Source: Lewinellaceae bacterium (GTDB lineage Bacteria; Bacteroidota; Bacteroidia; Chitinophagales; Saprospiraceae). Taken from it: a stretch of DNA of 64,000 nt. Below the pieces are notes generated by a model. That model was given only the letters and a program-made list of their open reading frames with translations. It was not told the origin of the DNA and searched no databases. This document shows, piece after piece, positions 1 to 64,000 of the stretch. A program made the position numbers and the translations under genes. Positions within the stretch are counted from its first letter, which is position 1. Each line of letters opens with the position of its first letter. Location: contig JAHELJ010000004.1 of NCBI GenBank assembly GCA_024644235.1, positions 124,001 to 188,000 on the forward strand. Direction: 5' to 3'.

Positions 1-850
1 CGTCTTCTACCAGGCAAGCAAGAATATATTGGCGCTGTGGGCCCCATACCAAAATGGAATCTGAGTGATAAGACCGCCAGGAACCAGACTTTCGAAACAG
101 CTTAGCCCTGGGCGCAGTACGATCAAGGGTGTTGACAAATTTATGATTCAGGGCAGGATCAACCAGGATGTCCAACATCTGTTTGCTCCGAGCCGGACTG
201 ACCAATTTCCCAAAAGCCAATAAATAGTAGAACCGACAAACCTGGGAAACCGAAGCTGCATGGCTTAGGCCCTTTATTGGATCTGGATAACGTCTACCCT
301 GAGCGGCATATCGCTTTCCCACCCAAAGTCCACCTCCGTACTCCTCGTCGTAGAGTTCGTAACGGGGATCGGTTAGAACGCTTTCAATCTTTTCGTATCC
401 CACTAAATCAATCATTCTTGTGGAAGCCTGGTTATCAGATTTACTGATCATTAGTTTCAGATCCCTTTGCACAGCCTCCGTGTCTTCGATCTCCTGCCTC
501 TCAAGAGCATCAACTACTGCTAAGAGAATGGCAATTTTCGGCAGGCTAGCTGCATACATCATTTCATTACCATTTACCCTTGCATATCGAACCGCTTCCG
601 GATCACTCAGGTCTACGATTCCCACTGACATCCTCTTGGATGACACCATTTTATTCCACTTTGAATTCGATTGAATACAACGGTCTAACAAGACTTGAAG
701 ATCATCATCCTGTAATGATCGCAAGGGCTGCACGGAAGTCCCGATATCGAAGGGAAGAGCTGATGAACTGCCATTCTGTGCCCAGGTGGAAATACACAGA
801 ACAACGGATAGAACGAGGGGGGTGGCAAGTTTGATTAATTTGTTACACAT
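1..850 (-). CDS. Class A beta-lactamase-like serine hydrolase (3' end cut off by the window)
   Basis: Reading the minus strand from an ATG at 850-848 gives 283 open codons that run off the window start. The first 24 or so residues form a signal peptide (MCNKLIKLATPLVLSVVLC...), so the protein is exported. It carries the three signatures of the serine beta-lactamase/penicillin-binding fold: SLPK (nucleophile Ser102, Lys105), SDN (138-140) and KSG (254-256). The distance from SxxK to SDN is only about 36 residues, against about 60 in classical class A enzymes, and I see no clear ExxLN omega-loop motif. A true antibiotic-degrading enzyme is therefore uncertain; the atypical 'beta-lactamase 2' family of serine hydrolases fits better. 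It is divergent from the M29-like gene at 1018. Confidence 0.8.
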   Translation of the reverse strand, partial: MCNKLIKLATPLVLSVVLCISTWAQNGSSSALPFDIGTSVQPLRSLQDDDLQVLLDRCIQSNSKWNKMVSSKRMSVGIVDLSDPEAVRYARVNGNEMMYAASLPKIAILLAVVDALERQEIEDTEAVQRDLKLMISKSDNQASTRMIDLVGYEKIESVLTDPRYELYDEEYGGGLWVGKRYAAQGRRYPDPIKGLSHAASVSQVCRFYYLLAFGKLVSPARSKQMLDILVDPALNHKFVNTLDRTAPRAKLFRKSGSWRSYHSDSILVWGPQRQYILACLVED

Positions 851-1017
851 ATTGCACTTACCTGCAGGAAATTGACTGCAGTCTATAATGCGCTATAAAC
901 TCCAATAGAGGGGTAATTAGTTTCCAAAATCGCAATTATTTTTCAAGAAGTCTTTAGTTGGTATTTTCATTGGGTCCATCAACTTTTGGTCCTGCTTCTG
1001 AATTCGTAAATTAAGGT

Positions 1018-2184
1018 ATGCTAAAGTTAATGCAGGGTGTCATCGCGACAATTATATTTCTTTTCGTAAATCTTGGATGTATGAACCAGAATGATCCTGA
1101 GCAAGGCGAAATGTTGGATTATCGCTCTTTAGCCAAATGTCTGGTAGAACGAATTGATCCTCAGCCCGGAGAGAGGGTTTGGATGTTGGCTCATCCGGAC
1201 CTGCACACCAGTCTAATCGATCATTTACGTGAGCAACTAGAGCCATTTGAAATCACTGATTTGGGTGTCTCCAGTGTTACCATTGACAGCCCTGATCATT
1301 GGTCAACAGAGTTTACCCGGGGAATGGAGGGCCTGGAAGTAGGAATCCTTAATTCCTATTTGTCGACTGTAGATTTGGGGATAATGCTACCTGGTGCTTC
1401 TACGGCTGATGCTGCCTATGTGGCCATGCAGGATGTGCTTCGTAGCGGAAAAGGAAGAACGGTGCACTTTCATTGGTCGGGAGCCTACGATCTGGATCAT
1501 GGTCTGATGGAGATTACTCCTTCGATCGATAGCTTTTATCAGCAAGCCGTTCTTGAAACAAACTACCGTCAGCTCAGTCAACATCAGGAAACATTCGAGG
1601 CAGCCATGCGTGGCCAGGTGATCCGAGTCACGACCCCTGCCGGAACAGATCTTCGATTTGAGATTGGTGACAGACCAGTGACCCTCCAGGACGGAAATGC
1701 TTCAGCTGCTCGTGCAGAGGAGGCAGAAAACCTCATCGACCTCGAAATAGAGATTCCCGCTGGAGCGATTCGGGTGGCGCCAATTGAGGAATCGGTCAAC
1801 GGTCAGATTGCCTTTCCAGATGCTTTATGGAATGGCAGCCCGGTAACTGGACTGCTAATGACTTTTGGAGAGGGCAAAGTCGTAAATTGGGAAGCTCAAA
1901 CCGGATCCGAACATGTTGCTGGCGAATTGCAATCGGCCGGACCAGAGGGTCGTGCATTCCGTGAGTTTGCACTAGGTTTTAATCCCCTACTCACAATACC
2001 CCAAGATGACCCATGGATCCCATATTACGGTTATGGTGCTGGAGTGGTCCGACTGTCCCTGGGTGACAATACTGAATTGGGTGGCTTGGTTGGAGGTGGT
2101 TACGTTCGGTGGAATTTCTTCATTGACGCGACGGTATTTGCTGGTGATCAGAAATGGGTGGAGGAGGGTCATCTCATTCGATAA
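1018..2184 (+). CDS. Peptidase M29 (aminopeptidase) homologue, probably not catalytic
   Basis: A 388-residue protein with an N-terminal hydrophobic segment ending in LGC, perhaps a lipoprotein signal although the lipobox is not canonical. The body resembles M29 metallo-aminopeptidases (AmpS/AmpT): an N-terminal Rossmann-like half, then TPAGTDL, IPAGAIRVAPIEESVNG and a C-terminal VVRLSLGDN...GGYVRWNFFID block. The two glutamate ligands have likely counterparts (the Glu of the IEESVNG segment and the Glu of REFALGFNP). The positions that hold His and His-x-Asp in active enzymes read as hydrophobic/Arg and Arg-Trp-Asn here. I infer an inactive or altered-metal relative. It overlaps the end of the convergent cyclase gene by 11 bases. 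Confidence 0.65.
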   Translation: MLKLMQGVIATIIFLFVNLGCMNQNDPEQGEMLDYRSLAKCLVERIDPQPGERVWMLAHPDLHTSLIDHLREQLEPFEITDLGVSSVTIDSPDHWSTEFTRGMEGLEVGILNSYLSTVDLGIMLPGASTADAAYVAMQDVLRSGKGRTVHFHWSGAYDLDHGLMEITPSIDSFYQQAVLETNYRQLSQHQETFEAAMRGQVIRVTTPAGTDLRFEIGDRPVTLQDGNASAARAEEAENLIDLEIEIPAGAIRVAPIEESVNGQIAFPDALWNGSPVTGLLMTFGEGKVVNWEAQTGSEHVAGELQSAGPEGRAFREFALGFNPLLTIPQDDPWIPYYGYGAGVVRLSLGDNTELGGLVGGGYVRWNFFIDATVFAGDQKWVEEGHLIR

Positions 2185-4138
2185 TGAAGTCTTTGGTAAG
2201 GGTACGATAACTTTCCATCTCAACTCTTGTAGATTCCAGGATCTCATTAAATTCTGGTTGTTCACGTAAGTTCTCGAAGCAAGGATTTGAAATAAGCCAA
2301 GGATAGCAAGGAAAACCATCCTGAATAGTGTAACGAATCCATTTGATGGCTTTGGGTAATTCCTGAAGGATGGAATATGCTTCTGCGATATTGCAGGTAA
2401 TATGGTGAAAGTGACCTAACCTTTGGCCATACTTGATAGCTTCCTGAATCCAGAATTCGGCGCCTTTTCCATCTCCCTTCAGCGCTTGAAAAACCGCCTT
2501 CATTCCGCAGTAGTCTGCATCTTCATGGAGGGATTGGGGAATGCTGTCTAGTCTGTTGAATGCTTCTTCTTTGCGATCCATAAATAGAAGACACTGGGAT
2601 ATGAGCACATCAGTACTTGGTGCCAATGATCCTTCCGGAACCCTTCGCAAAAGAGCTAGGGCGGCATCGAGATTTCCCCGATGGATTTCCAACCACCCAA
2701 ATCGAAAATGTCCATCAGTAAAGTAAGGATCTAATTGAGTTGTTTTCAGCGAAGCAGCATAAGCAAGGTCCAGCAATCCGACATGCCAGGTGACTCGGGA
2801 CAGTTCATTGTAAGCCTCTGAAAGCATGGGGTCCTTTTTTATCGCATGAATGTATGCCTTAATGGCATCAGCATGAGGAAATCCGTTCTCTCGGGTCCAA
2901 AGAAGGTTGCCTTTGGCTAGATAAATATCAGCAAGATCCTCATCGAGTGCCCGAGCTTTTTCAAGGGCAACATAAGCCCTTTTCTCCCATTGCTCTTTTG
3001 GATCATAGGTGAAGAACTGTTCAATATTTACCCTGGCCAGGGTGGCATATCCCAAGGCAAATTCTGGATCTAAGGAAAGAGCCCGCTCTAGAAGTTGCAT
3101 GGCCTTCAAATTGTGTTTTTGGGAACGCTTATTAAAATGAAATTTGGCTTGAAGGTATGCATCATATGCCTGGGAATTTTTTGGTTTCTCTCCAGGTGAT
3201 TTAGTTACGGTCTGATCAGGTTCCAGAAAGTTCACGATGTTCTGCGTAATCTTATCCTGCATCTCAAAAATGTCCTGTACCGATCCGTTAAACTGGCTTG
3301 ACCAAATATGGTAGCCTTCCTCCAGATCAGAGAGTTGCACATTGATTCTAAGCTGGTCACCCACTCTTCTTACACTGCCTTCGCAGATGATTGCAACGCC
3401 GAGTTGTTGACCCACGGCATCTCCATTCTTAAATTTGTTCCATAGATTCTTTACCGAAGATATTGAAGCAACTTTCATATCTGGTATTTGGCTCAAAGCA
3501 TGAGTGATATCCTCGCAGATACCTTCACAATAGTAAATCTGCTCCGGATCATCAGAGAGATTTCGAAAGGGTATCACCGCAATCGTTCGTTCATTTTCTT
3601 CATTCCGCTTCCCCTTTAGATCTCCAGGTAGTGGTACGGTTAGAAGGGGATGCGACAATGCATACAGCTCCAGATCCTGAGCGATATTTTTGAAAGCAAA
3701 TCGACCAAGTGACTGGCAAGGAAATTCTGATCGGTTACGGATTTTTTCAAAAACATTTTTGGAAAGCAAGACACTACCGGCTACTCCACTTGATTCGATT
3801 CTGGATGCAATGTTCACTCCATCTCCATAGATCTTTTGTCCATCAATCAGAACCTCTCCAATGTTTAATCCTATTCGAAGTGGGACACCGGGTTCATCCT
3901 GTAGGCTGATCTGCGTTTTGATGGCACTGCGTATGGCCTGTGTTGCACTATTGAAAATAGACAGACTCCCATCGCCATAAAAATGAAGTAATCTTCCGTT
4001 TTCCTTCAGTACTTGTTCAGTTACTACAGATTCATGGCGATTCGCTGAAGCAATTGCACTTGCCTCGTTGTGCTGCATCATAGTGCTATAACCAACTATG
4101 TCAGTAAACATGATTGCTGCTAGCCTGCGTTCAGCCAT
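2174..4138 (-). CDS. Class III adenylate/guanylate cyclase with TPR repeats
   Basis: A 654-residue protein. I start it at the ATG at 4138 (MAERRLAAIMFTD), because the longer frame begins with TTG at 4156 and adds only six residues. Residues 1-180 are a class III nucleotidyl cyclase domain: FTDIVGYS and FYGDGSL supply the two metal aspartates, and YGDGVNIASRIE supplies the transition-state Asn and Arg. The base-specifying Lys is replaced by His in the LLHFYGD segment. Residues about 190-330 (TIAVIPFRNLSDD...ICEGSVRRVGDQLRI) match the TolB-N/FlgO-like domain often placed between cyclase and TPR repeats in such proteins. TPR helices fill the rest. It probably makes a cyclic nucleotide in response to an unknown cytosolic signal. 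Confidence 0.85.
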   Translation of the reverse strand: MAERRLAAIMFTDIVGYSTMMQHNEASAIASANRHESVVTEQVLKENGRLLHFYGDGSLSIFNSATQAIRSAIKTQISLQDEPGVPLRIGLNIGEVLIDGQKIYGDGVNIASRIESSGVAGSVLLSKNVFEKIRNRSEFPCQSLGRFAFKNIAQDLELYALSHPLLTVPLPGDLKGKRNEENERTIAVIPFRNLSDDPEQIYYCEGICEDITHALSQIPDMKVASISSVKNLWNKFKNGDAVGQQLGVAIICEGSVRRVGDQLRINVQLSDLEEGYHIWSSQFNGSVQDIFEMQDKITQNIVNFLEPDQTVTKSPGEKPKNSQAYDAYLQAKFHFNKRSQKHNLKAMQLLERALSLDPEFALGYATLARVNIEQFFTYDPKEQWEKRAYVALEKARALDEDLADIYLAKGNLLWTRENGFPHADAIKAYIHAIKKDPMLSEAYNELSRVTWHVGLLDLAYAASLKTTQLDPYFTDGHFRFGWLEIHRGNLDAALALLRRVPEGSLAPSTDVLISQCLLFMDRKEEAFNRLDSIPQSLHEDADYCGMKAVFQALKGDGKGAEFWIQEAIKYGQRLGHFHHITCNIAEAYSILQELPKAIKWIRYTIQDGFPCYPWLISNPCFENLREQPEFNEILESTRVEMESYRTLTKDFIIE

Positions 4139-4210
4139 GACATGACAGGAATTCAATAGAACCTATAATTTACAAAGAAACCGTCTGGTATTTTTACTCC
4201 ATTGTTCCTG

Positions 4211-5266
4211 TCAGTCAATTGGCACAGGCAAGGAGAGATCCAACATTTTACTACTCTTCTTCAGTGAAACCATGACAGAAGGATGAAGAGATACGCCGTG
4301 GGCAAGCTGTTTTCGCCTGAGCTCAAGGGCTCGTTCTCCAGGCATTCTGACCGGTGGATCCCCCGCTCGGACTTCGGATTGCCGGCAGCGATCCACCAGA
4401 TGCTGCATTTCTGATTTGAAATGATCCAGACCACCAAATTGCGCCGGATCAAGAACCTGAATAAGTACGGACGAGCACCAACGTCCAGGGGGTTCGCTGC
4501 GACCTTTCCCACTCAAGGCGCTGGTAAGTGCTTCAACCAAAATCGCCAAGCCGAAGCCTTTGTATCCTAGATCTAGTCCACCGTTTGGCAGGATTACAGA
4601 AGGTGGGTCTTCGGCAAAATCCTTGGGATTACGGGTTGGAGTACCAGTTGAATCTAACATCCATGGCGCGTCAAAAAGTTCGCCGGCAGCTTTTTTACGC
4701 AGTACCATTCCGTTGGCCAGAGTAGACATGCTTGTGTCCAGAATGATCGGATCTGATTCTGTGGGAATACCATAAGCGATTGGATTAGGGCTGTATATCC
4801 CCTCAATACCTCCATGTGGAACGACAGTCTCGTTGTTCGGATCAGAAGAGTACAGGATAATCATCAAACCATGCTTGGTGGCCAATTCAGGATAGGATGC
4901 TAGTGAAGCGATGTGATGAGATCTCTGGATAGCTACATTCATGATCGGATGGAAGTCGATTCTTTCCAGGCACAGTTCAATAGCCTGATGTACCAACCAG
5001 GGGCCAGGGAGGAAATTTCCATTCCAGGTTATTGCTGATCCCTTGTCAGCCAGCACATCCGGAAACCCTTCTTTGGCCATGCCACCGGACTCAATCTCCC
5101 GGAGGTAGGGATAGAGCAATTGCAAGCCATGGGTAGTGTGACCCATCAGATCTGCCTCGACCAGCGTTTTGGCCATGATATCTGCTCGATCTACACTTAT
5201 TTCGATCTGCTGAAATGCAGAGGTCGCGAATTTTACGAGATCACTGGCATGATAGAATTGATCCAT
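4211..5266 (-). CDS. Ldh2/MDH2-type NAD(P)-dependent 2-oxoacid dehydrogenase
   Basis: A 351-residue member of the malate/L-lactate dehydrogenase (Ldh2) family, whose members reduce 2-keto acids such as 2,3-diketogulonate, ureidoglycolate partners and piperideine-2-carboxylate with NAD(P)H. Recognisable are GHTTHGLQLLYPYL near residue 40, the RSHHIASLASYPELA segment with the family histidine near residue 117, and GIYSPNPIAYGIPT (the NPIA signature) near residue 160. It is divergent from uxaA with only 50 bases between starts, so the pair probably shares control. UxaB/UxuB reductases, which are not of this family, are missing from the window. This enzyme is therefore a candidate for the reductase step of the uronate pathway; that role is inference. 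Confidence 0.85.
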   Translation of the reverse strand: MDQFYHASDLVKFATSAFQQIEISVDRADIMAKTLVEADLMGHTTHGLQLLYPYLREIESGGMAKEGFPDVLADKGSAITWNGNFLPGPWLVHQAIELCLERIDFHPIMNVAIQRSHHIASLASYPELATKHGLMIILYSSDPNNETVVPHGGIEGIYSPNPIAYGIPTESDPIILDTSMSTLANGMVLRKKAAGELFDAPWMLDSTGTPTRNPKDFAEDPPSVILPNGGLDLGYKGFGLAILVEALTSALSGKGRSEPPGRWCSSVLIQVLDPAQFGGLDHFKSEMQHLVDRCRQSEVRAGDPPVRMPGERALELRRKQLAHGVSLHPSVMVSLKKSSKMLDLSLPVPID

Positions 5267-5316
5267 AGAGCTACTGCTATTTTAATGTAAATTAGACATC
5301 TCAGTTTCAAATTAAT

Positions 5317-6966
5317 ATGAAAGGTTCATACCTGAAAATACATACCGATGATAATGTGTTGGTCGCTCTCAAACCACTATCAAAAGGTACAGTGCTACAA
5401 GATGACCAGCTGCATCTGCCGATTGTGGAAGAGATTCCGACCAAGCACAAGGTAACTCTTACCGATCTGCAACCAGGAGACAAGTTAATCATGTATGGCC
5501 TGACTGTAGGTCGCGCAACACAATTGATACCCAAGGGGAGCAGAATAAGTCGTGACAATACCGAACACTTTTCTTCAAGCTATTCTACCAAGAGCTCCGG
5601 AAAGCAGTGGAGGGAGCCAGATACAGACGGCTTCCGAGAAAAGTCCTTCATGGGCTATCATCGCCGGGATGGCAGTGTCGGTACACGTAATTTCTGGTTG
5701 GTCATACCGCTGGTCTTTTGTGAGAATAGAAACCTGGAAGTACTTCGAAGCAGTCTTGTGGAGCAGCTTGGCTATGCCTCACCTGCAAGATTCAGCATCG
5801 ATATCGATCCACTAATTAGAAAGTATAAAGAGGGTGCAAGTGCTGATGATATCCTTACACTCGAAGTGGATGAGAAGCCCCTGGTGTCCAGTGCATCAAG
5901 ACCATTTCCCAACGTGGATGGTATAAAGTTCCTTGCTCATGAAGGAGGATGCGGTTGTACAAGGGAGGATTCAGACGTGTTGTGCAGGCTGTTGGCCGGG
6001 TATATTAATAATCCGAACGTAGCTGGGGCAACAGTGCTAAGTCTCGGTTGTCAGAATGCACAGTTCTCAATCTTGTCTGAGGCTTTGAAGTCAATCGATC
6101 AGGGTGCCGGGAAGCCGGTCTATCTGCTCGAACAGCAGCAAAGCCGCTCGGAGAGACATTTTATCAAGGAGGCGGTTAAAAAGACTTTTGCTGGACTAAT
6201 GCTTGCTGATGAGGTGTCACGGTCTCCGGCATCACTAAGTCATTTGAATATCGGTCTGGAGTGTGGAGGGTCAGATGGATTTTCAGGCATTACGGCGAAT
6301 CCGGCACTGGGTCATACTTCTGATTTGATCGTGGCCCTGGGAGGACGTGCGATCCTGGCTGAGTTCCCGGAGTTGCATGGCGTGGAGCAGGATTTGATTG
6401 ACAGATGTATCAATGATAGCGTGGCTGAGAAGTTTGACAGACTGATGAGGAGCTATCACGACAGAGTCAGGCGTGATGGAAGTAGTTTTGCATGGAATCC
6501 TTCCCCAGGCAACATCCGAGACGGATTAATCACTGATGCCATGAAGTCAGCTGGTGCGGCACGAAAAGGTGGAAGTAGTCCAGTCGTCGGTGTGCTAGAT
6601 TACGCAGAGCAATCGCTAAGTCCCGGTTTACATCTGCTATGTACACCCGGAGGTGATGTCGAGAGTACAACTGGTCTGGCTGGCTCTGGAGCAAACATAA
6701 TTGTGTTTACGACGGGCCTTGGTACAGCTACGGGCAACGCTATTGCCCCTACCATAAAGATGTCCACCAATAGTGATCTGGCTTCGCGAATGCCGGATAT
6801 CATTGACATTAACGCCGGTACGATCATCACCGGAGAAGACTCGATCCAATCTAAGGGTGAAGAACTTCTGGATCTCATCATAAAGGTTGCAAGTGGTGCT
6901 ATGCCACATGCCGAACGGCTAGGTCAAGACGACTTCATTCCCTGGAAAAGGGGCATATCATTGTAA
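5317..6966 (+). CDS. uxaA: Altronate dehydratase
   Basis: A 549-residue protein. The first 70 residues are a SAF domain (the small domain of UxaA), starting YLKIHTDDNVLVALKPL. From about residue 105 (FMGYHRRDGSVGTRNFWLVIP) it is a full UxaA/GarD-type sugar-acid dehydratase, with HEGGCGCTREDSD, LSLGCQNAQ, GLECGGSDGFSG and GLGTATGNAIAPTIKMSTN; the cysteines and histidines suit an iron-dependent site. The enzyme converts D-altronate to 2-keto-3-deoxygluconate. It is about 50 residues longer than E. coli UxaA because of the linker after the SAF domain. It stands apart from the rest of the uronate genes, which form an operon on the other strand from 18396 down to 10344. Confidence 0.93.
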   Translation: MKGSYLKIHTDDNVLVALKPLSKGTVLQDDQLHLPIVEEIPTKHKVTLTDLQPGDKLIMYGLTVGRATQLIPKGSRISRDNTEHFSSSYSTKSSGKQWREPDTDGFREKSFMGYHRRDGSVGTRNFWLVIPLVFCENRNLEVLRSSLVEQLGYASPARFSIDIDPLIRKYKEGASADDILTLEVDEKPLVSSASRPFPNVDGIKFLAHEGGCGCTREDSDVLCRLLAGYINNPNVAGATVLSLGCQNAQFSILSEALKSIDQGAGKPVYLLEQQQSRSERHFIKEAVKKTFAGLMLADEVSRSPASLSHLNIGLECGGSDGFSGITANPALGHTSDLIVALGGRAILAEFPELHGVEQDLIDRCINDSVAEKFDRLMRSYHDRVRRDGSSFAWNPSPGNIRDGLITDAMKSAGAARKGGSSPVVGVLDYAEQSLSPGLHLLCTPGGDVESTTGLAGSGANIIVFTTGLGTATGNAIAPTIKMSTNSDLASRMPDIIDINAGTIITGEDSIQSKGEELLDLIIKVASGAMPHAERLGQDDFIPWKRGISL

Positions 6967-7025
6967 AAAAATCGAGCTAAGTAGGCCACTTCGAAACATT
7001 AACAACTTCTTAATCCGGAAGCCTA

Positions 7026-7033
7026 TAATTTTG
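7026..7033 (+). promoter_or_regulatory. Bacteroidota -7 promoter element (TAATTTTG)
   Basis: An exact match to TAnnTTTG lies 85 bases upstream of the cyclase-ATPase ATG at 7118. I do not see a good TTTG -33 partner at the usual 19-base distance, so only the -7 half supports it. Confidence 0.45.
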
Positions 7034-7117
7034 CCTTTTCGCTTGCGAATTTTGCTATGAGAGGTATGTTGACTGGCAGTTCGCTGCGATTGTTTTTTAA
7101 TAAATCTGCGCATTATT

Positions 7118-10100
7118 ATGTTGTGTTCATTTTGTCGCCAGGATAATCCTGAAGGTGCAAAATTTTGCAATCAATGCGGAAGACCTTTACTCATTCTGCA
7201 CGATGAGAACAAATCTGATTCCTCTCCCGTGGAAAGAAGGCAGTTGACGGTCATGTTCTGTGACTTGGTGGGATCAACCCAACTTTCCGGAAAATTGGAT
7301 GCTGAGATATTTCGATCATTAATTCTCGATTACCATCACCTGGTCGACGAAGTAGCCAAGCGGCATGATGGATTTGTTTCTCAGTATCTCGGTGATGGAC
7401 TTTTGATTTTTTTCGGGTTTCCAGTAGCTAGAGAAGACGCGGCTGTTGCAGCAGTGAGGTGTGGCTTGGAGATTGTTTCTGAAATCAACACATCCAGAAC
7501 TGATGCCTCCAGATTCAGCGAATTTCAGATATCGGTTAGAATAGGAATTCACACTGGTTTGGTCGTAGTGGACGATTCCCTGGCAATGGGAGAAGCGACG
7601 AATGTGGCCTCCCGGGTACAGAGCCAGGCTGCACCCAACCAACTCTTGATTAGCCGGCAAACTTTGCAGCTTGTTGAAGGTTACTTCAAGGTAAGGGATT
7701 TAGGACTCCGGAGGCTAAAAGGTATTTCAAAGAAAGTCAACCTGTATGAAGTGATCGCCTCTAGTGGTGCCAGAGACAGGGTGGATGTAAAGACTGGAAA
7801 AGGACTAACTCCGCTTATTGGTCGAGATATCGAAAGAGCTCAGCTGTTGTCAGCGCTTGATCAGGTCATGGCAGGATGGGGTTGCATAATACAATTGCTG
7901 GGAGATCCCGGAATGGGTAAGTCCAGACTGGTTGAATATGTGAAAGTACAGGCTCATCGCAAGAGAGTAATGGTTTGTGAGCTGAGATGTTCGATCTACA
8001 CTCAGCAAAGTTTTCTCTGGCCTGTAAAAGAAATGTTTGAAGAATTGATCCCCGGACTGAATAAGGTTGATGCTAAAGAAGAGAAGGCAATCCTGATCCG
8101 AAAATTTGCCAAGAGACATGATCTGGAAGAAATGAATATTTTGATGATTGGCTTTCTACTGGGAATAGAAATGGACAGCAGTCAGGATGAAATTAGGAAG
8201 CTGGCAGGTGATCAAAGAAGGCAAGCACTTTATTCCGCCCTGAATCATATATTAAGAAAAGTAGCTCACAGGAGTCATTTGGTATTGGTAGCTGAAGATT
8301 TGCATTGGTCAGATCCCACTACCATCGACTGGCTCCACGAATTTATTGCATCAATAAGACGGACTCCTATCCTTGTTGTGGCAACGGCCCGGCCGGTTTT
8401 TCAAGTTCCATGGAAGACATTGCCGACTGTCCAGGAGATCGTCGTGGACCGGTTAAGTCCTGAAGCTGCCAAAGCAATATGTCTACATCAGACCAACGCC
8501 AAGGCATTGCCACCAGTGGTTCTCGATGAGATCCTTGCCAAGACCGATGGGGTACCATTATTCATAGAAGAGCTGACCAGAATGGTGTTGGATTCAGGTC
8601 AACTGGTCCGGCGCAAAGGGTCCTTCCAACTTCGAGGCCAGTTAAAGCCTTTATCGATCCCAACGTCTCTTCAGGATTCACTGATTGCACGGTTGGATAT
8701 GATTGGCGGTGCTAAGGAAACAGCCCAACAGGCGGCAGTGATAGGCAGGGAGTTTTCAATTGCCTTGATGAAAGAGATGCACTCTGGCGACGAGATGATT
8801 CTCATCGATCATCTTAAACGCCTGGAGAGAGCTCAGTTGATAAAAAGAAAGGGAGAATTTGTTGATCCTCATCTTAGGTTTATGTTTAAACATGCGCTGA
8901 TCAGGGATGCAGCATATCAATCATTGCTTATTAGTAAGAGGAAGGAATATCATTCAATACTGGCCACTGCATTGATCGACCGGTTTCCTTCTGTGGTGGA
9001 GAAGCAACCTGAAGTGGTAGCGTACCATTTGACAAAGAGTGAAAGAAAGAAAGAGGCTGTCAGCTGGTGGTTTAAAGCGGGATCGGCAGCGATGGCCAGG
9101 TATGCAAATGGAGAAGCACTCCAGGATTTTCAGCAAGGCCTAGCGCTGCTGGAGAGTTTGCCCCAAACAGAAAGGGATAAAGAGCAAGAAATCGATTATC
9201 TCATGGCCACAGCAGGCCTGTTTGCTGTCACCCAGGGCTACAGTGTGATGGAGGTTGAGACACATTATAATCGTGCTTATCAACTGATTCAGTCTGTAGG
9301 ATCCTCAACGAAACTATTCTATGCCATCTGTGGCCTATGGTCGTATTATCTTACCAAGGCACAATTCTCCAAGAGCAAGCAATTGGGCAAGCAATTGCTT
9401 GAAATGGCCTCGGAAAGTGATGATAGTGCATTCAAGGTCATAGCAAATACATATGAAGGTAACCTGCGACTGTTCTTTGGAGAACTTGATGTGGCCTCTC
9501 ATCACTACAGGGAGGCTTTAAAATATTATAGTTTTGACCAACATCGTTCATTGACCTTTCTGGGTCATGGAGACCTTAAGGTGCTTACACTAACCTGCGG
9601 ATCGATGATTGTGTTCATTCAAGGTTATACAGATCTTTCGCATAGACTAATAAGTGAAGCCCTGGAGCTCGCTGAAATTGGGGAAGAACCAGTAAGTAAA
9701 TATTATGCCTATCACTTTGCCCGGTTCCATTATTATTTTGCACATCAGCCGAAGAAGCAACTAATGCTGGCAGAGAAAGCACTTGAGCTGGCGTTGGAGA
9801 AAAAGGATCAGTTTTGGATCTCAATGGGACATTTTTCCAAAGGAGCAGCTTTGACCAGAATGGGTGATCCCGCCGGGATAAAAATGATGGACGAAGGTTT
9901 TGAAGCAATTCAATCAATCGGCCTCTTTAATTGGAACACTGTGTTACTTACCTCACTCGCCGAATCCAGATTGCTACTTGGTCAGAAGAGTGAGGCGGTA
10001 TACTTTATTGACAAAGCTCGAAGAATGATGGAGCAAACGGGAGAGACATTTTATGGTCCTGAGGTTTTTCGGTTGAAAGCAAGGTTGACTTCCGACACCG

Positions 10101-10342
10101 ATGAGGCAATTCATCTGCTCGAGGAGGCACTGCAATTAGCGGAACAGCAGGGGGCTCAGATGTGGGCACTTCGATCAATGTTGGATCTGGTCGCGATTTG
10201 TGATCAAGGGCAAGACCTGGAGGACAGATTAGATCACCTTCAGATCATCTATGATCGCTTCACGGAAGGTTTTCAAATCCGAGAGCTGAAGACCGCCAAG
10301 CGTTTGCTAAAACGGAGGAGACCTCAGCTAGTGACTGCCTAA
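7118..10342 (+). CDS. Zinc ribbon-class III cyclase-AAA ATPase-TPR signalling protein
   Basis: A 1074-residue multidomain protein of the adenylate cyclase/ATPase type. Residues 1-25 form a zinc ribbon with CSFC and CNQC knuckles. Residues about 40-215 are a class III cyclase domain (VMFCDLVGSTQL, YLGDGLLIFFG, GEATNVASRV); the metal aspartates and the Asn/Arg pair are present, but the substrate-specifying Lys position is Gln. Residues about 230-500 are a STAND-like AAA ATPase (Walker A GDPGMGKS, Walker B LVLVAEDLHWSD). TPR-type helices fill the rest to the end. Such proteins sense a ligand or partner through the ATPase/TPR part and couple it to nucleotide signalling; whether this cyclase is active is open. 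Its stop lies one base from the stop of the convergent dctM. Confidence 0.88.
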   Translation: MLCSFCRQDNPEGAKFCNQCGRPLLILHDENKSDSSPVERRQLTVMFCDLVGSTQLSGKLDAEIFRSLILDYHHLVDEVAKRHDGFVSQYLGDGLLIFFGFPVAREDAAVAAVRCGLEIVSEINTSRTDASRFSEFQISVRIGIHTGLVVVDDSLAMGEATNVASRVQSQAAPNQLLISRQTLQLVEGYFKVRDLGLRRLKGISKKVNLYEVIASSGARDRVDVKTGKGLTPLIGRDIERAQLLSALDQVMAGWGCIIQLLGDPGMGKSRLVEYVKVQAHRKRVMVCELRCSIYTQQSFLWPVKEMFEELIPGLNKVDAKEEKAILIRKFAKRHDLEEMNILMIGFLLGIEMDSSQDEIRKLAGDQRRQALYSALNHILRKVAHRSHLVLVAEDLHWSDPTTIDWLHEFIASIRRTPILVVATARPVFQVPWKTLPTVQEIVVDRLSPEAAKAICLHQTNAKALPPVVLDEILAKTDGVPLFIEELTRMVLDSGQLVRRKGSFQLRGQLKPLSIPTSLQDSLIARLDMIGGAKETAQQAAVIGREFSIALMKEMHSGDEMILIDHLKRLERAQLIKRKGEFVDPHLRFMFKHALIRDAAYQSLLISKRKEYHSILATALIDRFPSVVEKQPEVVAYHLTKSERKKEAVSWWFKAGSAAMARYANGEALQDFQQGLALLESLPQTERDKEQEIDYLMATAGLFAVTQGYSVMEVETHYNRAYQLIQSVGSSTKLFYAICGLWSYYLTKAQFSKSKQLGKQLLEMASESDDSAFKVIANTYEGNLRLFFGELDVASHHYREALKYYSFDQHRSLTFLGHGDLKVLTLTCGSMIVFIQGYTDLSHRLISEALELAEIGEEPVSKYYAYHFARFHYYFAHQPKKQLMLAEKALELALEKKDQFWISMGHFSKGAALTRMGDPAGIKMMDEGFEAIQSIGLFNWNTVLLTSLAESRLLLGQKSEAVYFIDKARRMMEQTGETFYGPEVFRLKARLTSDTDEAIHLLEEALQLAEQQGAQMWALRSMLDLVAICDQGQDLEDRLDHLQIIYDRFTEGFQIRELKTAKRLLKRRRPQLVTA

Positions 10343-10343
10343 A

Positions 10344-11630
10344 TTAAAGTCCAAAGACTTTTGGCAACCAAAGACTTAGAGCGGGAATATAGGTTGTCAG
10401 AAGGAGTGCAATCAGCATAGCTATAAAAAGGGGTAGCAGTGGTTTAACCACTTTCTGAATGGTCGTTTGAGCAACTCCCACTCCAATAAATAACACCGAC
10501 CCCACAGGCGGCGTACACAAACCTATGCAAAGATTCATGACCATTACGATTCCAAAATGCACAGGGTCCATTCCCAGCTCCACAACCACCGGCAAGAAGA
10601 TAGGTGTGAAAATCAGAACAGCTGGTGTCATATCCATGAATATTCCTACAAATAGCAGTATCAGGTTTATGATAAATAGGATCACAATCCTGTTATCGCT
10701 GATCCCCAGCAACAGATCACTGATTTGCTGAGGAATGTTTTCATAACTCATCACCCACGACATCGCTATCGATGTCGCGATCAGTAGCATCACAAACGCA
10801 GTGGTGCCGACCGACGACAAAAAGATGCGGTGCAAATCGGAAATTTTAATTTCCCGGTAAGCAAATGCCAGAATCAGACAGTACAACACCGCTGCCGCCG
10901 ATGCTTCGGTGGCAGTGAATATTCCCGCAACGATTCCCCCAATGACAACCACCAAGAGAAGCAAGCTTGGAAAAGCATTGATGAAAGTAATCCAAACCTG
11001 TTTCAAAGAGCTTTTTTCACCAATGGGAAACTTCTTTCGCTTGGCCCATACACCCGCTACCAGCATGAGGAATAAGCCGGTGAGAATACCTGGTATGTAG
11101 CCAGCTACAAATAAGGCAGCAATCGAAGCACCACCGCTGGCAAGTGAGTAAACGATTAGTACATTGCTGGGGGGAATGACCAGGCCGGTCGTCGCAGAGG
11201 TAATATTGACGGCCGCAGAGAATCCTTTACTATAGCCTTCTTTTTCCATGCGGGGCACCATAAAACCTCCAATCGCTGAGGCAGCAGCTGCAGCTGATCC
11301 GGAAATAGCTCCAAAAAGCATGGCTGCGATGATATTGACATGCGCCAGTCCACCCGGTAGAGAGCCCACCAGGGTTTTGGCGAAGTCGATCAGTCGACGA
11401 GCTATGCCACCCTGATTCATGATTTGACCAGCGAGAATGAAGAAAGGGATCGCCAGAAGCGCAAAACTGTCTAGTCCGGTTGCCATTCGCTGGGACACGG
11501 TGGTCAAGGCCGGGAGTGCCGGAATACTGACCAGCATAGTCATCGTTGTTGAGATGCCGATGCTCCAGGCGATCGGAACGCCAATACCTATGAGAACGAC
11601 AAATGACAGTACGAGAATTAATACCTCCAT
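10344..11630 (-). CDS. dctM: TRAP transporter large permease subunit (DctM type)
   Basis: A 428-residue, almost wholly hydrophobic protein with about 12 membrane segments, typical of the DctM/SiaM large subunit that carries the substrate across the inner membrane using a sodium gradient. Family signatures include GIGVPIAWSIG near the N terminus, FALLAIPFFILAGQIMNQGGIARRL, AIGGFMVPRMEKEGYS, MDMTPAVLIFTPIFLPV and LCIGLCTPPVGSVLF. It is the last gene of the uronate operon and its ATG overlaps the stop of dctQ. Its place next to uronate catabolic genes suggests uptake of galacturonate or a related sugar acid. It ends tail-to-tail with the cyclase-ATPase gene, and I see no terminator hairpin in the 1-base gap. 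Confidence 0.93.
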   Translation of the reverse strand: MEVLILVLSFVVLIGIGVPIAWSIGISTTMTMLVSIPALPALTTVSQRMATGLDSFALLAIPFFILAGQIMNQGGIARRLIDFAKTLVGSLPGGLAHVNIIAAMLFGAISGSAAAAASAIGGFMVPRMEKEGYSKGFSAAVNITSATTGLVIPPSNVLIVYSLASGGASIAALFVAGYIPGILTGLFLMLVAGVWAKRKKFPIGEKSSLKQVWITFINAFPSLLLLVVVIGGIVAGIFTATEASAAAVLYCLILAFAYREIKISDLHRIFLSSVGTTAFVMLLIATSIAMSWVMSYENIPQQISDLLLGISDNRIVILFIINLILLFVGIFMDMTPAVLIFTPIFLPVVVELGMDPVHFGIVMVMNLCIGLCTPPVGSVLFIGVGVAQTTIQKVVKPLLPLFIAMLIALLLTTYIPALSLWLPKVFGL

Positions 11631-12106
11631 CAGACTACTTCGGTTGGTTGGGGATTATTATTTAGCAGATCATCTGCCTTATAGTATATGACTAGTAGGC
11701 CGCTTATCGGCAGCACAATGTAAACCCAGGCAAGAGGAAGTTGAAGTGCTGCTGACACTTGACCGAGAATGAAGGTTACGTAAACGAGTCTCGCTCCACC
11801 GATCACCATAACGAAAAAGGCAAAAATGATAATTAGCACGTCAATGTACTTATACAATTTCCTTCTTCTCACCGGGTCCAGTGAACTGGGAAACAAATCG
11901 ATTGAAAGATGCATGTTTTTCCCTGATGCCCAGGCCGCTCCCAAGATCCCTATCCAGATCAGGAGGAAACGAGCCAGCTCTTCAGACCAGGACGCCTGAG
12001 CTCCCATCACATACCGGGTAAATACGCCCCAAAGCACATCGAGCGTGTTGATGGCCATTAGTGCCACCAAAATATGTTCCAGAACTTTATCGATCTTTTG
12101 CCTCAT
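11630..12106 (-). CDS. dctQ: TRAP transporter small permease subunit (DctQ type)
   Basis: A 158-residue membrane protein with four predicted helices and the DctQ pattern: an N-terminal MRQKIDKVLEHILVALMAINTLDVLWGVF segment (shown in part), RYVMGAQASWSEELARFLLIWIGILGAA between helices 1 and 2 with the conserved W-x-E-E-L-x-R motif, and GASWASGKNMHLSID-type loop residues. It pairs with DctM in the inner membrane. It overlaps dctP by 4 bases at its start and dctM by 1 base at its end, so the three genes are almost certainly translated from one message. Confidence 0.92.
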   Translation of the reverse strand: MRQKIDKVLEHILVALMAINTLDVLWGVFTRYVMGAQASWSEELARFLLIWIGILGAAWASGKNMHLSIDLFPSSLDPVRRRKLYKYIDVLIIIFAFFVMVIGGARLVYVTFILGQVSAALQLPLAWVYIVLPISGLLVIYYKADDLLNNNPQPTEVV

Positions 12107-13089
12107 GGTACGGCCTGGATTCTTTGGATCAGATCATAGATCTCCGGTTGATCCCGGTAAGATTCAAATACGGCACTGACGGATTCGGCAAATGGTTTTT
12201 TATCGGGATAAGATATTTTCACCCCAGACTTCTGTACTTCCCTCAAAGCTTCATCCACTGCCTCCTTCCAGAATCTGCGCTGCTCCGGTACTGAGGCATC
12301 CACAGCTTGTGTTACCCAGTCTCTTTGCTGGTCAGACAGACTCTTCCACGAAGTGGTGCCGATAAGGAGAACATCCGGTACCGATGTATGCTCATCAATC
12401 GAATAAAACTTGCACACCTCGTAGTGATGTGAAGTATAGAACGAGGGTGGGTTGTTCTCAGCCCCATCTACTACTCCCTGTTGTAAGGCCGTGTAGAGTT
12501 CTCCCCAGGAGATAGGAGTTGGAGCGCCTCCCATGCTTTTCACCATTTGGATCGCCGTCTGGCTATTCATAACCCGGATCTTCAATCCCTTCAGATCATC
12601 CGGTGAATCAATAGGCCGCTCCTTCGAATAGAAGCTGCGACTACCAGCATCATAGTAGCACAATCCCCGCAACCAGTATTCTTCGCCCTGCAACAGTAAC
12701 TCTTTCCCAATCTCGCCATTGAATATCTTCCAGGCGTGATCCTGATCGCGAAAGATGTAAGGAAGTCCAAACACCTTCATATTAGGCACAAAATTTTCGA
12801 GCGCCGAGGCTGAAACTTTCGTGATGTCCAAAGATCCAATCTGCAGAAGTTCCAGGAGCTGGCGTTCGGAACCCAACTGACCACTTGGATACACATCCAC
12901 TCTCATTTGCCCTTCCGAAATCCTACCAAGTTCTTCTGCCATGTATACCATACCCTTATGAACGGGATGAGTCACGTCCAGCCCATGGGCCAGCTTTAAA
13001 ACCTTGACGGGAGAGGTGGACTGACAACTATTTAGCAATAACATGCAGAAGGCTGCACCGTACACCATAAAATAAGACCTGGTGAACAT
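12103..13089 (-). CDS. dctP: TRAP transporter substrate-binding lipoprotein (DctP type)
   Basis: A 328-residue solute-binding protein. I place the start at the ATG at 13089 (MFTRSYFMVYGAAFCMLLLNSC), because the longer frame to 13236 would run through the end of the KDPG aldolase gene. The signal ends in a lipobox (LLNSC), so the binder is membrane-anchored, as is common in this phylum where the periplasmic protein is often lipidated. DctP features: LAHGLDVTHPVHKGMVYMAEEL, VYPSGQLGSERQLLELLQ, LKGLKIRVMNSQTAIQM with the carboxylate-binding Arg, GGAPTPISWGELYTALQQGVVDGAENN. It is 5 bases behind the aldolase stop and belongs to the uronate operon, so a uronate ligand is likely. Confidence 0.93.
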   Translation of the reverse strand: MFTRSYFMVYGAAFCMLLLNSCQSTSPVKVLKLAHGLDVTHPVHKGMVYMAEELGRISEGQMRVDVYPSGQLGSERQLLELLQIGSLDITKVSASALENFVPNMKVFGLPYIFRDQDHAWKIFNGEIGKELLLQGEEYWLRGLCYYDAGSRSFYSKERPIDSPDDLKGLKIRVMNSQTAIQMVKSMGGAPTPISWGELYTALQQGVVDGAENNPPSFYTSHHYEVCKFYSIDEHTSVPDVLLIGTTSWKSLSDQQRDWVTQAVDASVPEQRRFWKEAVDEALREVQKSGVKISYPDKKPFAESVSAVFESYRDQPEIYDLIQRIQAVP

Positions 13090-13094
13090 TTCTT

Positions 13095-13766
13095 TTATTT
13101 TTTTCTGATCTGATCTATCAGATCCAGTGTTTTTTGAATATTCTCGCTCAGAGCTGACCAGTTTTTGTTGCTTATGATTTCCTTCGAGATAAGTTTTGAA
13201 CCCATTCCTGCACAAGCTACACCGGACTGAAACCAAAGCTCCAGGTTCTCACGAGTGGGACTCACTCCGCCAGTAGGCATAATCCTGGTCCAGGGCTGGG
13301 GCCCAAGTATGGCTTTTACAAACGATGGTCCAAGTGAGCCCCCAGGGAAAAGCTTAATGATCTCACAACCCAACTCTTCTGCCTTACCAATTTCTGAAAG
13401 TGATCCACATCCCGGCGACCACAAGATCTTCCTGCGGTTGCAGATGGGAGCAATATCCTCCCTCAGAGAAGGAGATACGATGAAATTTGCTCCTAACTGG
13501 ATAAATAGAGCTGCCGTAGCTGCATCTGGAACGGAGCCCGCGCCCAACATCAGACCGGGCAGTTCCGTGTTGGCATAGCGACAAAGGGAGCCGAATACCT
13601 CATGGGCAAAATCTCCACGATTAGTGAATTCGACAACTTTCGCTCCTCCCGAATGGCAGGCTTTGAGAATCTGTTTCCCTATCTCAACATCCGGATGATA
13701 GAATAAAGGTACTAAGCCGGTTTCTATCATTGCTGTTACCACCTCTAACCTGGAATACTTTGCCAT
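13095..13766 (-). CDS. eda: KDPG/KHG aldolase
   Basis: A 223-residue class I aldolase of the KDPG/KHG family. It splits 2-keto-3-deoxy-6-phosphogluconate into pyruvate and glyceraldehyde 3-phosphate, the last step of the uronate branch. The Schiff-base lysine is Lys138 in IIKLFPGG, followed by the phosphate-binding MPTGGVSP. A Glu in VVEFTNRGDF takes the place of the acid/base Glu, and GAGSVPDAATA and SPGCGSLSEI complete the barrel signatures. It sits 9 bases after the KDG kinase gene and 5 bases before dctP in the operon. The length is slightly more than the E. coli enzyme (213). Confidence 0.95.
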   Translation of the reverse strand: MAKYSRLEVVTAMIETGLVPLFYHPDVEIGKQILKACHSGGAKVVEFTNRGDFAHEVFGSLCRYANTELPGLMLGAGSVPDAATAALFIQLGANFIVSPSLREDIAPICNRRKILWSPGCGSLSEIGKAEELGCEIIKLFPGGSLGPSFVKAILGPQPWTRIMPTGGVSPTRENLELWFQSGVACAGMGSKLISKEIISNKNWSALSENIQKTLDLIDQIRKK

Positions 13767-13775
13767 ATCAATTAT

Positions 13776-14828
13776 TTATCGGCTTACGCGGCCGCTTGCA
13801 TCTCCTTCCATCAACTTGATAACCTCGTCGGTAGTTACAAGGTTTGCATCACCAAAAATGGTATGCTTAAGGCATGATGCTGCGACAGCGAAGTTTAAAG
13901 CCTTTTGCTCGTCATCGGGCCAAGCTATCAGGCCGTATATCAAGCCACCCATGAAGCTATCGCCTCCACCAACCCTGTCCACAATATGAGTGATCTGATA
14001 AGTGGGAGCAGTCATTAATTTTTCACCATTGTAAAGTACTCCTGACCACGAGTTGTGTGATGCGCTGATCGATCCCCTTAAGGTCACGATGACTTTTTTA
14101 CACTTGTCAAACCTTTTCATCAGCTGTGCGCAGACAGACTCGTATGCCTCAGCCTCAATGGAATCTCCTTGAGTTACATCTACGCCTTCCGGATGGATGT
14201 CAAAATGCTTTTCAGCATCCTCCTCGTTGCCCAGAATAATATCGCAATATTCCACGAGTTGAGGCATGACTTCCGATGAAGCCTTGCCATATTTCCATAA
14301 ATTTTTTCGATAGTTAAGATCTGTCGAAATGGTGATACCTTTATTGCTAGCCACCTTCAACCCTTCTAGCAAGGCATCTGCTGCGCCCTGAGAGATCGCC
14401 GGAGTGATTCCAGTCCAATGGAACCAATGAGCATCTTCGAAAATAGACTCCCAATCAAACATGCCTCCCTCTGCTTCAGCTATGGATGAATAATTGCGAT
14501 CATAGATCACCTTACTTCCACGTGCAACTGCACCCATTTCGAGAAAATAAATCCCCAGCCTGTTCCCGCCCCTGAGAATATACTCAGTACCTACACCCCT
14601 TTTTCTCAACTCCTGCAAAGCGCAATCTCCGATATCATTCAATGGTAGCCGGGTGACAAAATGTACAGGAATACCAAAATTTGCTAAACTGACAGCGACA
14701 TTGCTTTCCCCGCCACCATAGATTACATCGAACTGCTGCGCCTGTGAAAACCTTGAGTAGCCGGGAGGGGACAGTCGCAGCATGATCTCACCGAAAGTGA
14801 CAACTTGAGGGGGTTTCATTGTTTTCAT
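13776..14828 (-). CDS. kdgK: 2-keto-3-deoxygluconate kinase (PfkB family)
   Basis: A 350-residue ribokinase/PfkB-family sugar kinase. Family signatures: VVTFGEIMLRLSPPG at the N terminus, YGGGESNVAVSLANFG (first PfkB signature), and VDRVGGGDSFMGGLIYGL with the catalytic base Asp290. KdgK phosphorylates 2-keto-3-deoxygluconate to KDPG, which the next gene's aldolase cleaves. The assignment to KDG rather than another sugar rests on the operon context (uxaC three bases upstream, eda nine bases downstream) and on the overall KdgK-like sequence. An alternative ATG three codons in (MKPPQVV) is equally possible. Confidence 0.93.
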   Translation of the reverse strand: MKTMKPPQVVTFGEIMLRLSPPGYSRFSQAQQFDVIYGGGESNVAVSLANFGIPVHFVTRLPLNDIGDCALQELRKRGVGTEYILRGGNRLGIYFLEMGAVARGSKVIYDRNYSSIAEAEGGMFDWESIFEDAHWFHWTGITPAISQGAADALLEGLKVASNKGITISTDLNYRKNLWKYGKASSEVMPQLVEYCDIILGNEEDAEKHFDIHPEGVDVTQGDSIEAEAYESVCAQLMKRFDKCKKVIVTLRGSISASHNSWSGVLYNGEKLMTAPTYQITHIVDRVGGGDSFMGGLIYGLIAWPDDEQKALNFAVAASCLKHTIFGDANLVTTDEVIKLMEGDASGRVSR

Positions 14829-14831
14829 TGG

Positions 14832-16232
14832 TTAGGAAAAATCAAAATAATGCTTTGCATTGTAATAACAGATATCTGAAATGATTTTTCCAATCCAGGG
14901 CAAATCATTAGGTAGTTCACCAGCTTCGATCTCAGAGCCAAACAGATTACACAGAATTCGCCGGAAATACTCGTGCCGGGGGAATGAGAGAAAGCTCCTA
15001 CTGTCTGTCAACATGCCGATAAAGCAGCTAATAAGCCCCATATTCGAAAGGGCGTTAATCTGTTTTTCCATTCCATCTTTCTGATCTAGAAACCACCAGG
15101 CAGAACCGTATTGGATCTTTCCTTTGGTAGAACCGTCATTGAAGTTGCCGATCATACTGGCAAAGACAGCATTGTCGGCAGGATTCAGGTTGTAAATAAC
15201 GGTCTTGGCAAGTTGGTCATTTATGTCCAATCGATTCAAAAATTGAGACAGTTGCCTTGCCTGTCTGAAGTCTCCAATCGAGTCGAAACCAGTATCGGCT
15301 CCCAGCTTTTCCTGCATGCGACTATTGTTGTTTCGAAGGGCACCGAGGTGAAACTGCTGGACCCACCGCCTTTGGTGATATTGAACACAAAGGTGATGCA
15401 GTGTAGCTGATTGAAATTCTTCCGTCTCTTCCGATGAAAGAATTTTACCCTGTAGCTTTTTCGCGAAGATTTGTTCTACCGCATTTTCGCGAAATGGTGC
15501 CGATGGCAAATTTTCCAAACCGTGATCGGAAAGGCGGCAACCCTGTTGATGAAAATAATCCAACCGCTGTTCCAAAGAATCAAGGAGTGCCTGGTAACTA
15601 TTTATATGGATGCTGGAAGCCCCTGCGAGTTTGTCCAGGTAGCTATGATAGTCGATATGATTGATGAAAAGAATCTTGTCTGGTCTAAAAGCCGGGAGCA
15701 TGTTGAAACTGTCTTGCTGTCCGTTGAAGGATTCATGATAAGTCAGGTCATCTGCAGGATCATCCGTGGTACATACCAGTTCGACCTTCATCTTGTTTAA
15801 CAATCCCTGCACCCGGTATTCGGGTTTTTGCAAGAGTTCGTTGCAGGCTCCGTAAATGGATTGCGCTGACTCCTCGGTTAAAGAATCCTCGATTTTGAAG
15901 TAGCGTTTTAATTCAAGATGGGTCCAGTGATATAGGGGGTTACGAACTGTGTAAGGAACAACTGAGCTCCATTTTCTGAATTTTTCGTGATCAGGGGCGT
16001 CTCCGGTGATGTATTTCTCATCAACTCCCAGGGTCCTCATGGCACGCCACTTGTAGTGATCACCCTCCAGCCAGGCCTTGGTAAGGTTTTCAAACTCACG
16101 ATTCTCCGAGATATCTTTTGGAGACAAATGACAGTGGTAATCGATTATGGGTAGATCGCGTGCATAATCGTGATAGAGTTGTTGGGCAGTTGACGTATCC
16201 AGCAGGAAGTGTTCACTGAGAAATGTTTTCAT
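14832..16232 (-). CDS. uxaC: Uronate isomerase
   Basis: A 466-residue glucuronate/galacturonate isomerase of the amidohydrolase superfamily. It isomerises D-galacturonate to D-tagaturonate and D-glucuronate to D-fructuronate. The N terminus (FLSEHFLLDTSTAQQLYHDYA) and the metal motif DYHCHLSPKDI (His33, His35) are typical, as are FENLTKAWLEGDHYKWRAMR, LVCTTDDPADDL, LSDHGLENL, GAWWFLDQKDGMEKQI-type residues near the end, and GMLTDSRSFLSFPRHEYFRRILC. Length matches the family (about 470). It is the first clear pathway gene of the operon, 10 bases behind the DinB-like gene. Confidence 0.96.
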   Translation of the reverse strand: MKTFLSEHFLLDTSTAQQLYHDYARDLPIIDYHCHLSPKDISENREFENLTKAWLEGDHYKWRAMRTLGVDEKYITGDAPDHEKFRKWSSVVPYTVRNPLYHWTHLELKRYFKIEDSLTEESAQSIYGACNELLQKPEYRVQGLLNKMKVELVCTTDDPADDLTYHESFNGQQDSFNMLPAFRPDKILFINHIDYHSYLDKLAGASSIHINSYQALLDSLEQRLDYFHQQGCRLSDHGLENLPSAPFRENAVEQIFAKKLQGKILSSEETEEFQSATLHHLCVQYHQRRWVQQFHLGALRNNNSRMQEKLGADTGFDSIGDFRQARQLSQFLNRLDINDQLAKTVIYNLNPADNAVFASMIGNFNDGSTKGKIQYGSAWWFLDQKDGMEKQINALSNMGLISCFIGMLTDSRSFLSFPRHEYFRRILCNLFGSEIEAGELPNDLPWIGKIISDICYYNAKHYFDFS

Positions 16233-16242
16233 CAGTTTTTCA

Positions 16243-16758
16243 TTATGGTGTGATCAATTTCAGATGCCCTAGATGGTGATTTCCATGCCAAGCATAAAGG
16301 GCAGCAACTGCATAAAGAGGCCATTCATTTCCATACTCCGGATGAAGGTATGACTTCTGCCAGTCGGCATCGGTAAGATTTTCGAGCAAGATATTCCATC
16401 TGGTATGCAGAGATTCCAACAGCTTGAGAGAGATATCAATCTCAGTCTGAGTGGTGTCTGGCAGCTTAGCCCAGCGGTCTTCAAAATATGGTTTGATGGT
16501 TGGTTTGTCCTCGGTAAGCGCAAGTTTAAACCGACAGTATGCATTCAAATGGCTATCGGGTACGTGATGTATCACCTGCCGGCCGTTCCAGCCACCTTCC
16601 CGGTAGGGTCTGTTAAGATCGCTTGCCGTCATACGATTTACCTGATTTCGAAAATGGCCCGGGAACACTGCAATAGTGCTGATCCAACCCAGGACAAGGG
16701 ATCGGTCATAGTTCTTGGGAAATTCGAATTTCCCGATTGGATATCTTAATGCGTCCAT
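16243..16758 (-). CDS. DinB/YfiT-like metal-dependent protein
   Basis: A 171-residue four-helix-bundle protein of the DinB_2/YfiT family. It has the expected histidine triad for a metal: HHVPDSHLN in the N-terminal half and HGNHHLGHL near the C terminus. Relatives include the Bacillus YfiT/BstA thiol transferases, which conjugate low-molecular-weight thiols, and putative metal-dependent hydrolases. The start is directly adjacent to the M28 peptidase stop (no gap), so it is co-transcribed with it and with uxaC. Its link to uronate breakdown is unknown; a detoxification role is possible but is inference. Confidence 0.85.
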   Translation of the reverse strand: MDALRYPIGKFEFPKNYDRSLVLGWISTIAVFPGHFRNQVNRMTASDLNRPYREGGWNGRQVIHHVPDSHLNAYCRFKLALTEDKPTIKPYFEDRWAKLPDTTQTEIDISLKLLESLHTRWNILLENLTDADWQKSYLHPEYGNEWPLYAVAALYAWHGNHHLGHLKLITP

Positions 16759-18396
16759 TTAGTCTTTATGTTTAGTCTGTTCGCGGATACCTTTGAATTC
16801 TGAACCGTCTTTCCATTGGGGAAATGTCTCTTCGTTTGCCAATTTTAATCCAATGTTGAGGTAAAGTTGTGCATCCTGAACCAGTCCGTCGAGATCCCAC
16901 TCTTCCGGATCGTATTCGTCAGAAGGCTGATGATACCGATTGGCGGTGTAGTCGTCCTTCTGTTGTTTCACCCAGTCTTTACCTTTTTCCACATGCTCCA
17001 ATCCACCTTCGGCATACAATGCTGGAATTCCAACCTTTGCAAAATTAAAATGATCGGACCGAAAGAAATATCCCTTCTCGGGTTCAGGATCGGCAAGGAT
17101 TTCCCGGCCTTGTTCAGCAGCTTCTGCGGCGGCATAGTCATCCATCTCAGAATGGCCGATACCGGTGATCGTCAGATATTTCATCTCTCCTAAACCATTC
17201 ATGCCATCCATATTCATATTGGCAACTGTGAGGTCCACCGGAAAGAGTGGATGTTCAGCATAGTACTGTGAGCCTAGCAAACCCTGCTCCTCAGCGGTGA
17301 CAAATAAAAACACAACGCTTCGTTTTGCAGGTGATCCTTGCGACATTGCCTTGGCAATGGAAAGGACAGATGCTATACCACTGCCATTATCCAAAGCGCC
17401 GTTGTAAATGGAATCTCCCTCTACCGATTGCCCTACTCCCAAGTGATCCCAATGGGCAGTATAAATGATGGTTTCATCAGGGCGTTCAGTGCCCTTCAAA
17501 ATCCCAATGACATTATTGGACACATCCCTTTCAAACTCATTTGTCAATGAGTGCGACATCTTCATCTCTAGCGGGAATGCTTCAAATTCTGGAGTGCGGG
17601 CTTTTCTGATTTCTGTACCGAGATCACGCCCAGCAGCCTCAAAAAGTTGCTTGGCAGCATCTAGCGAAAGCCAGCCCTGGATGGCGGGCTTGTCTAAATT
17701 TCCATCGCTCGATTGCAGATTTAATTTCGCACCTGACCAAGCGCCTGAAACCACAAACCAGGGATAGCCAGCAGAAGCTGTTTCATGAATGATCAATACA
17801 GCCTCAGCACCCTGCCGTGCAGCTTCTTCATACTTGTAGGTCCAACGGCCATAATATGTCATGGTATTGCCCTTGAAGAAATCCTCGTTTTCACCACCGA
17901 AACCAGGATCATTTACAAGAACTATGATAGTCTTGCCTTTCACATCAACCCCTTTGAAGTCATTCCACTGATACTCCGGTGCTACTATTCCAAATCCACA
18001 GAAGATCACATCGGAGGCGTCGACAACTATTTCGGTTTGCTCCCTTTCTGTATACGAAACAAATCCTTCCTTTAACCCTAGCGAGATTAGTTGATCAGCA
18101 TTTTGAAAATGCATCATGCTATCCGGCTTACCTGTAATGGCGACGAGGGGAACTTCCTGCAAGTAGGAGTTTCCATTTCCAGGTTCTATTCCCATGCTCT
18201 TGAATTGATCCTGCAAATATTCGATTGTTCTTGTTTCGCCTTCAGTAAAGGGCTTTCGGCCCAGGTAGTGATCAGAAGATATCTCTGTAAGGACGTCATC
18301 TATGAGTTGCTCATCGATCGAAGTGGTAACAGAATCTGAGGATGTACAGGCTAGTATTGATACCATTATCGTGAAAAAGAGAATGTGCTTTAGCAT
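16759..18396 (-). CDS. M28-family zinc metallopeptidase lipoprotein
   Basis: A 545-residue protein with a lipoprotein signal (MLKHILFFTIMVSILAC, lipobox ILAC). A protease-associated insert domain lies at about residues 130-280 (VIFCGFGIVAPEYQWNDF...), before the catalytic M28 domain. Zinc ligands and the catalytic Glu are visible: AHWDHLG, ALDNGSG, FVTAEEQGLLGS, NMNMDG and RYHQPSDEYDPEEW. Its likely activity is removal of N-terminal amino acids from peptides at the cell envelope. It heads the minus-strand operon that continues into uronate catabolism, an unexpected partner. The 147 bases upstream are shared with the divergent deacylase gene. Confidence 0.92.
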   Translation of the reverse strand: MLKHILFFTIMVSILACTSSDSVTTSIDEQLIDDVLTEISSDHYLGRKPFTEGETRTIEYLQDQFKSMGIEPGNGNSYLQEVPLVAITGKPDSMMHFQNADQLISLGLKEGFVSYTEREQTEIVVDASDVIFCGFGIVAPEYQWNDFKGVDVKGKTIIVLVNDPGFGGENEDFFKGNTMTYYGRWTYKYEEAARQGAEAVLIIHETASAGYPWFVVSGAWSGAKLNLQSSDGNLDKPAIQGWLSLDAAKQLFEAAGRDLGTEIRKARTPEFEAFPLEMKMSHSLTNEFERDVSNNVIGILKGTERPDETIIYTAHWDHLGVGQSVEGDSIYNGALDNGSGIASVLSIAKAMSQGSPAKRSVVFLFVTAEEQGLLGSQYYAEHPLFPVDLTVANMNMDGMNGLGEMKYLTITGIGHSEMDDYAAAEAAEQGREILADPEPEKGYFFRSDHFNFAKVGIPALYAEGGLEHVEKGKDWVKQQKDDYTANRYHQPSDEYDPEEWDLDGLVQDAQLYLNIGLKLANEETFPQWKDGSEFKGIREQTKHKD

Positions 18397-18543
18397 AGAA
18401 TTGATAGTTAAGCTGTTAGGATTGTTGAAAGTATTAAATTAATCCAGGTTGGACTAGTCTTCAGATAGCTGCCACTGATTTGCAAGAAACGCAACAATTT
18501 TTTCGAGTATCTTTCTCCATCCTTCACCACAACTGAACTAAAT

Positions 18544-20247
18544 ATGCGACTGCCGTTCCTCTCTTTACTTTTTGTTCTTTCATCATGCGGTCAGACGGAG
18601 ATGTATGATGTTCTTATTACAAATGCGAAGATTTATGATGGATCTGGGTCCCCTGCTTTCGATGGTGCTCTGGCTATTCGCGGCGACACTATTGCTGCCA
18701 TGGGAGCAGAAGTATCTGGCAAGGGAGTAGTTGAAATCAATGCATTGGGACAGGCTGTAGCGCCGGGATTCATCAACATGCTTAGTTGGGCCACTGAGAG
18801 TCTGATCCATGATGGACGTGGACTTAGTGACCTTGTTCAGGGAGTGACCCTGGAAGTGATGGGAGAGGGTACATCAATGGGTCCGCTCAATGATCAGATG
18901 AAGCAAGATATCAAGAGCAGTCAGGGTGACATTAAGTATGATATATCGTGGACCACTCTGGGGGAGTATTTGCAGTATCTGGAAGACAAGGGTGTGTCAC
19001 CAAATGTGGCCTCCTTTGTAGGAGCTACCACGGTAAGAATTCACGAGATAGGGTACGAAGACAGGCCTCCAACGGTCGATGAATTGGAACGAATGAAGCA
19101 GCTGGTGAGGAAGGCTATGGAGGAAGGAGCGATAGGGTTGGGATCCTCCCTGATTTATGCTCCGGCCTTTTATGCAGATACAGAGGAACTGATCGAATTG
19201 AGCAAAGTGATCGCAGAATATGACGGTCTGTATGTAACGCACATGCGCAGCGAGGGCAATAATGTAATCGAAGCACTGGGGGAAGTGATGCGTATCGCCA
19301 GTGCAGCTAATTGCCGGGCAGAGATTTACCATCTCAAGGCAGCAGGTGAGGCCAACTGGCCCAAAATGGAAGAGATGATCACGAAGATTGAACTTGCCAG
19401 GCAGGCAGGAGTGCGTGTGGCTGCAAATATGTACAATTACACTGCAGGAGCGACGGGATTAAATGCCGCTATGCCACCATGGGTGCAGGAAGGTGGTTAC
19501 CAGGAGTGGGCAAGACGGTTGCAAGATCCCGCCATTCGCAAGAAGGTTGCCAGTGAAATGAGGACAGATGCCACAGAATGGGAGAATCTCTACTTCCTGG
19601 CTGGATCACCGGAGAATGTTTTCTTAGTCGGATTTAAAAATGATACACTACGTCACTATACCGGCAAGTCCTTAGCCGAAGTAGCTTCAATAAGGGGTAC
19701 TTCACCGGAGATGACTGCAATTGATCTGGTAATTCAGGATGGGAGCAGGGTTGGTACTGTTTATTTTCTTATGTCAGAAGAAAATATCAAACGCCAGTTG
19801 AAACTGCCTTATATGACGTTTGGCTCTGATGCCTCAGCCCTAGCACCAGAAGGGGTGTTCTTGCAGTCAAATCCTCATCCGCGAGCTTACGGAAACTTTG
19901 CCCGCTTATTGGGTAAGTATGTCCGTGATGAACAGGTGATTCCTCTGGAAGATGCAATTCGTAAACTCACTTATCAGGCTGCCGTCAAATTGAGGATCAA
20001 CCGGAGAGGATTATTGAAGCCCGGTTTTTATGCCGATGTCGTGATTTTCGACCCAAACACCATTCAGGACCATGCCACCTTTGAAAATCCACACCAGTTG
20101 GCAACCGGAGTACAGCATGTGTTTGTCAATGGCAAACAAGTTCTAAAAGATGGCGAACACACCGGTGCCACTCCCGGTCGCTTTGTCAAGGGAGCTCACT
20201 ACGAGAGTCCCGGTCAGGAAATGGAGATCGAATCCGATCAGGAGTAG
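18544..20247 (+). CDS. N-acyl-D-amino-acid deacylase-family amidohydrolase lipoprotein
   Basis: A 567-residue protein with a lipoprotein signal (MRLPFLSLLFVLSSCGQ). From residue 20 it follows the D-aminoacylase fold: YDVLITNAKIYDGSGSPAF, then the position of the metal-binding HxH reads APGFINMLSWATESL with no His-x-His, and the Cys ligand position reads VMGEGTSMGP. Later ligand positions are kept: VTHMRSEG, EIYHLKAAGE, FGSDASAL. The start of the C-terminal beta domain (LKPGFYADVVIFDPNTI) is normal. The substrate is thus uncertain although D-aminoacylase relatives release D-amino acids from N-acyl forms. It leads a plus-strand operon, 2 bases before the Gfo/Idh/MocA gene. A weak promoter (TTTG at 18479, TATCTTTC at 18508) precedes it. 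Confidence 0.82.
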   Translation: MRLPFLSLLFVLSSCGQTEMYDVLITNAKIYDGSGSPAFDGALAIRGDTIAAMGAEVSGKGVVEINALGQAVAPGFINMLSWATESLIHDGRGLSDLVQGVTLEVMGEGTSMGPLNDQMKQDIKSSQGDIKYDISWTTLGEYLQYLEDKGVSPNVASFVGATTVRIHEIGYEDRPPTVDELERMKQLVRKAMEEGAIGLGSSLIYAPAFYADTEELIELSKVIAEYDGLYVTHMRSEGNNVIEALGEVMRIASAANCRAEIYHLKAAGEANWPKMEEMITKIELARQAGVRVAANMYNYTAGATGLNAAMPPWVQEGGYQEWARRLQDPAIRKKVASEMRTDATEWENLYFLAGSPENVFLVGFKNDTLRHYTGKSLAEVASIRGTSPEMTAIDLVIQDGSRVGTVYFLMSEENIKRQLKLPYMTFGSDASALAPEGVFLQSNPHPRAYGNFARLLGKYVRDEQVIPLEDAIRKLTYQAAVKLRINRRGLLKPGFYADVVIFDPNTIQDHATFENPHQLATGVQHVFVNGKQVLKDGEHTGATPGRFVKGAHYESPGQEMEIESDQE

Positions 20248-20249
20248 AT

Positions 20250-21305
20250 ATGAAAATGGGTGTGGGCATTCTCGGTTGTGGACCCATCGCTCAGATGGCA
20301 CATCTTCAGGCTGTATCCAAGGCAGCGAATGCTTACCTGGCTGCTGTGTGCGACAGGGCAACCGATTTGGCAGAACACCTTGGGGCGTATTATTCTGCGA
20401 AGCAGATTTATTATGACTATGAGAAAATGTTAGCAGATCCTAATGTGGATTTGGTCATCATAGCAGTGGCTGACGAGTACCACGTGAAAAATGCTATTTC
20501 TGCAATAAAGGCGGGAAAGCATGTACTCGTGGAGAAACCCATCGGTATATCCACACTCGAAGTGGAACAGCTCCAGGTGGATCTGGTTCGATCAAATTGC
20601 ACTTTGCAGGTTGGTCATATGAAACGATTTGATCCAGCTCTGGTCTTTGCACATCGATTTATCCGCGAAGAGATCGGAGAAGTGGTTGCGATGAAAGCCT
20701 GGTATTGCGATAGTGTGATCCGGTATGATATGACAGATAGTGTGTTGCCGAGGATATTGTCGAGCGGAGAGGCAGAACAAGGAAGATCTGATCAAAACAA
20801 AAAGAATTACTTTCTAAGAGCTCACGGAAGTCATCTGGTGGATATGGTTCAGTACATGGTCGGGCCAATCATCGACCTAAAGGCTTCTTTCATCGAGCGA
20901 TCAGAGATCAACAATTGGTTTGTTCAGGGGCATTTGCAGGGAGGTGCCAACTTACAACTGGACCTGACTATAGCTATTCAGGAAGATTGGTCGGAGGGGT
21001 TTATCGTTTACGGAAGCAAGGGTACTGTTTCGGCTAAGATTTACAACCCTTGGTATCATAAAACGGCAGAGGTGTTTTGCTACAGCTTAAGGTCAAAAGG
21101 GCGGTTTCAACCAGTCGATAATAAATCGAATTGCTTTCAGCTTCAGTTGGAAAATGTGGTTTCATCGATCAGGAACGAAACCCAACAAATCGGCACTGAT
21201 CTGGACGAGGCTATGATAGGATTGAAAACCCTTCTTGCCATAAAACAATCTGCCGAAACAGGAACAACATTAAACCCAGTTGAGATGACTGGCGATCTTT
21301 TATAG
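20250..21305 (+). CDS. Gfo/Idh/MocA-family oxidoreductase
   Basis: A 351-residue NAD(P)-dependent sugar or inositol oxidoreductase. The Rossmann motif GILGCGPIAQMAHL begins at residue 5, the signature VLVEKPIGIS (Lys of EKP) lies near residue 93, and the C-terminal mixed-sheet domain contains GHMKRFDPAL and RAHGSHLVDMVQYMVG, with the His that acts in catalysis in many members. The substrate cannot be read from the sequence. It is 2 bases downstream of the deacylase gene and its TAG stop overlaps the GTG start of the isomerase gene by one base (TAGTG), so translation is probably coupled. The pairing with a TIM-barrel isomerase is common in breakdown of sugars and inositols. Confidence 0.9.
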   Translation: MKMGVGILGCGPIAQMAHLQAVSKAANAYLAAVCDRATDLAEHLGAYYSAKQIYYDYEKMLADPNVDLVIIAVADEYHVKNAISAIKAGKHVLVEKPIGISTLEVEQLQVDLVRSNCTLQVGHMKRFDPALVFAHRFIREEIGEVVAMKAWYCDSVIRYDMTDSVLPRILSSGEAEQGRSDQNKKNYFLRAHGSHLVDMVQYMVGPIIDLKASFIERSEINNWFVQGHLQGGANLQLDLTIAIQEDWSEGFIVYGSKGTVSAKIYNPWYHKTAEVFCYSLRSKGRFQPVDNKSNCFQLQLENVVSSIRNETQQIGTDLDEAMIGLKTLLAIKQSAETGTTLNPVEMTGDLL

Positions 21306-22141
21306 TGAGAGAGCTGGGTATTTATACCAGGGTGTTTTCAGCAGAACTCGTTGAAATACTGAACAGGATTAAGGGTCTTGGACTAACTCATTTTCATCTT
21401 AGTCCGGTATCAGCCGGATTCGCGGTGCTCCCGGTTGAGATTGATGAAAATAAATTGAACCAAATCAAATCTGAGACTGGTAAAAGCGACCTGAAGATGT
21501 GTGGCATATCAGCTACATTCAATATGATTCACCCTGACAAGAGGATAGTTGAGGAGGGTATAGAGGCCTTTCGGGTATTAGCTTATATCAGTGCTCCACT
21601 GGGCAACCCGATGTTGAGCCTTTGCACGGGTAGTAGGGATCCGGAGAATAAGTGGAGATACCATCCCGAAAATGACTCACCCAAATCATGGATAGAGATG
21701 TGCCGGATTTTGGAAAAGCTATTGTTGATTGCCGAGGAATGTAATGTGTGGCTGGGCATAGAGCCTGAAAGAGGTAATGTAGTAAGTGATGCCAGGAAAG
21801 CAAGGTTGCTCCTTGAGGATATGCAGAGTAGCAGGTTAGGGATCATTTTCGACCCTGCAAATATCATTGAGTCAAAGCTCGATGAGGACATTGACCTTTT
21901 ACTGACTCAGTCTATGGAGCTGCTAGCGGACACGGTCAAGGTATTGCATGTCAAAGACCGAAATCGTGGCGGTAAAGTTTGTGCAGCCGGCAAAGGAGTC
22001 ATTAATTTCGGAGCTCTTTGGCAGACCTGTCTCAACTTTCACATTGCCCCCACCTTGGTTATTCATGATCATGCCGAAGACGAATTGGAGGGAAGCTTGG
22101 AATACCTCAGACTTAACCTGAATTGGAACAATGAGGATTAA
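21305..22141 (+). CDS. TIM-barrel sugar isomerase/epimerase
   Basis: A 278-residue xylose isomerase-like TIM-barrel protein that starts with GTG at 21305, inside the stop of the previous gene. The pattern fits the AP endonuclease family 2 fold: LGLTHFHLSP near the N terminus, GIEPERGNV with the metal-binding Glu near residue 155, LGIIFDPANI with Asp near residue 186, VKVLHVKDRNRGG with His and Asp near residue 218, and LVIHDHAEDEL near the end. Relatives isomerise or epimerise keto-sugars or inosose. With the Gfo/Idh/MocA gene it forms a likely two-enzyme sugar module. Confidence 0.85.
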   Translation: MRELGIYTRVFSAELVEILNRIKGLGLTHFHLSPVSAGFAVLPVEIDENKLNQIKSETGKSDLKMCGISATFNMIHPDKRIVEEGIEAFRVLAYISAPLGNPMLSLCTGSRDPENKWRYHPENDSPKSWIEMCRILEKLLLIAEECNVWLGIEPERGNVVSDARKARLLLEDMQSSRLGIIFDPANIIESKLDEDIDLLLTQSMELLADTVKVLHVKDRNRGGKVCAAGKGVINFGALWQTCLNFHIAPTLVIHDHAEDELEGSLEYLRLNLNWNNED

Positions 22142-22148
22142 ACGGGAT

Positions 22149-22166
22149 TTGTTTAAATTCAAACAA
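22149..22166. promoter_or_regulatory. Near-perfect 18-base palindrome, possible operator
   Basis: TTGTTTAAATTCAAACAA reads the same on both strands at 16 of 18 positions. It lies in the 60-base gap before the sugar-dehydrogenase/cytochrome gene, a position suited to a repressor site. The protein that would bind it is unknown. Confidence 0.35.
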
Positions 22167-22201
22167 CGGTGCATTAAACGAATTCCCAAAAGACAACTGT
22201 T

Positions 22202-23962
22202 GTGATTTTTTACTCCCGATTTGTATCCATGATTTTTCTGTTGTTGCTAGCACTGGCAGGATTGGCTGGTTGTGAGAGGTCCAAGGATGTAACAGGCGAT
22301 GACGACAATGGAGGGCTTAGTCTGCCGGATGGTTTCGAAGCACTTGTTGTCGCTGATAGCCTGGGCAGGGCACGACATCTGGCGGTTCGGGACAATGGCG
22401 ATGTCTATGTCAAATTGCGAGTGCCCAGGGATGGTGGAGAGAATGTTGCCCTAAGAGATGAGGACGGTGATGGTCGCGCAGATGTCGTTGAACTTTTTGG
22501 AGAATTTCCAGGTACTGGAAAGTACGGTACAGCCATGCGGATATACAATGGCTATTTGTATTTCAGTACCGCTGGAGAAGTCTACCGGCAGAAGTTACAT
22601 AGGAAAAAATTGGTGCCAGTGGCTGAAGCGGAATTGATTATGGTGGACGATTACCTCAATGCCGAACATGGCTACGAACATATCGCCAAGCCGATTGCCT
22701 TCGACGATGAGGGACATATCTACGTGCCCTTTGGTGCGCCTGGAGATGTTTGTCAGGTTGAAAACAGGAAGCCGGGATCTCCGGGGCAAGATCCCTGTCC
22801 GGAGTTAGAGATGCATGGTGGTGTATGGAGATTTGACGCCAGTAAGCTCAATCAAAAGCAGACTGACGGGGACCGATATGCTACCGGCATTCGCAGCATT
22901 GTAGGGATGGCCTGGAATCATCTGGAGAATGAACTCTATGCTTTGCAGCATGGAAGGGATAATTTTTTCACTACATGGCCACATCTTTATTCTGAGTGGG
23001 AGAGTGCAATGTTGCCCTCAGAAGAATTCCTGCTGGTGAAGGAAGGAAGCGATGCTGGCTGGCCATACTATTACTACGATCAAATCAAGGGAAAAAAATT
23101 GCTCAATCCGGAGTACGGGGGAGATGGTGAGATGGAAGGGGATGGGCAGAAGTATAATCAACCTCTCATCGGATTTCCCGGTCACTTCGCACCAAACGAC
23201 CTGCATTTTTATCAGGGAGATCAGTTTCCCGAGCGATATCGCAACGGGGCATTCATCGCTTTCCATGGTTCGACAATTCGGGCTCCGTACCCACAGGCAG
23301 GATATTTTATTGCATTTGTTCCCTTTGAAAATGGACGTCCTTCTGGGCCTTTTGAGGTCTTTGCCGACGGTTTTGCTCACGTCGACACCATTATTAATAC
23401 CAGCGATGCCAGGTATCGTCCTATGGGAATCGCGGAGGGACCAGACGGATCACTTTATTTCAGTGAAAGTGAGATCGGCCGGGTATGGAGAATTGTCTTT
23501 AAGGGTGACCGGGAGAACTTTGGAAAGCAGCAACTAGCGAAAATGGAAGAGCATAAATCCCTTCCGCACATCAAGACTCCGGATCCGGTCCTTGACAATC
23601 TCGACCCGGTGCGGGTGGAAGCCGGAGCAGCTTTGTACCGTTTGCATTGCAGTATTTGCCATATGGCTGATGGGAAGGGAGATGGAACGCGATTTCCCCC
23701 GATCGACGGATCGGAATGGGTGTCTGGAGACAGCCAAACATTGATAAGACTGGTATTGGAAGGAAAACAAGGCCCGATTACCGTTAAAGGGCAGCAGTTC
23801 ATTGGCGTCATGCCCGGGTTCTCCTATTTGTCCGATGAGGAGATCGCCAAAATACTCACCTACATCCGTGCCAATTTTGATAATACAGGAGAAGCCCTCA
23901 GGCAGGATGACGTGAGAAGGGTCAGGAATCGAATCAATAGAGATCAAGATGAGAACATTTGA
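22202..23962 (+). CDS. Glucose/sorbosone dehydrogenase-like protein fused to cytochrome c (lipoprotein)
   Basis: A 586-residue protein. I keep the GTG start at 22202, which gives a positively charged start to the lipoprotein signal (lipobox LAGC); an ATG at 22229 is an alternative. Residues 40-440 form a beta-propeller of the soluble PQQ sugar dehydrogenase/sorbosone dehydrogenase type: GFEALVVADSLGRARHLAVRD (in part), RYATGIRS, ALQHGRDN, GWPYYYYD, LIGFPGHFAPND. The usual GSWNR site reads GSTIR. Residues about 475-560 are a class I cytochrome c: CSICH (Cys483, Cys486, His487) with a likely axial Met in VMPGF. It probably oxidises a sugar in the periplasm and passes electrons to the respiratory chain. 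Confidence 0.88.
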   Translation: MIFYSRFVSMIFLLLLALAGLAGCERSKDVTGDDDNGGLSLPDGFEALVVADSLGRARHLAVRDNGDVYVKLRVPRDGGENVALRDEDGDGRADVVELFGEFPGTGKYGTAMRIYNGYLYFSTAGEVYRQKLHRKKLVPVAEAELIMVDDYLNAEHGYEHIAKPIAFDDEGHIYVPFGAPGDVCQVENRKPGSPGQDPCPELEMHGGVWRFDASKLNQKQTDGDRYATGIRSIVGMAWNHLENELYALQHGRDNFFTTWPHLYSEWESAMLPSEEFLLVKEGSDAGWPYYYYDQIKGKKLLNPEYGGDGEMEGDGQKYNQPLIGFPGHFAPNDLHFYQGDQFPERYRNGAFIAFHGSTIRAPYPQAGYFIAFVPFENGRPSGPFEVFADGFAHVDTIINTSDARYRPMGIAEGPDGSLYFSESEIGRVWRIVFKGDRENFGKQQLAKMEEHKSLPHIKTPDPVLDNLDPVRVEAGAALYRLHCSICHMADGKGDGTRFPPIDGSEWVSGDSQTLIRLVLEGKQGPITVKGQQFIGVMPGFSYLSDEEIAKILTYIRANFDNTGEALRQDDVRRVRNRINRDQDENI

Positions 23963-23993
23963 CAAAATTCAGTTGAGTGAGCAATCCATTTTC

Positions 23994-25799
23994 ATGACGC
24001 TGCTTCTCCGTAGTGGTTTCACGCGGATAATTAAGATTGGGATTCTGAGCATTCTGATTGCCATCACTTGTATTGGTCAGGCTCAGCAGTTTCCCGATAT
24101 ATCAATTGTACGACATGAGACCATCAAGTTGCGCGATGGGGTAACGCTCCATGCTGACCTCTATCTACCGAATAAGTCGGATTCCTTTCCCACCATTGTG
24201 GTCAGAACACCATATAGCGTGCAGAGACCAGGCATGCATGAGACGATGGTTCGTTTGGCAAGGCACGGCTACGCAGTGGTATTGGCTGACGTAAGGGGTA
24301 GATACGAAAGCGGAGGCCACTGGGATCCATTCCGCTATGAAGCCCATGATGGCTACGACATCATTGAATGGGCAGCAGCACAACCATTCTCTAATGGAAG
24401 GGTGGCTACCCAGGGTGGAAGTTATCTTGGACATAATCAGTGGCAAGCTGCCGCAATGAAGCCACCACATCTGGTCGCAATATTTCCAATCTTAGCCTCA
24501 ACCAATATCTATGCGAACTGGTTGACGATGGGCGGGGCCTTCAGGCTGAGCTTCAATTATGGTTGGGGAGCGGTTCGTATGCCTTTCAAAATCATGCTGC
24601 CTCAATTCTGGCATATGGAGGACTACATGACGGAAAATCTACTCTACGAAAATGTTCTGCAGCATTTGCCTTTAAGTACTATGGATGTGTACGGCAGCGG
24701 CACTCTGGTGCCTCACTACCGCGAATGGATACGACACCAGAGTTATGATCAATATTGGAAGGAGATCAGTGATGAAGAACGTTTTGATCAAGTTGAAGTG
24801 CCTGCTTACAACATGGGAGGCTGGTTTGACATTTTTATCGACGGAACCATTAACGGGTACACTGGACTAAGAACTTCCGGCGGAACCCAAGCAGCTCGAG
24901 ATGGAACGCGACTAATCGTAGGTCCCTGGGGTCATGGAGTGAGTAAGTCATTCGGAGATGTGGATTTCGGAGATGCAGCCGTCATTGATCTGTTCGATCT
25001 GCAACTTCAGTTTTATGACCTCCATCTCAAGGGCATTGATCGCGGACTTGGTGAGCGAAAACCAGTCGAACTATTCTACATGGGTGTGAATCAATGGAGG
25101 GAGGAGGATGATTGGCCCATTCCGGGTACCGATTATCAAAGCTTTTATATCCGCAGTGAAGGTTCCGCAAACTCGGTAAGGGGAAATGGGGTGGTGGTGA
25201 AGAGCAAACCTTCACGACTCACCGAAGACAGCTATGTCTATGACCCCCTGCATCCTGTCCCGACAACTGGTGGAAACAACTGCTGTGGGACACCTACCCC
25301 ATCAGGGCCCCGAGATCAACGTCCATTGGAAAGGAGAGAAGATGTACTAGTCTACACAAGTGAAGTGTTGACCGATAGCCTTGCCATCGCTGGTCCCATT
25401 ACCATGAAGCTTTTCGCAGCTACAGATGGACCCGATACAGATTGGATGATCAAATTAGTCGATGTGTATCCTGATGGATTTGCCATGCCCGTTTCTGAAG
25501 GTATATTGCGAGCAAGATTCAGAGAGGGCTTGGATCAAATGAACCTTCTCACCCCAGGAAATACATATGAATATGATATACACATGACTCCAACCGCTAA
25601 CGTGTTTTTGCCAGGACACCGGCTGAGAATTGATATCACTTCCAGCAACTTTCCCCAATTCGACCGAAACCCAAATACAGGACATGACCTCGGAGTGTCG
25701 GACGAAATACGGAAAGCCCGACAAACCATCTTTCATGGTGGCCGGTACGCCAGTCATATAACACTACCAGTGGTTACGACCCCCACCAGAAATCCGTAA
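23994..25799 (+). CDS. CocE/NonD-family hydrolase (X-Pro dipeptidyl peptidase S15-like)
   Basis: A secreted 601-residue alpha/beta hydrolase. I start at the ATG at 23994, which gives a compact signal peptide ending GQAQ; an ATG at 23949 extends it by 15 residues and overlaps the previous gene by 14 bases. Catalytic features: the nucleophile in TQGGSYLGH (Ser133 from this start), Asp in MGGWFDIFIDG, and His in VGPWGHGV. A C-terminal jelly-roll domain (from about residue 430) is typical of CocE and PepX. The family includes dipeptidyl peptidases, cocaine esterase and beta-lactam acylases; the real substrate is unknown. It lies in the plus-strand run that began with the deacylase. Confidence 0.88.
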   Translation: MTLLLRSGFTRIIKIGILSILIAITCIGQAQQFPDISIVRHETIKLRDGVTLHADLYLPNKSDSFPTIVVRTPYSVQRPGMHETMVRLARHGYAVVLADVRGRYESGGHWDPFRYEAHDGYDIIEWAAAQPFSNGRVATQGGSYLGHNQWQAAAMKPPHLVAIFPILASTNIYANWLTMGGAFRLSFNYGWGAVRMPFKIMLPQFWHMEDYMTENLLYENVLQHLPLSTMDVYGSGTLVPHYREWIRHQSYDQYWKEISDEERFDQVEVPAYNMGGWFDIFIDGTINGYTGLRTSGGTQAARDGTRLIVGPWGHGVSKSFGDVDFGDAAVIDLFDLQLQFYDLHLKGIDRGLGERKPVELFYMGVNQWREEDDWPIPGTDYQSFYIRSEGSANSVRGNGVVVKSKPSRLTEDSYVYDPLHPVPTTGGNNCCGTPTPSGPRDQRPLERREDVLVYTSEVLTDSLAIAGPITMKLFAATDGPDTDWMIKLVDVYPDGFAMPVSEGILRARFREGLDQMNLLTPGNTYEYDIHMTPTANVFLPGHRLRIDITSSNFPQFDRNPNTGHDLGVSDEIRKARQTIFHGGRYASHITLPVVTTPTRNP

Positions 25800-25802
25800 T
25801 TC

Positions 25803-26603
25803 ATGCCGCTACTCAAAACACAGAGAGCCTCTGTTTTCTACCTCGACAAGGGTGCAGGTTATCCATTGCTTTGCTTGCATGGCTTAGGTGGATCTCATCA
25901 ACAGACAAATAGCTTCTTTGCCGGACTTGACAATACACGTCTTATTACATCTGATCACCGTGGTCATGGAAAGAGCACCTTTGATGCTGCTGAAGACATT
26001 TCTATGGAGACGTTGTGTGAAGATGCATTAGCCTTGATCGATGAACTCCGCTTAGACCGTTTCTCAATTGCAGGTATCTCGCTCGGTGCGGCCATTTCCC
26101 TGAAGGTAGCTCTAAAAGAACCAAAGGGACTGGACCGAATTATTTTGATTCGACCAGCCTGGATCAATGAACGATCACCGGCAAATCTGAATTCACTATT
26201 GACTATTGCTGACCTCATCGAATTGCACGGCTTACAAAGGGCAAAAGAACTTTGGAAAGAATCTGAACCTTATCGTCAAGCACTTCAGCATTCATCCGGA
26301 TTGAGCAATTCCCTAATGGGACAATTTGAAAGAGAACAGGCAGTAAGTAATCCGGTAGTATTCAGGAAACTCATCCATGACCGTCCTTTTGCTTCATTTT
26401 CCGTTTTGAAATCCATCCAACAGCAAGTGTTGATCATATCTTCATCTGATGATCCACTTCATCCATTATATCACGGTCAGCTTTTGAATGAAGCTCTACC
26501 AAATTGTGCCTTGTATGAATTGGTTTCAAAATATCATGATTCTCAGGCCTTCGGATCGAAGGCACTACAGCTAGTTCAAGCTTTCCTGAGGGATGTAACT
26601 TAA
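25803..26603 (+). CDS. Alpha/beta-fold hydrolase
   Basis: A 266-residue alpha/beta hydrolase without a signal peptide. It shows the oxyanion motif LCLHGLGGSHQ near residue 23, DHRGHGKST near residue 51, the nucleophile elbow GISLG (Ser93), and a C-terminal His in SKYHDS near residue 242. The best comparison is with esterase/carboxylactonase-type enzymes such as 3-oxoadipate enol-lactonase, but a specific reaction cannot be assigned. It is 3 bases behind the CocE-like gene and overlaps the convergent dehydrogenase gene by 4 bases. Confidence 0.85.
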   Translation: MPLLKTQRASVFYLDKGAGYPLLCLHGLGGSHQQTNSFFAGLDNTRLITSDHRGHGKSTFDAAEDISMETLCEDALALIDELRLDRFSIAGISLGAAISLKVALKEPKGLDRIILIRPAWINERSPANLNSLLTIADLIELHGLQRAKELWKESEPYRQALQHSSGLSNSLMGQFEREQAVSNPVVFRKLIHDRPFASFSVLKSIQQQVLIISSSDDPLHPLYHGQLLNEALPNCALYELVSKYHDSQAFGSKALQLVQAFLRDVT

Positions 26604-27880
26604 GCTTCGGGACTATAGATAATACGCCAGACTCTTCCTTTCATTGAATCGACGATATAAAGTGTCCCGTCTGGTCCTTCCGCTAATCCGCAAGGTCGGT
26701 ATTTTGCCTCACCTGGGCTATTGATGCTTTCCGCTCCAATGAATCCATCGGCAAACACTTCCCAATCTCCAGAGGGTTGTCCATTGGTCATTGGAACGAA
26801 GACTACATTGAAGCCTGCCTGAGGATGGCCAAGGCGATTCCAGGAACCATGAAAGGCGATAAATGCCCCGTTCTTGTACCTCTCGGGAAACTGATCGCCC
26901 TGGTAGAAAATGATATCATTGGGACCCCAATGTCCTGGGAACCCGATCAAGGGATCTTTTGCATCGGCGCAACGATCCACTCTGGTGCCATCTCCACCAT
27001 ACTCGGGGTTGAGAAGTCGCATTCCCTTTTGGTGGTCGTAATAGCAATAGGGCCAGCCGAAATCATCTCCTTCTTGCACTAACATGAATTCCTCAGCTGG
27101 TAATTCTACATTTTGTTCTTCCGTAAATAAGTCTGGCCAGAACCTATGTAGATCATCTCGGCCATGCTGAAGCACAAATAGTTCGGACGAAGCTGGGTCC
27201 CAATTTATCGCCACAGCATTGCGGATACCGGTAGCAAATCGATGATCGAGAGTCTGTATCTGACCGGTCTGATCGTCAGCGAATTTCCAAATGCCAGCCC
27301 GGGTTTCCAATTCAACACAAGGATCGATCCCCGGAGAACCTTTAGTCCTCATTTCTTCCTGACAGGCATTACTTAATGATCCCACATTTACATAGAGTCC
27401 ACCAGCCTGATCAAAAGCAAAAGTCTTTTCTGAATGTCCACCCTCACCTCCTTCAAGATGCACAATGGTATCTAAGGTGCCACTGGGCAGGAGTTGTCCG
27501 TCGACCAAAGGCGTTCGATGTATGGTTGCTTTTGTAGCAAAATAGATATGGTTTTTATGAATCCTGATGCCAGTACCAGGATAAGGCGCAAAGGACTCAT
27601 GAATATCTGCCCGGCCGTCTTCACTTGTATCTCTCAGAGCAATGATGCTGTGGTCTGATTCGGTACGATTTGCCAAATGCACATAGATGTCTCCGTTGTT
27701 TCGGACCGTAAGATGCCGACCTCGTCCAAGAGAATCTGCAACAACAACCGCTTCAAATGATTCGGGTAGCAGCAGTCCATCATCATCGGGAGCAAATGAC
27801 CACTGTGGGGCAGGAGGTTCGGCGGGTTGACAGCCGAGTAAGATGAGTATCGAAAAGAAAAGATATTTGAGGGTTCTCAT
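26600..27880 (-). CDS. Glucose/sorbosone dehydrogenase-like lipoprotein (no cytochrome domain)
   Basis: A 426-residue lipoprotein (signal MRTLKYLFFSILILLGC) with the same beta-propeller as the protein at 22202 but ending before any cytochrome c domain. The two are clear paralogues: FEAVVVADSLGRGRHLTVR here against FEALVVADSLGRARHLAVR there, also ATGIRNAV, LQHGRDDL, GWPYCYYD and FIAFHGSWNR. Unlike its paralogue it keeps the GSWNR motif. It should act as a periplasmic sugar oxidase/dehydrogenase that uses PQQ, although PQQ synthesis genes are not in the window. It follows the M28 peptidase by 29 bases. Confidence 0.88.
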   Translation of the reverse strand: MRTLKYLFFSILILLGCQPAEPPAPQWSFAPDDDGLLLPESFEAVVVADSLGRGRHLTVRNNGDIYVHLANRTESDHSIIALRDTSEDGRADIHESFAPYPGTGIRIHKNHIYFATKATIHRTPLVDGQLLPSGTLDTIVHLEGGEGGHSEKTFAFDQAGGLYVNVGSLSNACQEEMRTKGSPGIDPCVELETRAGIWKFADDQTGQIQTLDHRFATGIRNAVAINWDPASSELFVLQHGRDDLHRFWPDLFTEEQNVELPAEEFMLVQEGDDFGWPYCYYDHQKGMRLLNPEYGGDGTRVDRCADAKDPLIGFPGHWGPNDIIFYQGDQFPERYKNGAFIAFHGSWNRLGHPQAGFNVVFVPMTNGQPSGDWEVFADGFIGAESINSPGEAKYRPCGLAEGPDGTLYIVDSMKGRVWRIIYSPEA

Positions 27881-27909
27881 TTCTAAAGATTTTTCTTTTA
27901 GCTGTCTAA

Positions 27910-29457
27910 TTACTCCACCGGTTTTCTGGGCAACTTCTCATCTCGTTGAGCTGTATGCATCACAAAGGATGCGATAATGGTTGCTGCTTGTTTGAGGTCG
28001 TCCTCGATCAGATGGTCCCACTGATCCATGTTGCTGTGATGAGTGCGAGTGGAGTAGGCCACAGGGTCCTGGATGAATTGAAACCCTGGAATACCCACTG
28101 CGTCAAATGCTAGATGGTCGGTCCCACCCGTATTCGACAATGTTAAGGTTGATGCTCCCAGATCCTCAAAGGGCTCCAGCCAATCGCGGAATATTGGTGC
28201 CACTGCGGTGTTGCCTTGTAAGTATACGCCTCTGATTTTTCCCGTTCCATTATCAAGGTTGTAGTAAGCGGAAATTTTGTCCTGGGCCGGTAGCACATCA
28301 ATTAAATTTCCAAAGTTGTCGGTATTAGCGAAATGGTCTCCTACATAGGCTTTGGACCCAAATAATCCCTGCTCTTCACCAGTCCAGAGGGCTAATCTGA
28401 GTGTCCGCCGAGGTCGGACTCCTGTTTCTTCTATGGTTTTTAGTAAAATTCGGGCAGCCTCCATCATAACAGAGGATCCGGCAGCATTATCCGTAGCTCC
28501 GGTACCCGTGTGCCAGGAATCGAAATGGGCTCCAAACATGACAACCTCATCACTAAGATCAGTTCCAGGGATTTCCGCTATAATATTGTGCTCCATACCA
28601 TCCTCATTGGTGTAAGCTACCTGCAGATCCATGCTCAGACTTACTGTGAGTCCTTTATCTATCATGCGAAGGATACGATTATAATGTTCGACGCTCATGG
28701 TTACCTGAGGTATAATCTGTTGGCCTTCTTCTTGGGCAGATCCTTCAGCAACGCTTGCACCTGAGAGGAATACAGTTCCCAGATCTCCCTTATAACTTCT
28801 GTCAACAACTGCTGCCACACCTTCATTTGCCAAGAAGCGCCAAAGTGACTGACTGAAACTTTCTCCGCTGCGGCGGTAGTTTCGGAACCTGCGAGGGGTG
28901 GGCCGGTTAGCGTTAGCCTGTCCGAGTAAAGCATCGGAGTCAAGTCGCATGGCTGGTGCTTCAAACCATTCATCAACATCCCGGATGGTATCCAGAAAGA
29001 CAAATTTTCCCTGGAGCTTCCCACGGTATGCGTTTAGCTTGTCAACTGTGTTTGCAGCCAGATAGACCACTTCTCCTTCAATCGTTCCGTTGTTCCCTGC
29101 TGACCAGGCTTTAGGATAGGCTATTATTGGAAAGTAGTTTGGACTGGTCGCATGCATCTCAAAGTGTTTCATCTCCCATCCCCGGCCAAAGGGACCCCAC
29201 TCATGAAGGTGAACATTTTCCATCCCCCAGGATCTAAGTTGTTCCACCGCCCACTCAGTAGCCTTATCAAGCATTGGAGAGCCGGTCAACCTGGGGCCAT
29301 AGATGTCGGTCAGCCAGCTTGCTATTTCCATCACTTGACTTTGGTCCAAGCCGTGTTTTCTAATCACCCGGTTCAGATCTTCATGAATCTGCTCCTGGGC
29401 TTGAACAAATGAAAAGCCGGTCAAACACAGTATCAACAAGAGATTTTTACCAACCAT
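27910..29457 (-). CDS. Secreted M28-family zinc metallopeptidase
   Basis: A 515-residue exported protein (signal peptide MVGKNLLLILCLTGFSFVQAQ). It has a protease-associated domain insert in the middle and an M28 catalytic domain: GAHFDSWHTGTGATDNAAGS (His and Asp ligands), LWTGEEQGLFGS (catalytic Glu and ligand Glu), YYNLDNGTG (Asp ligand) and THHSNMDQWDHL (His ligand). It resembles carboxypeptidase Q/aminopeptidase-type members. Upstream there is a good promoter (29487-29517), so it probably leads the two-gene operon with the dehydrogenase. With the M28 enzyme at 16759 it is one of two different M28 peptidases in the window. Confidence 0.92.
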   Translation of the reverse strand: MVGKNLLLILCLTGFSFVQAQEQIHEDLNRVIRKHGLDQSQVMEIASWLTDIYGPRLTGSPMLDKATEWAVEQLRSWGMENVHLHEWGPFGRGWEMKHFEMHATSPNYFPIIAYPKAWSAGNNGTIEGEVVYLAANTVDKLNAYRGKLQGKFVFLDTIRDVDEWFEAPAMRLDSDALLGQANANRPTPRRFRNYRRSGESFSQSLWRFLANEGVAAVVDRSYKGDLGTVFLSGASVAEGSAQEEGQQIIPQVTMSVEHYNRILRMIDKGLTVSLSMDLQVAYTNEDGMEHNIIAEIPGTDLSDEVVMFGAHFDSWHTGTGATDNAAGSSVMMEAARILLKTIEETGVRPRRTLRLALWTGEEQGLFGSKAYVGDHFANTDNFGNLIDVLPAQDKISAYYNLDNGTGKIRGVYLQGNTAVAPIFRDWLEPFEDLGASTLTLSNTGGTDHLAFDAVGIPGFQFIQDPVAYSTRTHHSNMDQWDHLIEDDLKQAATIIASFVMHTAQRDEKLPRKPVE

Positions 29458-29486
29458 AGCGCCTGGATTTTTTGCACAGCGACTGT

Positions 29487-29517
29487 CAAAGGTAAAATGA
29501 ATTTAGCACGATTCAGA
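29487..29517 (-). promoter_or_regulatory. Bacteroidota promoter of the M28 peptidase gene
   Basis: Read on the minus strand: a -33-like TCTG (29517-29514), 19 bases, then TACCTTTG (29494-29487), an exact match to TAnnTTTG. The leader to the ATG at 29457 would be about 25 bases. Confidence 0.55.
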
Positions 29518-29626
29518 CTAAATCTGGCCTCAAGCAGCTTACCCCATGAAAATGGGGTGGAAATACCGTGCGGATGAGTCTAACTTGCAGCAGACTTTAT
29601 TGTCAACGCAATCCGATTTTATTTTT

Positions 29627-29790
29627 TAAAGTTGCTTTTGCGAACCACTTGAACATTAGACTATTTCTCGCTCCAAACAAAAAGTCCGTAAGGACTTACC
29701 CCCTAATCCTCTGGGAGTTTGAGCAAAAGACTTCAAACTTCGTGGACAATTTTCAGGAAAAGAATGGTTGAACGCCGTTCTTTTCCTCTT
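29627..29790 (+). ncRNA. Candidate small RNA with terminator-like hairpin
   Basis: A weak -7 element (TAAAGTTG, 29627-29634) is followed by about 150 bases without a gene, one small GNRA-loop hairpin (29682-29697) and a 13-bp hairpin with one G-U pair at 29755-29787 (arms AGGAAAAGAATGG and CCGTTCTTTTCCT, loop TTGAACG) leading into CTCTTT. This looks like a self-contained transcript, but no known RNA family is recognised and the promoter is poor. Confidence 0.3.
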
Positions 29791-29870
29791 TAGACCAATC
29801 CCGAGCTTGATTGCTGATCGAAGAGGTGTCCATGGGAGCCCAATATCTTTACTTTTCTTAAGTTGAGGTC

Positions 29871-31802
29871 GTGAATGCAGGTATACGGTATTTGACATTT
29901 ACACTAACTTTTCTGATCCAGAATGTTTCCACTGGTCAGGAGCCCTTCCTGTGTACGGGACAGGGGTTTCTGACCATGAATGTTGATGGTCGTTCATCTC
30001 TTGTCGAACTACGCATAGATCCTCGCGATGGAGTTTTGCATTTTGATACGATTAATTCCGATATGGGCATCTTTATCAATTCAGTAGGCTTCAATCCTGT
30101 GGACAGATTTATATATGGGATCGATCCGGTTAGATATATTTTATATCGAATTGATGCAAAGGGTCAAGCTCGGAAGCTGGAGGAATTGCCGCTGGATAAT
30201 TCTCTTAACTACTTAGCTGGTGATATTTCCGCGGATGGTCGCTACCTATTCTTACTTGGAGCAACTGCTGGGATCGAAGGTTTTGATCGTGATCTGGTGC
30301 GCATTGATTTAGCTGATCCCTCCTATAAGTTGGATGTAATTCCATTTTCAAACACCGAGCGCATTCGCATGTTTGATCTTGCCATTGGTCAGGGTGACTC
30401 AATTGCTTATGGATTCGATTCTAGCAATGATAGGTTGTGCACCTTCGATTTGGAATCTGGCGAGATACTAACCCGGTTTCCTAAAGTGTCAAACGTGGAG
30501 ACGATAGGAGCTATTTACTTCGATGCTTTTGGCCGACTATTTGGATTTGGGAGTGTCACAGGACCTCAGAATACATTGTTTGAAATAGACGTACACACGG
30601 GAAGATTGAAGTCATTGGCATCCGGGTTGCCGGCACAAAGTATCGATGGCTGTTCATGTAGCTATAGTCTTGACCTTGAGAAGAGAGCCACACCAAGAGA
30701 TGTTGTGACCTGTGACTCCATTTTGTTCACTTATGAATTCGCAAACCGGACAGGATTTGAACAGACACACCTGTCTTTATTCGACAGCTTTCCCCACCAG
30801 TCTGTGATCAGAACAATACGATTCTCTGGAGCAAGTGGAATAATTGTCGCGGGGCCAGGCTCTTCAACTCTCCATCTAATGGATGTTTCTCTCATAAAGG
30901 GCCAGAGCTCGATTGAAGTTCTCGTCACGGTTATGCAAGGCAGCAAAGAACGATATGGGAGTCAGGCTTTGTTAAATAATCTTCCGGAGATTTATGGATT
31001 GGAGCGGCGATCAGATGATCCCGATACCCCCTTTGATTCCGATGAGACTTTGATTATGATACAAGGCCTGCCCAGTATTGATACCACGATGGAGTTTGGC
31101 ATGATTTGCAACTCTATTCCTCTGATTATAGATGGTCCTGTGGTCGAAGGTGCTTCCTATTTGTGGTCAACCGGTGAAGATCAGCCTCAATTGACAGTAG
31201 CCTCAGGAGGTGAGTATGAACTTCGGGTGAGCCTGGGATGTGATACATCCCTTTATATATATGATGTTACTGAGTCAAACGTAGAGGTCGTCGACGAAAC
31301 GATGAGCAAGCTGGGGGATGACAGTTTATGGATTGCACCGGTGGTGGAGCATCAACTACCATTGCTTTATCAATGGTCGGCTGAGGCCGGCATCCACATT
31401 TCTTGTCCGGATTGTTATGCCTCTTGGATTCATGGAGTACATGGCGGTGAGGTCAAGTTCATTGCTAGGGATGAGCTGGGATGTGCTGATTCGACCGTTT
31501 TTTTATTTGAGAGCAGCGGAAGAGATTTCTATATCCCAAATGCATTTACTCCAAATGGGGATGGCATAAACGACCATTTGGAATTTTTTCTCGGAAATGG
31601 ATCAGGTGAAATTCAAGTAATGATCTTTGACCGCTTTGGTAAGATCATTTATGAGGGAAGAGGAGCCGATTTTGCAACCCGTTGGAATGGATCGATAGGT
31701 AATGATGAGGCACCAGAGGCAGTATATGTATGGTTGGTAGAATGGATCGATCGATCTGGCAGAAGGAGGCATGCTAGCGGTGAAGTGACTTTGATCCGTT
31801 AG
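29871..31802 (+). CDS. Surface protein with type IX secretion (type B) C-terminal domain
   Basis: A 643-residue exported protein starting with GTG at 29871 (signal MNAGIRYLTFTLTFLIQ...STGQ). Residues about 25-260 look like a beta-propeller (VGFNPVDRFIYGIDPV, YFDAFGRLFGFGS). The middle has a DUF11-like conserved repeat region (LFDSFPHQSVI...) and an Ig/PKD-like part (YLWSTGEDQPQLTV). The last 85 residues are the gliding-motility-associated, type B sorting domain: YIPNAFTPNGDGINDHLEFF, VMIFDRFGKIIYEG, W-N-G. The protein should be exported by the T9SS and kept at or shed from the cell surface. Function is unknown. It resembles the partial protein at the window end only in this C-terminal domain. 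Confidence 0.85.
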   Translation: MNAGIRYLTFTLTFLIQNVSTGQEPFLCTGQGFLTMNVDGRSSLVELRIDPRDGVLHFDTINSDMGIFINSVGFNPVDRFIYGIDPVRYILYRIDAKGQARKLEELPLDNSLNYLAGDISADGRYLFLLGATAGIEGFDRDLVRIDLADPSYKLDVIPFSNTERIRMFDLAIGQGDSIAYGFDSSNDRLCTFDLESGEILTRFPKVSNVETIGAIYFDAFGRLFGFGSVTGPQNTLFEIDVHTGRLKSLASGLPAQSIDGCSCSYSLDLEKRATPRDVVTCDSILFTYEFANRTGFEQTHLSLFDSFPHQSVIRTIRFSGASGIIVAGPGSSTLHLMDVSLIKGQSSIEVLVTVMQGSKERYGSQALLNNLPEIYGLERRSDDPDTPFDSDETLIMIQGLPSIDTTMEFGMICNSIPLIIDGPVVEGASYLWSTGEDQPQLTVASGGEYELRVSLGCDTSLYIYDVTESNVEVVDETMSKLGDDSLWIAPVVEHQLPLLYQWSAEAGIHISCPDCYASWIHGVHGGEVKFIARDELGCADSTVFLFESSGRDFYIPNAFTPNGDGINDHLEFFLGNGSGEIQVMIFDRFGKIIYEGRGADFATRWNGSIGNDEAPEAVYVWLVEWIDRSGRRRHASGEVTLIR

Positions 31803-31900
31803 GTTTTCGAAGTCTTATCTAGCAAAATCGGGTCTTGATCTAATGCTTTTTGACCGTAATCTGATGATTGTTTTAATTCAAAAGAAATAAAGTCTTAAGA

Positions 31901-33067
31901 ATGAAAAATCGAATAATTGTTAAGCTGGGTATCTGGGTGATGCTATTCGGAGTGGGTTTCCTGTTTGGCTCATATAGAGGGACAAGCACAACTGGGGCGA
32001 ATGGCGAGCAAGGTGAGGCTGCCGCGGAGGGTCAATTGGCACTGGCTGTTGAGGAAGTCAGCTCAAGGGGTTCTACAGTGCAAACAAAGGATTTTACGGA
32101 GGCTGAATGGGCGACTATACGTCTCTTTGAAAAAGCAGCTCCGTCCGTGGCATTCATTACAACCTCCAATTATCGCTTGAACTATTGGACGCGTGATGTG
32201 TCAGAGATTCCCAGGGGAAGTGGTTCAGGATTTGTTTGGGACAAAGAGGGACACGTCGTAACAAACTACCATGTCATCGAATCAGCAGACAAGGCCATTG
32301 TTACTTTGGCAGACCAGAGCACCTGGGAAGCAGAGCCGGTTGGATCAGCTCCTGAAAAGGACTTAGCAGTACTACGCATCAAGGCTCCAAAGAAACACCT
32401 GAACCCAGTGCCTTTAGGATCATCTCAGAATCTCCGAGTTGGTCAGTCAGTTTATGCAATTGGTAATCCGTTTGGACTTGATCAGACATTGACGACTGGA
32501 ATCATCAGTGCATTAGGACGTGAAATAAAATCAAGAACGGGTCGACCAATTCGTGATGTGATCCAAACAGATGCGGCGATTAATCCGGGAAACTCGGGTG
32601 GACCTTTATTGGATTCCAAAGGCGAGCTAATAGGGGTAAATACCGCAATCTTTTCCCCATCTGGAGCTTATGCCGGGATAGGTTTTTCCATACCGTCAGA
32701 TGTGGTGCATTGGGCGGTGCCGGATCTGATCAAATATGGAAGATTGATACGTCCCTCACTGGGTGTCACACTTGCGCGACAATCTCAGGTGGTCCGAGCC
32801 GGACTACAGGGGGCAGTTGTTCTTGATGTCATTGAGGGTACGGCAGCAGACCGCGCAGGGGTGCGACCTACTGGCAGGAATCAGGACGGACAGATTGAAT
32901 TGGGTGATATTATCGTAGGGGTGGACGACATGAAGGTGAATAATGTCGACGATCTATTTCTCGCTCTGGAGAAAAGAAAAGCAGGAGACCTGGTTAGGCT
33001 CAAAGTGCAACGAGGGAACACAGAAATTGATCTGCCGGTTACATTGGATCCTGCTTCTGTACAATAG
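31901..33067 (+). CDS. DegP/HtrA-like serine protease with one PDZ domain
   Basis: A 388-residue trypsin-like S1C protease. A signal anchor lies at residues 5-25. The catalytic triad is His124 (TNYHVIES), Asp154 (EKDLAVLRI) and Ser232 (NPGNSGGPL). A single PDZ domain runs from about residue 285 to the end (GAVVLDVIEGTAADRAGVRP, ELGDIIVGVDDMKVNNVDDL). This matches DegS/HhoA-type proteins in domain count, but PDZ number alone does not fix the function. It probably degrades or senses misfolded proteins in the periplasm. It stands alone, with about 98 bases before it and a convergent small gene 40 bases after it. Confidence 0.93.
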   Translation: MKNRIIVKLGIWVMLFGVGFLFGSYRGTSTTGANGEQGEAAAEGQLALAVEEVSSRGSTVQTKDFTEAEWATIRLFEKAAPSVAFITTSNYRLNYWTRDVSEIPRGSGSGFVWDKEGHVVTNYHVIESADKAIVTLADQSTWEAEPVGSAPEKDLAVLRIKAPKKHLNPVPLGSSQNLRVGQSVYAIGNPFGLDQTLTTGIISALGREIKSRTGRPIRDVIQTDAAINPGNSGGPLLDSKGELIGVNTAIFSPSGAYAGIGFSIPSDVVHWAVPDLIKYGRLIRPSLGVTLARQSQVVRAGLQGAVVLDVIEGTAADRAGVRPTGRNQDGQIELGDIIVGVDDMKVNNVDDLFLALEKRKAGDLVRLKVQRGNTEIDLPVTLDPASVQ

Positions 33068-33107
33068 AGAGAAGATCATTGACAGAGTCGAGCTGTCGTA
33101 AAGTATC

Positions 33108-33722
33108 CTAGAATCTTTTGAATCTCATGACGAGATCACCGCGGTAGCTGATGTATTCCAATCTACCATGTTGCATGCGATATCTATTGCCATGTCGGTC
33201 AATGAAGTCCCCACCTCTGGTCTGGTGAAAATCTCTCCACTTTCCTCGGTAGGCCTTCACCATTATCGAAGCTCTTTTATGCTTAATCTGAATTCTCTTG
33301 CCCGAAGTTGCATTGATCCATCGCCCCGATAGCTGTTTAGCATAGTGGCCGTCCGGATTATGATGACCATATCGATCGCCACTTCGATGTGAGTACCTAT
33401 GAGTCTGATCAGAACGTCTGAATCTCAATCTTTTTTGACCATCGTAACTTTCCCATTCCAATCCGTCATTACCAATTTGGTAATAGGTGTTGCCTTGATA
33501 ATCGCGATACTGATCATCCCGGATGCGATCATATTGGTACCATTTCGTTTGATCGGTCCTTTTCACTCTGATACCCTGCGAGGTTTCCTCGATATCGATT
33601 CCAACGTGGTTTCGAGCGTTTAACCAATAGCCCTCAATCTGATTAGTGGCATTTGCACCCGTAAGTGGACCAAAGACCATCAAGCTGACCAGGATAAATT
33701 TGAAGGATTGCATAAGTCCCAT
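33108..33722 (-). CDS. Small secreted basic protein built from two copies of one domain
   Basis: A 204-residue protein of unknown function with a signal peptide (MGLMQSFKFILVSLMVFGPLTGANA). Two similar halves follow: residues about 29-105 (GYWLNA...IDIEE...IRVK...KWYQYDRIRDD...GLEWESYDG...LRFRR) and about 132-204 (GRWINA...IQIKH...IMVK...KWRDFHQTRGG...GRLEYISYRG...MRFKR). The linker between them is rich in His, Arg, Ser and Gly. The pattern suggests a tandem beta-rich domain of the kind found in periplasmic proteins. It converges on the HtrA-like gene. Confidence 0.8.
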   Translation of the reverse strand: MGLMQSFKFILVSLMVFGPLTGANATNQIEGYWLNARNHVGIDIEETSQGIRVKRTDQTKWYQYDRIRDDQYRDYQGNTYYQIGNDGLEWESYDGQKRLRFRRSDQTHRYSHRSGDRYGHHNPDGHYAKQLSGRWINATSGKRIQIKHKRASIMVKAYRGKWRDFHQTRGGDFIDRHGNRYRMQHGRLEYISYRGDLVMRFKRF

Positions 33723-33997
33723 AATTGTTGATATATAAAGGACAGGATTACGATTCTTAAAGAGTTTTATCGAATTGTTAAGTGTCGGTTAAGCTTTTAG
33801 GCTGATTGATGCCAGAATGATAAAGATTCTGCAGTCTTATTGCTTATTAGTCTAAAATGAGGCCTTTTGAGAGGGAAAAAAATATTTCGGGAGAGGCAGC
33901 AAATTGAAGAGAATCCAAGTTCTTATCACAAGATTTAAGAAAATCTTAAGAAACGTAGAAAGCTCGATCCAACTTGTTGGAAATCTGTACAATCCTT

Positions 33998-34034
33998 TCA
34001 AAATCTGTCAGTTCGAGGCGACTGACGGTTTTGA
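33998..34034. repeat. Imperfect inverted repeat upstream of the susC promoter
   Basis: Left arm TCAAAATCTGTCAGT (33998-34012) and right arm ACTGACGGTTTTGA (34021-34034) pair over two 6-bp blocks with a small internal mismatch and an 8-base loop. It lies about 35 bases upstream of the -7 element, so it is more likely a protein-binding site than an RNA hairpin of the susC message. Confidence 0.5.
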
Positions 34035-34067
34035 TGTGAATGTTCATCTTTCTGCGGCAGATTTTTT

Positions 34068-34075
34068 TAAATTTG
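34068..34075 (+). promoter_or_regulatory. Bacteroidota -7 promoter element (TAAATTTG) of susC
   Basis: An exact match to TAnnTTTG 35 bases before the susC ATG. A -33 TTTG at the usual distance is not clear. Confidence 0.5.
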
Positions 34076-34110
34076 CGCGTTGATTTTATTCTTAACAAAA
34101 TCTTAAAAGT

Positions 34111-37100
34111 ATGAAAAAGCTCTTTCTACCATTACTACTTCTATTGTTTGTAGTGGGCTTTGCTTCTGCTCAGCGGACCATCACTGGTACTATTACCAAT
34201 GACGATGGTGAGCCGTTGATTGGAGCCAGCATACTTGTTCAGGGCACGACCGTGGGCACAGTAGCTGACTTTGATGGCACATACTCCTTGGATGTACCTG
34301 AGGGAAGCAATACGCTAGTTTTCAGCTTTACTGGTTATCAAGAGCAAACCGTGGAACTCGGAGTCAGCAATATGGTTGATATTGTACTGGCCGAAGGTAT
34401 TGAACTTGGGGAGGTGGTTGTTACCGGTCTCGGTATCAAGCGCGAAAAGAAAGCCCTGGGATACGGTGTCTCTACGTTATCTAGCGATGACGTTGGAGGT
34501 AAGACAGAGTCTGACGTAGTTCGGATTCTGCGTGGTAAAGCAACTGGTGTGGACATTACCCAGACCTCGGGTATGGCCGGATCCGGTACGAACGTAATCA
34601 TTCGTGGTTACTCTTCCATTACCGGTGACAACCAGCCTTTGTTTGTGATTGACGGTGTCCCTTTCAACACCGATACGAACCGCGACAGGGGGTTTACTGG
34701 GGGAGGATCTACTGCCTCCTCAAGGTTTCTTGATCTTGATCCCAATAATATTGAGGAGATCTCGATCTTGAAAGGACTATCTGCCACAGTGCTCTACGGA
34801 GAGTCAGGCCGGAATGGAGTGGTATTGATCACAACAAAGAATGGAAATGTTGGTGAAGGTGCAGACAAGGGTTTTGAAGTGTCTGTAACCCAAAACATTT
34901 CACAAAGTGAGATTGCCAATCTTCCGGACTACCAAAACACTTTTGGAAACGGATTCTCCGGTAACTTTGGATGGTTCTTCTCCAACTGGGGCCCTTCCTT
35001 TGACGTACGGGGAAGCAATGGTATTGCCGAAGACGGCACTATTGATCATCCACTCGACTATGCAGCTTTGAACGATGCATTTCCTGAATTTATAGGAGTT
35101 CGATGGCCATACCAGCCGTATGAAAGTGTTGAAAATTTCTTTCAGAATGGATTGGTTAGCAACACATCAATTGCCATTGAGAACAACTTGGGCAATGGTA
35201 ATGCCATAAGTGCAACCTATAGCTACTTATCTGACGAAGGGTTTACTCCCAAATTAGATGAACAGAGAGGAGGCGGTGCCAGCAACTACCTGCGTAAGCA
35301 CAACTTAGGCTTAGGGGCGACTACCCAACTGAATAATGGGCTGAAAATTAAAGCCACCTTCAACTATGCAGATACCGAGAGTCGAATCCCACCGGCAGGA
35401 CCTGCCTTTGGTGGCGATGGTAACGGTCTGTTTGCCGCACTAGTGTTTACACCAAGATCAATCGATCTGAACAATCTGCCATATCAGAACCCAATCGACG
35501 GATCCAATGTATACTACCGTCGTGGATCTGCTATTCAGAATCCGAGGTGGACGTTGAACAACTCGTGGGATAACGAGAAAATAAGACGATTCTTCAGCAC
35601 CATGGAGGCTTCGTATGAGCTTACTCCCTGGTTGAGTGCTTTGTACCGGGTAGGTATTGATCAGTATACAGAGCAAGACAAACGCCAAACCAACCGTGGA
35701 GGACCTCGTGATCCGGACGGTCGATTGGAAACATCTGAGCGTCTAAATCGAATCAGTGATCACTTGCTAAACCTGGTTTATAACTTCCAATTGAACGATG
35801 ACCTGGTCTTAGACGGTATCATCGGAGGTAACATCAGGAGAGAAAAGCAGAACTACACATTTATTCGAAGTACAAACCAATTTGTATATGGTCTGCTGAA
35901 TCATGGCAACTTCATCGATCATCAGACTTTCTCATTTGATGTAGATGAGAATACCCTTGGTCTGTATGGTGTGGCTACTTTAGGATACCGCAATTTCTTG
36001 TACTTGAACTTCCAAGCAAGAAACGACTGGACTTCCACATTGGAAAATGATCACAATTCAGAGTTCTATCCATCTGCTAGTGTGGCATTTATCCCAACAG
36101 AAGCGATAGCCGGTCTGCAGAATAGTACAGTATTGAACTATCTGAAATTGAGAGTCGGATACGGAACATCAGCTGGTTATCCCGATCCATATCAAACACG
36201 AAACGTGCTGACTTCAGCAACCAATGTGTTTGTATCAAACTCCAACCAGATTCTTAACCTGAACTCTGTAAGTGATCGATTGGGTAACCCAAATCTTGAT
36301 CCGGAGAAGCATGAAGAATATGAATTTGGATTGGAAGCGAAGTTTATTCAAAACCGAGTGGGAATTGACTTGTCATTGTATGATAAGACTTCCAGTGATC
36401 TGATCATCGATCTTGATCTCGATCCTGCCACCGGATTTACCAATACGACTTTGAACGCCGCTCAGGTGACCAATCAAGGTATCGAGTTGGGCGTCAACTT
36501 TGTGCCGGTACGGGGTGATTTCACCTGGACGATCGATTTGAACTATACAAAGAATGAAAGTACTGTGGACAAGATCGCAGAAGGGGTGAATCAAGTGGTG
36601 ATAGATGGATATACTACCTTGGGCAACTTTGCGCGGGTTGGTGAGCCATATGCTGTTATCCTTGGAACACCATATGTAAGGGGGGAAGGCACTGATGAGC
36701 TGTTGGTGAATAATGTTGGAGGTTATGTGGAAGGTCCTGAAATTGATGTGATTGGGGATCCCAACCCGAATTATTCAGCCAACTGGATCAATGACTTTAC
36801 CTATAAGGGACTATCATTCGGCTTCCACTGGCAATACATCGATGGTGGTGATATTTATTCTCAGACGAATGCAGCTCTGCTGGCCAGAGGAAATACCGTT
36901 GACACTGATGTAGACAGATTCTTACCAATCATATTACCAGGTGTGAAGGCAGACGGTTCGCCCAATGATCTTCAGGGCTACATTGGTGATTACTTCTTCG
37001 ATGCATACTTCGGAGCGAACGAAGGTGCCATATTTGATGGTACTGTTATCAGATTGCGGTCCATCTCCTTGTCTTATCTGCTGCCAGAAAACGTACTGGC

Positions 37101-37293
37101 CAGCACGCCGTTTGGACGAGTGAGTGTGACTCTGGCTGGGGAAAATTTGTGGTACAACGCCCCGAACTTCCCCGAAGGAATCAACTTCGATCCGGAAGTA
37201 TTGAGTTTGGGTGTAGGAAACGGACGGGGATTTGATTTCCGTACCGGACCAACTGCGAAGAAGTATGGTGTCACCTTGAATGTAACTTTCTAA
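34111..37293 (+). CDS. SusC/RagA-type TonB-linked outer membrane protein
   Basis: A 1060-residue outer membrane transporter. Signal peptide residues 1-20 (MKKLFLPLLLLLFVVGFASA). Residues about 21-95 are a carboxypeptidase-regulatory-like domain (TITGTITNDDGEPLIGAS, FDGTYSL). Then follow the TonB-box-like region (GEVVVTGLGIKREKKALGYG), the plug (KATGVDITQTSGMAGSGTNVIIRGYSSI in part, QPLFVIDGVPF, ILKGLSATVLYGESGRNGVVLITTK) and the 22-strand barrel ending in the aromatic KKYGVTLNVTF. It partners with the SusD-like lipoprotein 60 bases downstream to import an oligomeric nutrient. The cluster lacks glycoside hydrolases, so the ligand (glycan, peptide or other) cannot be stated. Confidence 0.96.
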   Translation: MKKLFLPLLLLLFVVGFASAQRTITGTITNDDGEPLIGASILVQGTTVGTVADFDGTYSLDVPEGSNTLVFSFTGYQEQTVELGVSNMVDIVLAEGIELGEVVVTGLGIKREKKALGYGVSTLSSDDVGGKTESDVVRILRGKATGVDITQTSGMAGSGTNVIIRGYSSITGDNQPLFVIDGVPFNTDTNRDRGFTGGGSTASSRFLDLDPNNIEEISILKGLSATVLYGESGRNGVVLITTKNGNVGEGADKGFEVSVTQNISQSEIANLPDYQNTFGNGFSGNFGWFFSNWGPSFDVRGSNGIAEDGTIDHPLDYAALNDAFPEFIGVRWPYQPYESVENFFQNGLVSNTSIAIENNLGNGNAISATYSYLSDEGFTPKLDEQRGGGASNYLRKHNLGLGATTQLNNGLKIKATFNYADTESRIPPAGPAFGGDGNGLFAALVFTPRSIDLNNLPYQNPIDGSNVYYRRGSAIQNPRWTLNNSWDNEKIRRFFSTMEASYELTPWLSALYRVGIDQYTEQDKRQTNRGGPRDPDGRLETSERLNRISDHLLNLVYNFQLNDDLVLDGIIGGNIRREKQNYTFIRSTNQFVYGLLNHGNFIDHQTFSFDVDENTLGLYGVATLGYRNFLYLNFQARNDWTSTLENDHNSEFYPSASVAFIPTEAIAGLQNSTVLNYLKLRVGYGTSAGYPDPYQTRNVLTSATNVFVSNSNQILNLNSVSDRLGNPNLDPEKHEEYEFGLEAKFIQNRVGIDLSLYDKTSSDLIIDLDLDPATGFTNTTLNAAQVTNQGIELGVNFVPVRGDFTWTIDLNYTKNESTVDKIAEGVNQVVIDGYTTLGNFARVGEPYAVILGTPYVRGEGTDELLVNNVGGYVEGPEIDVIGDPNPNYSANWINDFTYKGLSFGFHWQYIDGGDIYSQTNAALLARGNTVDTDVDRFLPIILPGVKADGSPNDLQGYIGDYFFDAYFGANEGAIFDGTVIRLRSISLSYLLPENVLASTPFGRVSVTLAGENLWYNAPNFPEGINFDPEVLSLGVGNGRGFDFRTGPTAKKYGVTLNVTF

Positions 37294-37353
37294 CCATTTG
37301 ACTTTGGGAGGCGATTCCCAAGTGAAGTGATTATTTAAGTAAAAAATTGAAAT

Positions 37354-39090
37354 ATGAAATTTCTAAATAAATTCTTCATCGTTGCATTGGTTTTATCAAT
37401 AGCAGCCTGTGGGAACGATCCTTTGGAGCTTGATCTACTGGACAATCCCAACGCAGTCACACCAGACCGGGCTAGTTTGGAAGATCTCTACAACGGTGTA
37501 CAATTGAACTTCGGTGGTTTCTACCAAGGTATCTGGTTTTATACAGCCGGGATGTCTCGTATGGTAGCTGCTACCGGTGCGTATGACTACCAAAGCGCAT
37601 ATTCACCACAGAGTTTCAATGGAACCTGGAACAACGCCTATGCAGGCCTGTTGCCCGATGTAGATGCTCTTGTAGAACTGGCTGAATCCAGAGGCCTTGA
37701 TCTTCATGCTGGTAGTGCTAAGGTCATGAAGGCCTATGTATTGGCAGCGTTGGTTGATATTTTCGGTAACGTCCCTAACTCGCAGGCTTTGCAGGGTACC
37801 GATGTGATTTCACCAGCAGCTGATAATGGAGCAGATGTTTATGCTGCTGCTGAGTCGCTTCTTGATGAGGCGATAGCCCAAATGACGGGTGGAAACACTG
37901 CTGCTCCTGCTGCAGATTTGTTTTACGGAGGAAATGCTGCCAATTGGATAAAGGCAGCTAAATCCTTGAAGCTTAAGTTGGCGGTGTCAGCCCGCTTGGT
38001 TGACGGTTCGGGTGCTGGAAAAGTAAATGCACTGATCGCGGAAGGTGATATCATCGACGATGTGTCCGAAGACTGGCAAGCCAATACTGGAAGCCAACGA
38101 TCGAATCCAAACTCACGGCATCCATTTTACAACAATCATTATGAGTCAGGTGATGGAGACTACATGTCGAATTACTACATGTATATGCTGAGAGCGGATA
38201 AGAGGGATGAGGCTGGTAATCCGGTGATTGATCCTCGAATCAGGTATTACTTCTACCGGCAGGTTAAAGATGCTGTGAATTTAGACGTGAATGTTTACTC
38301 CTGTCATTTCTCGAATACACCGGATCAGTCGCAAAAACCTGGACATTACGAAGCTTTGTCAGGAGATCCCAATCTGCCCTATTGTGTGGCTTTCGAGGAC
38401 GGTTATTTCGGCCGGGATCACCTGAATAATGAAGGTATTCCGCCGGACGGCCCTATTCGTACTGTATACGGATTGTATCCGGGAGGAGGGCAATTTGATG
38501 ATGAGACCTTTGGCAAAGCTCAACAGCAGGGAACAACCGGTGCACTAGGTGAAGGAATCTTTCCACTATTGATGTCTTCTTACGTTGACTTCTACAGAGC
38601 TGAGGCGGCGCTAACCATGGGTACAAGTGATGACCCGAGAGCAATGCTGGAGCAAGGTATTCGGCACTCTATGGAAAAAGTGCAGAGCTTTGGATCTCGG
38701 GTTGCTACGACATTAGCTGCTACAGTTGAGATAAGGGGTGAGACCTTCACAATTGAAGAACTTTACGCTATCAACGATGAGCGGGTACAGGAATACGTCG
38801 ATCATGTATTGGCAAAATATGATGCAGCTGCAAACGATGATGAGCGACTCGATATAGTCATTCGGGAGTTCTATGTCGCAGCTTGGGGCAATGGTCTGGA
38901 GGCTTACAATATGTACAGAAGAACTGGCAAACCAGGTAACATGGCACCTTCATTGGAGCCCAATCCAGGTCCGTTCATTCGTTCGTTTTTCTTGCCATCG
39001 GATCACGTTGAATTGAATCAAAATGCAAATCAGAAGAACTTGACAGATCAAGTATTTTGGGATAACAATCCTGCTGATTTTGTCTATTAA
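37354..39090 (+). CDS. SusD/RagB-type nutrient-binding lipoprotein
   Basis: A 578-residue outer-surface lipoprotein (signal MKFLNKFFIVALVLSIAAC), with an acidic stretch after the Cys (GNDPLELD) that resembles the Bacteroidota surface export signal. The start of the mature part (NPNAVTPDRASLEDLYNG) and the helical repeat pattern fit the SusD-like_2 branch of the family: KVMKAYVLAALVDIFGNVP, NAANWIKAAKSLKLKLA and LMSSYVDFYRAEAAL. It forms the lid of the SusC transporter and should bind the ligand outside the cell. It is followed 26 bases later by a third small lipoprotein gene. Confidence 0.95.
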   Translation: MKFLNKFFIVALVLSIAACGNDPLELDLLDNPNAVTPDRASLEDLYNGVQLNFGGFYQGIWFYTAGMSRMVAATGAYDYQSAYSPQSFNGTWNNAYAGLLPDVDALVELAESRGLDLHAGSAKVMKAYVLAALVDIFGNVPNSQALQGTDVISPAADNGADVYAAAESLLDEAIAQMTGGNTAAPAADLFYGGNAANWIKAAKSLKLKLAVSARLVDGSGAGKVNALIAEGDIIDDVSEDWQANTGSQRSNPNSRHPFYNNHYESGDGDYMSNYYMYMLRADKRDEAGNPVIDPRIRYYFYRQVKDAVNLDVNVYSCHFSNTPDQSQKPGHYEALSGDPNLPYCVAFEDGYFGRDHLNNEGIPPDGPIRTVYGLYPGGGQFDDETFGKAQQQGTTGALGEGIFPLLMSSYVDFYRAEAALTMGTSDDPRAMLEQGIRHSMEKVQSFGSRVATTLAATVEIRGETFTIEELYAINDERVQEYVDHVLAKYDAAANDDERLDIVIREFYVAAWGNGLEAYNMYRRTGKPGNMAPSLEPNPGPFIRSFFLPSDHVELNQNANQKNLTDQVFWDNNPADFVY

Positions 39091-39116
39091 TTCACACTGT
39101 TGAAAAAAATAGAATA

Positions 39117-40049
39117 ATGATGAAAAGAATTTTGCCAATATACTTGTTCGCTGGGCTTCTACTTTTTTCCTGTGCGGATGATAGTCTATCACCTATCATC
39201 ACTTTTGACAAAGCGGGAAAAGGAGCCTACGTGCGCTTGTTGCAGGAAACAGCCAGGGATCTCAACTTATTTGATCTAGCTGGCTCAACCTACATCTACT
39301 CTGTCGAGTTTGTTGATTTGGAGCAGGGTGATCTCGTCAGTGAATACAAGATTGACCTGACATTCAAAGACAACAATCCTGATAACGGAGATAACTCCTC
39401 AGGACCTAGTGCGTTCCGAAGTTGGTCAGCTTCAGAATTCATCAGTACCGAGAGAGGCTATAAGGGAGTTGAGAACATTACGATTACAGCTAATGACTTG
39501 CTGTCGGCTGCTGGGATCAGTGCAGATGTTCTGCAAGCTGGTGATCAGTTTATAGTGAAAGGATTTGTAATCTTGACCGATGGCTCGGTTTTCGGTAAGG
39601 ACAATTCGTCTGCTGCCGTAAACGGATCCGCATTTCAGGGTCACTTTGATTTCACGCTGAATGCAACCTGTCCCACTAATTTGGAAGGCACGTATGACTA
39701 TACCGTGCTGGAGTCATGGTGTGGAGGTCTGGATTGTCCAACTGGTCAGGTGACACTGACACTGACAACTTCAGGATACGACATTGACGATTTCTCTTTG
39801 GGTGCTTACAACCAATGCTATTCACCATGTACTGGCGGGGCTGCATTGCCACTTGGTAACCTGAGACTGGTCGATGTCTGCAATAAGATTTCCGTTACAG
39901 GCGCATCTCAATGGGGTGAGATTTACACTTATCATTCGCTGACAGTGGATGGTAATGACCTCATTATTGAGTGGACCAATGACTATGGAGAGGGAGGAAC
40001 AACCGCAATTCATAATCCCAGCGGATGGCCTCCACTTGAATTGAAATAA
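39117..40049 (+). CDS. Companion surface lipoprotein of the SusCD locus, unknown function
   Basis: A 310-residue lipoprotein (signal MMKRILPIYLFAGLLLFSC, followed by ADDSLSP). I recognise no named domain. The N-terminal half (to about residue 185) looks like a beta-sandwich, and the C-terminal half carries Cys-rich segments (ATCPTNLEGTYDYTVLESWCG, NQCYSPCTGG) that may bind metal or form disulfides. Position makes it a SusE/F-like third component, perhaps an extra binding protein. It ends just before a strong terminator (40078-40113), so the SusC-SusD-lipoprotein message is a three-gene unit. Confidence 0.8.
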   Translation: MMKRILPIYLFAGLLLFSCADDSLSPIITFDKAGKGAYVRLLQETARDLNLFDLAGSTYIYSVEFVDLEQGDLVSEYKIDLTFKDNNPDNGDNSSGPSAFRSWSASEFISTERGYKGVENITITANDLLSAAGISADVLQAGDQFIVKGFVILTDGSVFGKDNSSAAVNGSAFQGHFDFTLNATCPTNLEGTYDYTVLESWCGGLDCPTGQVTLTLTTSGYDIDDFSLGAYNQCYSPCTGGAALPLGNLRLVDVCNKISVTGASQWGEIYTYHSLTVDGNDLIIEWTNDYGEGGTTAIHNPSGWPPLELK

Positions 40050-40077
40050 AAGATTGGCTGATGCCAATGAGGAAATT

Positions 40078-40114
40078 AAGAATAGCCGCCACGCTTTGTG
40101 CGGCTATTCTTTTT
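40078..40114 (+). terminator. Strong factor-independent terminator of the susC operon
   Basis: Arms AAGAATAGCCGC (40078-40089) and GCGGCTATTCTT (40100-40111) pair perfectly over 12 bp with a 10-base loop and are followed by TTA within a run of Ts. It sits 29 bases after the lipoprotein stop. It also lies inside the longest reading frame of the next gene, which argues that this frame starts further downstream. Confidence 0.85.
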
Positions 40115-40195
40115 ACTTCACATTCTAAGAAGATTACAATCGACTATTGCATAACTCTTAGGAGTAAAGCCACACTGAGGTGCAGCATCTTGTTT

Positions 40196-41830
40196 ATGTT
40201 CATTATCTGGGTGACCTCTCTCAAATCCCAAAACACAGTAGGATTGTTGTCTTTCGATCCCGATCTGAGCTATCCCGGTTTCAATCTTATCTACCCCCAC
40301 AACCAGTCGACTGTCTTTCTAATTAATGCTTGTGGTGAACTGATTCGTACGTGGACGGATGAGCCTGACTACCGACCTGGTAACGCAGTCTATCTGCGAG
40401 AGGACGGTACATTAGTAAAGACTAAACGAAAGGCAGATTCAAATCAGGATCCGATCTGGTTTGGCGGAGGAGGCGAGACCGTCGAGATACGCGACTGGGA
40501 CAACAACCTGATGTGGAGTTTTAGCTTGAATGATTCGATGGCTCGCTTACATCACGATGTAGCCCCGATGTCAAATGGCAACATACTTATGATAGCCTGG
40601 GAACGAAAGACGGGTGAGGAGGCCATGAGGGCAGGAAGAGATCCTTCTCTGTTGACCGATGGCGATCTGCTTCCTGAATTTATTCTTGAGATGAATCCGG
40701 AATTGGATTCTATTGTTTGGAAGTGGCATGTATGGGATCATTTAATCCAGGATTTTGATCCTTCCAAAGAGAATTTTGGTGATGTGGCTGCCCATCCGGA
40801 GCTGATTGATTTGAACTATGATACTAACAATGGTATCCGTGATTGGCTACACTGTAATGCAATAGATTACAATGCTGACTTAGATCAGATCATGTTGTGC
40901 ATACCTACATTCGGTGAGTTTTGGATTATTGATCACAGCACCACGACTCAAGAAGCTGCTGGTCACACTGGAGGGAAAAGTGGGAAAGGAGGTGATTTGC
41001 TCTATAGATGGGGCAATCCCCAATCTTATCAGCAAGGAACGGTGGTAGACCAAAAGCTTTTCTTTCCTCATGATGCTCACTGGGTCGACCAACATTTGTC
41101 TTCCGATCATCCCGAATATGGAAAGATTCTGGTGTTCAATAACCGAGTTCAAGAAACCCATTCAACTGTTGAACTGATTTCGAATGTATTCGATCCCATT
41201 AGTTGGAGCTATCCCTTGTCAGATCTAACTTGGGAGCCCAGAGAGGCAGAACTGACCATCCTGCACCCTGACACTTTTCCCCTTCATTCCACTGCTGTTT
41301 CAGGTGCTCAGATCCTTTCAAACTCTAATATGCTCATCTTAAGTGGTCGCACGGGTTATGCGTTTGAACTGACTACCACTGGAGAAGTTGTCTGGGAGTA
41401 CAAAGTACCCTTGATGGCTGGCCTTCCGGTGTCTCAAGGTGATACATTATCCACGAATCAAAATTTTACTTTCAGGATCAACCGATATCCTGAAAATTTT
41501 CCGGCATTCGAATCAAAAGACCCTTCACCTATCGGCTACATTGAACTCTTACCCAACACCAATTTTTGTATGCAGATCACAGATGTTGAAGAGTCACTAA
41601 TGTATCCTGCGTTTGTATATCCTAATCCTGCTGACGACTACATCTGGGTAAGAGTAGATGAAGCAACCAATGTCGACATGAGAATTTTGGATCATTATGG
41701 ACGGAATGTCCAGTCTGTCAAAATGCAACCCATGGAGTCGACCAGGATTCAAGTTGATCACCTCATGAATGGGATATATCTACTGGAGTTAGATGGCAGA
41801 GTTCAATCGAGATTCTTGGTGGTTCACTAG
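40196..41830 (+). CDS. Arylsulfotransferase-like secreted protein with type A T9SS domain
   Basis: A protein of 544 residues from the first ATG after the terminator. The open frame reaches back to an ATG at 40061, but that part overlaps the terminator. Rare starts between (CTG or ATA near 40151-40175) would give a better signal peptide before SLKSQ. The body is a six-bladed beta-propeller of the arylsulfate sulfotransferase family: PGFNLIYPHNQSTVFLINACG, HHDVAPMSNGNILMIAWE, DWLHCNAIDYN, FFPHDAHWV and FPLHSTAV supply the repeated His. Residues near the end (VYPNPADDYIWVRV, ILDHYGRNV, GIYLLEL) are a type A sorting domain. A sulfate-transfer role is inferred from the fold only. Confidence 0.82.
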   Translation: MFIIWVTSLKSQNTVGLLSFDPDLSYPGFNLIYPHNQSTVFLINACGELIRTWTDEPDYRPGNAVYLREDGTLVKTKRKADSNQDPIWFGGGGETVEIRDWDNNLMWSFSLNDSMARLHHDVAPMSNGNILMIAWERKTGEEAMRAGRDPSLLTDGDLLPEFILEMNPELDSIVWKWHVWDHLIQDFDPSKENFGDVAAHPELIDLNYDTNNGIRDWLHCNAIDYNADLDQIMLCIPTFGEFWIIDHSTTTQEAAGHTGGKSGKGGDLLYRWGNPQSYQQGTVVDQKLFFPHDAHWVDQHLSSDHPEYGKILVFNNRVQETHSTVELISNVFDPISWSYPLSDLTWEPREAELTILHPDTFPLHSTAVSGAQILSNSNMLILSGRTGYAFELTTTGEVVWEYKVPLMAGLPVSQGDTLSTNQNFTFRINRYPENFPAFESKDPSPIGYIELLPNTNFCMQITDVEESLMYPAFVYPNPADDYIWVRVDEATNVDMRILDHYGRNVQSVKMQPMESTRIQVDHLMNGIYLLELDGRVQSRFLVVH

Positions 41831-43608
41831 AGCTTCACAAAGCGAATGCTTCCGGCTTGCTTTAAGTCGGTTGCCTGGTAGCGAAGAAAATAGACTCCTG
41901 GTGGCAAGTGATTCAGTGCAAGCTCGGTGGATTGCTGCAGCCGACAGATTTTTTGAATACATTCCTGACCATTCACATCAAATACCTGAACGCAGCCCTC
42001 TGCTTTTAATGTAAAATCAATCTTAATCGAGTTTTGCACAGGATTTGGAGACAAACTCCATAAAAGTACTTTGTTGAGTTGAACACTTGAGGTGATATCA
42101 TCTATGTCAGGATCAATATTTATTATGCCTTCAGTCGTGCTTCCCTCCATCACATGGACTGTCTGATTAGCAGTCACATCTGTGAATTTATCCTCGTGTC
42201 CGGAAGGCCAGGTTATCACCAAGGAGTCAATAATGCCAGCATTGCCAATCCCAAAGATCTCCGAATTCGAATTCTGACCCAGAAAGCCGCTGCCGCAATG
42301 CCGATATCTCATCTGATAGTGCGGACCATCGTAAAGTTCCAATTTTGCACCCACTGCATCCCGGTTACTTACTACGCCTTCAAGCTTCACCTTAATCCAT
42401 TTGCCCGATCTTGATGTGTTTACCCAAAGATGTGATTGAAAAGGAGCGTGATTGGACACAATGATATCCGGTAGACCATCATTATTCAGGTCGCCTGATG
42501 CATTGCTGTAGCTGAGTACGGTGTCGGCAGCAAATGACGAAGGCTGGGAGTGAAATATTCGGCCATCCAGATTCTCGTAGAAAGCCGCTGATACCTGATC
42601 GGCACCCACCAACGATCCGCTTACATAAAGATCAAGATCACCATCGTTATCGGCATCAAGAAAAACTGAGCCCCAGCCGATGCCATTGCTAAACTGGACA
42701 TTTATCTCTTCCGCTATTTCCTCAAAAAAAACATCACGGTTGGTCATGGATCCTTGATTGCGAAAGAATCGTGATCCTTCCTGGGTGTTAGTAACGAATA
42801 TATCTTGCCATCCATCATTATTATAATCTCCGATGGTGACGCACATGGCATTCATACTGTGATTTGTCTGACTACCACTACTGACATCTTGAAAACCTCG
42901 ACCTTTTATGTTTCGCAATAAAGTGTTCGTAGTCAGTTTGTCGTTGGCAATATAGAGGTCTGGCCAACGATCATTGTCATAATCGAAAAAAGTGGAACAG
43001 AAAGGCTTTTTCATTGGGTCACTGGCTCCCGCTTCTTCACCAATCTCCTTAAAAGTACCGTCACTCTTGTTTAGAAAGAGTCTGTTACGGTTTTCGTCTG
43101 CGGCATCAGGACCCCTTCTTTCGACATAGTAGATGTCCAGCCAGCCATCGCGATTGACGTCAGCAAAATTCGCTCCATAGGTCAAGAACTGTTCCAAGGG
43201 AAGGTTTGCAGCAACCGTGACATCTATCAATTCCAGATCACCATTATTAGCATACAACCTATTTACATCACCATAACAGGTTACTAGAAGATCTTTATCT
43301 CCATCATTATCATAGTCTGCCCATAGAATTTGTTTTTGCTCACAACGATTGGTTACCAGAGCAGGAAGCCTAATGAATGATCCTTGATTATTCTGATAAA
43401 AGTGGATCAGGCCATTCCCATCGCTACCAAGAGTGAGATCATCCCATCCGTCCCCATCGAAATCCACAAAGCTAATGCCTCCTCCCGGAGCTCCCGTACC
43501 ATACGAATGGATGATTCCCAAGCCTTCTGCTCTTTCGCGAAACTCTGGCTGAGTCGCTCCTATTGAGCAAAGACAAATTGAAAGCAAGAGTGATGCACCA
43601 ATCCTCAT
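41827..43608 (-). CDS. FG-GAP/UnbV (CRTAC1-type) protein with type A T9SS domain
   Basis: A 593-residue secreted protein. I use the ATG at 43608 (MRIGASLLLSICLCSIGATQ); the longer frame starts with TTG at 43626. It has repeated FG-GAP/VCBS calcium-binding motifs of the type DxDxDGxxD (DFDGDGWDDL, DYDNDGDKDL, DVNRDGWLDI, DYNNDGWQDI, DADNDGDLDL), then an ASPIC/UnbV domain (YQMRYRHCGSGFLGQNS, DSLVITWPSGHEDKF) and a type A T9SS sorting domain at the end (LSPNPVQNSIKIDF, VFDVNGQE, GVYFLRY). It ends 4 bases into the previous gene's end, tail-to-tail. Function unknown; such proteins often accompany SusCD loci. Confidence 0.88.
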   Translation of the reverse strand: MRIGASLLLSICLCSIGATQPEFRERAEGLGIIHSYGTGAPGGGISFVDFDGDGWDDLTLGSDGNGLIHFYQNNQGSFIRLPALVTNRCEQKQILWADYDNDGDKDLLVTCYGDVNRLYANNGDLELIDVTVAANLPLEQFLTYGANFADVNRDGWLDIYYVERRGPDAADENRNRLFLNKSDGTFKEIGEEAGASDPMKKPFCSTFFDYDNDRWPDLYIANDKLTTNTLLRNIKGRGFQDVSSGSQTNHSMNAMCVTIGDYNNDGWQDIFVTNTQEGSRFFRNQGSMTNRDVFFEEIAEEINVQFSNGIGWGSVFLDADNDGDLDLYVSGSLVGADQVSAAFYENLDGRIFHSQPSSFAADTVLSYSNASGDLNNDGLPDIIVSNHAPFQSHLWVNTSRSGKWIKVKLEGVVSNRDAVGAKLELYDGPHYQMRYRHCGSGFLGQNSNSEIFGIGNAGIIDSLVITWPSGHEDKFTDVTANQTVHVMEGSTTEGIINIDPDIDDITSSVQLNKVLLWSLSPNPVQNSIKIDFTLKAEGCVQVFDVNGQECIQKICRLQQSTELALNHLPPGVYFLRYQATDLKQAGSIRFVKL

Positions 43609-43612
43609 GTCA

Positions 43613-43620
43613 CAAAAATA
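43613..43620 (-). promoter_or_regulatory. Near-leaderless -7 element (TATTTTTG) of the CRTAC1-type gene
   Basis: On the minus strand TATTTTTG (43620-43613) matches TAnnTTTG. It ends only 4 bases before the ATG at 43608, so a message from it would start at or near the start codon. Confidence 0.4.
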
Positions 43621-43717
43621 CGTCAAATCAAAAGTAGAGTGAATCGACTATTTGTAGAATCCGATACAATCGCAACAAGCAGGGAGATTTGCCAATTGAT
43701 CTAAGGGTTGGACTTAG

Positions 43718-43725
43718 TATATTTG
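43718..43725 (+). promoter_or_regulatory. Near-leaderless promoter (TATATTTG) of the large CRTAC1-type gene
   Basis: TATATTTG matches TAnnTTTG and ends 7 bases before the ATG at 43733. A -33-like ATTG (43695-43698) lies 19 bases upstream of it. No other ATG is available near the start of the protein. Confidence 0.45.
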
Positions 43726-43732
43726 TCTGTCT

Positions 43733-46700
43733 ATGGCTATAAAAAAGAGCCTACTTAAGGGCATAATTGTGATTACGGCTCTTTGGCAGGGATCCTGCAC
43801 AACAGAGAGGTCCCAACCCGCCACCGAACCGGGCGACTTATCAGTCTTTGAATTAATTGATCCATCTCACTCAGGTCTTGTTTTTAGCAATGATTTGATC
43901 GAGGATCTTGCCACAAAGGAGAACCTTCTTGATTTCGATTATTTCTACAATGGAGCAGGTGTCGGCATCGGTGATATTAATAACGATGGACTTCATGACA
44001 TTTTCATGGCAGGCAACCAGGTCGAAAACAGACTTTTTCTGAACAAAGGTGATCTGGTATTTGAGGACATTTCTTCTGTGGCAGGGATAAATGTTGGTAA
44101 ACAATGGTCAAACGGAGTGAGCCTGGCTGACGTGAATAATGACGGCTTTCTGGATATCTACATTTCACAGGGAGGTCCATTTGAAAGGGATGGAAGAGCA
44201 AATCTTCTCTACATCAACCAAGGTGATCTCACTTTTCAGGAAAAAGCACTAGAATACGGCCTGGATGACAAAGGCATTACCACGCAATCTGCTTTCTTCG
44301 ATTATGATAAAGATGGAGATCTGGACTGCTTCGTCATGAATGAAAGTGAGCTATATGGCTTTGATCCCGTCAGCTTTTTCCGTCAGATCGTGGAGAACCC
44401 CGGTAGGTATGATGTTAGCTTCAGTCATCTCTATCGTAATAACGAAGGTAGGTTTGAGAAGGTGAGCAAAGAGGCAGGTATCGTCGGACCGACCTTTGGC
44501 TTGGGCCTGGTCATCAGTGATATCAATGACGACGGATGGCTCGATGTCTACGTAGCGAATGATTACTTCCTTCCGGATAACTTGTATCTGAATCAACAGG
44601 ATGGAACATTCAGGGATCGCAGTAAGGTGCATTTGAAGCAGCAATCATTTTATGGAATGGGGGCCGATATTGCCGATATAAATAATGACGGCTTTCAGGA
44701 TATTATGGTTTTGGATATGGCCTCGAAGGATCATATTCGTTCAAAGACCCTGATGGCATCCATGGATCTTCCCAGCTTTGACTTGCTGGTTAATCAATTT
44801 CAATTTCCGCATCAGTATATGTTTAACAGCCTCCAGTTGAATGATCGCAATGGGCAGTTCAATAACATTGCGCATATGGCTGGTTTTGCTAAATCCGATT
44901 GGAGTTGGGCAGTACTGGCCGAGGATCTGGATCTGGATGGCAACAAGGATATACTCGTCACGAATGGTTACCGTCGGTACGCTCTTGATAATGACTTTAA
45001 GGGCCGGGTAATCGCCGCAAAGGAAGAATACAAGAATCAGGTACCCCTATCAGTAAAAAAGGAGCTATATGAAAGCATGCCTTCGGAGACCTTGCCCAAT
45101 CTCATTTTGCGAAATGAGGGTAATCTAGACTTTATCGATACTGGTTCAAAATGGGGGATGCCTCATCCATCATATTCCAACGGTGCAGCCATGGCAGATT
45201 TGGACAACGACGGAGATTTAGATGTGGTGATTAACAATATCGATCAAGAGGCTTTTCTTTATCGAAATCTTTCGGTCGATCAGAATCGCAGTCATTTTCT
45301 TAGTATCTCTATTTCAGACCAGACCTCCAGTTTTGCCAAAGTAAAATTGAAACACGGAAGTGAAATTCAGTTTGTAGAGCTTAAACAGGTGAGAGGTTAC
45401 ATGTCCTCGATGCCGGAGCAAGCGACTTTTGGCTTGGTGATCGATGATGAGGTAGAATCTATTGAGATCAGGTTCCTGGATGGCGACGTCATTCACCTGG
45501 AAGATGTAAGACCTGGTCAAAAGATCGAAGTGCGAGAAAGGGATGGTAGAGCCGTAAGCTTGCCTAGTGGCGAAAAGCTCAAAAGTTACTTTCAACCATT
45601 TGCTCCGATTGCCATAGGCCTTAACTACCGGCATGTCGAAGATGATTACAACGACTTTGCCCTTGAAGTTCTACTCCCTCAAAGACAGTCAACCTTGGGT
45701 CCGGATTTGGCTCGCGGTGACATTAATGGGGATGGCCGGGAGGACATTTATTTAGGAGGTGCCTCTGGTCAGTCCGCTCAGATTTACGTTCAACTGGATA
45801 ATGGCAGTTTCCAGCGTTTAGCCTGTCCAAGTTGTGAGGTTGACAGAGAGTATGAGGATTTAGGTGCCGTTCTTTTCGATTTGGAAGGCGATGGAGACAA
45901 TGACCTCTATGTCGTCAGTGGAGGCAATAGTGCTCCTGCAGATTCTGACCTTTACGAAGATCGACTGTATCAAAATGATGGCTCGGGGGTTTTCACGCGA
46001 ATAGACCTGGATGTCCCTAATCGATTCAGTGGAAGCAGGGTTAAGTCCATTGACTTTGATAGAGATGGCGATATAGACTTATTAGTCTGCAACCGAATCA
46101 TTCCTCAGCAGTATCCCGTGCCTGCACCATCTCTTCTACTCGTAAATGATGGTGGGAGGTTAGTGGATCAGACTGCTGTGGTGGCTCCGGGGCTTGCAGA
46201 TATGGGTATAGTGAATGATGTCGTGGTCACTGATTTTGATACTGATGGATTGCCTGATTTTATAGCTGTGGGAGAGTGGACGGGGATTCACTTTTTCAGA
46301 AATGAAGGTGGAACTTTTGCAGACAGATCTGCTGAATTTGGCTTTGATAAGTTAAAAGGATGGTGGTTTTCAATACACGAAACAGATGTGAATGCTGATG
46401 GATTACCTGACTATCTAGTGGGTAACGTTGGAGTCAATATTAAGCACAAAGCAAGTCTATCCAAGCCCCTAAAGGTTTACCTTCATGACTTTGACGATAG
46501 TGGCACAAAGGATTTGGTTCTTAGTACAATGTATAAAGACCGTTATGTGCCTGTGAGAGGTAAGGAGTGTTCTACTGAACAGATGCCATTCATCTCTCAA
46601 AAGTTTCCCCAGTACTTCGAGTTTGCCTCTGCGAGCCTAGTGGATATCTATGGCACTGATAAATTAGAGGCCGCCTATCAAGCCGAAGCGACAGAATTCT

Positions 46701-47074
46701 CCTCATTGCTGTTGGTTGGTAATGCTGAAGGGAGTTTCGATATTCAATATCTACCGAGAGAAGCTCAGGCTTTTCCAATCATGGACGCCGTGATAATCGA
46801 CCTTAATAAGGATGGATTGCAGGACGCCATCATAGCCGGCTGTCTTTATGAAACCGAGGTGGAGACTCCTCGATTAGATGCCGGTTCGGGTCTCGTACTG
46901 CTTGCTACAGGAGATGGATATCAGTTGGCACCATGCCCCGAATATTGTTTTCATATCCAGGGCAATGTGAAGCACCTGGATCTGTGGGAATTGGAGGATG
47001 GACGTCAGTTCATTGTTGCTCTGTGCAATGATGCTCCCCTCAGTATGATACGGTATCAGCAACCGAATATGTGA
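43733..47074 (+). CDS. Large FG-GAP/UnbV (CRTAC1-type) lipoprotein
   Basis: A 1113-residue protein with a lipoprotein-type start (MAIKKSLLKGIIVITALWQGSC, lipobox QGSC, not canonical). Many FG-GAP/VCBS repeats (DINNDGLHDI, DVNNDGFLDI, DYDKDGDLDC, DINDDGWLDV, DLDNDGDLDV, DLNKDGLQDA) form beta-propellers on either side of a central ASPIC/UnbV domain at about residues 525-605 (GSEIQFVELKQVRGYMSS, ESIEIRFLDGDV). Unlike its divergent neighbour it has no T9SS domain and ends within a propeller region. Calcium binding is implied by the motifs; the role is unknown, perhaps ligand binding or adhesion next to the SusCD system. Confidence 0.88.
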   Translation: MAIKKSLLKGIIVITALWQGSCTTERSQPATEPGDLSVFELIDPSHSGLVFSNDLIEDLATKENLLDFDYFYNGAGVGIGDINNDGLHDIFMAGNQVENRLFLNKGDLVFEDISSVAGINVGKQWSNGVSLADVNNDGFLDIYISQGGPFERDGRANLLYINQGDLTFQEKALEYGLDDKGITTQSAFFDYDKDGDLDCFVMNESELYGFDPVSFFRQIVENPGRYDVSFSHLYRNNEGRFEKVSKEAGIVGPTFGLGLVISDINDDGWLDVYVANDYFLPDNLYLNQQDGTFRDRSKVHLKQQSFYGMGADIADINNDGFQDIMVLDMASKDHIRSKTLMASMDLPSFDLLVNQFQFPHQYMFNSLQLNDRNGQFNNIAHMAGFAKSDWSWAVLAEDLDLDGNKDILVTNGYRRYALDNDFKGRVIAAKEEYKNQVPLSVKKELYESMPSETLPNLILRNEGNLDFIDTGSKWGMPHPSYSNGAAMADLDNDGDLDVVINNIDQEAFLYRNLSVDQNRSHFLSISISDQTSSFAKVKLKHGSEIQFVELKQVRGYMSSMPEQATFGLVIDDEVESIEIRFLDGDVIHLEDVRPGQKIEVRERDGRAVSLPSGEKLKSYFQPFAPIAIGLNYRHVEDDYNDFALEVLLPQRQSTLGPDLARGDINGDGREDIYLGGASGQSAQIYVQLDNGSFQRLACPSCEVDREYEDLGAVLFDLEGDGDNDLYVVSGGNSAPADSDLYEDRLYQNDGSGVFTRIDLDVPNRFSGSRVKSIDFDRDGDIDLLVCNRIIPQQYPVPAPSLLLVNDGGRLVDQTAVVAPGLADMGIVNDVVVTDFDTDGLPDFIAVGEWTGIHFFRNEGGTFADRSAEFGFDKLKGWWFSIHETDVNADGLPDYLVGNVGVNIKHKASLSKPLKVYLHDFDDSGTKDLVLSTMYKDRYVPVRGKECSTEQMPFISQKFPQYFEFASASLVDIYGTDKLEAAYQAEATEFSSLLLVGNAEGSFDIQYLPREAQAFPIMDAVIIDLNKDGLQDAIIAGCLYETEVETPRLDAGSGLVLLATGDGYQLAPCPEYCFHIQGNVKHLDLWELEDGRQFIVALCNDAPLSMIRYQQPNM

Positions 47075-47130
47075 CCGGAATACGACCTCTAAAAAAAACT
47101 AAGGCAGCTGATTTCTTGCACAAAATCTTT

Positions 47131-47138
47131 TATCTTTG
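47131..47138 (+). promoter_or_regulatory. Bacteroidota -7 element (TATCTTTG) of rpsU
   Basis: An exact TAnnTTTG match 32 bases before the rpsU ATG. I see no convincing -33 partner at the normal distance. Confidence 0.5.
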
Positions 47139-47170
47139 CGATCCATTTTGATTTACAGAAATTCGATTTT

Positions 47171-47359
47171 ATGCTGATCATTGATGTAAAAGAGGGTGAA
47201 TCTATAGACAGAGCCTTGAAGAAGTATAAGCGTAAGTTTGAGCGCACTGGAATGCTTCGGGAGCTGCGCAAGCGCAAGCACTTTACCAAACCATCGGTCA
47301 AGCGTCGGGCTGAGGTTTTGAAGGCCGTCTATAAGCTTCAGAAGTACGGAAGCGATTAA
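47171..47359 (+). CDS. rpsU: 30S ribosomal protein S21
   Basis: A 62-residue basic protein that matches bS21 throughout: MLIIDVKEGESIDRALKKYKRKFERTG (in part) with the conserved ALKKYKRKF core, then LRELRKRKHFTKPSVKRR and a Bacteroidota-type C-terminal extension AEVLKAVYKLQKY. It joins the small subunit near the anti-Shine-Dalgarno end of 16S rRNA. It is the first gene of the conserved Bacteroidota order rpsU-xerC-hpf-tRNAs-tuf. Confidence 0.97.
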   Translation: MLIIDVKEGESIDRALKKYKRKFERTGMLRELRKRKHFTKPSVKRRAEVLKAVYKLQKYGSD

Positions 47360-47484
47360 TTAAGCGAAGCTGGGTTCTCCGGCTCCCTCCGATCTTTCTT
47401 GCCATTTATTTCAGAGTGTTGGTGACTCTTGTTTCTTTTTTTCCAGGGTTTTTAGATATTTAGTCTTATCGGGAAAGGGCATAT

Positions 47485-48381
47485 ATGCATTTAGAATCCT
47501 TTTTGAAATACTTACGCTTTGAGAAACGGTGTTCACCTAATACAGTCAAAGCGTACGAATCGGACATTTCGCAAGTATTTGAATATACTTCAAGCACTTA
47601 TGAATTGTCGGATCCTGCATTGATAGGCCACGAGCATTTACGATCGTGGATTGTCGATTTGGTTACCTCTGGAAAAGTAGCCCGAACTATCAACCGGAAG
47701 ATCTCATCGATCAAGACTTTTTACAAATATTTGAAAAGGAAAGGAGTGGTTGCAACTAATCCTACCGGTAAGTTATCTTCACTGAAGGTACCGAAGCGAT
47801 TGCCTAACTATGTTCAAGAAAGCCAGGTACTACATATACTGGCACAAGACCGGTTGGATGAATCTTATGAGTCTTATCGGGATATATTAATCATTGAACT
47901 TTTATACGCCACCGGAATGAGGAGAAGTGAGCTAATCGATTTAAAGGATAATCAGATCGATAACAGTCTCTCACAACTCAAAGTTGTGGGAAAAGGAAAT
48001 AAAACAAGAATTATCCCTATTACGCGTACTTTGATGGATAAGATGGAGGCTTTCCGAAAAATCCGGAATGACGAGTTTGGAAACGATGTAGGATATTTCT
48101 TTCTCACCCGTAGTGGAACAAAGCTATACCCAAAACTTGTTTATAATGTAGTGAGGAAATACCTAGAAGCAGTTACAACCCTTGAACAGAAGGGACCCCA
48201 TACATTGCGTCATTCATTCGCTACTCATCTGTCCAATCATGGGGCAGATCTCAATGCAATCAAAGAGTTGTTGGGCCATGCTAATTTAGGAGCGACTCAG
48301 ATTTATACACACAATACCATCGAAAAACTGAAGAAAGTTTATTCCGAGTCCCACCCAAAGGCTAAAAAGAACAATAGATAG
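47485..48381 (+). CDS. xerC: Tyrosine recombinase XerC/XerD type
   Basis: A 298-residue site-specific recombinase. The N-terminal SAM-like core-binding domain (FLKYLRFEKRCSPNTVKAYESD) is followed by the catalytic domain with all expected residues: Arg146 (TGMRRSEL), Lys170 (VVGKGNK), His239 and Arg242 (HTLRHSFATHL), His265 (LLGHANLG) and the nucleophile Tyr274 (TQIYTH). Its role is chromosome dimer resolution with a partner Xer protein. Length and place between rpsU and hpf match the chromosomal XerC-type gene of other Bacteroidota, so it is not a mobile-element integrase. Which of the XerC/XerD labels fits cannot be decided from this one sequence. Confidence 0.92.
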   Translation: MHLESFLKYLRFEKRCSPNTVKAYESDISQVFEYTSSTYELSDPALIGHEHLRSWIVDLVTSGKVARTINRKISSIKTFYKYLKRKGVVATNPTGKLSSLKVPKRLPNYVQESQVLHILAQDRLDESYESYRDILIIELLYATGMRRSELIDLKDNQIDNSLSQLKVVGKGNKTRIIPITRTLMDKMEAFRKIRNDEFGNDVGYFFLTRSGTKLYPKLVYNVVRKYLEAVTTLEQKGPHTLRHSFATHLSNHGADLNAIKELLGHANLGATQIYTHNTIEKLKKVYSESHPKAKKNNR

Positions 48382-48411
48382 CATCTTGTTAATCTTATAA
48401 ACCCACAGTGT

Positions 48412-48729
48412 ATGAACATTAGAATGGAATCGGTACATTTTACAGCAGATCAGAAGCTGCAGGACTACATTGACAAAAAGCTGAACAAGCTAGATTCATT
48501 CTACAACCGCATTATCGATGCTCACGTGATCCTGAAACTGGAGAATACCGGACAAATTCGAGACAAGATTGTCGAAGTCAAGTTGAAGATTCCCAAGGAT
48601 CTGTTAGTCGCTAAAGTATCGAAGAAGACCTTCGAAGCAGCCGTTGATGAGTCTGTAAAATTGCTGCGGAGGCAACTAATTCGACATAAGGAACGCCAGC
48701 GATCATTTTCCGATCCACTGGAACCTTAA
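48412..48729 (+). CDS. hpf: Ribosome hibernation-promoting factor (short form)
   Basis: A 105-residue protein of the HPF/RaiA family: MNIRMESVHFTADQKLQDYIDKKLNKLDSFYNRI (in part), ILKLEN, VEVKLKIPKDLLVAKVSKKTFEAAVDES, LLRRQLIRHKERQR. It binds the small-subunit decoding region and stalls ribosomes in slow growth. The C-terminal dimerisation domain of long HPF is absent, so this is the short type. It is 30 bases after xerC. Confidence 0.95.
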   Translation: MNIRMESVHFTADQKLQDYIDKKLNKLDSFYNRIIDAHVILKLENTGQIRDKIVEVKLKIPKDLLVAKVSKKTFEAAVDESVKLLRRQLIRHKERQRSFSDPLEP

Positions 48730-49036
48730 AAACAGCTGTAACTTCCTCGTTTTACGGCCTTTTCAAAATGAAAGGATAGGTTTCAATTTTGTGAAAAAAG
48801 TGATATCTTTGCCATCGCTTTGGGAAAAAGTTCTTTTGAGCGCGCTACTTTGTCTCCTCTTTTGTAGACAATAGGCGAGAAAACTGAGAGCTATTTTGTT
48901 GATTTTGAGGGGGAAAACACATATGTGAATCTATGATGTACATTGGCCGCTCTCGTGTGCTTTGAAATAAGTGGATTTTCAAGAATGTAAACGAGAAAAC
49001 GAATTATCCTTTGTAGAGATAATCTCACGATCTAAG
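48730..49036 (+). other. 307-base leader before the tRNA-tuf cluster
   Basis: No gene is visible. It holds a promoter (48781-48811), a hairpin at about 48850-48871 (TTGTCT and AGACAA), and a second small hairpin at about 49005-49025 (ATTATC and GATAAT). A short motif CGAGAAAAC occurs twice (near 48874 and 48991). The long leader may carry signals for anti-termination or tRNA processing, but I cannot show this. Confidence 0.45.
48781..48811 (+). promoter_or_regulatory. Bacteroidota promoter of the tRNA-tuf operon
   Basis: TTTC (48781-48784, one base from the TTTG consensus), 19 bases, then TATCTTTG (48804-48811), an exact TAnnTTTG. The spacing is that of the phylum's housekeeping sigma factor. 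Confidence 0.6.
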
Positions 49037-49109
49037 GCCGATGTAGCTCAGCTGGTAGAGCAGCTGATTTGTAATCAGCTGGTCGGGGGTTCGAGTCCCT
49101 CCATCGGCT
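49037..49109 (+). tRNA. tRNA-Thr (anticodon TGT)
   Basis: 73 bases with acceptor arms GCCGATG and CATCGGC, D-arm AGCTCAGCTGGTAGAGC, anticodon loop TTTGTAA and TTCGAGTC in the T-arm. First of four tRNAs before tuf. CCA is not encoded (TCTCATT follows). Confidence 0.96.
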
Positions 49110-49163
49110 CTCATTGATTAGACGAAGAGCTCAGTTGCCTCGTTTTGAAGTGATCTCAATATT

Positions 49164-49246
49164 GGGGGCGCGCCGGAGTTGGAGAGCCGGGGCAGACTGT
49201 AAATCTGTTGTCTACGACTGAATAGGTTCGAATCCTATCGCCCCCA
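49164..49246 (+). tRNA. tRNA-Tyr (anticodon GTA)
   Basis: 83 bases with a long variable arm, acceptor arms GGGGGCG and CGCCCCC, anticodon loop CTGTAAA and T-arm GGTTCGAATCC. The length and extra arm are typical of bacterial tRNA-Tyr. Confidence 0.95.
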
Positions 49247-49252
49247 CGAGAT

Positions 49253-49501
49253 GGGTTTGGATGTGAGTGTGAGTGTGGGTGTGAATGGGTTCATTGAATC
49301 GAAGAATCACTCTCCACACATACCCACACTCACACAACACACCCAACTTGCGGGCGTAGCTCAGTTGGTAGAGCATCAGCCTTCCAAGCTGAGGGTCGTG
49401 GGTTCGAGTCTCATCGCCCGCTCCATTTTTTTAGAAAGTACATTGGCTAGACACATGATGAATTTTGGAAACTCACACGCACACTCACACACACCCAACT
49501 T

Positions 49502-49503
<2 letters not shown>
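49253..49503 (+). repeat. GT/AC-rich inverted and direct repeats flanking tRNA-Gly
   Basis: A GT-rich tract (49253-49290) contains GTGTGAGTGTGGGT (49267-49280), whose exact complement ACCCACACTCACAC lies at 49322-49335, forming a 14-bp stem with a 41-base loop before tRNA-Gly. The AC tract with CCCAACTTGC (49325-49351) recurs nearly intact at 49480-49503, just before the second tRNA-Thr; the last two bases of each copy belong to the tRNA. tRNA-Gly itself lies within this span. Confidence 0.85.
49350..49425 (+). tRNA. tRNA-Gly (anticodon TCC)
   Basis: Acceptor arms GCGGGCG and CGCCCGC, D-arm AGCTCAGTTGGTAGAGC, anticodon loop CTTCCAA, T-arm GGTTCGAGTC. The CCA end is encoded (49423-49425), unlike in the neighbouring tRNAs. 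Confidence 0.96.
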
Positions 49504-49573
<70 letters not shown>

Positions 49574-49626
49574 CAAACTTGATTTTGAAACAGTTAAAAT
49601 TTTAGAAAACGTAAAATAACTATCCG

Positions 49627-50823
49627 ATGGCAAAGGAAACTTTTGAAAGGACTAAACCACATTTGAACGTGGGTACTATTGGACACGTAGACCATGGCAA
49701 GACAACATTGACAGCTGCCATCACCTATGTGTTGTCGCAAGATGGTCTTGCGAAGAGCATGGATTATGATTCAATTGATGCTGCTCCAGAAGAGAAAGAA
49801 CGTGGTATTACGATCAATACGGCACACGTGGAGTATGAAACATCTAATCGTCACTATGCTCATGTGGATTGTCCTGGCCATGCTGACTATGTGAAGAACA
49901 TGGTCACGGGTGCCGCTCAGATGGATGGAGCTATCCTTGTGGTAGCAGCCACGGATGGTCCTATGCCTCAAACCCGCGAACATATACTGCTGGCGAGGCA
50001 GGTTGGTGTTCCCAAGATTGTGGTATTTATGAATAAAGTGGATTTGGTTGACGATGAGGAGATGCTTGAATTGGTAGAGATGGAAGTTCGTGAACTGCTG
50101 GATCAATATGAGTTTGATGGTGACAATGCCATTATCGTGAAAGGTTCAGCGCTGAAAGCTCTGGAAGGAGATGCCGACGCTCAGAAAGCGATCCGAGAAC
50201 TTATGGAGGCTGTTGATACCGAAATTCCGGAGCCAGTACGATTGATCGATCAACCTTTCCTGATGCCAATTGAAGATGTCTTTTCGATTACCGGCCGGGG
50301 AACAGTTGCAACAGGTCGAATCGAGCGTGGTGTTATTGAAACGAGTAACAGTGTAGAGATCGTCGGTATGATGAGGGAAGGCGAAAAGCCAATGACATCA
50401 ACAGTAACTGGTGTGGAGATGTTCCGTAAAATTCTGTCTCGAGGTGAAGCAGGAGATAATGCTGGACTACTTTTACGAGGTATTGACAAAGACGATATTA
50501 AAAGAGGACAAGTGATTTGTGCTCCAGGTTCTGTCAATCCGCATAAAAAATTCAAGTGCGAGGTATATGTACTAAGTAAAGATGAGGGAGGAAGACATAC
50601 TCCTTTCTTCAATGGATATCGTCCACAGTTTTACTTCCGTACCACTGATGTGACCGGCGATGTGACCTTGCCAAGCGGAGTTGAGATGGTGATGCCTGGT
50701 GATAATGTGACTGTTGAAGTATCATTGATCAACTCAATAGCTATGGAGAAAGGTTTGCGCTTTGCGATCAGAGAAGGTGGTAGAACAGTTGGCGCTGGTC
50801 AGGTTACGGAAATAATTGAATAG
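49627..50823 (+). CDS. tuf: Elongation factor Tu
   Basis: A 398-residue GTPase that delivers aminoacyl-tRNA to the ribosome. All G motifs are intact: [10 protein letters not shown] (residues 19-28), the switch I region [21 protein letters not shown], and NKVD at about 136-139. Domains 2 and 3 ([42 protein letters not shown]) are complete. It is the last gene of the tRNA-tuf unit and is followed by a strong terminator. Confidence 0.99.
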
Positions 50824-50848
50824 AAATCTGAACAATATCAGAGATATA

Positions 50849-50887
50849 TTAAGCACCCTCAATGGAGGGTGCTTAATTCCTTTTTTA
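50849..50887 (+). terminator. Strong factor-independent terminator after tuf
   Basis: A perfect 12-bp stem, TTAAGCACCCTC (50849-50860) and GAGGGTGCTTAA (50865-50876), with an AATG loop and a TTCCTTTTTT tail. It ends 24 bases before tRNA-Trp. Confidence 0.92.
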
Positions 50888-50910
50888 GAGAGAAAGATCA
50901 TGAGCCATCC

Positions 50911-50983
50911 ACGGGCATAGCTCAATTGGTAGAGCGACGGTCTCCAAAACCGTAGGCTGGGGGTTCGAGTCCTCCTGCCCGTG
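50911..50983 (+). tRNA. tRNA-Trp (anticodon CCA)
   Basis: 73 bases with acceptor arms ACGGGCA and TGCCCGT, anticodon stem ACGGT and ACCGT around CTCCAAA, T-arm GGTTCGAGTCC and discriminator G, as expected for tRNA-Trp. It sits directly before secE, as in many bacteria. Confidence 0.96.
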
Positions 50984-51040
50984 CTAGGAGACTTAATAGA
51001 AGTCGACATTTTATTTGAAAGACTTAGAGGAAATCAATTC

Positions 51041-51229
51041 ATGGAGAAATTAGTCCAAAGTATCAGGGAAAGTTATAACGAGCTGATCAACAAAGTAAGT
51101 TGGCCGAGTTGGCCAAATTTGCAGCAAAGTACTATCCTGGTGCTTGTTGCCTCTTTGATTATTGCTTTGTTGGTCTTCATAATGGACTCGCTGTCAAAGC
51201 AGATAGTGGATATTCTCTACAATATCTAA
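51041..51229 (+). CDS. secE: Preprotein translocase subunit SecE
   Basis: A 62-residue membrane protein with one transmembrane helix. I start at the ATG at 51041 (MEKLVQSIRESYNELINKVSWPSW, in part); the longer frame would begin inside the tRNA-Trp gene. The conserved amphipathic helix, the NKVSWPSW turn and the single C-terminal helix (STILVLVASLIIALLVFIMD) are those of bacterial SecE. It stabilises SecY in the inner membrane. Confidence 0.95.
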   Translation: MEKLVQSIRESYNELINKVSWPSWPNLQQSTILVLVASLIIALLVFIMDSLSKQIVDILYNI

Positions 51230-51238
51230 TTGGGAGCG

Positions 51239-51787
51239 ATGAGTGAAGAAAGCAAATGGTATTCCCTGCGGGTGATTAGCGGCAAAGAGCGCAAACTGAA
51301 AGAACGGATCGAGCTGGAGGTAAAGCGCTCAGGCTGGAGTGATGTGATCACTCAGGTGATTGTACCCACAGAAAAGGTTTATAAGATAAGGAATGGGAAG
51401 AAGGTGATTCAAGAGCGTAACATTCTGCCTGGATATATCCTGGTGGAGGCTGAACCGTCGAGATTCACCGGAGAAATGATTCAGACCATTTCCAACATGA
51501 CAAATGTGATCAACTTTCTTGGAGGGAGCAATCCCATTCCGATGAAGGACACAGAAGCAAACCGGATGCTTGGTAAGGCAGATGAATCCCAGGAGGGAGA
51601 AGAGATCATGATTGAACCATTCTTGGTGGGAGAAACGATCAAGATTATCGATGGGCCTTTCAACAATTTTGTGGGGGACATCAGAGAGGTGAATGAAGAG
51701 AAAAAGAAGTTGAAGGTGATTGTAAAAATATTTGGTAGAGGGACCGAAGTGGAGCTGAACTTCATGCAAGTGGAGAAGCAGACCTAA
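51239..51787 (+). CDS. nusG: Transcription termination/antitermination factor NusG
   Basis: A 182-residue protein. I use the ATG at 51239 (MSEESKWYSLRVISGKERKL); a TTG at 51230 would add three residues. The NGN domain (WYSLRVISGKERKLKERIE, PGYILVEAE) contacts RNA polymerase, and the C-terminal KOW domain (GETIKIIDGPFNNFVGDIREVN, in part) binds S10 or Rho. It is 9 bases after secE. The extra acidic segment between the domains (ADESQEGEEIMI) is common in this phylum. Confidence 0.97.
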   Translation: MSEESKWYSLRVISGKERKLKERIELEVKRSGWSDVITQVIVPTEKVYKIRNGKKVIQERNILPGYILVEAEPSRFTGEMIQTISNMTNVINFLGGSNPIPMKDTEANRMLGKADESQEGEEIMIEPFLVGETIKIIDGPFNNFVGDIREVNEEKKKLKVIVKIFGRGTEVELNFMQVEKQT

Positions 51788-51821
51788 GTCATTGGGGACT
51801 CACTTATAAAGAACTAGAAAC

Positions 51822-52280
51822 ATGGCGAAAGAAATTGAAGGCTTTCTGAAATTACAGGTTAGAGGAGGACAGGCCAACCCTGCTCCACCCGTAGGACCAG
51901 CCTTAGGATCAAAAGGAGTCAATATCATGGAATTCTGTAAGCGCTTCAATGCGCGTACACAGGATTCACAGGGTAAGATTATTCCAGTTGTAATTACCGT
52001 CTATCGTGATAAGTCCTTCGACTTCATAATAAAGACTCCTCCAGCGGCTGTGCAACTTCTTGAGGCAGCGAAATTAAAGAAAGGCTCTCAGGAATCGAAC
52101 CGCATTAAGGTAGGATCCGTCACCTGGGATCAGGTGAAAGAGATAGCTGAGGCAAAGATGGTGGACCTGAATGCGTTCAAGGTTGAGTCGGCAATGAAAA
52201 TGGTGGCCGGTACTGCCAGAAGCATGGGGATCACCATTTCAGGGACTGCACCTTTTGCTCAAAGCAGCGAAGAAGAATAA
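51822..52280 (+). CDS. rplK: 50S ribosomal protein L11
   Basis: A 152-residue uL11 protein: [24 protein letters not shown] (in part), [31 protein letters not shown], and the RNA-binding C-terminal domain with [14 protein letters not shown] and GTARSMGI. It is a few residues longer than the E. coli protein because of an acidic tail (SSEEE). It supports the GTPase-associated center. It is 34 bases after nusG. Confidence 0.98.
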
Positions 52281-52337
52281 CAATTTTTAGAAGGGAGTCG
52301 CAGATAAGAAGCGACGCTAATAACCTCGTAAACATTC

Positions 52338-53027
52338 ATGGGAAAATTATCAAAGAAAAGAGCGGCCGCAGAGAAACTGGTGGATCCAAATAACTTGTAT
52401 TCACTGGATGAAGCTATGGTCAAGGTAAAAGAAGCAAATACTGCGTCATTTGATGCTTCGGTAGATGTCCATGTCCGGCTGGGAGTGGATCCCAGAAAGG
52501 CGGATCAGGCGATCCGTGGCACGGTGACGCTTCCTAATGGTACAGGAAAGACGAAAAGAGTATTGGTTTTCTGCCCACCGGAGAAGGAAGCTGAGGCCCT
52601 TGAAGCTGGAGCTGATTTTGCCGGACTGGATGAGTTGGTAACGAAGATTCAAGGGGGATGGACAGATTTTGATGTCGTAGTTGCCGCTCCTCAGGTGATG
52701 GCCACCGTGGGAAAAATCGGAAGGATACTTGGGCCGAGAGGTTTAATGCCGAATCCAAAGACAGGTACGGTCACACCAGACATCGCCAGCGCAGTAGCAG
52801 ATGTAAAAGGAGGAAAGATTTCGTTTAGAGTAGACAAGTTTGGCATTATTCATTCTTCGATTGGCAGGGTGTCATTTAGTGCTGAAAAACTGACTGAAAA
52901 TGCGACAGAGCTGTTGGAAACACTGGTACGAATGAAACCAGCCTCGGCCAAAGGCATCTATATGAAATCTATAACGGTAGCCAGTACAATGAGTCCGGGG
53001 ATAAAAATCAACCCTAAGTTCAATTAG
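52338..53027 (+). CDS. rplA: 50S ribosomal protein L1
   Basis: A 229-residue uL1 protein that matches the family along its length, with [23 protein letters not shown] (in part), [18 protein letters not shown] and [19 protein letters not shown]. In many bacteria L1 represses its own message; I do not see a clear L1-box in the 57 bases before the gene, and this was not tested by folding. Confidence 0.98.
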
Positions 53028-53062
53028 AAAATGGTATCCACTTCCTAATAAAAAGAATCACA

Positions 53063-53590
53063 ATGACTAGAGCAGAGAAAGCGGCAGCCGTAAAAGTGCT
53101 GAAGAAGAAATTCAAGAATAACACGTTCTTTTACCTGACTGATTCGTCAGCACTTTCTGTGGAGCAGGTAAATAAGCTTCGCGGTTTGTGTTATGAAAAA
53201 GGTGTTGAGATGAAGGTCATCAAAAACACATTAGCGGTCAAGGCTCTCGAGACATTTGCAGAAGATCGTGGATTCGATAAGCTGTATGACTCTTTGAAAG
53301 GTCCCACGGCAATCATGTTCTCTGATAACGCCAGTACTCCAGCCAAGGTCATTAAGGAGTTTAGGAAAGACCACGATAGGCCAGTGCTCAAAGCAGCTTA
53401 CATCGATACAGATGTATTTGTTGGTGATAATCATGTAGAAGGCCTGGCTGCTCTCAAGTCCAAAGAGGAATTAGTCGCTGACGTGATTCTGTTGCTTGAG
53501 TCTCCGATAAAGAGCTTGATAAGGGCTTTGGATTCGGGTGCTACTATTTCAGGATTACTAACTGCCCTGGAAGAGCGGGGCGAATCATAA
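53063..53590 (+). CDS. rplJ: 50S ribosomal protein L10
   Basis: A 175-residue uL10 protein: MTRAEKAAAVKVLKKKFKNN, FYLTDSSALSVEQVNKLR, VIKNTLAVKAL, GPTAIMFSDN, and a C-terminal helix that binds L7/L12 dimers (SLIRALDSGATISGLLTALEER, in part). The 35-base gap before it is too short for the classical L10 leader. It is followed 59 bases later by rplL. Confidence 0.98.
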   Translation: MTRAEKAAAVKVLKKKFKNNTFFYLTDSSALSVEQVNKLRGLCYEKGVEMKVIKNTLAVKALETFAEDRGFDKLYDSLKGPTAIMFSDNASTPAKVIKEFRKDHDRPVLKAAYIDTDVFVGDNHVEGLAALKSKEELVADVILLLESPIKSLIRALDSGATISGLLTALEERGES

Positions 53591-53649
53591 AATTGGCTTC
53601 CAAGTTTTAACGCATATATATTCATCGTAAAAAATTAAATTAATCAAAC

Positions 53650-54030
53650 ATGGCAGATTTAAGTGCGATAGCAGAACAATTGGTGAACCTCACTGTTAAA
53701 GAGGTCAGCGAGTTGAAAGACCTACTGAAAGATCAGTATGGCATCGAACCTGCAGCCGCGGCTGTAGCCGTTGCAGCCGGACCAGCCGCTGGAGATGGAG
53801 AAGGTGGTGCTGCTGAAAAGAGTGAATTTGATGTAGTACTGAACTCAGCTGGTGCAGCAAAATTGAAAGTTGTCAAGGAAGTAAAAACGTTATTGGGAGT
53901 AGGTTTGAAAGATGCAAAGGATTTGGTAGACAATGCTCCATCAACAATCAAAGAAGGTGTTCCTAAGGAAGAAGCTGAAAGTATTAAGGCAGCCCTGGAG
54001 GCAGCTGGTGCGGAAGTAGAACTGAAGTAA
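53650..54030 (+). CDS. rplL: 50S ribosomal protein L7/L12
   Basis: A 126-residue protein with the N-terminal dimerisation helices ([21 protein letters not shown], in part), an Ala-rich hinge ([19 protein letters not shown]) and the C-terminal factor-binding domain ([41 protein letters not shown]). It recruits translation GTPases. A 154-base gap with two hairpins separates it from rpoB. Confidence 0.98.
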
Positions 54031-54085
54031 TTTATTACAAAGTTCTGCCGACAATCATCAGTGATATCCACGCATATAAGCGATC

Positions 54086-54120
54086 TAGGCTTAGCTCGAT
54101 CATCGAACGAGTTAGGCCTA
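54086..54120 (+). promoter_or_regulatory. Hairpin 1 of the rplL-rpoB gap
   Basis: Arms TAGGCTTAGCTCG (54086-54098) and CGAGTTAGGCCTA (54108-54120) pair over 13 bp with two G-U pairs and a 9-base loop. No U-run follows, so it is not a normal terminator; an attenuator or processing site is possible. Confidence 0.7.
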
Positions 54121-54136
54121 TCGTCGTTATTATTAA

Positions 54137-54159
54137 TGCCCTGTCTACAGAGCAGGGTA
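54137..54159 (+). promoter_or_regulatory. Hairpin 2 of the rplL-rpoB gap
   Basis: Arms TGCCCTG (54137-54143) and CAGGGTA (54153-54159) pair over 7 bp (one G-U) with a 9-base loop, 25 bases before the rpoB ATG. Confidence 0.6.
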
Positions 54160-54184
54160 TTCATCAAATAAATCGAATAATCTA

Positions 54185-57100
54185 ATGGCGAAGAAAGCTG
54201 TTGCCAAACCCAGTAAAAACGGTCGAATCAATTTTGGTAAGATTAACCTGGCTTCCGAATATCCGGACCTGTTGGAGATTCAAATGAAGTCCTTTCAGGA
54301 ATTCTTCCAATTGGAGACCACGCCTGAGAACAGGAGCAATGAAGGCCTGTACCGCGTATTTCAGGAAAACTTTCCGATCACCGATGCCCGAAACATCTTC
54401 GTTCTGGAATTCCTGGATTACTTCATTGACCCTCCGCGCTACACCATTGAAGAATGCATGCAGCGTGGACTCACCTATAGCGTGCCACTGAAAGCGAAGC
54501 TGAGGTTGTCCTGTAATGACGAAGAGCACGTCGACTTTCAGACGATAGTGCAGGATGTTTTCTTAGGCAATATCCCGTATATGACTCCAAAGGGAACTTT
54601 CGTGATCAATGGTGCTGAACGGGTAATAGTATCTCAACTGCACCGTTCTCCAGGTGTTTTCTTCAGCCAGAGTTTTCATCCGAATGGAACAAAGATCTAC
54701 TCCGCAAGAGTGATCCCTTTCAAGGGTGCCTGGATGGAATTTGCTACCGACATCAATCAGGTCATGTATGCCTATATTGACAGAAAGAAGAAGTTTCCGG
54801 TGACTACTCTTCTTAGGGCCATCGGTTACGACTCAGACAAGCAAATTCTTGATCTTTTTGACCTGGCAGAAGAAGTAAAAACCGATAAGCGCAAACTGAA
54901 GAGCCGTATTGGCAGAAAGCTCGCAGCCAGGGTCCTGAGAAAGTGGGTAGAGGATTTCGTCGATGAAGATACCGGAGAGGTAGTTTCAATTGAGAGAAAC
55001 GAAATTATACTTGAACGTGATGTTGTCCTTGATGAGGAAAACATCGAGCAGATTCTGGAAGCTGGAGTGGAGACGATCATACTTCAGAAAGAGGACATCG
55101 ATGAGGACTACAGTATCATCTATAATACGCTGCAGAAGGACGTTTCGAGTTCAGAGCTGGAAGCGGTACAACACATTTACCGTCAGTTGAGAGGAACTGA
55201 TCCCCCAGATGAGGAAACGGCGCGAGGGATTATTGATAAACTATTCTTTTCAGACAAGAGGTATAACCTGGGAGAAGTGGGTCGGTACAAGATCAATCGA
55301 AAGCTCAATCTGGAGATCGAGCCCACTACACTTATTCTGACCAAGGAAGATATAATCGAGATTGTTAAGTATCTGGTGAGCCTGACCAATCAAAAGGCAG
55401 AACTTGATGACATCGATCATCTAAGCAATAGAAGAGTGCGAACCGTGGGAGAACAACTCTATGCTCAATTTGGTGTGGGGCTGGCAAGGATGGCTCGAAC
55501 GATTCGGGAACGTATGAATGTGCGGGACAATGAAGTCTTTACACCGATTGATCTGATCAATGCGAGAACCTTGTCATCGGTTATCAATTCATTTTTTGGA
55601 ACCAGTCAGCTTTCGCAGTTTCTCGATCAAACAAATCCGCTCTCGGAGATCACGCATAAGCGACGAATCTCAGCTTTGGGTCCGGGAGGACTATCCAGGG
55701 AAAGAGCAGGTTTTGAGGTTCGGGATGTTCACTACTCACACTATGGACGCCTGTGTACCATTGAAACTCCTGAGGGGCCGAACATTGGATTGATCTCAAC
55801 ACTTTGCGTTCACGCCAAGGTGAACAAGATGGGATTTCTAGAGACTCCTTACCGCCGTGTGAATAAGGGTAAGCTTGACCTTAAAGGGAACGCAGAATAT
55901 CTCTCGGCAGAAGGTGAAGACTTTAAGAGAATAGCCCAGGCAAATTCGCAGATTGATGCGAAAGGTGCATTTGTATCTGATAGGATAAAATGCAGGGAGC
56001 ACGGAGATTTTCCCGTGCTTACACCGTCTGAGGTCGAATATATGGATGTTGCACCTAACCAGATTGTTGGTGTGTCAGCGTCCTTGATTCCATTCCTGGA
56101 AAACGATGATGCCAACCGGGCCTTGATGGGATCAAACATGCAGCGACAGGCGGTTCCGCTACTGCGACCATCAGCTCCTGTTGTTGGAACTGGTTTGGAA
56201 GCAAAGGTGGCAGAAGATTCTCGAATGCTAATCAATGCGGAGGGCAACGGTGTAGTAGAATATGTAGATGCTGAAAGCATCGTGATCCGATATGACCGGA
56301 GTGAAGAGGACCAACTTGTGTCATTTGAGGACAATCTTAAGACCTATCACCTGACCAAGTTTATGCGGACCAATCAAGGTACCTGCATAAACCTTAAGCC
56401 AATTGTAAAGAAGGGGCAACGAGTGAAGAAAGGTATGATCCTCTGTGATGGATATGCTACCGAGAAGGGTGAACTCGCTCTTGGGCAGAACCTCCGAGTT
56501 GCTTTCATGCCTTGGAAAGGATACAATTTTGAGGATGCCATCGTGATTTCGGAGAGGGTGGTACGGGATGATACTTTCACTTCAATCCATATTGAGCATT
56601 TTGAAATGGATGTGAGAGATACCAAGTTGGGTGAGGAAGAACTGACCAATGACATTCCTAATGTTAGCGAAGATGCAACGAAGGATCTTGATGAGAATGG
56701 GATCATTCGGGTAGGTGCATGGGTGAACGAAGGTGACATTTTGATCGGAAAGATTACTCCAAAGGGGGAGTCTGATCCCACACCTGAAGAGAAGTTGTTG
56801 CGTGCAATATTTGGAGATAAAGCCGGAGATGTCAAAGACGCTTCGATGAAGGCTCCTCCATCGACAAATGGAATCGTGATCGATAAGCAGCTTTTTGCCA
56901 GGGCAAAGAAGGACAAGACGAAGAAAGCTCAGGAGAAAACGCTTCTAACTAAGTTGGACGATCAGCATGCCATTGCTCTGAATGAGCTCAAGACACTCCT
57001 TGTCGACAAGCTGAATACCCTTGTGAAAGGAGAGACCAGTGAAGGTATAAAGAGTATCTACAATGAGGAGATGGTCAAGAAGGGTATAAAATTGACGAAG

Positions 57101-58006
57101 AACACCTTGAAGAACATTGACTATACGGTGGTAGATTATGCCAATTGGACGAAATCTAAGAAAACAAATAGCTTGATCGCCCGATTGCTTCACAACTACA
57201 GCATTAAAGTAAACGAGGAGATTGGCCGCTACAAACGTGAGAAGTTCAATATCTCAATCGGAGATGAATTGCCAGCCGGAGTCTTGAAGCTAGCTAAAGT
57301 TTATCTCGCTAAAAAACGGAAGTTGAAGGTGGGTGATAAGCTAGCAGGACGACATGGGAATAAAGGTATTGTCTCCAAAATCGTACGTGCCGAGGACATG
57401 CCTTTCTTGGAAGATGGCACTCCTGTCGACATCGTCTTGAATCCATTGGGTGTTCCCTCTCGGATGAACCTGGGGCAGATCTTCGAAACAGTACTAGGTT
57501 GGGCTGGAGAGAAACTCGACGTTAAATTTTCTACTCCGATTTTTGACGGGGCCAGCTTGGACGAAATCGAAGAATTTATCGTACAGGCAGGGTTGCCAGC
57601 CTTTGGACAGACATATCTGTTCGATGGAGGCACTGGAGACCGTTTCCACCAACAGGCAACTGTTGGTGTGATCTACATGCTGAAACTATCGCACATGGTT
57701 GATGACAAGATGCATGCCAGATCTATTGGTCCATACTCATTGATTACCCAGCAACCACTGGGAGGTAAAGCGCAGTTCGGTGGTCAACGTTTTGGGGAGA
57801 TGGAGGTATGGGCATTGGAGGCATTTGGAGCTTCGACGATACTGCAGGAATTGCTGACAATTAAGTCAGATGACATCATCGGAAGAGCAAAAACCTATGA
57901 GGCTATCGTCAAAGGAGATAACCTTCCCGAGCCCAGTATTCCCGAGTCATTCAATGTGCTAATACATGAATTACGTGGATTAGCATTGGATGTAAAATTT
58001 GATTAG
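54185..58006 (+). CDS. rpoB: RNA polymerase beta subunit
   Basis: A 1273-residue beta subunit, full length. The rifampicin-pocket region is nearly identical to E. coli ([23 protein letters not shown], in part, then [20 protein letters not shown]). The residues that most often mutate to resistance (Asp, His and Ser of that pocket) are the sensitive types. Other landmarks: [43 protein letters not shown] long flexible Lys-rich segment near residue 910 ([14 protein letters not shown]) is a lineage feature. It is 24 bases upstream of rpoC. Confidence 0.99.
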
Positions 58007-58030
58007 TAAACCACTTTCAACTCAACAGAT

Positions 58031-61000
58031 ATGCCTTTTAAAAAGAGTTTTAATAAACAGAAAGCAGATTTTGAAAGTATAACCATCAGCTTGTGCTCTC
58101 CCGATGATATTCTCGAGAGGTCTTACGGCGAAGTACTCAAACCCGAAACGATCAACTATCGATCGTACAAGCCAGAGCGCGATGGACTTTTCTGCGAGCG
58201 GATCTTTGGGCCCGTGAAGGATTACGAGTGCTACTGCGGAAAATACAAGAGGATCCGATATAAAGGAATCGTATGTGATCGCTGTGGTGTGGAAGTGACA
58301 GAGAAGAAGGTGCGAAGAGAGCGAATGGGCCACATAAAACTAGTGGTACCTGTTGTGCATATTTGGTTCTTTAAGTCGCTGCCCAATAAAATCGGATATC
58401 TGCTGGGACTCTCCTCAAAGAAGCTAGAGTCCATCATCTACTACGAGAGATATGTAGTTGTACATCCGGGAATCAAAGAGGCTGAAGGAGTGGCAAAGAT
58501 GGATCTGCTAACAGAGGAGGAGTACTTTGAGATATTGGAATCACTGCCACGAGAGAACCAGATGTTGGATAATGAGGATCCGAACAAGTTTGTAGCCCTG
58601 ATGGGAGCTGAAGCAGTTCGGGAACTTCTGATGAGACTTGATCTGGATGATTTATCATACGCTTTGCGGCATCAGGCTGCCACGGAGACCTCTCAACAAC
58701 GTAAATCAGAGGCTCTGAAGAGATTGAGAGTGGTTGAGGCATTCCGAGATGGATTGACCCGGATTGAAAACCGCCCTGAGTGGGCCATTATCCAATATTT
58801 GCCGGTGGTGCCACCAGAATTGAGACCATTGGTACCGCTTGATGGTGGAAGGTTTGCCAGCTCTGATCTTAATGATCTGTATCGCCGCGTGATCATCCGA
58901 AATAATCGATTGAAAAGACTGCTGGAGATCAAAGCACCGGAAGTGATTTTGAGAAATGAAAAGCGAATGCTTCAGGAAGCTGTAGATTCACTTTTCGATA
59001 ACTCCAGGAAATCAAATGCGGTGAAGGCAGAAGGGGGACGACCTCTCAAGTCACTAAGTGACATTCTGAAAGGAAAGCAAGGACGGTTTCGACAAAACTT
59101 GTTGGGTAAGCGGGTCGATTATAGTGGTCGATCAGTGATCGTGGTTGGTCCGACTTTGAAATTACATGAGTGTGGAATACCTAAAGGAATGGCGGCAGAG
59201 CTGTTTAAGCCCTTCATCATCCGGAAATTGATTGAAAGAGGCATTGTAAAGACAGTGAAGTCGGCCAAAAAACTCGTGGATCGAAAGGATAGTGTGATTT
59301 GGGAAATACTGGAAAACATATTGAAAGGACATCCAGTCTTACTGAACCGGGCTCCGACACTCCACCGGTTATCAATTCAGGCTTTTCAGCCGAAATTGGT
59401 TGAGGGCAAAGCCATTCAGCTGCATCCCTTGGTTTGTGGTGCCTTCAATGCCGACTTTGACGGGGATCAAATGGCGGTACATGTTCCGCTTAGTCAGGCA
59501 GCTATTCTGGAGGCACAGCTGTTGATGTTGTCTTCTCATAACATGCTAAATCCACAAGACGGCTCACCCATCACCTTGCCCTCGCAAGATATGGTGTTGG
59601 GCTTATACTATCTGACCAAAGAAAGGACCAGGCCTGAAAGTAAGTCAAAGAATGGCGTGCCACAGGCCTACTACTCGACAGAGGAAGTTCGAATAGCTTT
59701 CAATGAAGGAAGTCTTGATTTGCATGAGCCGATCAAAGTAAGAGTGTTGGTCGAGAATGATGAGGGCGAATTATCTCATCAGGTGGTGGGGACTACGGTC
59801 GGCAGGGTAATCTTCAATGAAGTCGTGCCAGCCTCAGTGCCCTATATCAATCAACTCCTTACCAAGCGTAACTTGAAGAGTGTAATCAGTGATATTATCA
59901 TCCGCACCAATTTCGAGGTCACAGCTGCATTCTTGGATGCCATCAAAGACCTCGGGTTTTACTGGGCATTCAAAGGTGGTTTGTCCTTCAATCTGGGAGA
60001 TCTAATCACGCCAACAGTTAAGTTAGATATACTTGATGAAGCCCAATCTGAGGTGGATGAAGTGTGGGATAACTATAATATGGGTCTGATCACGAATAAC
60101 GAGCGTTACAATCAGATCATCGACAAGTGGACATATGCCGATAACACTATTACAGATAATCTCTTGAAAGAATTATCTGAACACAAAGAAGGTTTTAATT
60201 CTGTTTACATGATGCTTCATTCCGGAGCACGGGGTTCAAAGCAACAGATCAAGCAGTTGTGCGGCCTTCGGGGTTTGATGGCAAAACCACGGAAATCGGG
60301 AGATACCGGTGGAGCGATTATTGAGAATCCGATCCTCTCCAATTTCCTCGATGGATTGTCAGTTCTGGAATACTTTATTTCTACGCACGGTGCCCGCAAG
60401 GGTCTCGCAGATACGGCTTTGAAGACTGCAGATGCCGGGTACCTGACCAGGAGATTGGTGGATGTAGCACAAGATGTGGTGATCATGGAAGATGACTGTG
60501 GAACGTTGAGAGGAATTGACACCACCGCGCTAAAGGACAATGAGAAAGTGATTCGAAGCCTGGCAAAGAGGATCGTGGGAAGGTACACCCTGCATACTTT
60601 GTACCATCCTGAGACGGACGAATTAATTCTCGAAGCCGACCAGTACATAAGTGAGAAAAAGGCTAATGAGATAGAAAAGGCTGGTATTGAGATGGTAACC
60701 ATCAGATCGGTTCTCACCTGCGAAACAAAGCGTGGCGTATGCCGTAGATGTTATGGTAAGAACTTAGCCACCGGACGTATTGCGGAGAATGGAGATGCTG
60801 TAGGAATTATTGCAGCCCAATCAATCGGAGAGCCCGGTACCCAGCTTACCCTGCGTACTTTCCACGTTGGTGGTATCGCTTCGGTAGCTAAAGCTGAGTC
60901 AGAAATAGTTTCTAAGTATGAGGGTACTCTGGAGTTTGATGGAGTGAAGACGACAAAGCATTCCGAGAATGGCCTGACAAAAGATATTGTGATTTCCCGT

Positions 61001-62329
61001 ACCGGCGAAATTCGAATTCTTGATTCCAAATCGGGTAAGTTATTTACATCGGTCCATGTGCCTTATGGAGCAAGCTTATTCGTAAAAAACAAACAGAAAA
61101 TCAAACGGGGGGATTCTATTTGTGAATGGGATCCATTCAACGCTGTGATTATTTCCGAACACAGCGGTATTGTGGAATTCGAGTCAATAGAAGAAGGGGA
61201 AACTTTCCGGATTGAGCGTGACGATCAGACTGGCTATGCTGAAAAAGTCATCATTGAATCTAAAAAGAAGCGAAAGATCCCTACCGTCAGGTTGTTGCGG
61301 AAAGATGGGCGTACTTTACGAACCTATAATCTTCCAGTGGGAGCATATCTGTCTGTTGAAGAAGGCGATAAACTAGAGTCGGGTCAGATCATCGCGAAGA
61401 TCCCAAGGAATCTTGGAAAGATTTCTGACATCACCGGTGGATTGCCTAGGGTTACGGAACTGTTTGAAGCCCGAAATCCATCGAATCCGGCCGTCGTTGC
61501 TGAGATAGACGGTATCGTATCGTTTGGTAAGATCAAGCGTGGTAACCGTGAAGTGATTATCACAGCGAAAGATGAGCAGGTGAGAAAATACCTGATTGGA
61601 CTTTCAAAACATATCCTGGTTCAGGAAGGTGACTTTGTCAGGGCTGGAACCCAACTTTCGGACGGAGCGACGGCACCAAAAGACATCCTGAATATTAAGG
61701 GACCATTTGCCGTTCAATCGTATTTGGTAAATGGAGTACAAGAAGTCTATCGGGCACAGGGTATCACAATCAATGACAAGCATATTGAGGTGATCGTTCG
61801 TCAGATGATGCGCCGGGTGATCATTGAGGATCCGGGAGATACCAGCTTCTTGGAAGGCGAGGCAGTCGAGAAATACGACTTCTTGGAGCAGAACGATTGG
61901 ATTTACGATAAGAAGTTTGTTTCCGATGCAGGAGATTCCAACAAGTTGAAACCTGGCCAGCTTGTGACATTGAGACAGTTGAGAGAGGAAAATTCTTACC
62001 TCAAGCGAAATGATCTCAAAACGGTCGAACACCGCGATGCAGTACCAGCGACTTCAAGCCCATTGTTGCAAGGTATCACCAAGTCTTCACTGGGGACCCA
62101 CAGCTGGATTTCGGCTGCGTCCTTCCAGGAGACGACCAAGGTGCTTAGCACAGCAGCTATCGGAGCCAAAAGGGATTATCTGAGCGGATTGAAAGAAAAT
62201 GTCATTGTAGGAAAGAAAATACCAGCCGGAACAGGATTGAGACAGTTCAAAGAACTGCTCGTCACGGGCGAATCTTTGACCGGTGGTAGGGAAGAGGAAG
62301 AAGAGGCTTTGGTAGACCAACTACAATAG
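58031..62329 (+). CDS. rpoC: RNA polymerase beta' subunit
   Basis: A 1432-residue beta' subunit. The N-terminal zinc ribbon is present ([19 protein letters not shown]), the active-site magnesium motif is NADFDGD with Asp475, Asp477 and Asp479, and the second zinc site is [13 protein letters not shown] near residue 900. The bridge-helix/trigger-loop region is normal ([19 protein letters not shown]). The C-terminal end ([21 protein letters not shown], in part) is complete. It is the last gene of the secE-rpoC unit and is followed by a UUCG-loop terminator. Confidence 0.99.
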
Positions 62330-62357
62330 AAAGACCTAATACAAAGAATTTTTTTGA

Positions 62358-62385
62358 GGCTGCACTTTCGAGTGCAGCCTTTTTT
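62358..62385 (+). terminator. Terminator of the rpoBC operon with a UUCG tetraloop
   Basis: GGCTGCACT (62358-62366), loop TTCG, AGTGCAGCC (62371-62379), then a run of six T bases. Its tail touches the last codon of the convergent ribE. There is no T-run on the minus side, so it serves rpoC only. Confidence 0.93.
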
Positions 62386-62974
62386 ATTTATACCTAGCGA
62401 TTTGTCGCAAAAGATATTTTGCCACGATGTCAAATTCAACGTTGACCTGAGCGCCAGGTGTTATTTGGGATAGGTTAGTGTGATCCCAGGTATAGGGAAT
62501 GATAGCCACTTGAAAATGATCGTCGGTCGGATCAATAACCGTCAGGCTGACACCATTCAAACAGACTGAACCTTTGTCTACCAAGAGCGGACTAAACTTC
62601 GTATCAATTGCAAATTGCAGTACAATACTTCCATTTACATCCTTTACAGCTGTACAAGTAGCTTTGCCATCGACGTGACCTTGTACAATATGTCCGTCAA
62701 GCCTGTCTCCCGCTATCATAGCTCTTTCCAGATTTACACTCTGACCGGGAACCCATAGATCTATGGTGCTTCGCGACAAGGTTTCATCAACTGCTACTAC
62801 AGTGTGAGTCGAGCCATCATGAGCCACCACCGTGAGGCAAATGCCATCATGAGATAGACTCTGATCAACCCTCAGATCCTTGGAAATTGTCGAAGCGACT
62901 TTGATTCGTTTGTTTGCACCTTCTCTAACAACTGACTCTACATGCCCCAGGCATTCGATTATTCCTGTGAACAT
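62384..62974 (-). CDS. ribE: Riboflavin synthase alpha subunit
   Basis: A 196-residue protein with two lumazine-binding repeats (residues 1 to about 95 and 96 to about 190). The MFTGIIECLGHV start, DGICLTVV in the first repeat, GHIVQGHVDGK at the junction, and SVCLNGVSLTVID in the second repeat are typical. It converts two molecules of dimethyl-ribityl-lumazine to riboflavin in the cytosol. It begins 7 bases after the end of the secreted protein gene on the same strand. I see no FMN riboswitch in that short gap. Confidence 0.97.
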   Translation of the reverse strand: MFTGIIECLGHVESVVREGANKRIKVASTISKDLRVDQSLSHDGICLTVVAHDGSTHTVVAVDETLSRSTIDLWVPGQSVNLERAMIAGDRLDGHIVQGHVDGKATCTAVKDVNGSIVLQFAIDTKFSPLLVDKGSVCLNGVSLTVIDPTDDHFQVAIIPYTWDHTNLSQITPGAQVNVEFDIVAKYLLRQIARYK

Positions 62975-62981
62975 TTTGATA

Positions 62982-64000
62982 CTAGCGAATTAATTCGATG
63001 TAGCCTGAAAGTACATTGGGATTCTCAAAGATGCCGTCAAGACGACTCTCAAATAACCGGCAGGTGTAAAAATACACTCCGTCAGCAAGATCTTTGCCGG
63101 ATGTGTTTTTGCCATCCCAATTTATATCAGGATCTGTTGTTTCAAATACAACCTGTCCCCATCGATTATACACTTTGAGGTCAATTTGATCTATGAACTT
63201 GTAGGGGAAGGGCTTAAAAAGATCATTGGCACCATCTAGATTGGGAGTAAATGTATTTGGCAGGGTGTAAAAAGGGCAGTTCTCTACACAGACGATATTG
63301 CTGGTATCACTTTCATTATCAAGGGAATCGAGCGCAGTAACCGTGTAGCAGCCGGCTATGCCAAATTCCGAACCATGTTCAAAGTTTCGAGTATCAGATT
63401 CGGTAATGGTTCCGATCAGATCAAATTCTGCACCCACAGTGGGTGCGAAATATATCCGATACCCACTGACATCTGATGGATTTTCGCAGGTCTCAGACGG
63501 CAACTGCCACGTTAATCTGTTTACAAATACACTGGCAGCATTGTTGTCATCACAGGAATTTGTCACAACCAGCTCAGGAGTACAAGGAGGAACAGCATCA
63601 AATGGGCGCTGACAATCGATCTGAGATAAATTAATCAAAGGTTGTGGAAGGCCTACAAAGCCATAAGATCCTGTGGTTTCAATATAGTAGCAATATTCTA
63701 CGCCATTTACCAAGCCTTCATCAATAAAACTTTCATCGAAACTGGTGCCGATAGACTCAAATATAGATCCTCCCTCATCTCTTCGGAAGATCCTGGCTTC
63801 ATAGTTTTCCCAAGGCACCGCAGCCTCCCACGAAAGAATATTCCTATTGTCGGATCCTCGTACTGATAAATATACAGAAGAGGCCGGCTGCGATTGATTT
63901 AGAGGAACACTTAGATTCCCGGCGAAAAACTGTACCCTATACGTATATGGCTGGTTTTCTGTATCCAGTCCTGAATTATCTACAAACGAGGTATCATTTG
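62982..64000 (-). CDS. Surface protein with type B T9SS C-terminal domain (5' end cut off by the window)
   Basis: The open frame runs without a stop from beyond the window end down to 62982, giving 339 visible codons; an internal GTG at 63818 is not the real start. The visible part has fibronectin type III-like beta-sandwich repeats (YTYRVQFFAGNLSVPLN, ILSWEAAVPWENYEARIFRR, NRLTWQLPSETCENPSDVSGYRIYF, all in part) and ends in a type B sorting domain: YTLPNTFTPNLDGANDLFKPF, LKVYNRWGQVVFET, NWDGKNTSGKDLADGVYFYTC and GYIELIR. It should be exported by the T9SS to the surface. Full length and function cannot be known from this window. Confidence 0.88.
   Translation of the reverse strand, partial: NDTSFVDNSGLDTENQPYTYRVQFFAGNLSVPLNQSQPASSVYLSVRGSDNRNILSWEAAVPWENYEARIFRRDEGGSIFESIGTSFDESFIDEGLVNGVEYCYYIETTGSYGFVGLPQPLINLSQIDCQRPFDAVPPCTPELVVTNSCDDNNAASVFVNRLTWQLPSETCENPSDVSGYRIYFAPTVGAEFDLIGTITESDTRNFEHGSEFGIAGCYTVTALDSLDNESDTSNIVCVENCPFYTLPNTFTPNLDGANDLFKPFPYKFIDQIDLKVYNRWGQVVFETTDPDINWDGKNTSGKDLADGVYFYTCRLFESRLDGIFENPNVLSGYIELIR

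Follow-up and report, generated by a model that had tools for sequence, protein, structure and literature searches.

A hairpin of conserved sequence behind tuf in Saprospiraceae hints at a so far undescribed control point ahead of tRNA-Trp, secE, nusG and rpoBC

Background

How are tRNA-Trp, secE, nusG, the rpl genes and rpoBC transcribed in a Lewinellaceae bacterium (Bacteroidota; Saprospiraceae), if a terminator-like hairpin follows the gene in front of them and no promoter of the usual type is seen in between? The question arose from a first-pass annotation of the 64,000-nucleotide stretch of DNA analysed here (the window). It described a strong terminator behind tuf, with a T-run 24 bases before tRNA-Trp and no TAnnTTTG in these bases or in late tuf, and proposed that the downstream genes may depend on read-through of the stem, which would make it an attenuator, or on another type of promoter. 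TAnnTTTG / TTTG is the Bacteroidota promoter consensus given in excerpts of two papers (PMC9723704, PMC7366714). The locus comprises the following features:

48781..48811, + strand: predicted promoter of the operon, TTTC-N19-TATCTTTG, ahead of the tRNA genes (motif scan)
49037..49574, + strand: tRNA-Thr(TGT), tRNA-Tyr, tRNA-Gly and tRNA-Thr(GGT) (tRNA calling)
49627..50823, + strand: tuf, coding for EF-Tu (ORF; relatives share the gene order)
50827..50842, + strand: small 5-bp hairpin between the tuf stop and element 1 (folding)
50848..50877, + strand: element 1, the conserved tuf 3' hairpin, core TTAAGCACC...GGTGCTTAA (folding, covariance model)
50881..50886, + strand: T-run of element 1, six T, with TTAATTCC between it and the G-C stem
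50911..50984, + strand: tRNA-Trp (tRNA calling and Rfam)
51041..51229, + strand: ORF that we take to be secE by its place and likeness
51239..51787, + strand: ORF, presumably nusG
51822..54030, + strand: ORFs, presumably rplK, rplA, rplJ and rplL (tblastn queries against relatives)
54087..54119, + strand: element 2, AGGCTTAG...TTAGGCCT, a conserved hairpin between rplL and rpoB
54185..62329, + strand: ORFs that we take to be rpoB and rpoC
62356..62381, + strand: intrinsic terminator of ordinary type 3' of rpoC, serving as control

Results

Gene order around tuf

The tuf-trnW place is present once in the 249 contigs of the window's own genome. Of 57 loci in which NusG was matched, the window's among them, 54 have tuf, tRNA-Trp, secE and nusG one after the other in this sequence; two of the three exceptions lie at contig ends (L031, L061), and in the third, from another family, no tuf was found upstream (L060). 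A larger set of 161 loci was also examined. Without the five that were dropped before counting (L132 lacks tRNA-Trp; L031, L060, L061 and L101 lack the tuf end), this set comprises 137 same-family loci and 19 from other families of the order. The window and 20 loci of 16-17 kb, selected for having the hairpin, make up the long-locus set (n = 21), in all of which the four tRNAs precede tuf. The same gene order is known from gammaproteobacteria, where a tRNA-tufB-tRNA-Trp-secE-nusG-rplKA cluster is termed highly conserved; unlike the locus described here, no conserved hairpin is mentioned for it in the excerpt of the source (PMC8765398).

Four loci of Lewinella type (L239, L265, L271, L275) carry partial tRNA-Trp-like copies between tuf and the tRNA-Trp called by ARAGORN. 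Further, the nusG-rplK gap of six loci (L187, L192, L193, L198, L202, L203) contains GCTTCCCT, apparently within a hairpin; we take this sequence to resemble an L1-type ribosomal protein site. The corresponding gap of the window, about 35 nt long, is without it.

The tuf 3' hairpin is conserved in sequence

Element 1 consists of the stem ATTAAGCACCCTC-AATG-GAGGGTGCTTAAT, with 13 pairs (6 G-C) and a loop of 4, and the tail TCCTTTTTTA. Positions 50820-50910 fold at -27.8 kcal/mol, compared with -14.5 +/- 3.0 in shuffles (z -4.5), and the stable G-C-rich stem and small loop are those of an intrinsic terminator. The arrangement noticed at first pass is thus confirmed: the stem occupies 50848-50877, the T's 50881-50886, and 24 bases separate their end from tRNA-Trp at 50911.

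The core AATTAAGCAYC...GGTGCTTAATT was found, with compensatory changes, in 90 of the 137 same-family loci, representing 64 genera. Loci were counted when their arms agreed with TTAAGCAYC and GGTGCTTAA in no fewer than 6 of 9 positions and formed at least 8 of 9 pairs. By the same criterion, 3 reversed gaps, 1-4 loci in ten shuffles and none of 21 rpoC 3' regions, whose terminator stems have no common core, were retrieved; in other families of the order it selects 2 of 19 loci. Directly behind the tuf stop, core loci have 20 nt of nearly random sequence (majority base 0.31-0.61); the hairpin lies 25-86 nt from this stop, and 6-242 nt (786 nt in L156) separate it from tRNA-Trp. Element 1 belongs to tuf, to which it is anchored, and not to trnW. 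Its loops and arm spacing vary among core loci.

The criterion leaves 47 of the 137 family loci without the core, one of which (L121) was found by the covariance model. Since the near relatives L064 and L065 (NusG 87%) carry other hairpins, the core sequence is not indispensable; the equally near L063 (NusG 88%) and L207 (90%) have it. Hairpins with AAGGAA...TTCCTT or close forms occur in the tuf-trnW gap of L017, L024, L084, L087 and L122, and those of L087 and L122 pass the core criterion too.

A covariance model trained on 36 loci was tried on 100 others, made up of 54 core loci kept out of the training and 46 non-core loci (all of the 47 except L166). At E<=0.1 it recovered 39 of the former, missing 15, and 1 of the latter (L121), and each of these 40 matches lies between tuf and trnW. 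Of 80 titled loci, many of which belong to the species of the relatives' genomes searched, 46 give a sense-strand match at E<=0.05, in 45 of these no more than 150 nt behind tuf; the locus of one sense-strand match, L229, has no tuf match. Covariation amounted to 46 cells, both partners having changed in 10 of 15 pairs, a level that 500 shuffles never reached; because training loci were chosen for the core, these pair counts lean to the core, which does not apply to the shuffle, reversed and rpoC controls. Among 810 core pairs, wobbles are distributed as 62 U-G versus 19 G-U, so that the 3' G is mostly kept, and this speaks for RNA.

Within its own genome, element 1 is the single place retrieved by exact pattern as well as by model, and a generic repeat is therefore rejected. 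Among 60 relatives, 20 have a match at E<=0.1, which coordinates put at the tuf-trnW place in 18. G035 and G054 match elsewhere and G009 has two further off-place matches; all four are other hairpins without the TTAAGC/GCTTAA core. At E<=0.01, 7 of 296 phylum genomes match, four being family genomes with the match at tuf; for the other three, no tuf lies within the 1.5-kb flanks. In Rfam 15, only the five tRNAs of the window exceed the gathering threshold, and the eight matches at 50780-50930 are sub-threshold (best STnc250, 21 bits versus a gathering score of 42). UUAAGC/GCUUAA resembles, as we presume, the terminal helix of 23S rRNA. Mimicry of it was dropped, not disproved: TTAAGCA and TGCTTAA are absent from rRNA stretches of G085 and G080, a weak test since these two fail the core criterion at tuf and 6 of 8 genomes (own included) gave no 23S match. 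The sequence conservation of element 1 is real.

A second hairpin precedes rpoB

Element 2 is followed in the window by ATCGTCGTTATT, without a T-run. In the form AGGCTTAG...CTAAGCCT it occurs in the rplL-rpoB gap of all 21 long loci (window, L187-L206), mostly followed by ATYGTCGTWTA or close forms; it was located by best match to its word, the weakest being L196 (11/16). Eight of its 12 pairs change on both sides. A model built from these 21 loci matches 37 of 60 relatives at E<=0.1, of which 31 belong to the same family, and by coordinates a match lies at most 4 kb downstream of nusG in 27 family genomes. Across the phylum it finds 33 of 296 genomes at E<=0.01, and 28 of the 33 belong to other families; none of the 16 out-of-family matches inspected lies at rplL-rpoB. 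Rfam 15 gave no match at 54031-54200. That a single operon contains two conserved hairpins suggests layered control.

Four genomes of one other family (L317-L320) have a short hairpin AAAGGTTTAAACC...TTTAAACCTATTGGCGTTT with a tail like that of element 2; matches to rplL and rpoB are absent from these loci.

Element 1 does not look like a typical terminator

The terminator had been called strong at first pass. This is true of the hairpin, and less clearly of the termination signal, since the T-run of the window is not flush with the G-C stem (GGTGC-TTAATTCC-TTTTTT). Intrinsic terminators at rpoC 3' ends share with element 1 the stem, the small loop and the U-rich tail. Most of them differ in having an uninterrupted U-tract: it directly follows the G-C stem in 17 of 21, with at least 6 T among the 8 nt that follow the last G-C pair (L191, L202, L203 and L205 fall short), whereas that of element 1 is broken (UUAAUUUUU). 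TTAA stands directly after the G-C part in 69 of 90 core loci, followed by the T-run; the longest T-run measures 3-5 in 80 of 90. The first 8 nt after GGTGC hold at least 6 T in 50 of 90 core loci and at least 5 T in 78. Judged by these features, element 1 does not look like a typical terminator, and its signal may be leaky or serve processing. A U-tract weaker than that of rpoC terminators is expected of a leaky signal; it would also agree with there being no termination.

The hairpin might instead be a processing structure or one protecting a 3' end. A single transcript would be cut at or near the stem in the manner of RNase III, leaving a stable tuf mRNA and a downstream mRNA headed by tRNA-Trp. 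The long, nearly perfect stems agree with this, as do the interrupted U-tract, often paired with A's, and element 2, which belongs to the same operon and is without a T-run. Going by their titles, studies in E. coli also treat attenuation or processing as controls of this string of genes: Barry 1980 reportedly deals with attenuation and processing of rplJL-rpoBC, and Downing 1990 is said to treat the secE-nusG operon. An excerpt of another paper counts tufB of E. coli among known RNase III sites (PMC5371410). Against processing, the U-rich tail is kept in the proportions given above. RNase III has little sequence preference, which leaves the fixed core unexplained. We consider a processing or protecting role, in place of termination, unlikely.

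Predicted promoters lie upstream of the tRNA cluster

On the + strand of 48700-62400, TAnnTTTG occurs only at 48804-48811 and, inside rplL, at 53900-53907. The window's tuf, tuf-trnW gap, tRNA-Trp and secE leader are without it on this strand, and its lack around the hairpin, noted at first pass, extends from 48811 to rplL. All 21 long loci have a perfect TAnnTTTG no further than 350 nt before their first tRNA (shuffle mean 5.8), and 20 of them have it together with a -33 element (shuffle mean 2.5), in a scan widened from 250 to 350 nt after the window's own leader had been read. The earlier scan, which covered 250 nt and kept a single best site per locus, found a perfect box in 17 of the 21 loci, and 7 of 21 beat 95% of their shuffles. 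The box is not enriched in the tuf-trnW gap (9 of 136 family loci versus 12.7 in shuffles; L156, with a gap of 863 nt, was left out), in the gap plus the last 150 nt of tuf (15 of 136 versus 21.0) or between trnW and secE (1 of 21 long loci versus 0.7). By these scans, tRNA-Trp-secE-nusG-rpl-rpoBC appear to have no promoter of the usual type of their own.

A candidate just before secE (TTTATTTG, 51010-51017) was rejected: it has one mismatch and a poor -33 partner and scores no better than shuffles, and a near-match box is absent from the same place among the relatives listed. Another perfect TATCTTTG box, at 47131-47138, stands about 30 nt before a 62-aa ORF that looks to us like rpsU.

It is improbable, in our estimate, that the hairpin fully terminates tuf and that tRNA-Trp and the following genes have a promoter of another type than TAnnTTTG, in the gap or the tuf end. 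Such an arrangement would suit the strong stem and the space of at least 23 nt left between 3' arm and tRNA-Trp in about three quarters of core loci. Cross-locus scans covered the TAnnTTTG/TTTG type and the sigma-70 scan the window alone; in the latter, two weak + strand sites that would agree with this arrangement (50789-50816 and 50821-50850, 9/12 each) are placed at the tuf end and before the stem, and sigma-70-like sites are in excess over the whole of 48700-62500 (31 versus 20.5 +/- 4.6 in shuffles). Against a separate promoter stand the TAnnTTTG counts just given and the lack of room: the 3' arm ends 6-12 nt before tRNA-Trp in 13 of 90 core loci, and among the 19 loci from the order's other families, 7 have a tuf-trnW gap of 9-22 nt, where terminator plus promoter would not fit. 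Boxes upstream of the tRNA-tuf genes in every long locus, no excess in the gaps and these short gaps together argue for one long transcription unit. Read-through from the tuf transcript, as proposed at first pass, is thus well supported.

Discussion

The reading that we regard as probable, though by no means firmly, is one promoter combined with a partial intrinsic terminator, an attenuator that would set the dose of secE-nusG-rplKAJL-rpoBC relative to tuf. Element 1 has the position of an attenuator, with the usual promoter upstream and none of TAnnTTTG type in the tuf-trnW gap, and an attenuator role is plausible. Transcription would start at the standard Bacteroidota promoter at 48781-48811, upstream of tRNA-Thr. 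RNA polymerase would transcribe the four tRNAs and tuf and meet the hairpin 25-86 nt after the tuf stop. Some polymerases would stop there, yielding abundant tuf mRNA with a structured 3' end; the remaining ones would read through into tRNA-Trp and the secE-nusG-rpl-rpo mRNA, needed in lower amount. The conserved core UUAAGCAYC/GGUGCUUAA with its AA-broken U-tract may tune or regulate termination, possibly via a protein of the transcription machinery. Termination, its partial nature and its tuning by the core are what we infer from sequence.

Neither the 3' arm with the 250 nt upstream nor the 5' arm with the 220 nt downstream pairs better than in shuffles (90 core loci), so an antiterminator of the RNA-switch kind was rejected. 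If the attenuator is regulated, the switch is thus not an obvious RNA one. Attenuators relying on protein alone need no antiterminator structure. Recognition of element 1 by a protein is speculative. A wider proposal, possible and in our view rather doubtful, is a regulatory RNA shared by much of the Saprospiraceae: a sequence-specific tuf 3' attenuator recognised by a product of its own operon that belongs to the transcription or translation machinery (NusG, RNA polymerase, EF-Tu or a ribosomal protein). Jointly with element 2, this attenuator would set the EF-Tu:ribosomal protein:RNA polymerase ratio from one promoter.

Two further explanations fare worse than those weighed above. Element 1 is very improbable as the terminus of a small RNA released from the tuf 3' UTR and acting in trans through its 3' arm: this arm is conserved, the element is single-copy in its own genome and its sub-threshold Rfam matches are mostly sRNA families (which may merely reflect a terminator-like end), but both arms are conserved and paired and the loops vary. 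Nor do we give much credit to a DNA palindrome bound by a DNA-binding protein. The near-palindromic core and model scores on both strands agree with it, but wobbles that keep the 3' G and variable arm spacing favour RNA, and the sense strand usually scores higher (L008 and L273 are exceptions).

As a proposed partial terminator, element 1 would be like the rimP-leader in kind, described in a paper whose authors we take to be Naville & Gautheret 2010. The rimP-leader is a short terminator-like hairpin with an unusually conserved stem, GGGc...gCCC, before rimP-nusA-infB; in its general form it has no visible antiterminator, and its authors argue that a protein of termination or antitermination recognises it (PMC2965389). 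Both elements thus combine a terminator-like hairpin, a conserved stem and no visible antiterminator with an elongation-factor operon downstream. Element 1 differs in sequence and gene context and is not a member of that class: nusG and rpoBC are among the genes downstream, and it sits between two operon parts, anchored to the upstream gene, while the rimP-leader is a 5' leader. Further, element 1 is known here from one bacterial family and the rimP-leader from the majority of species examined (PMC2965389).

In the open-licence literature, judged on titles and abstract openings, we recognised no description of element 1 or 2, and element 1 hints at a control point so far undescribed. Terminators usually keep their place, not their sequence, and the rpoC 3' ends examined likewise keep place but not stem sequence. 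A stem sequence held at the tuf junction in 90 loci of 64 genera therefore points to a specific recognition event, which would concern control of the gene expression machinery itself: NusG, ribosomal proteins and RNA polymerase.
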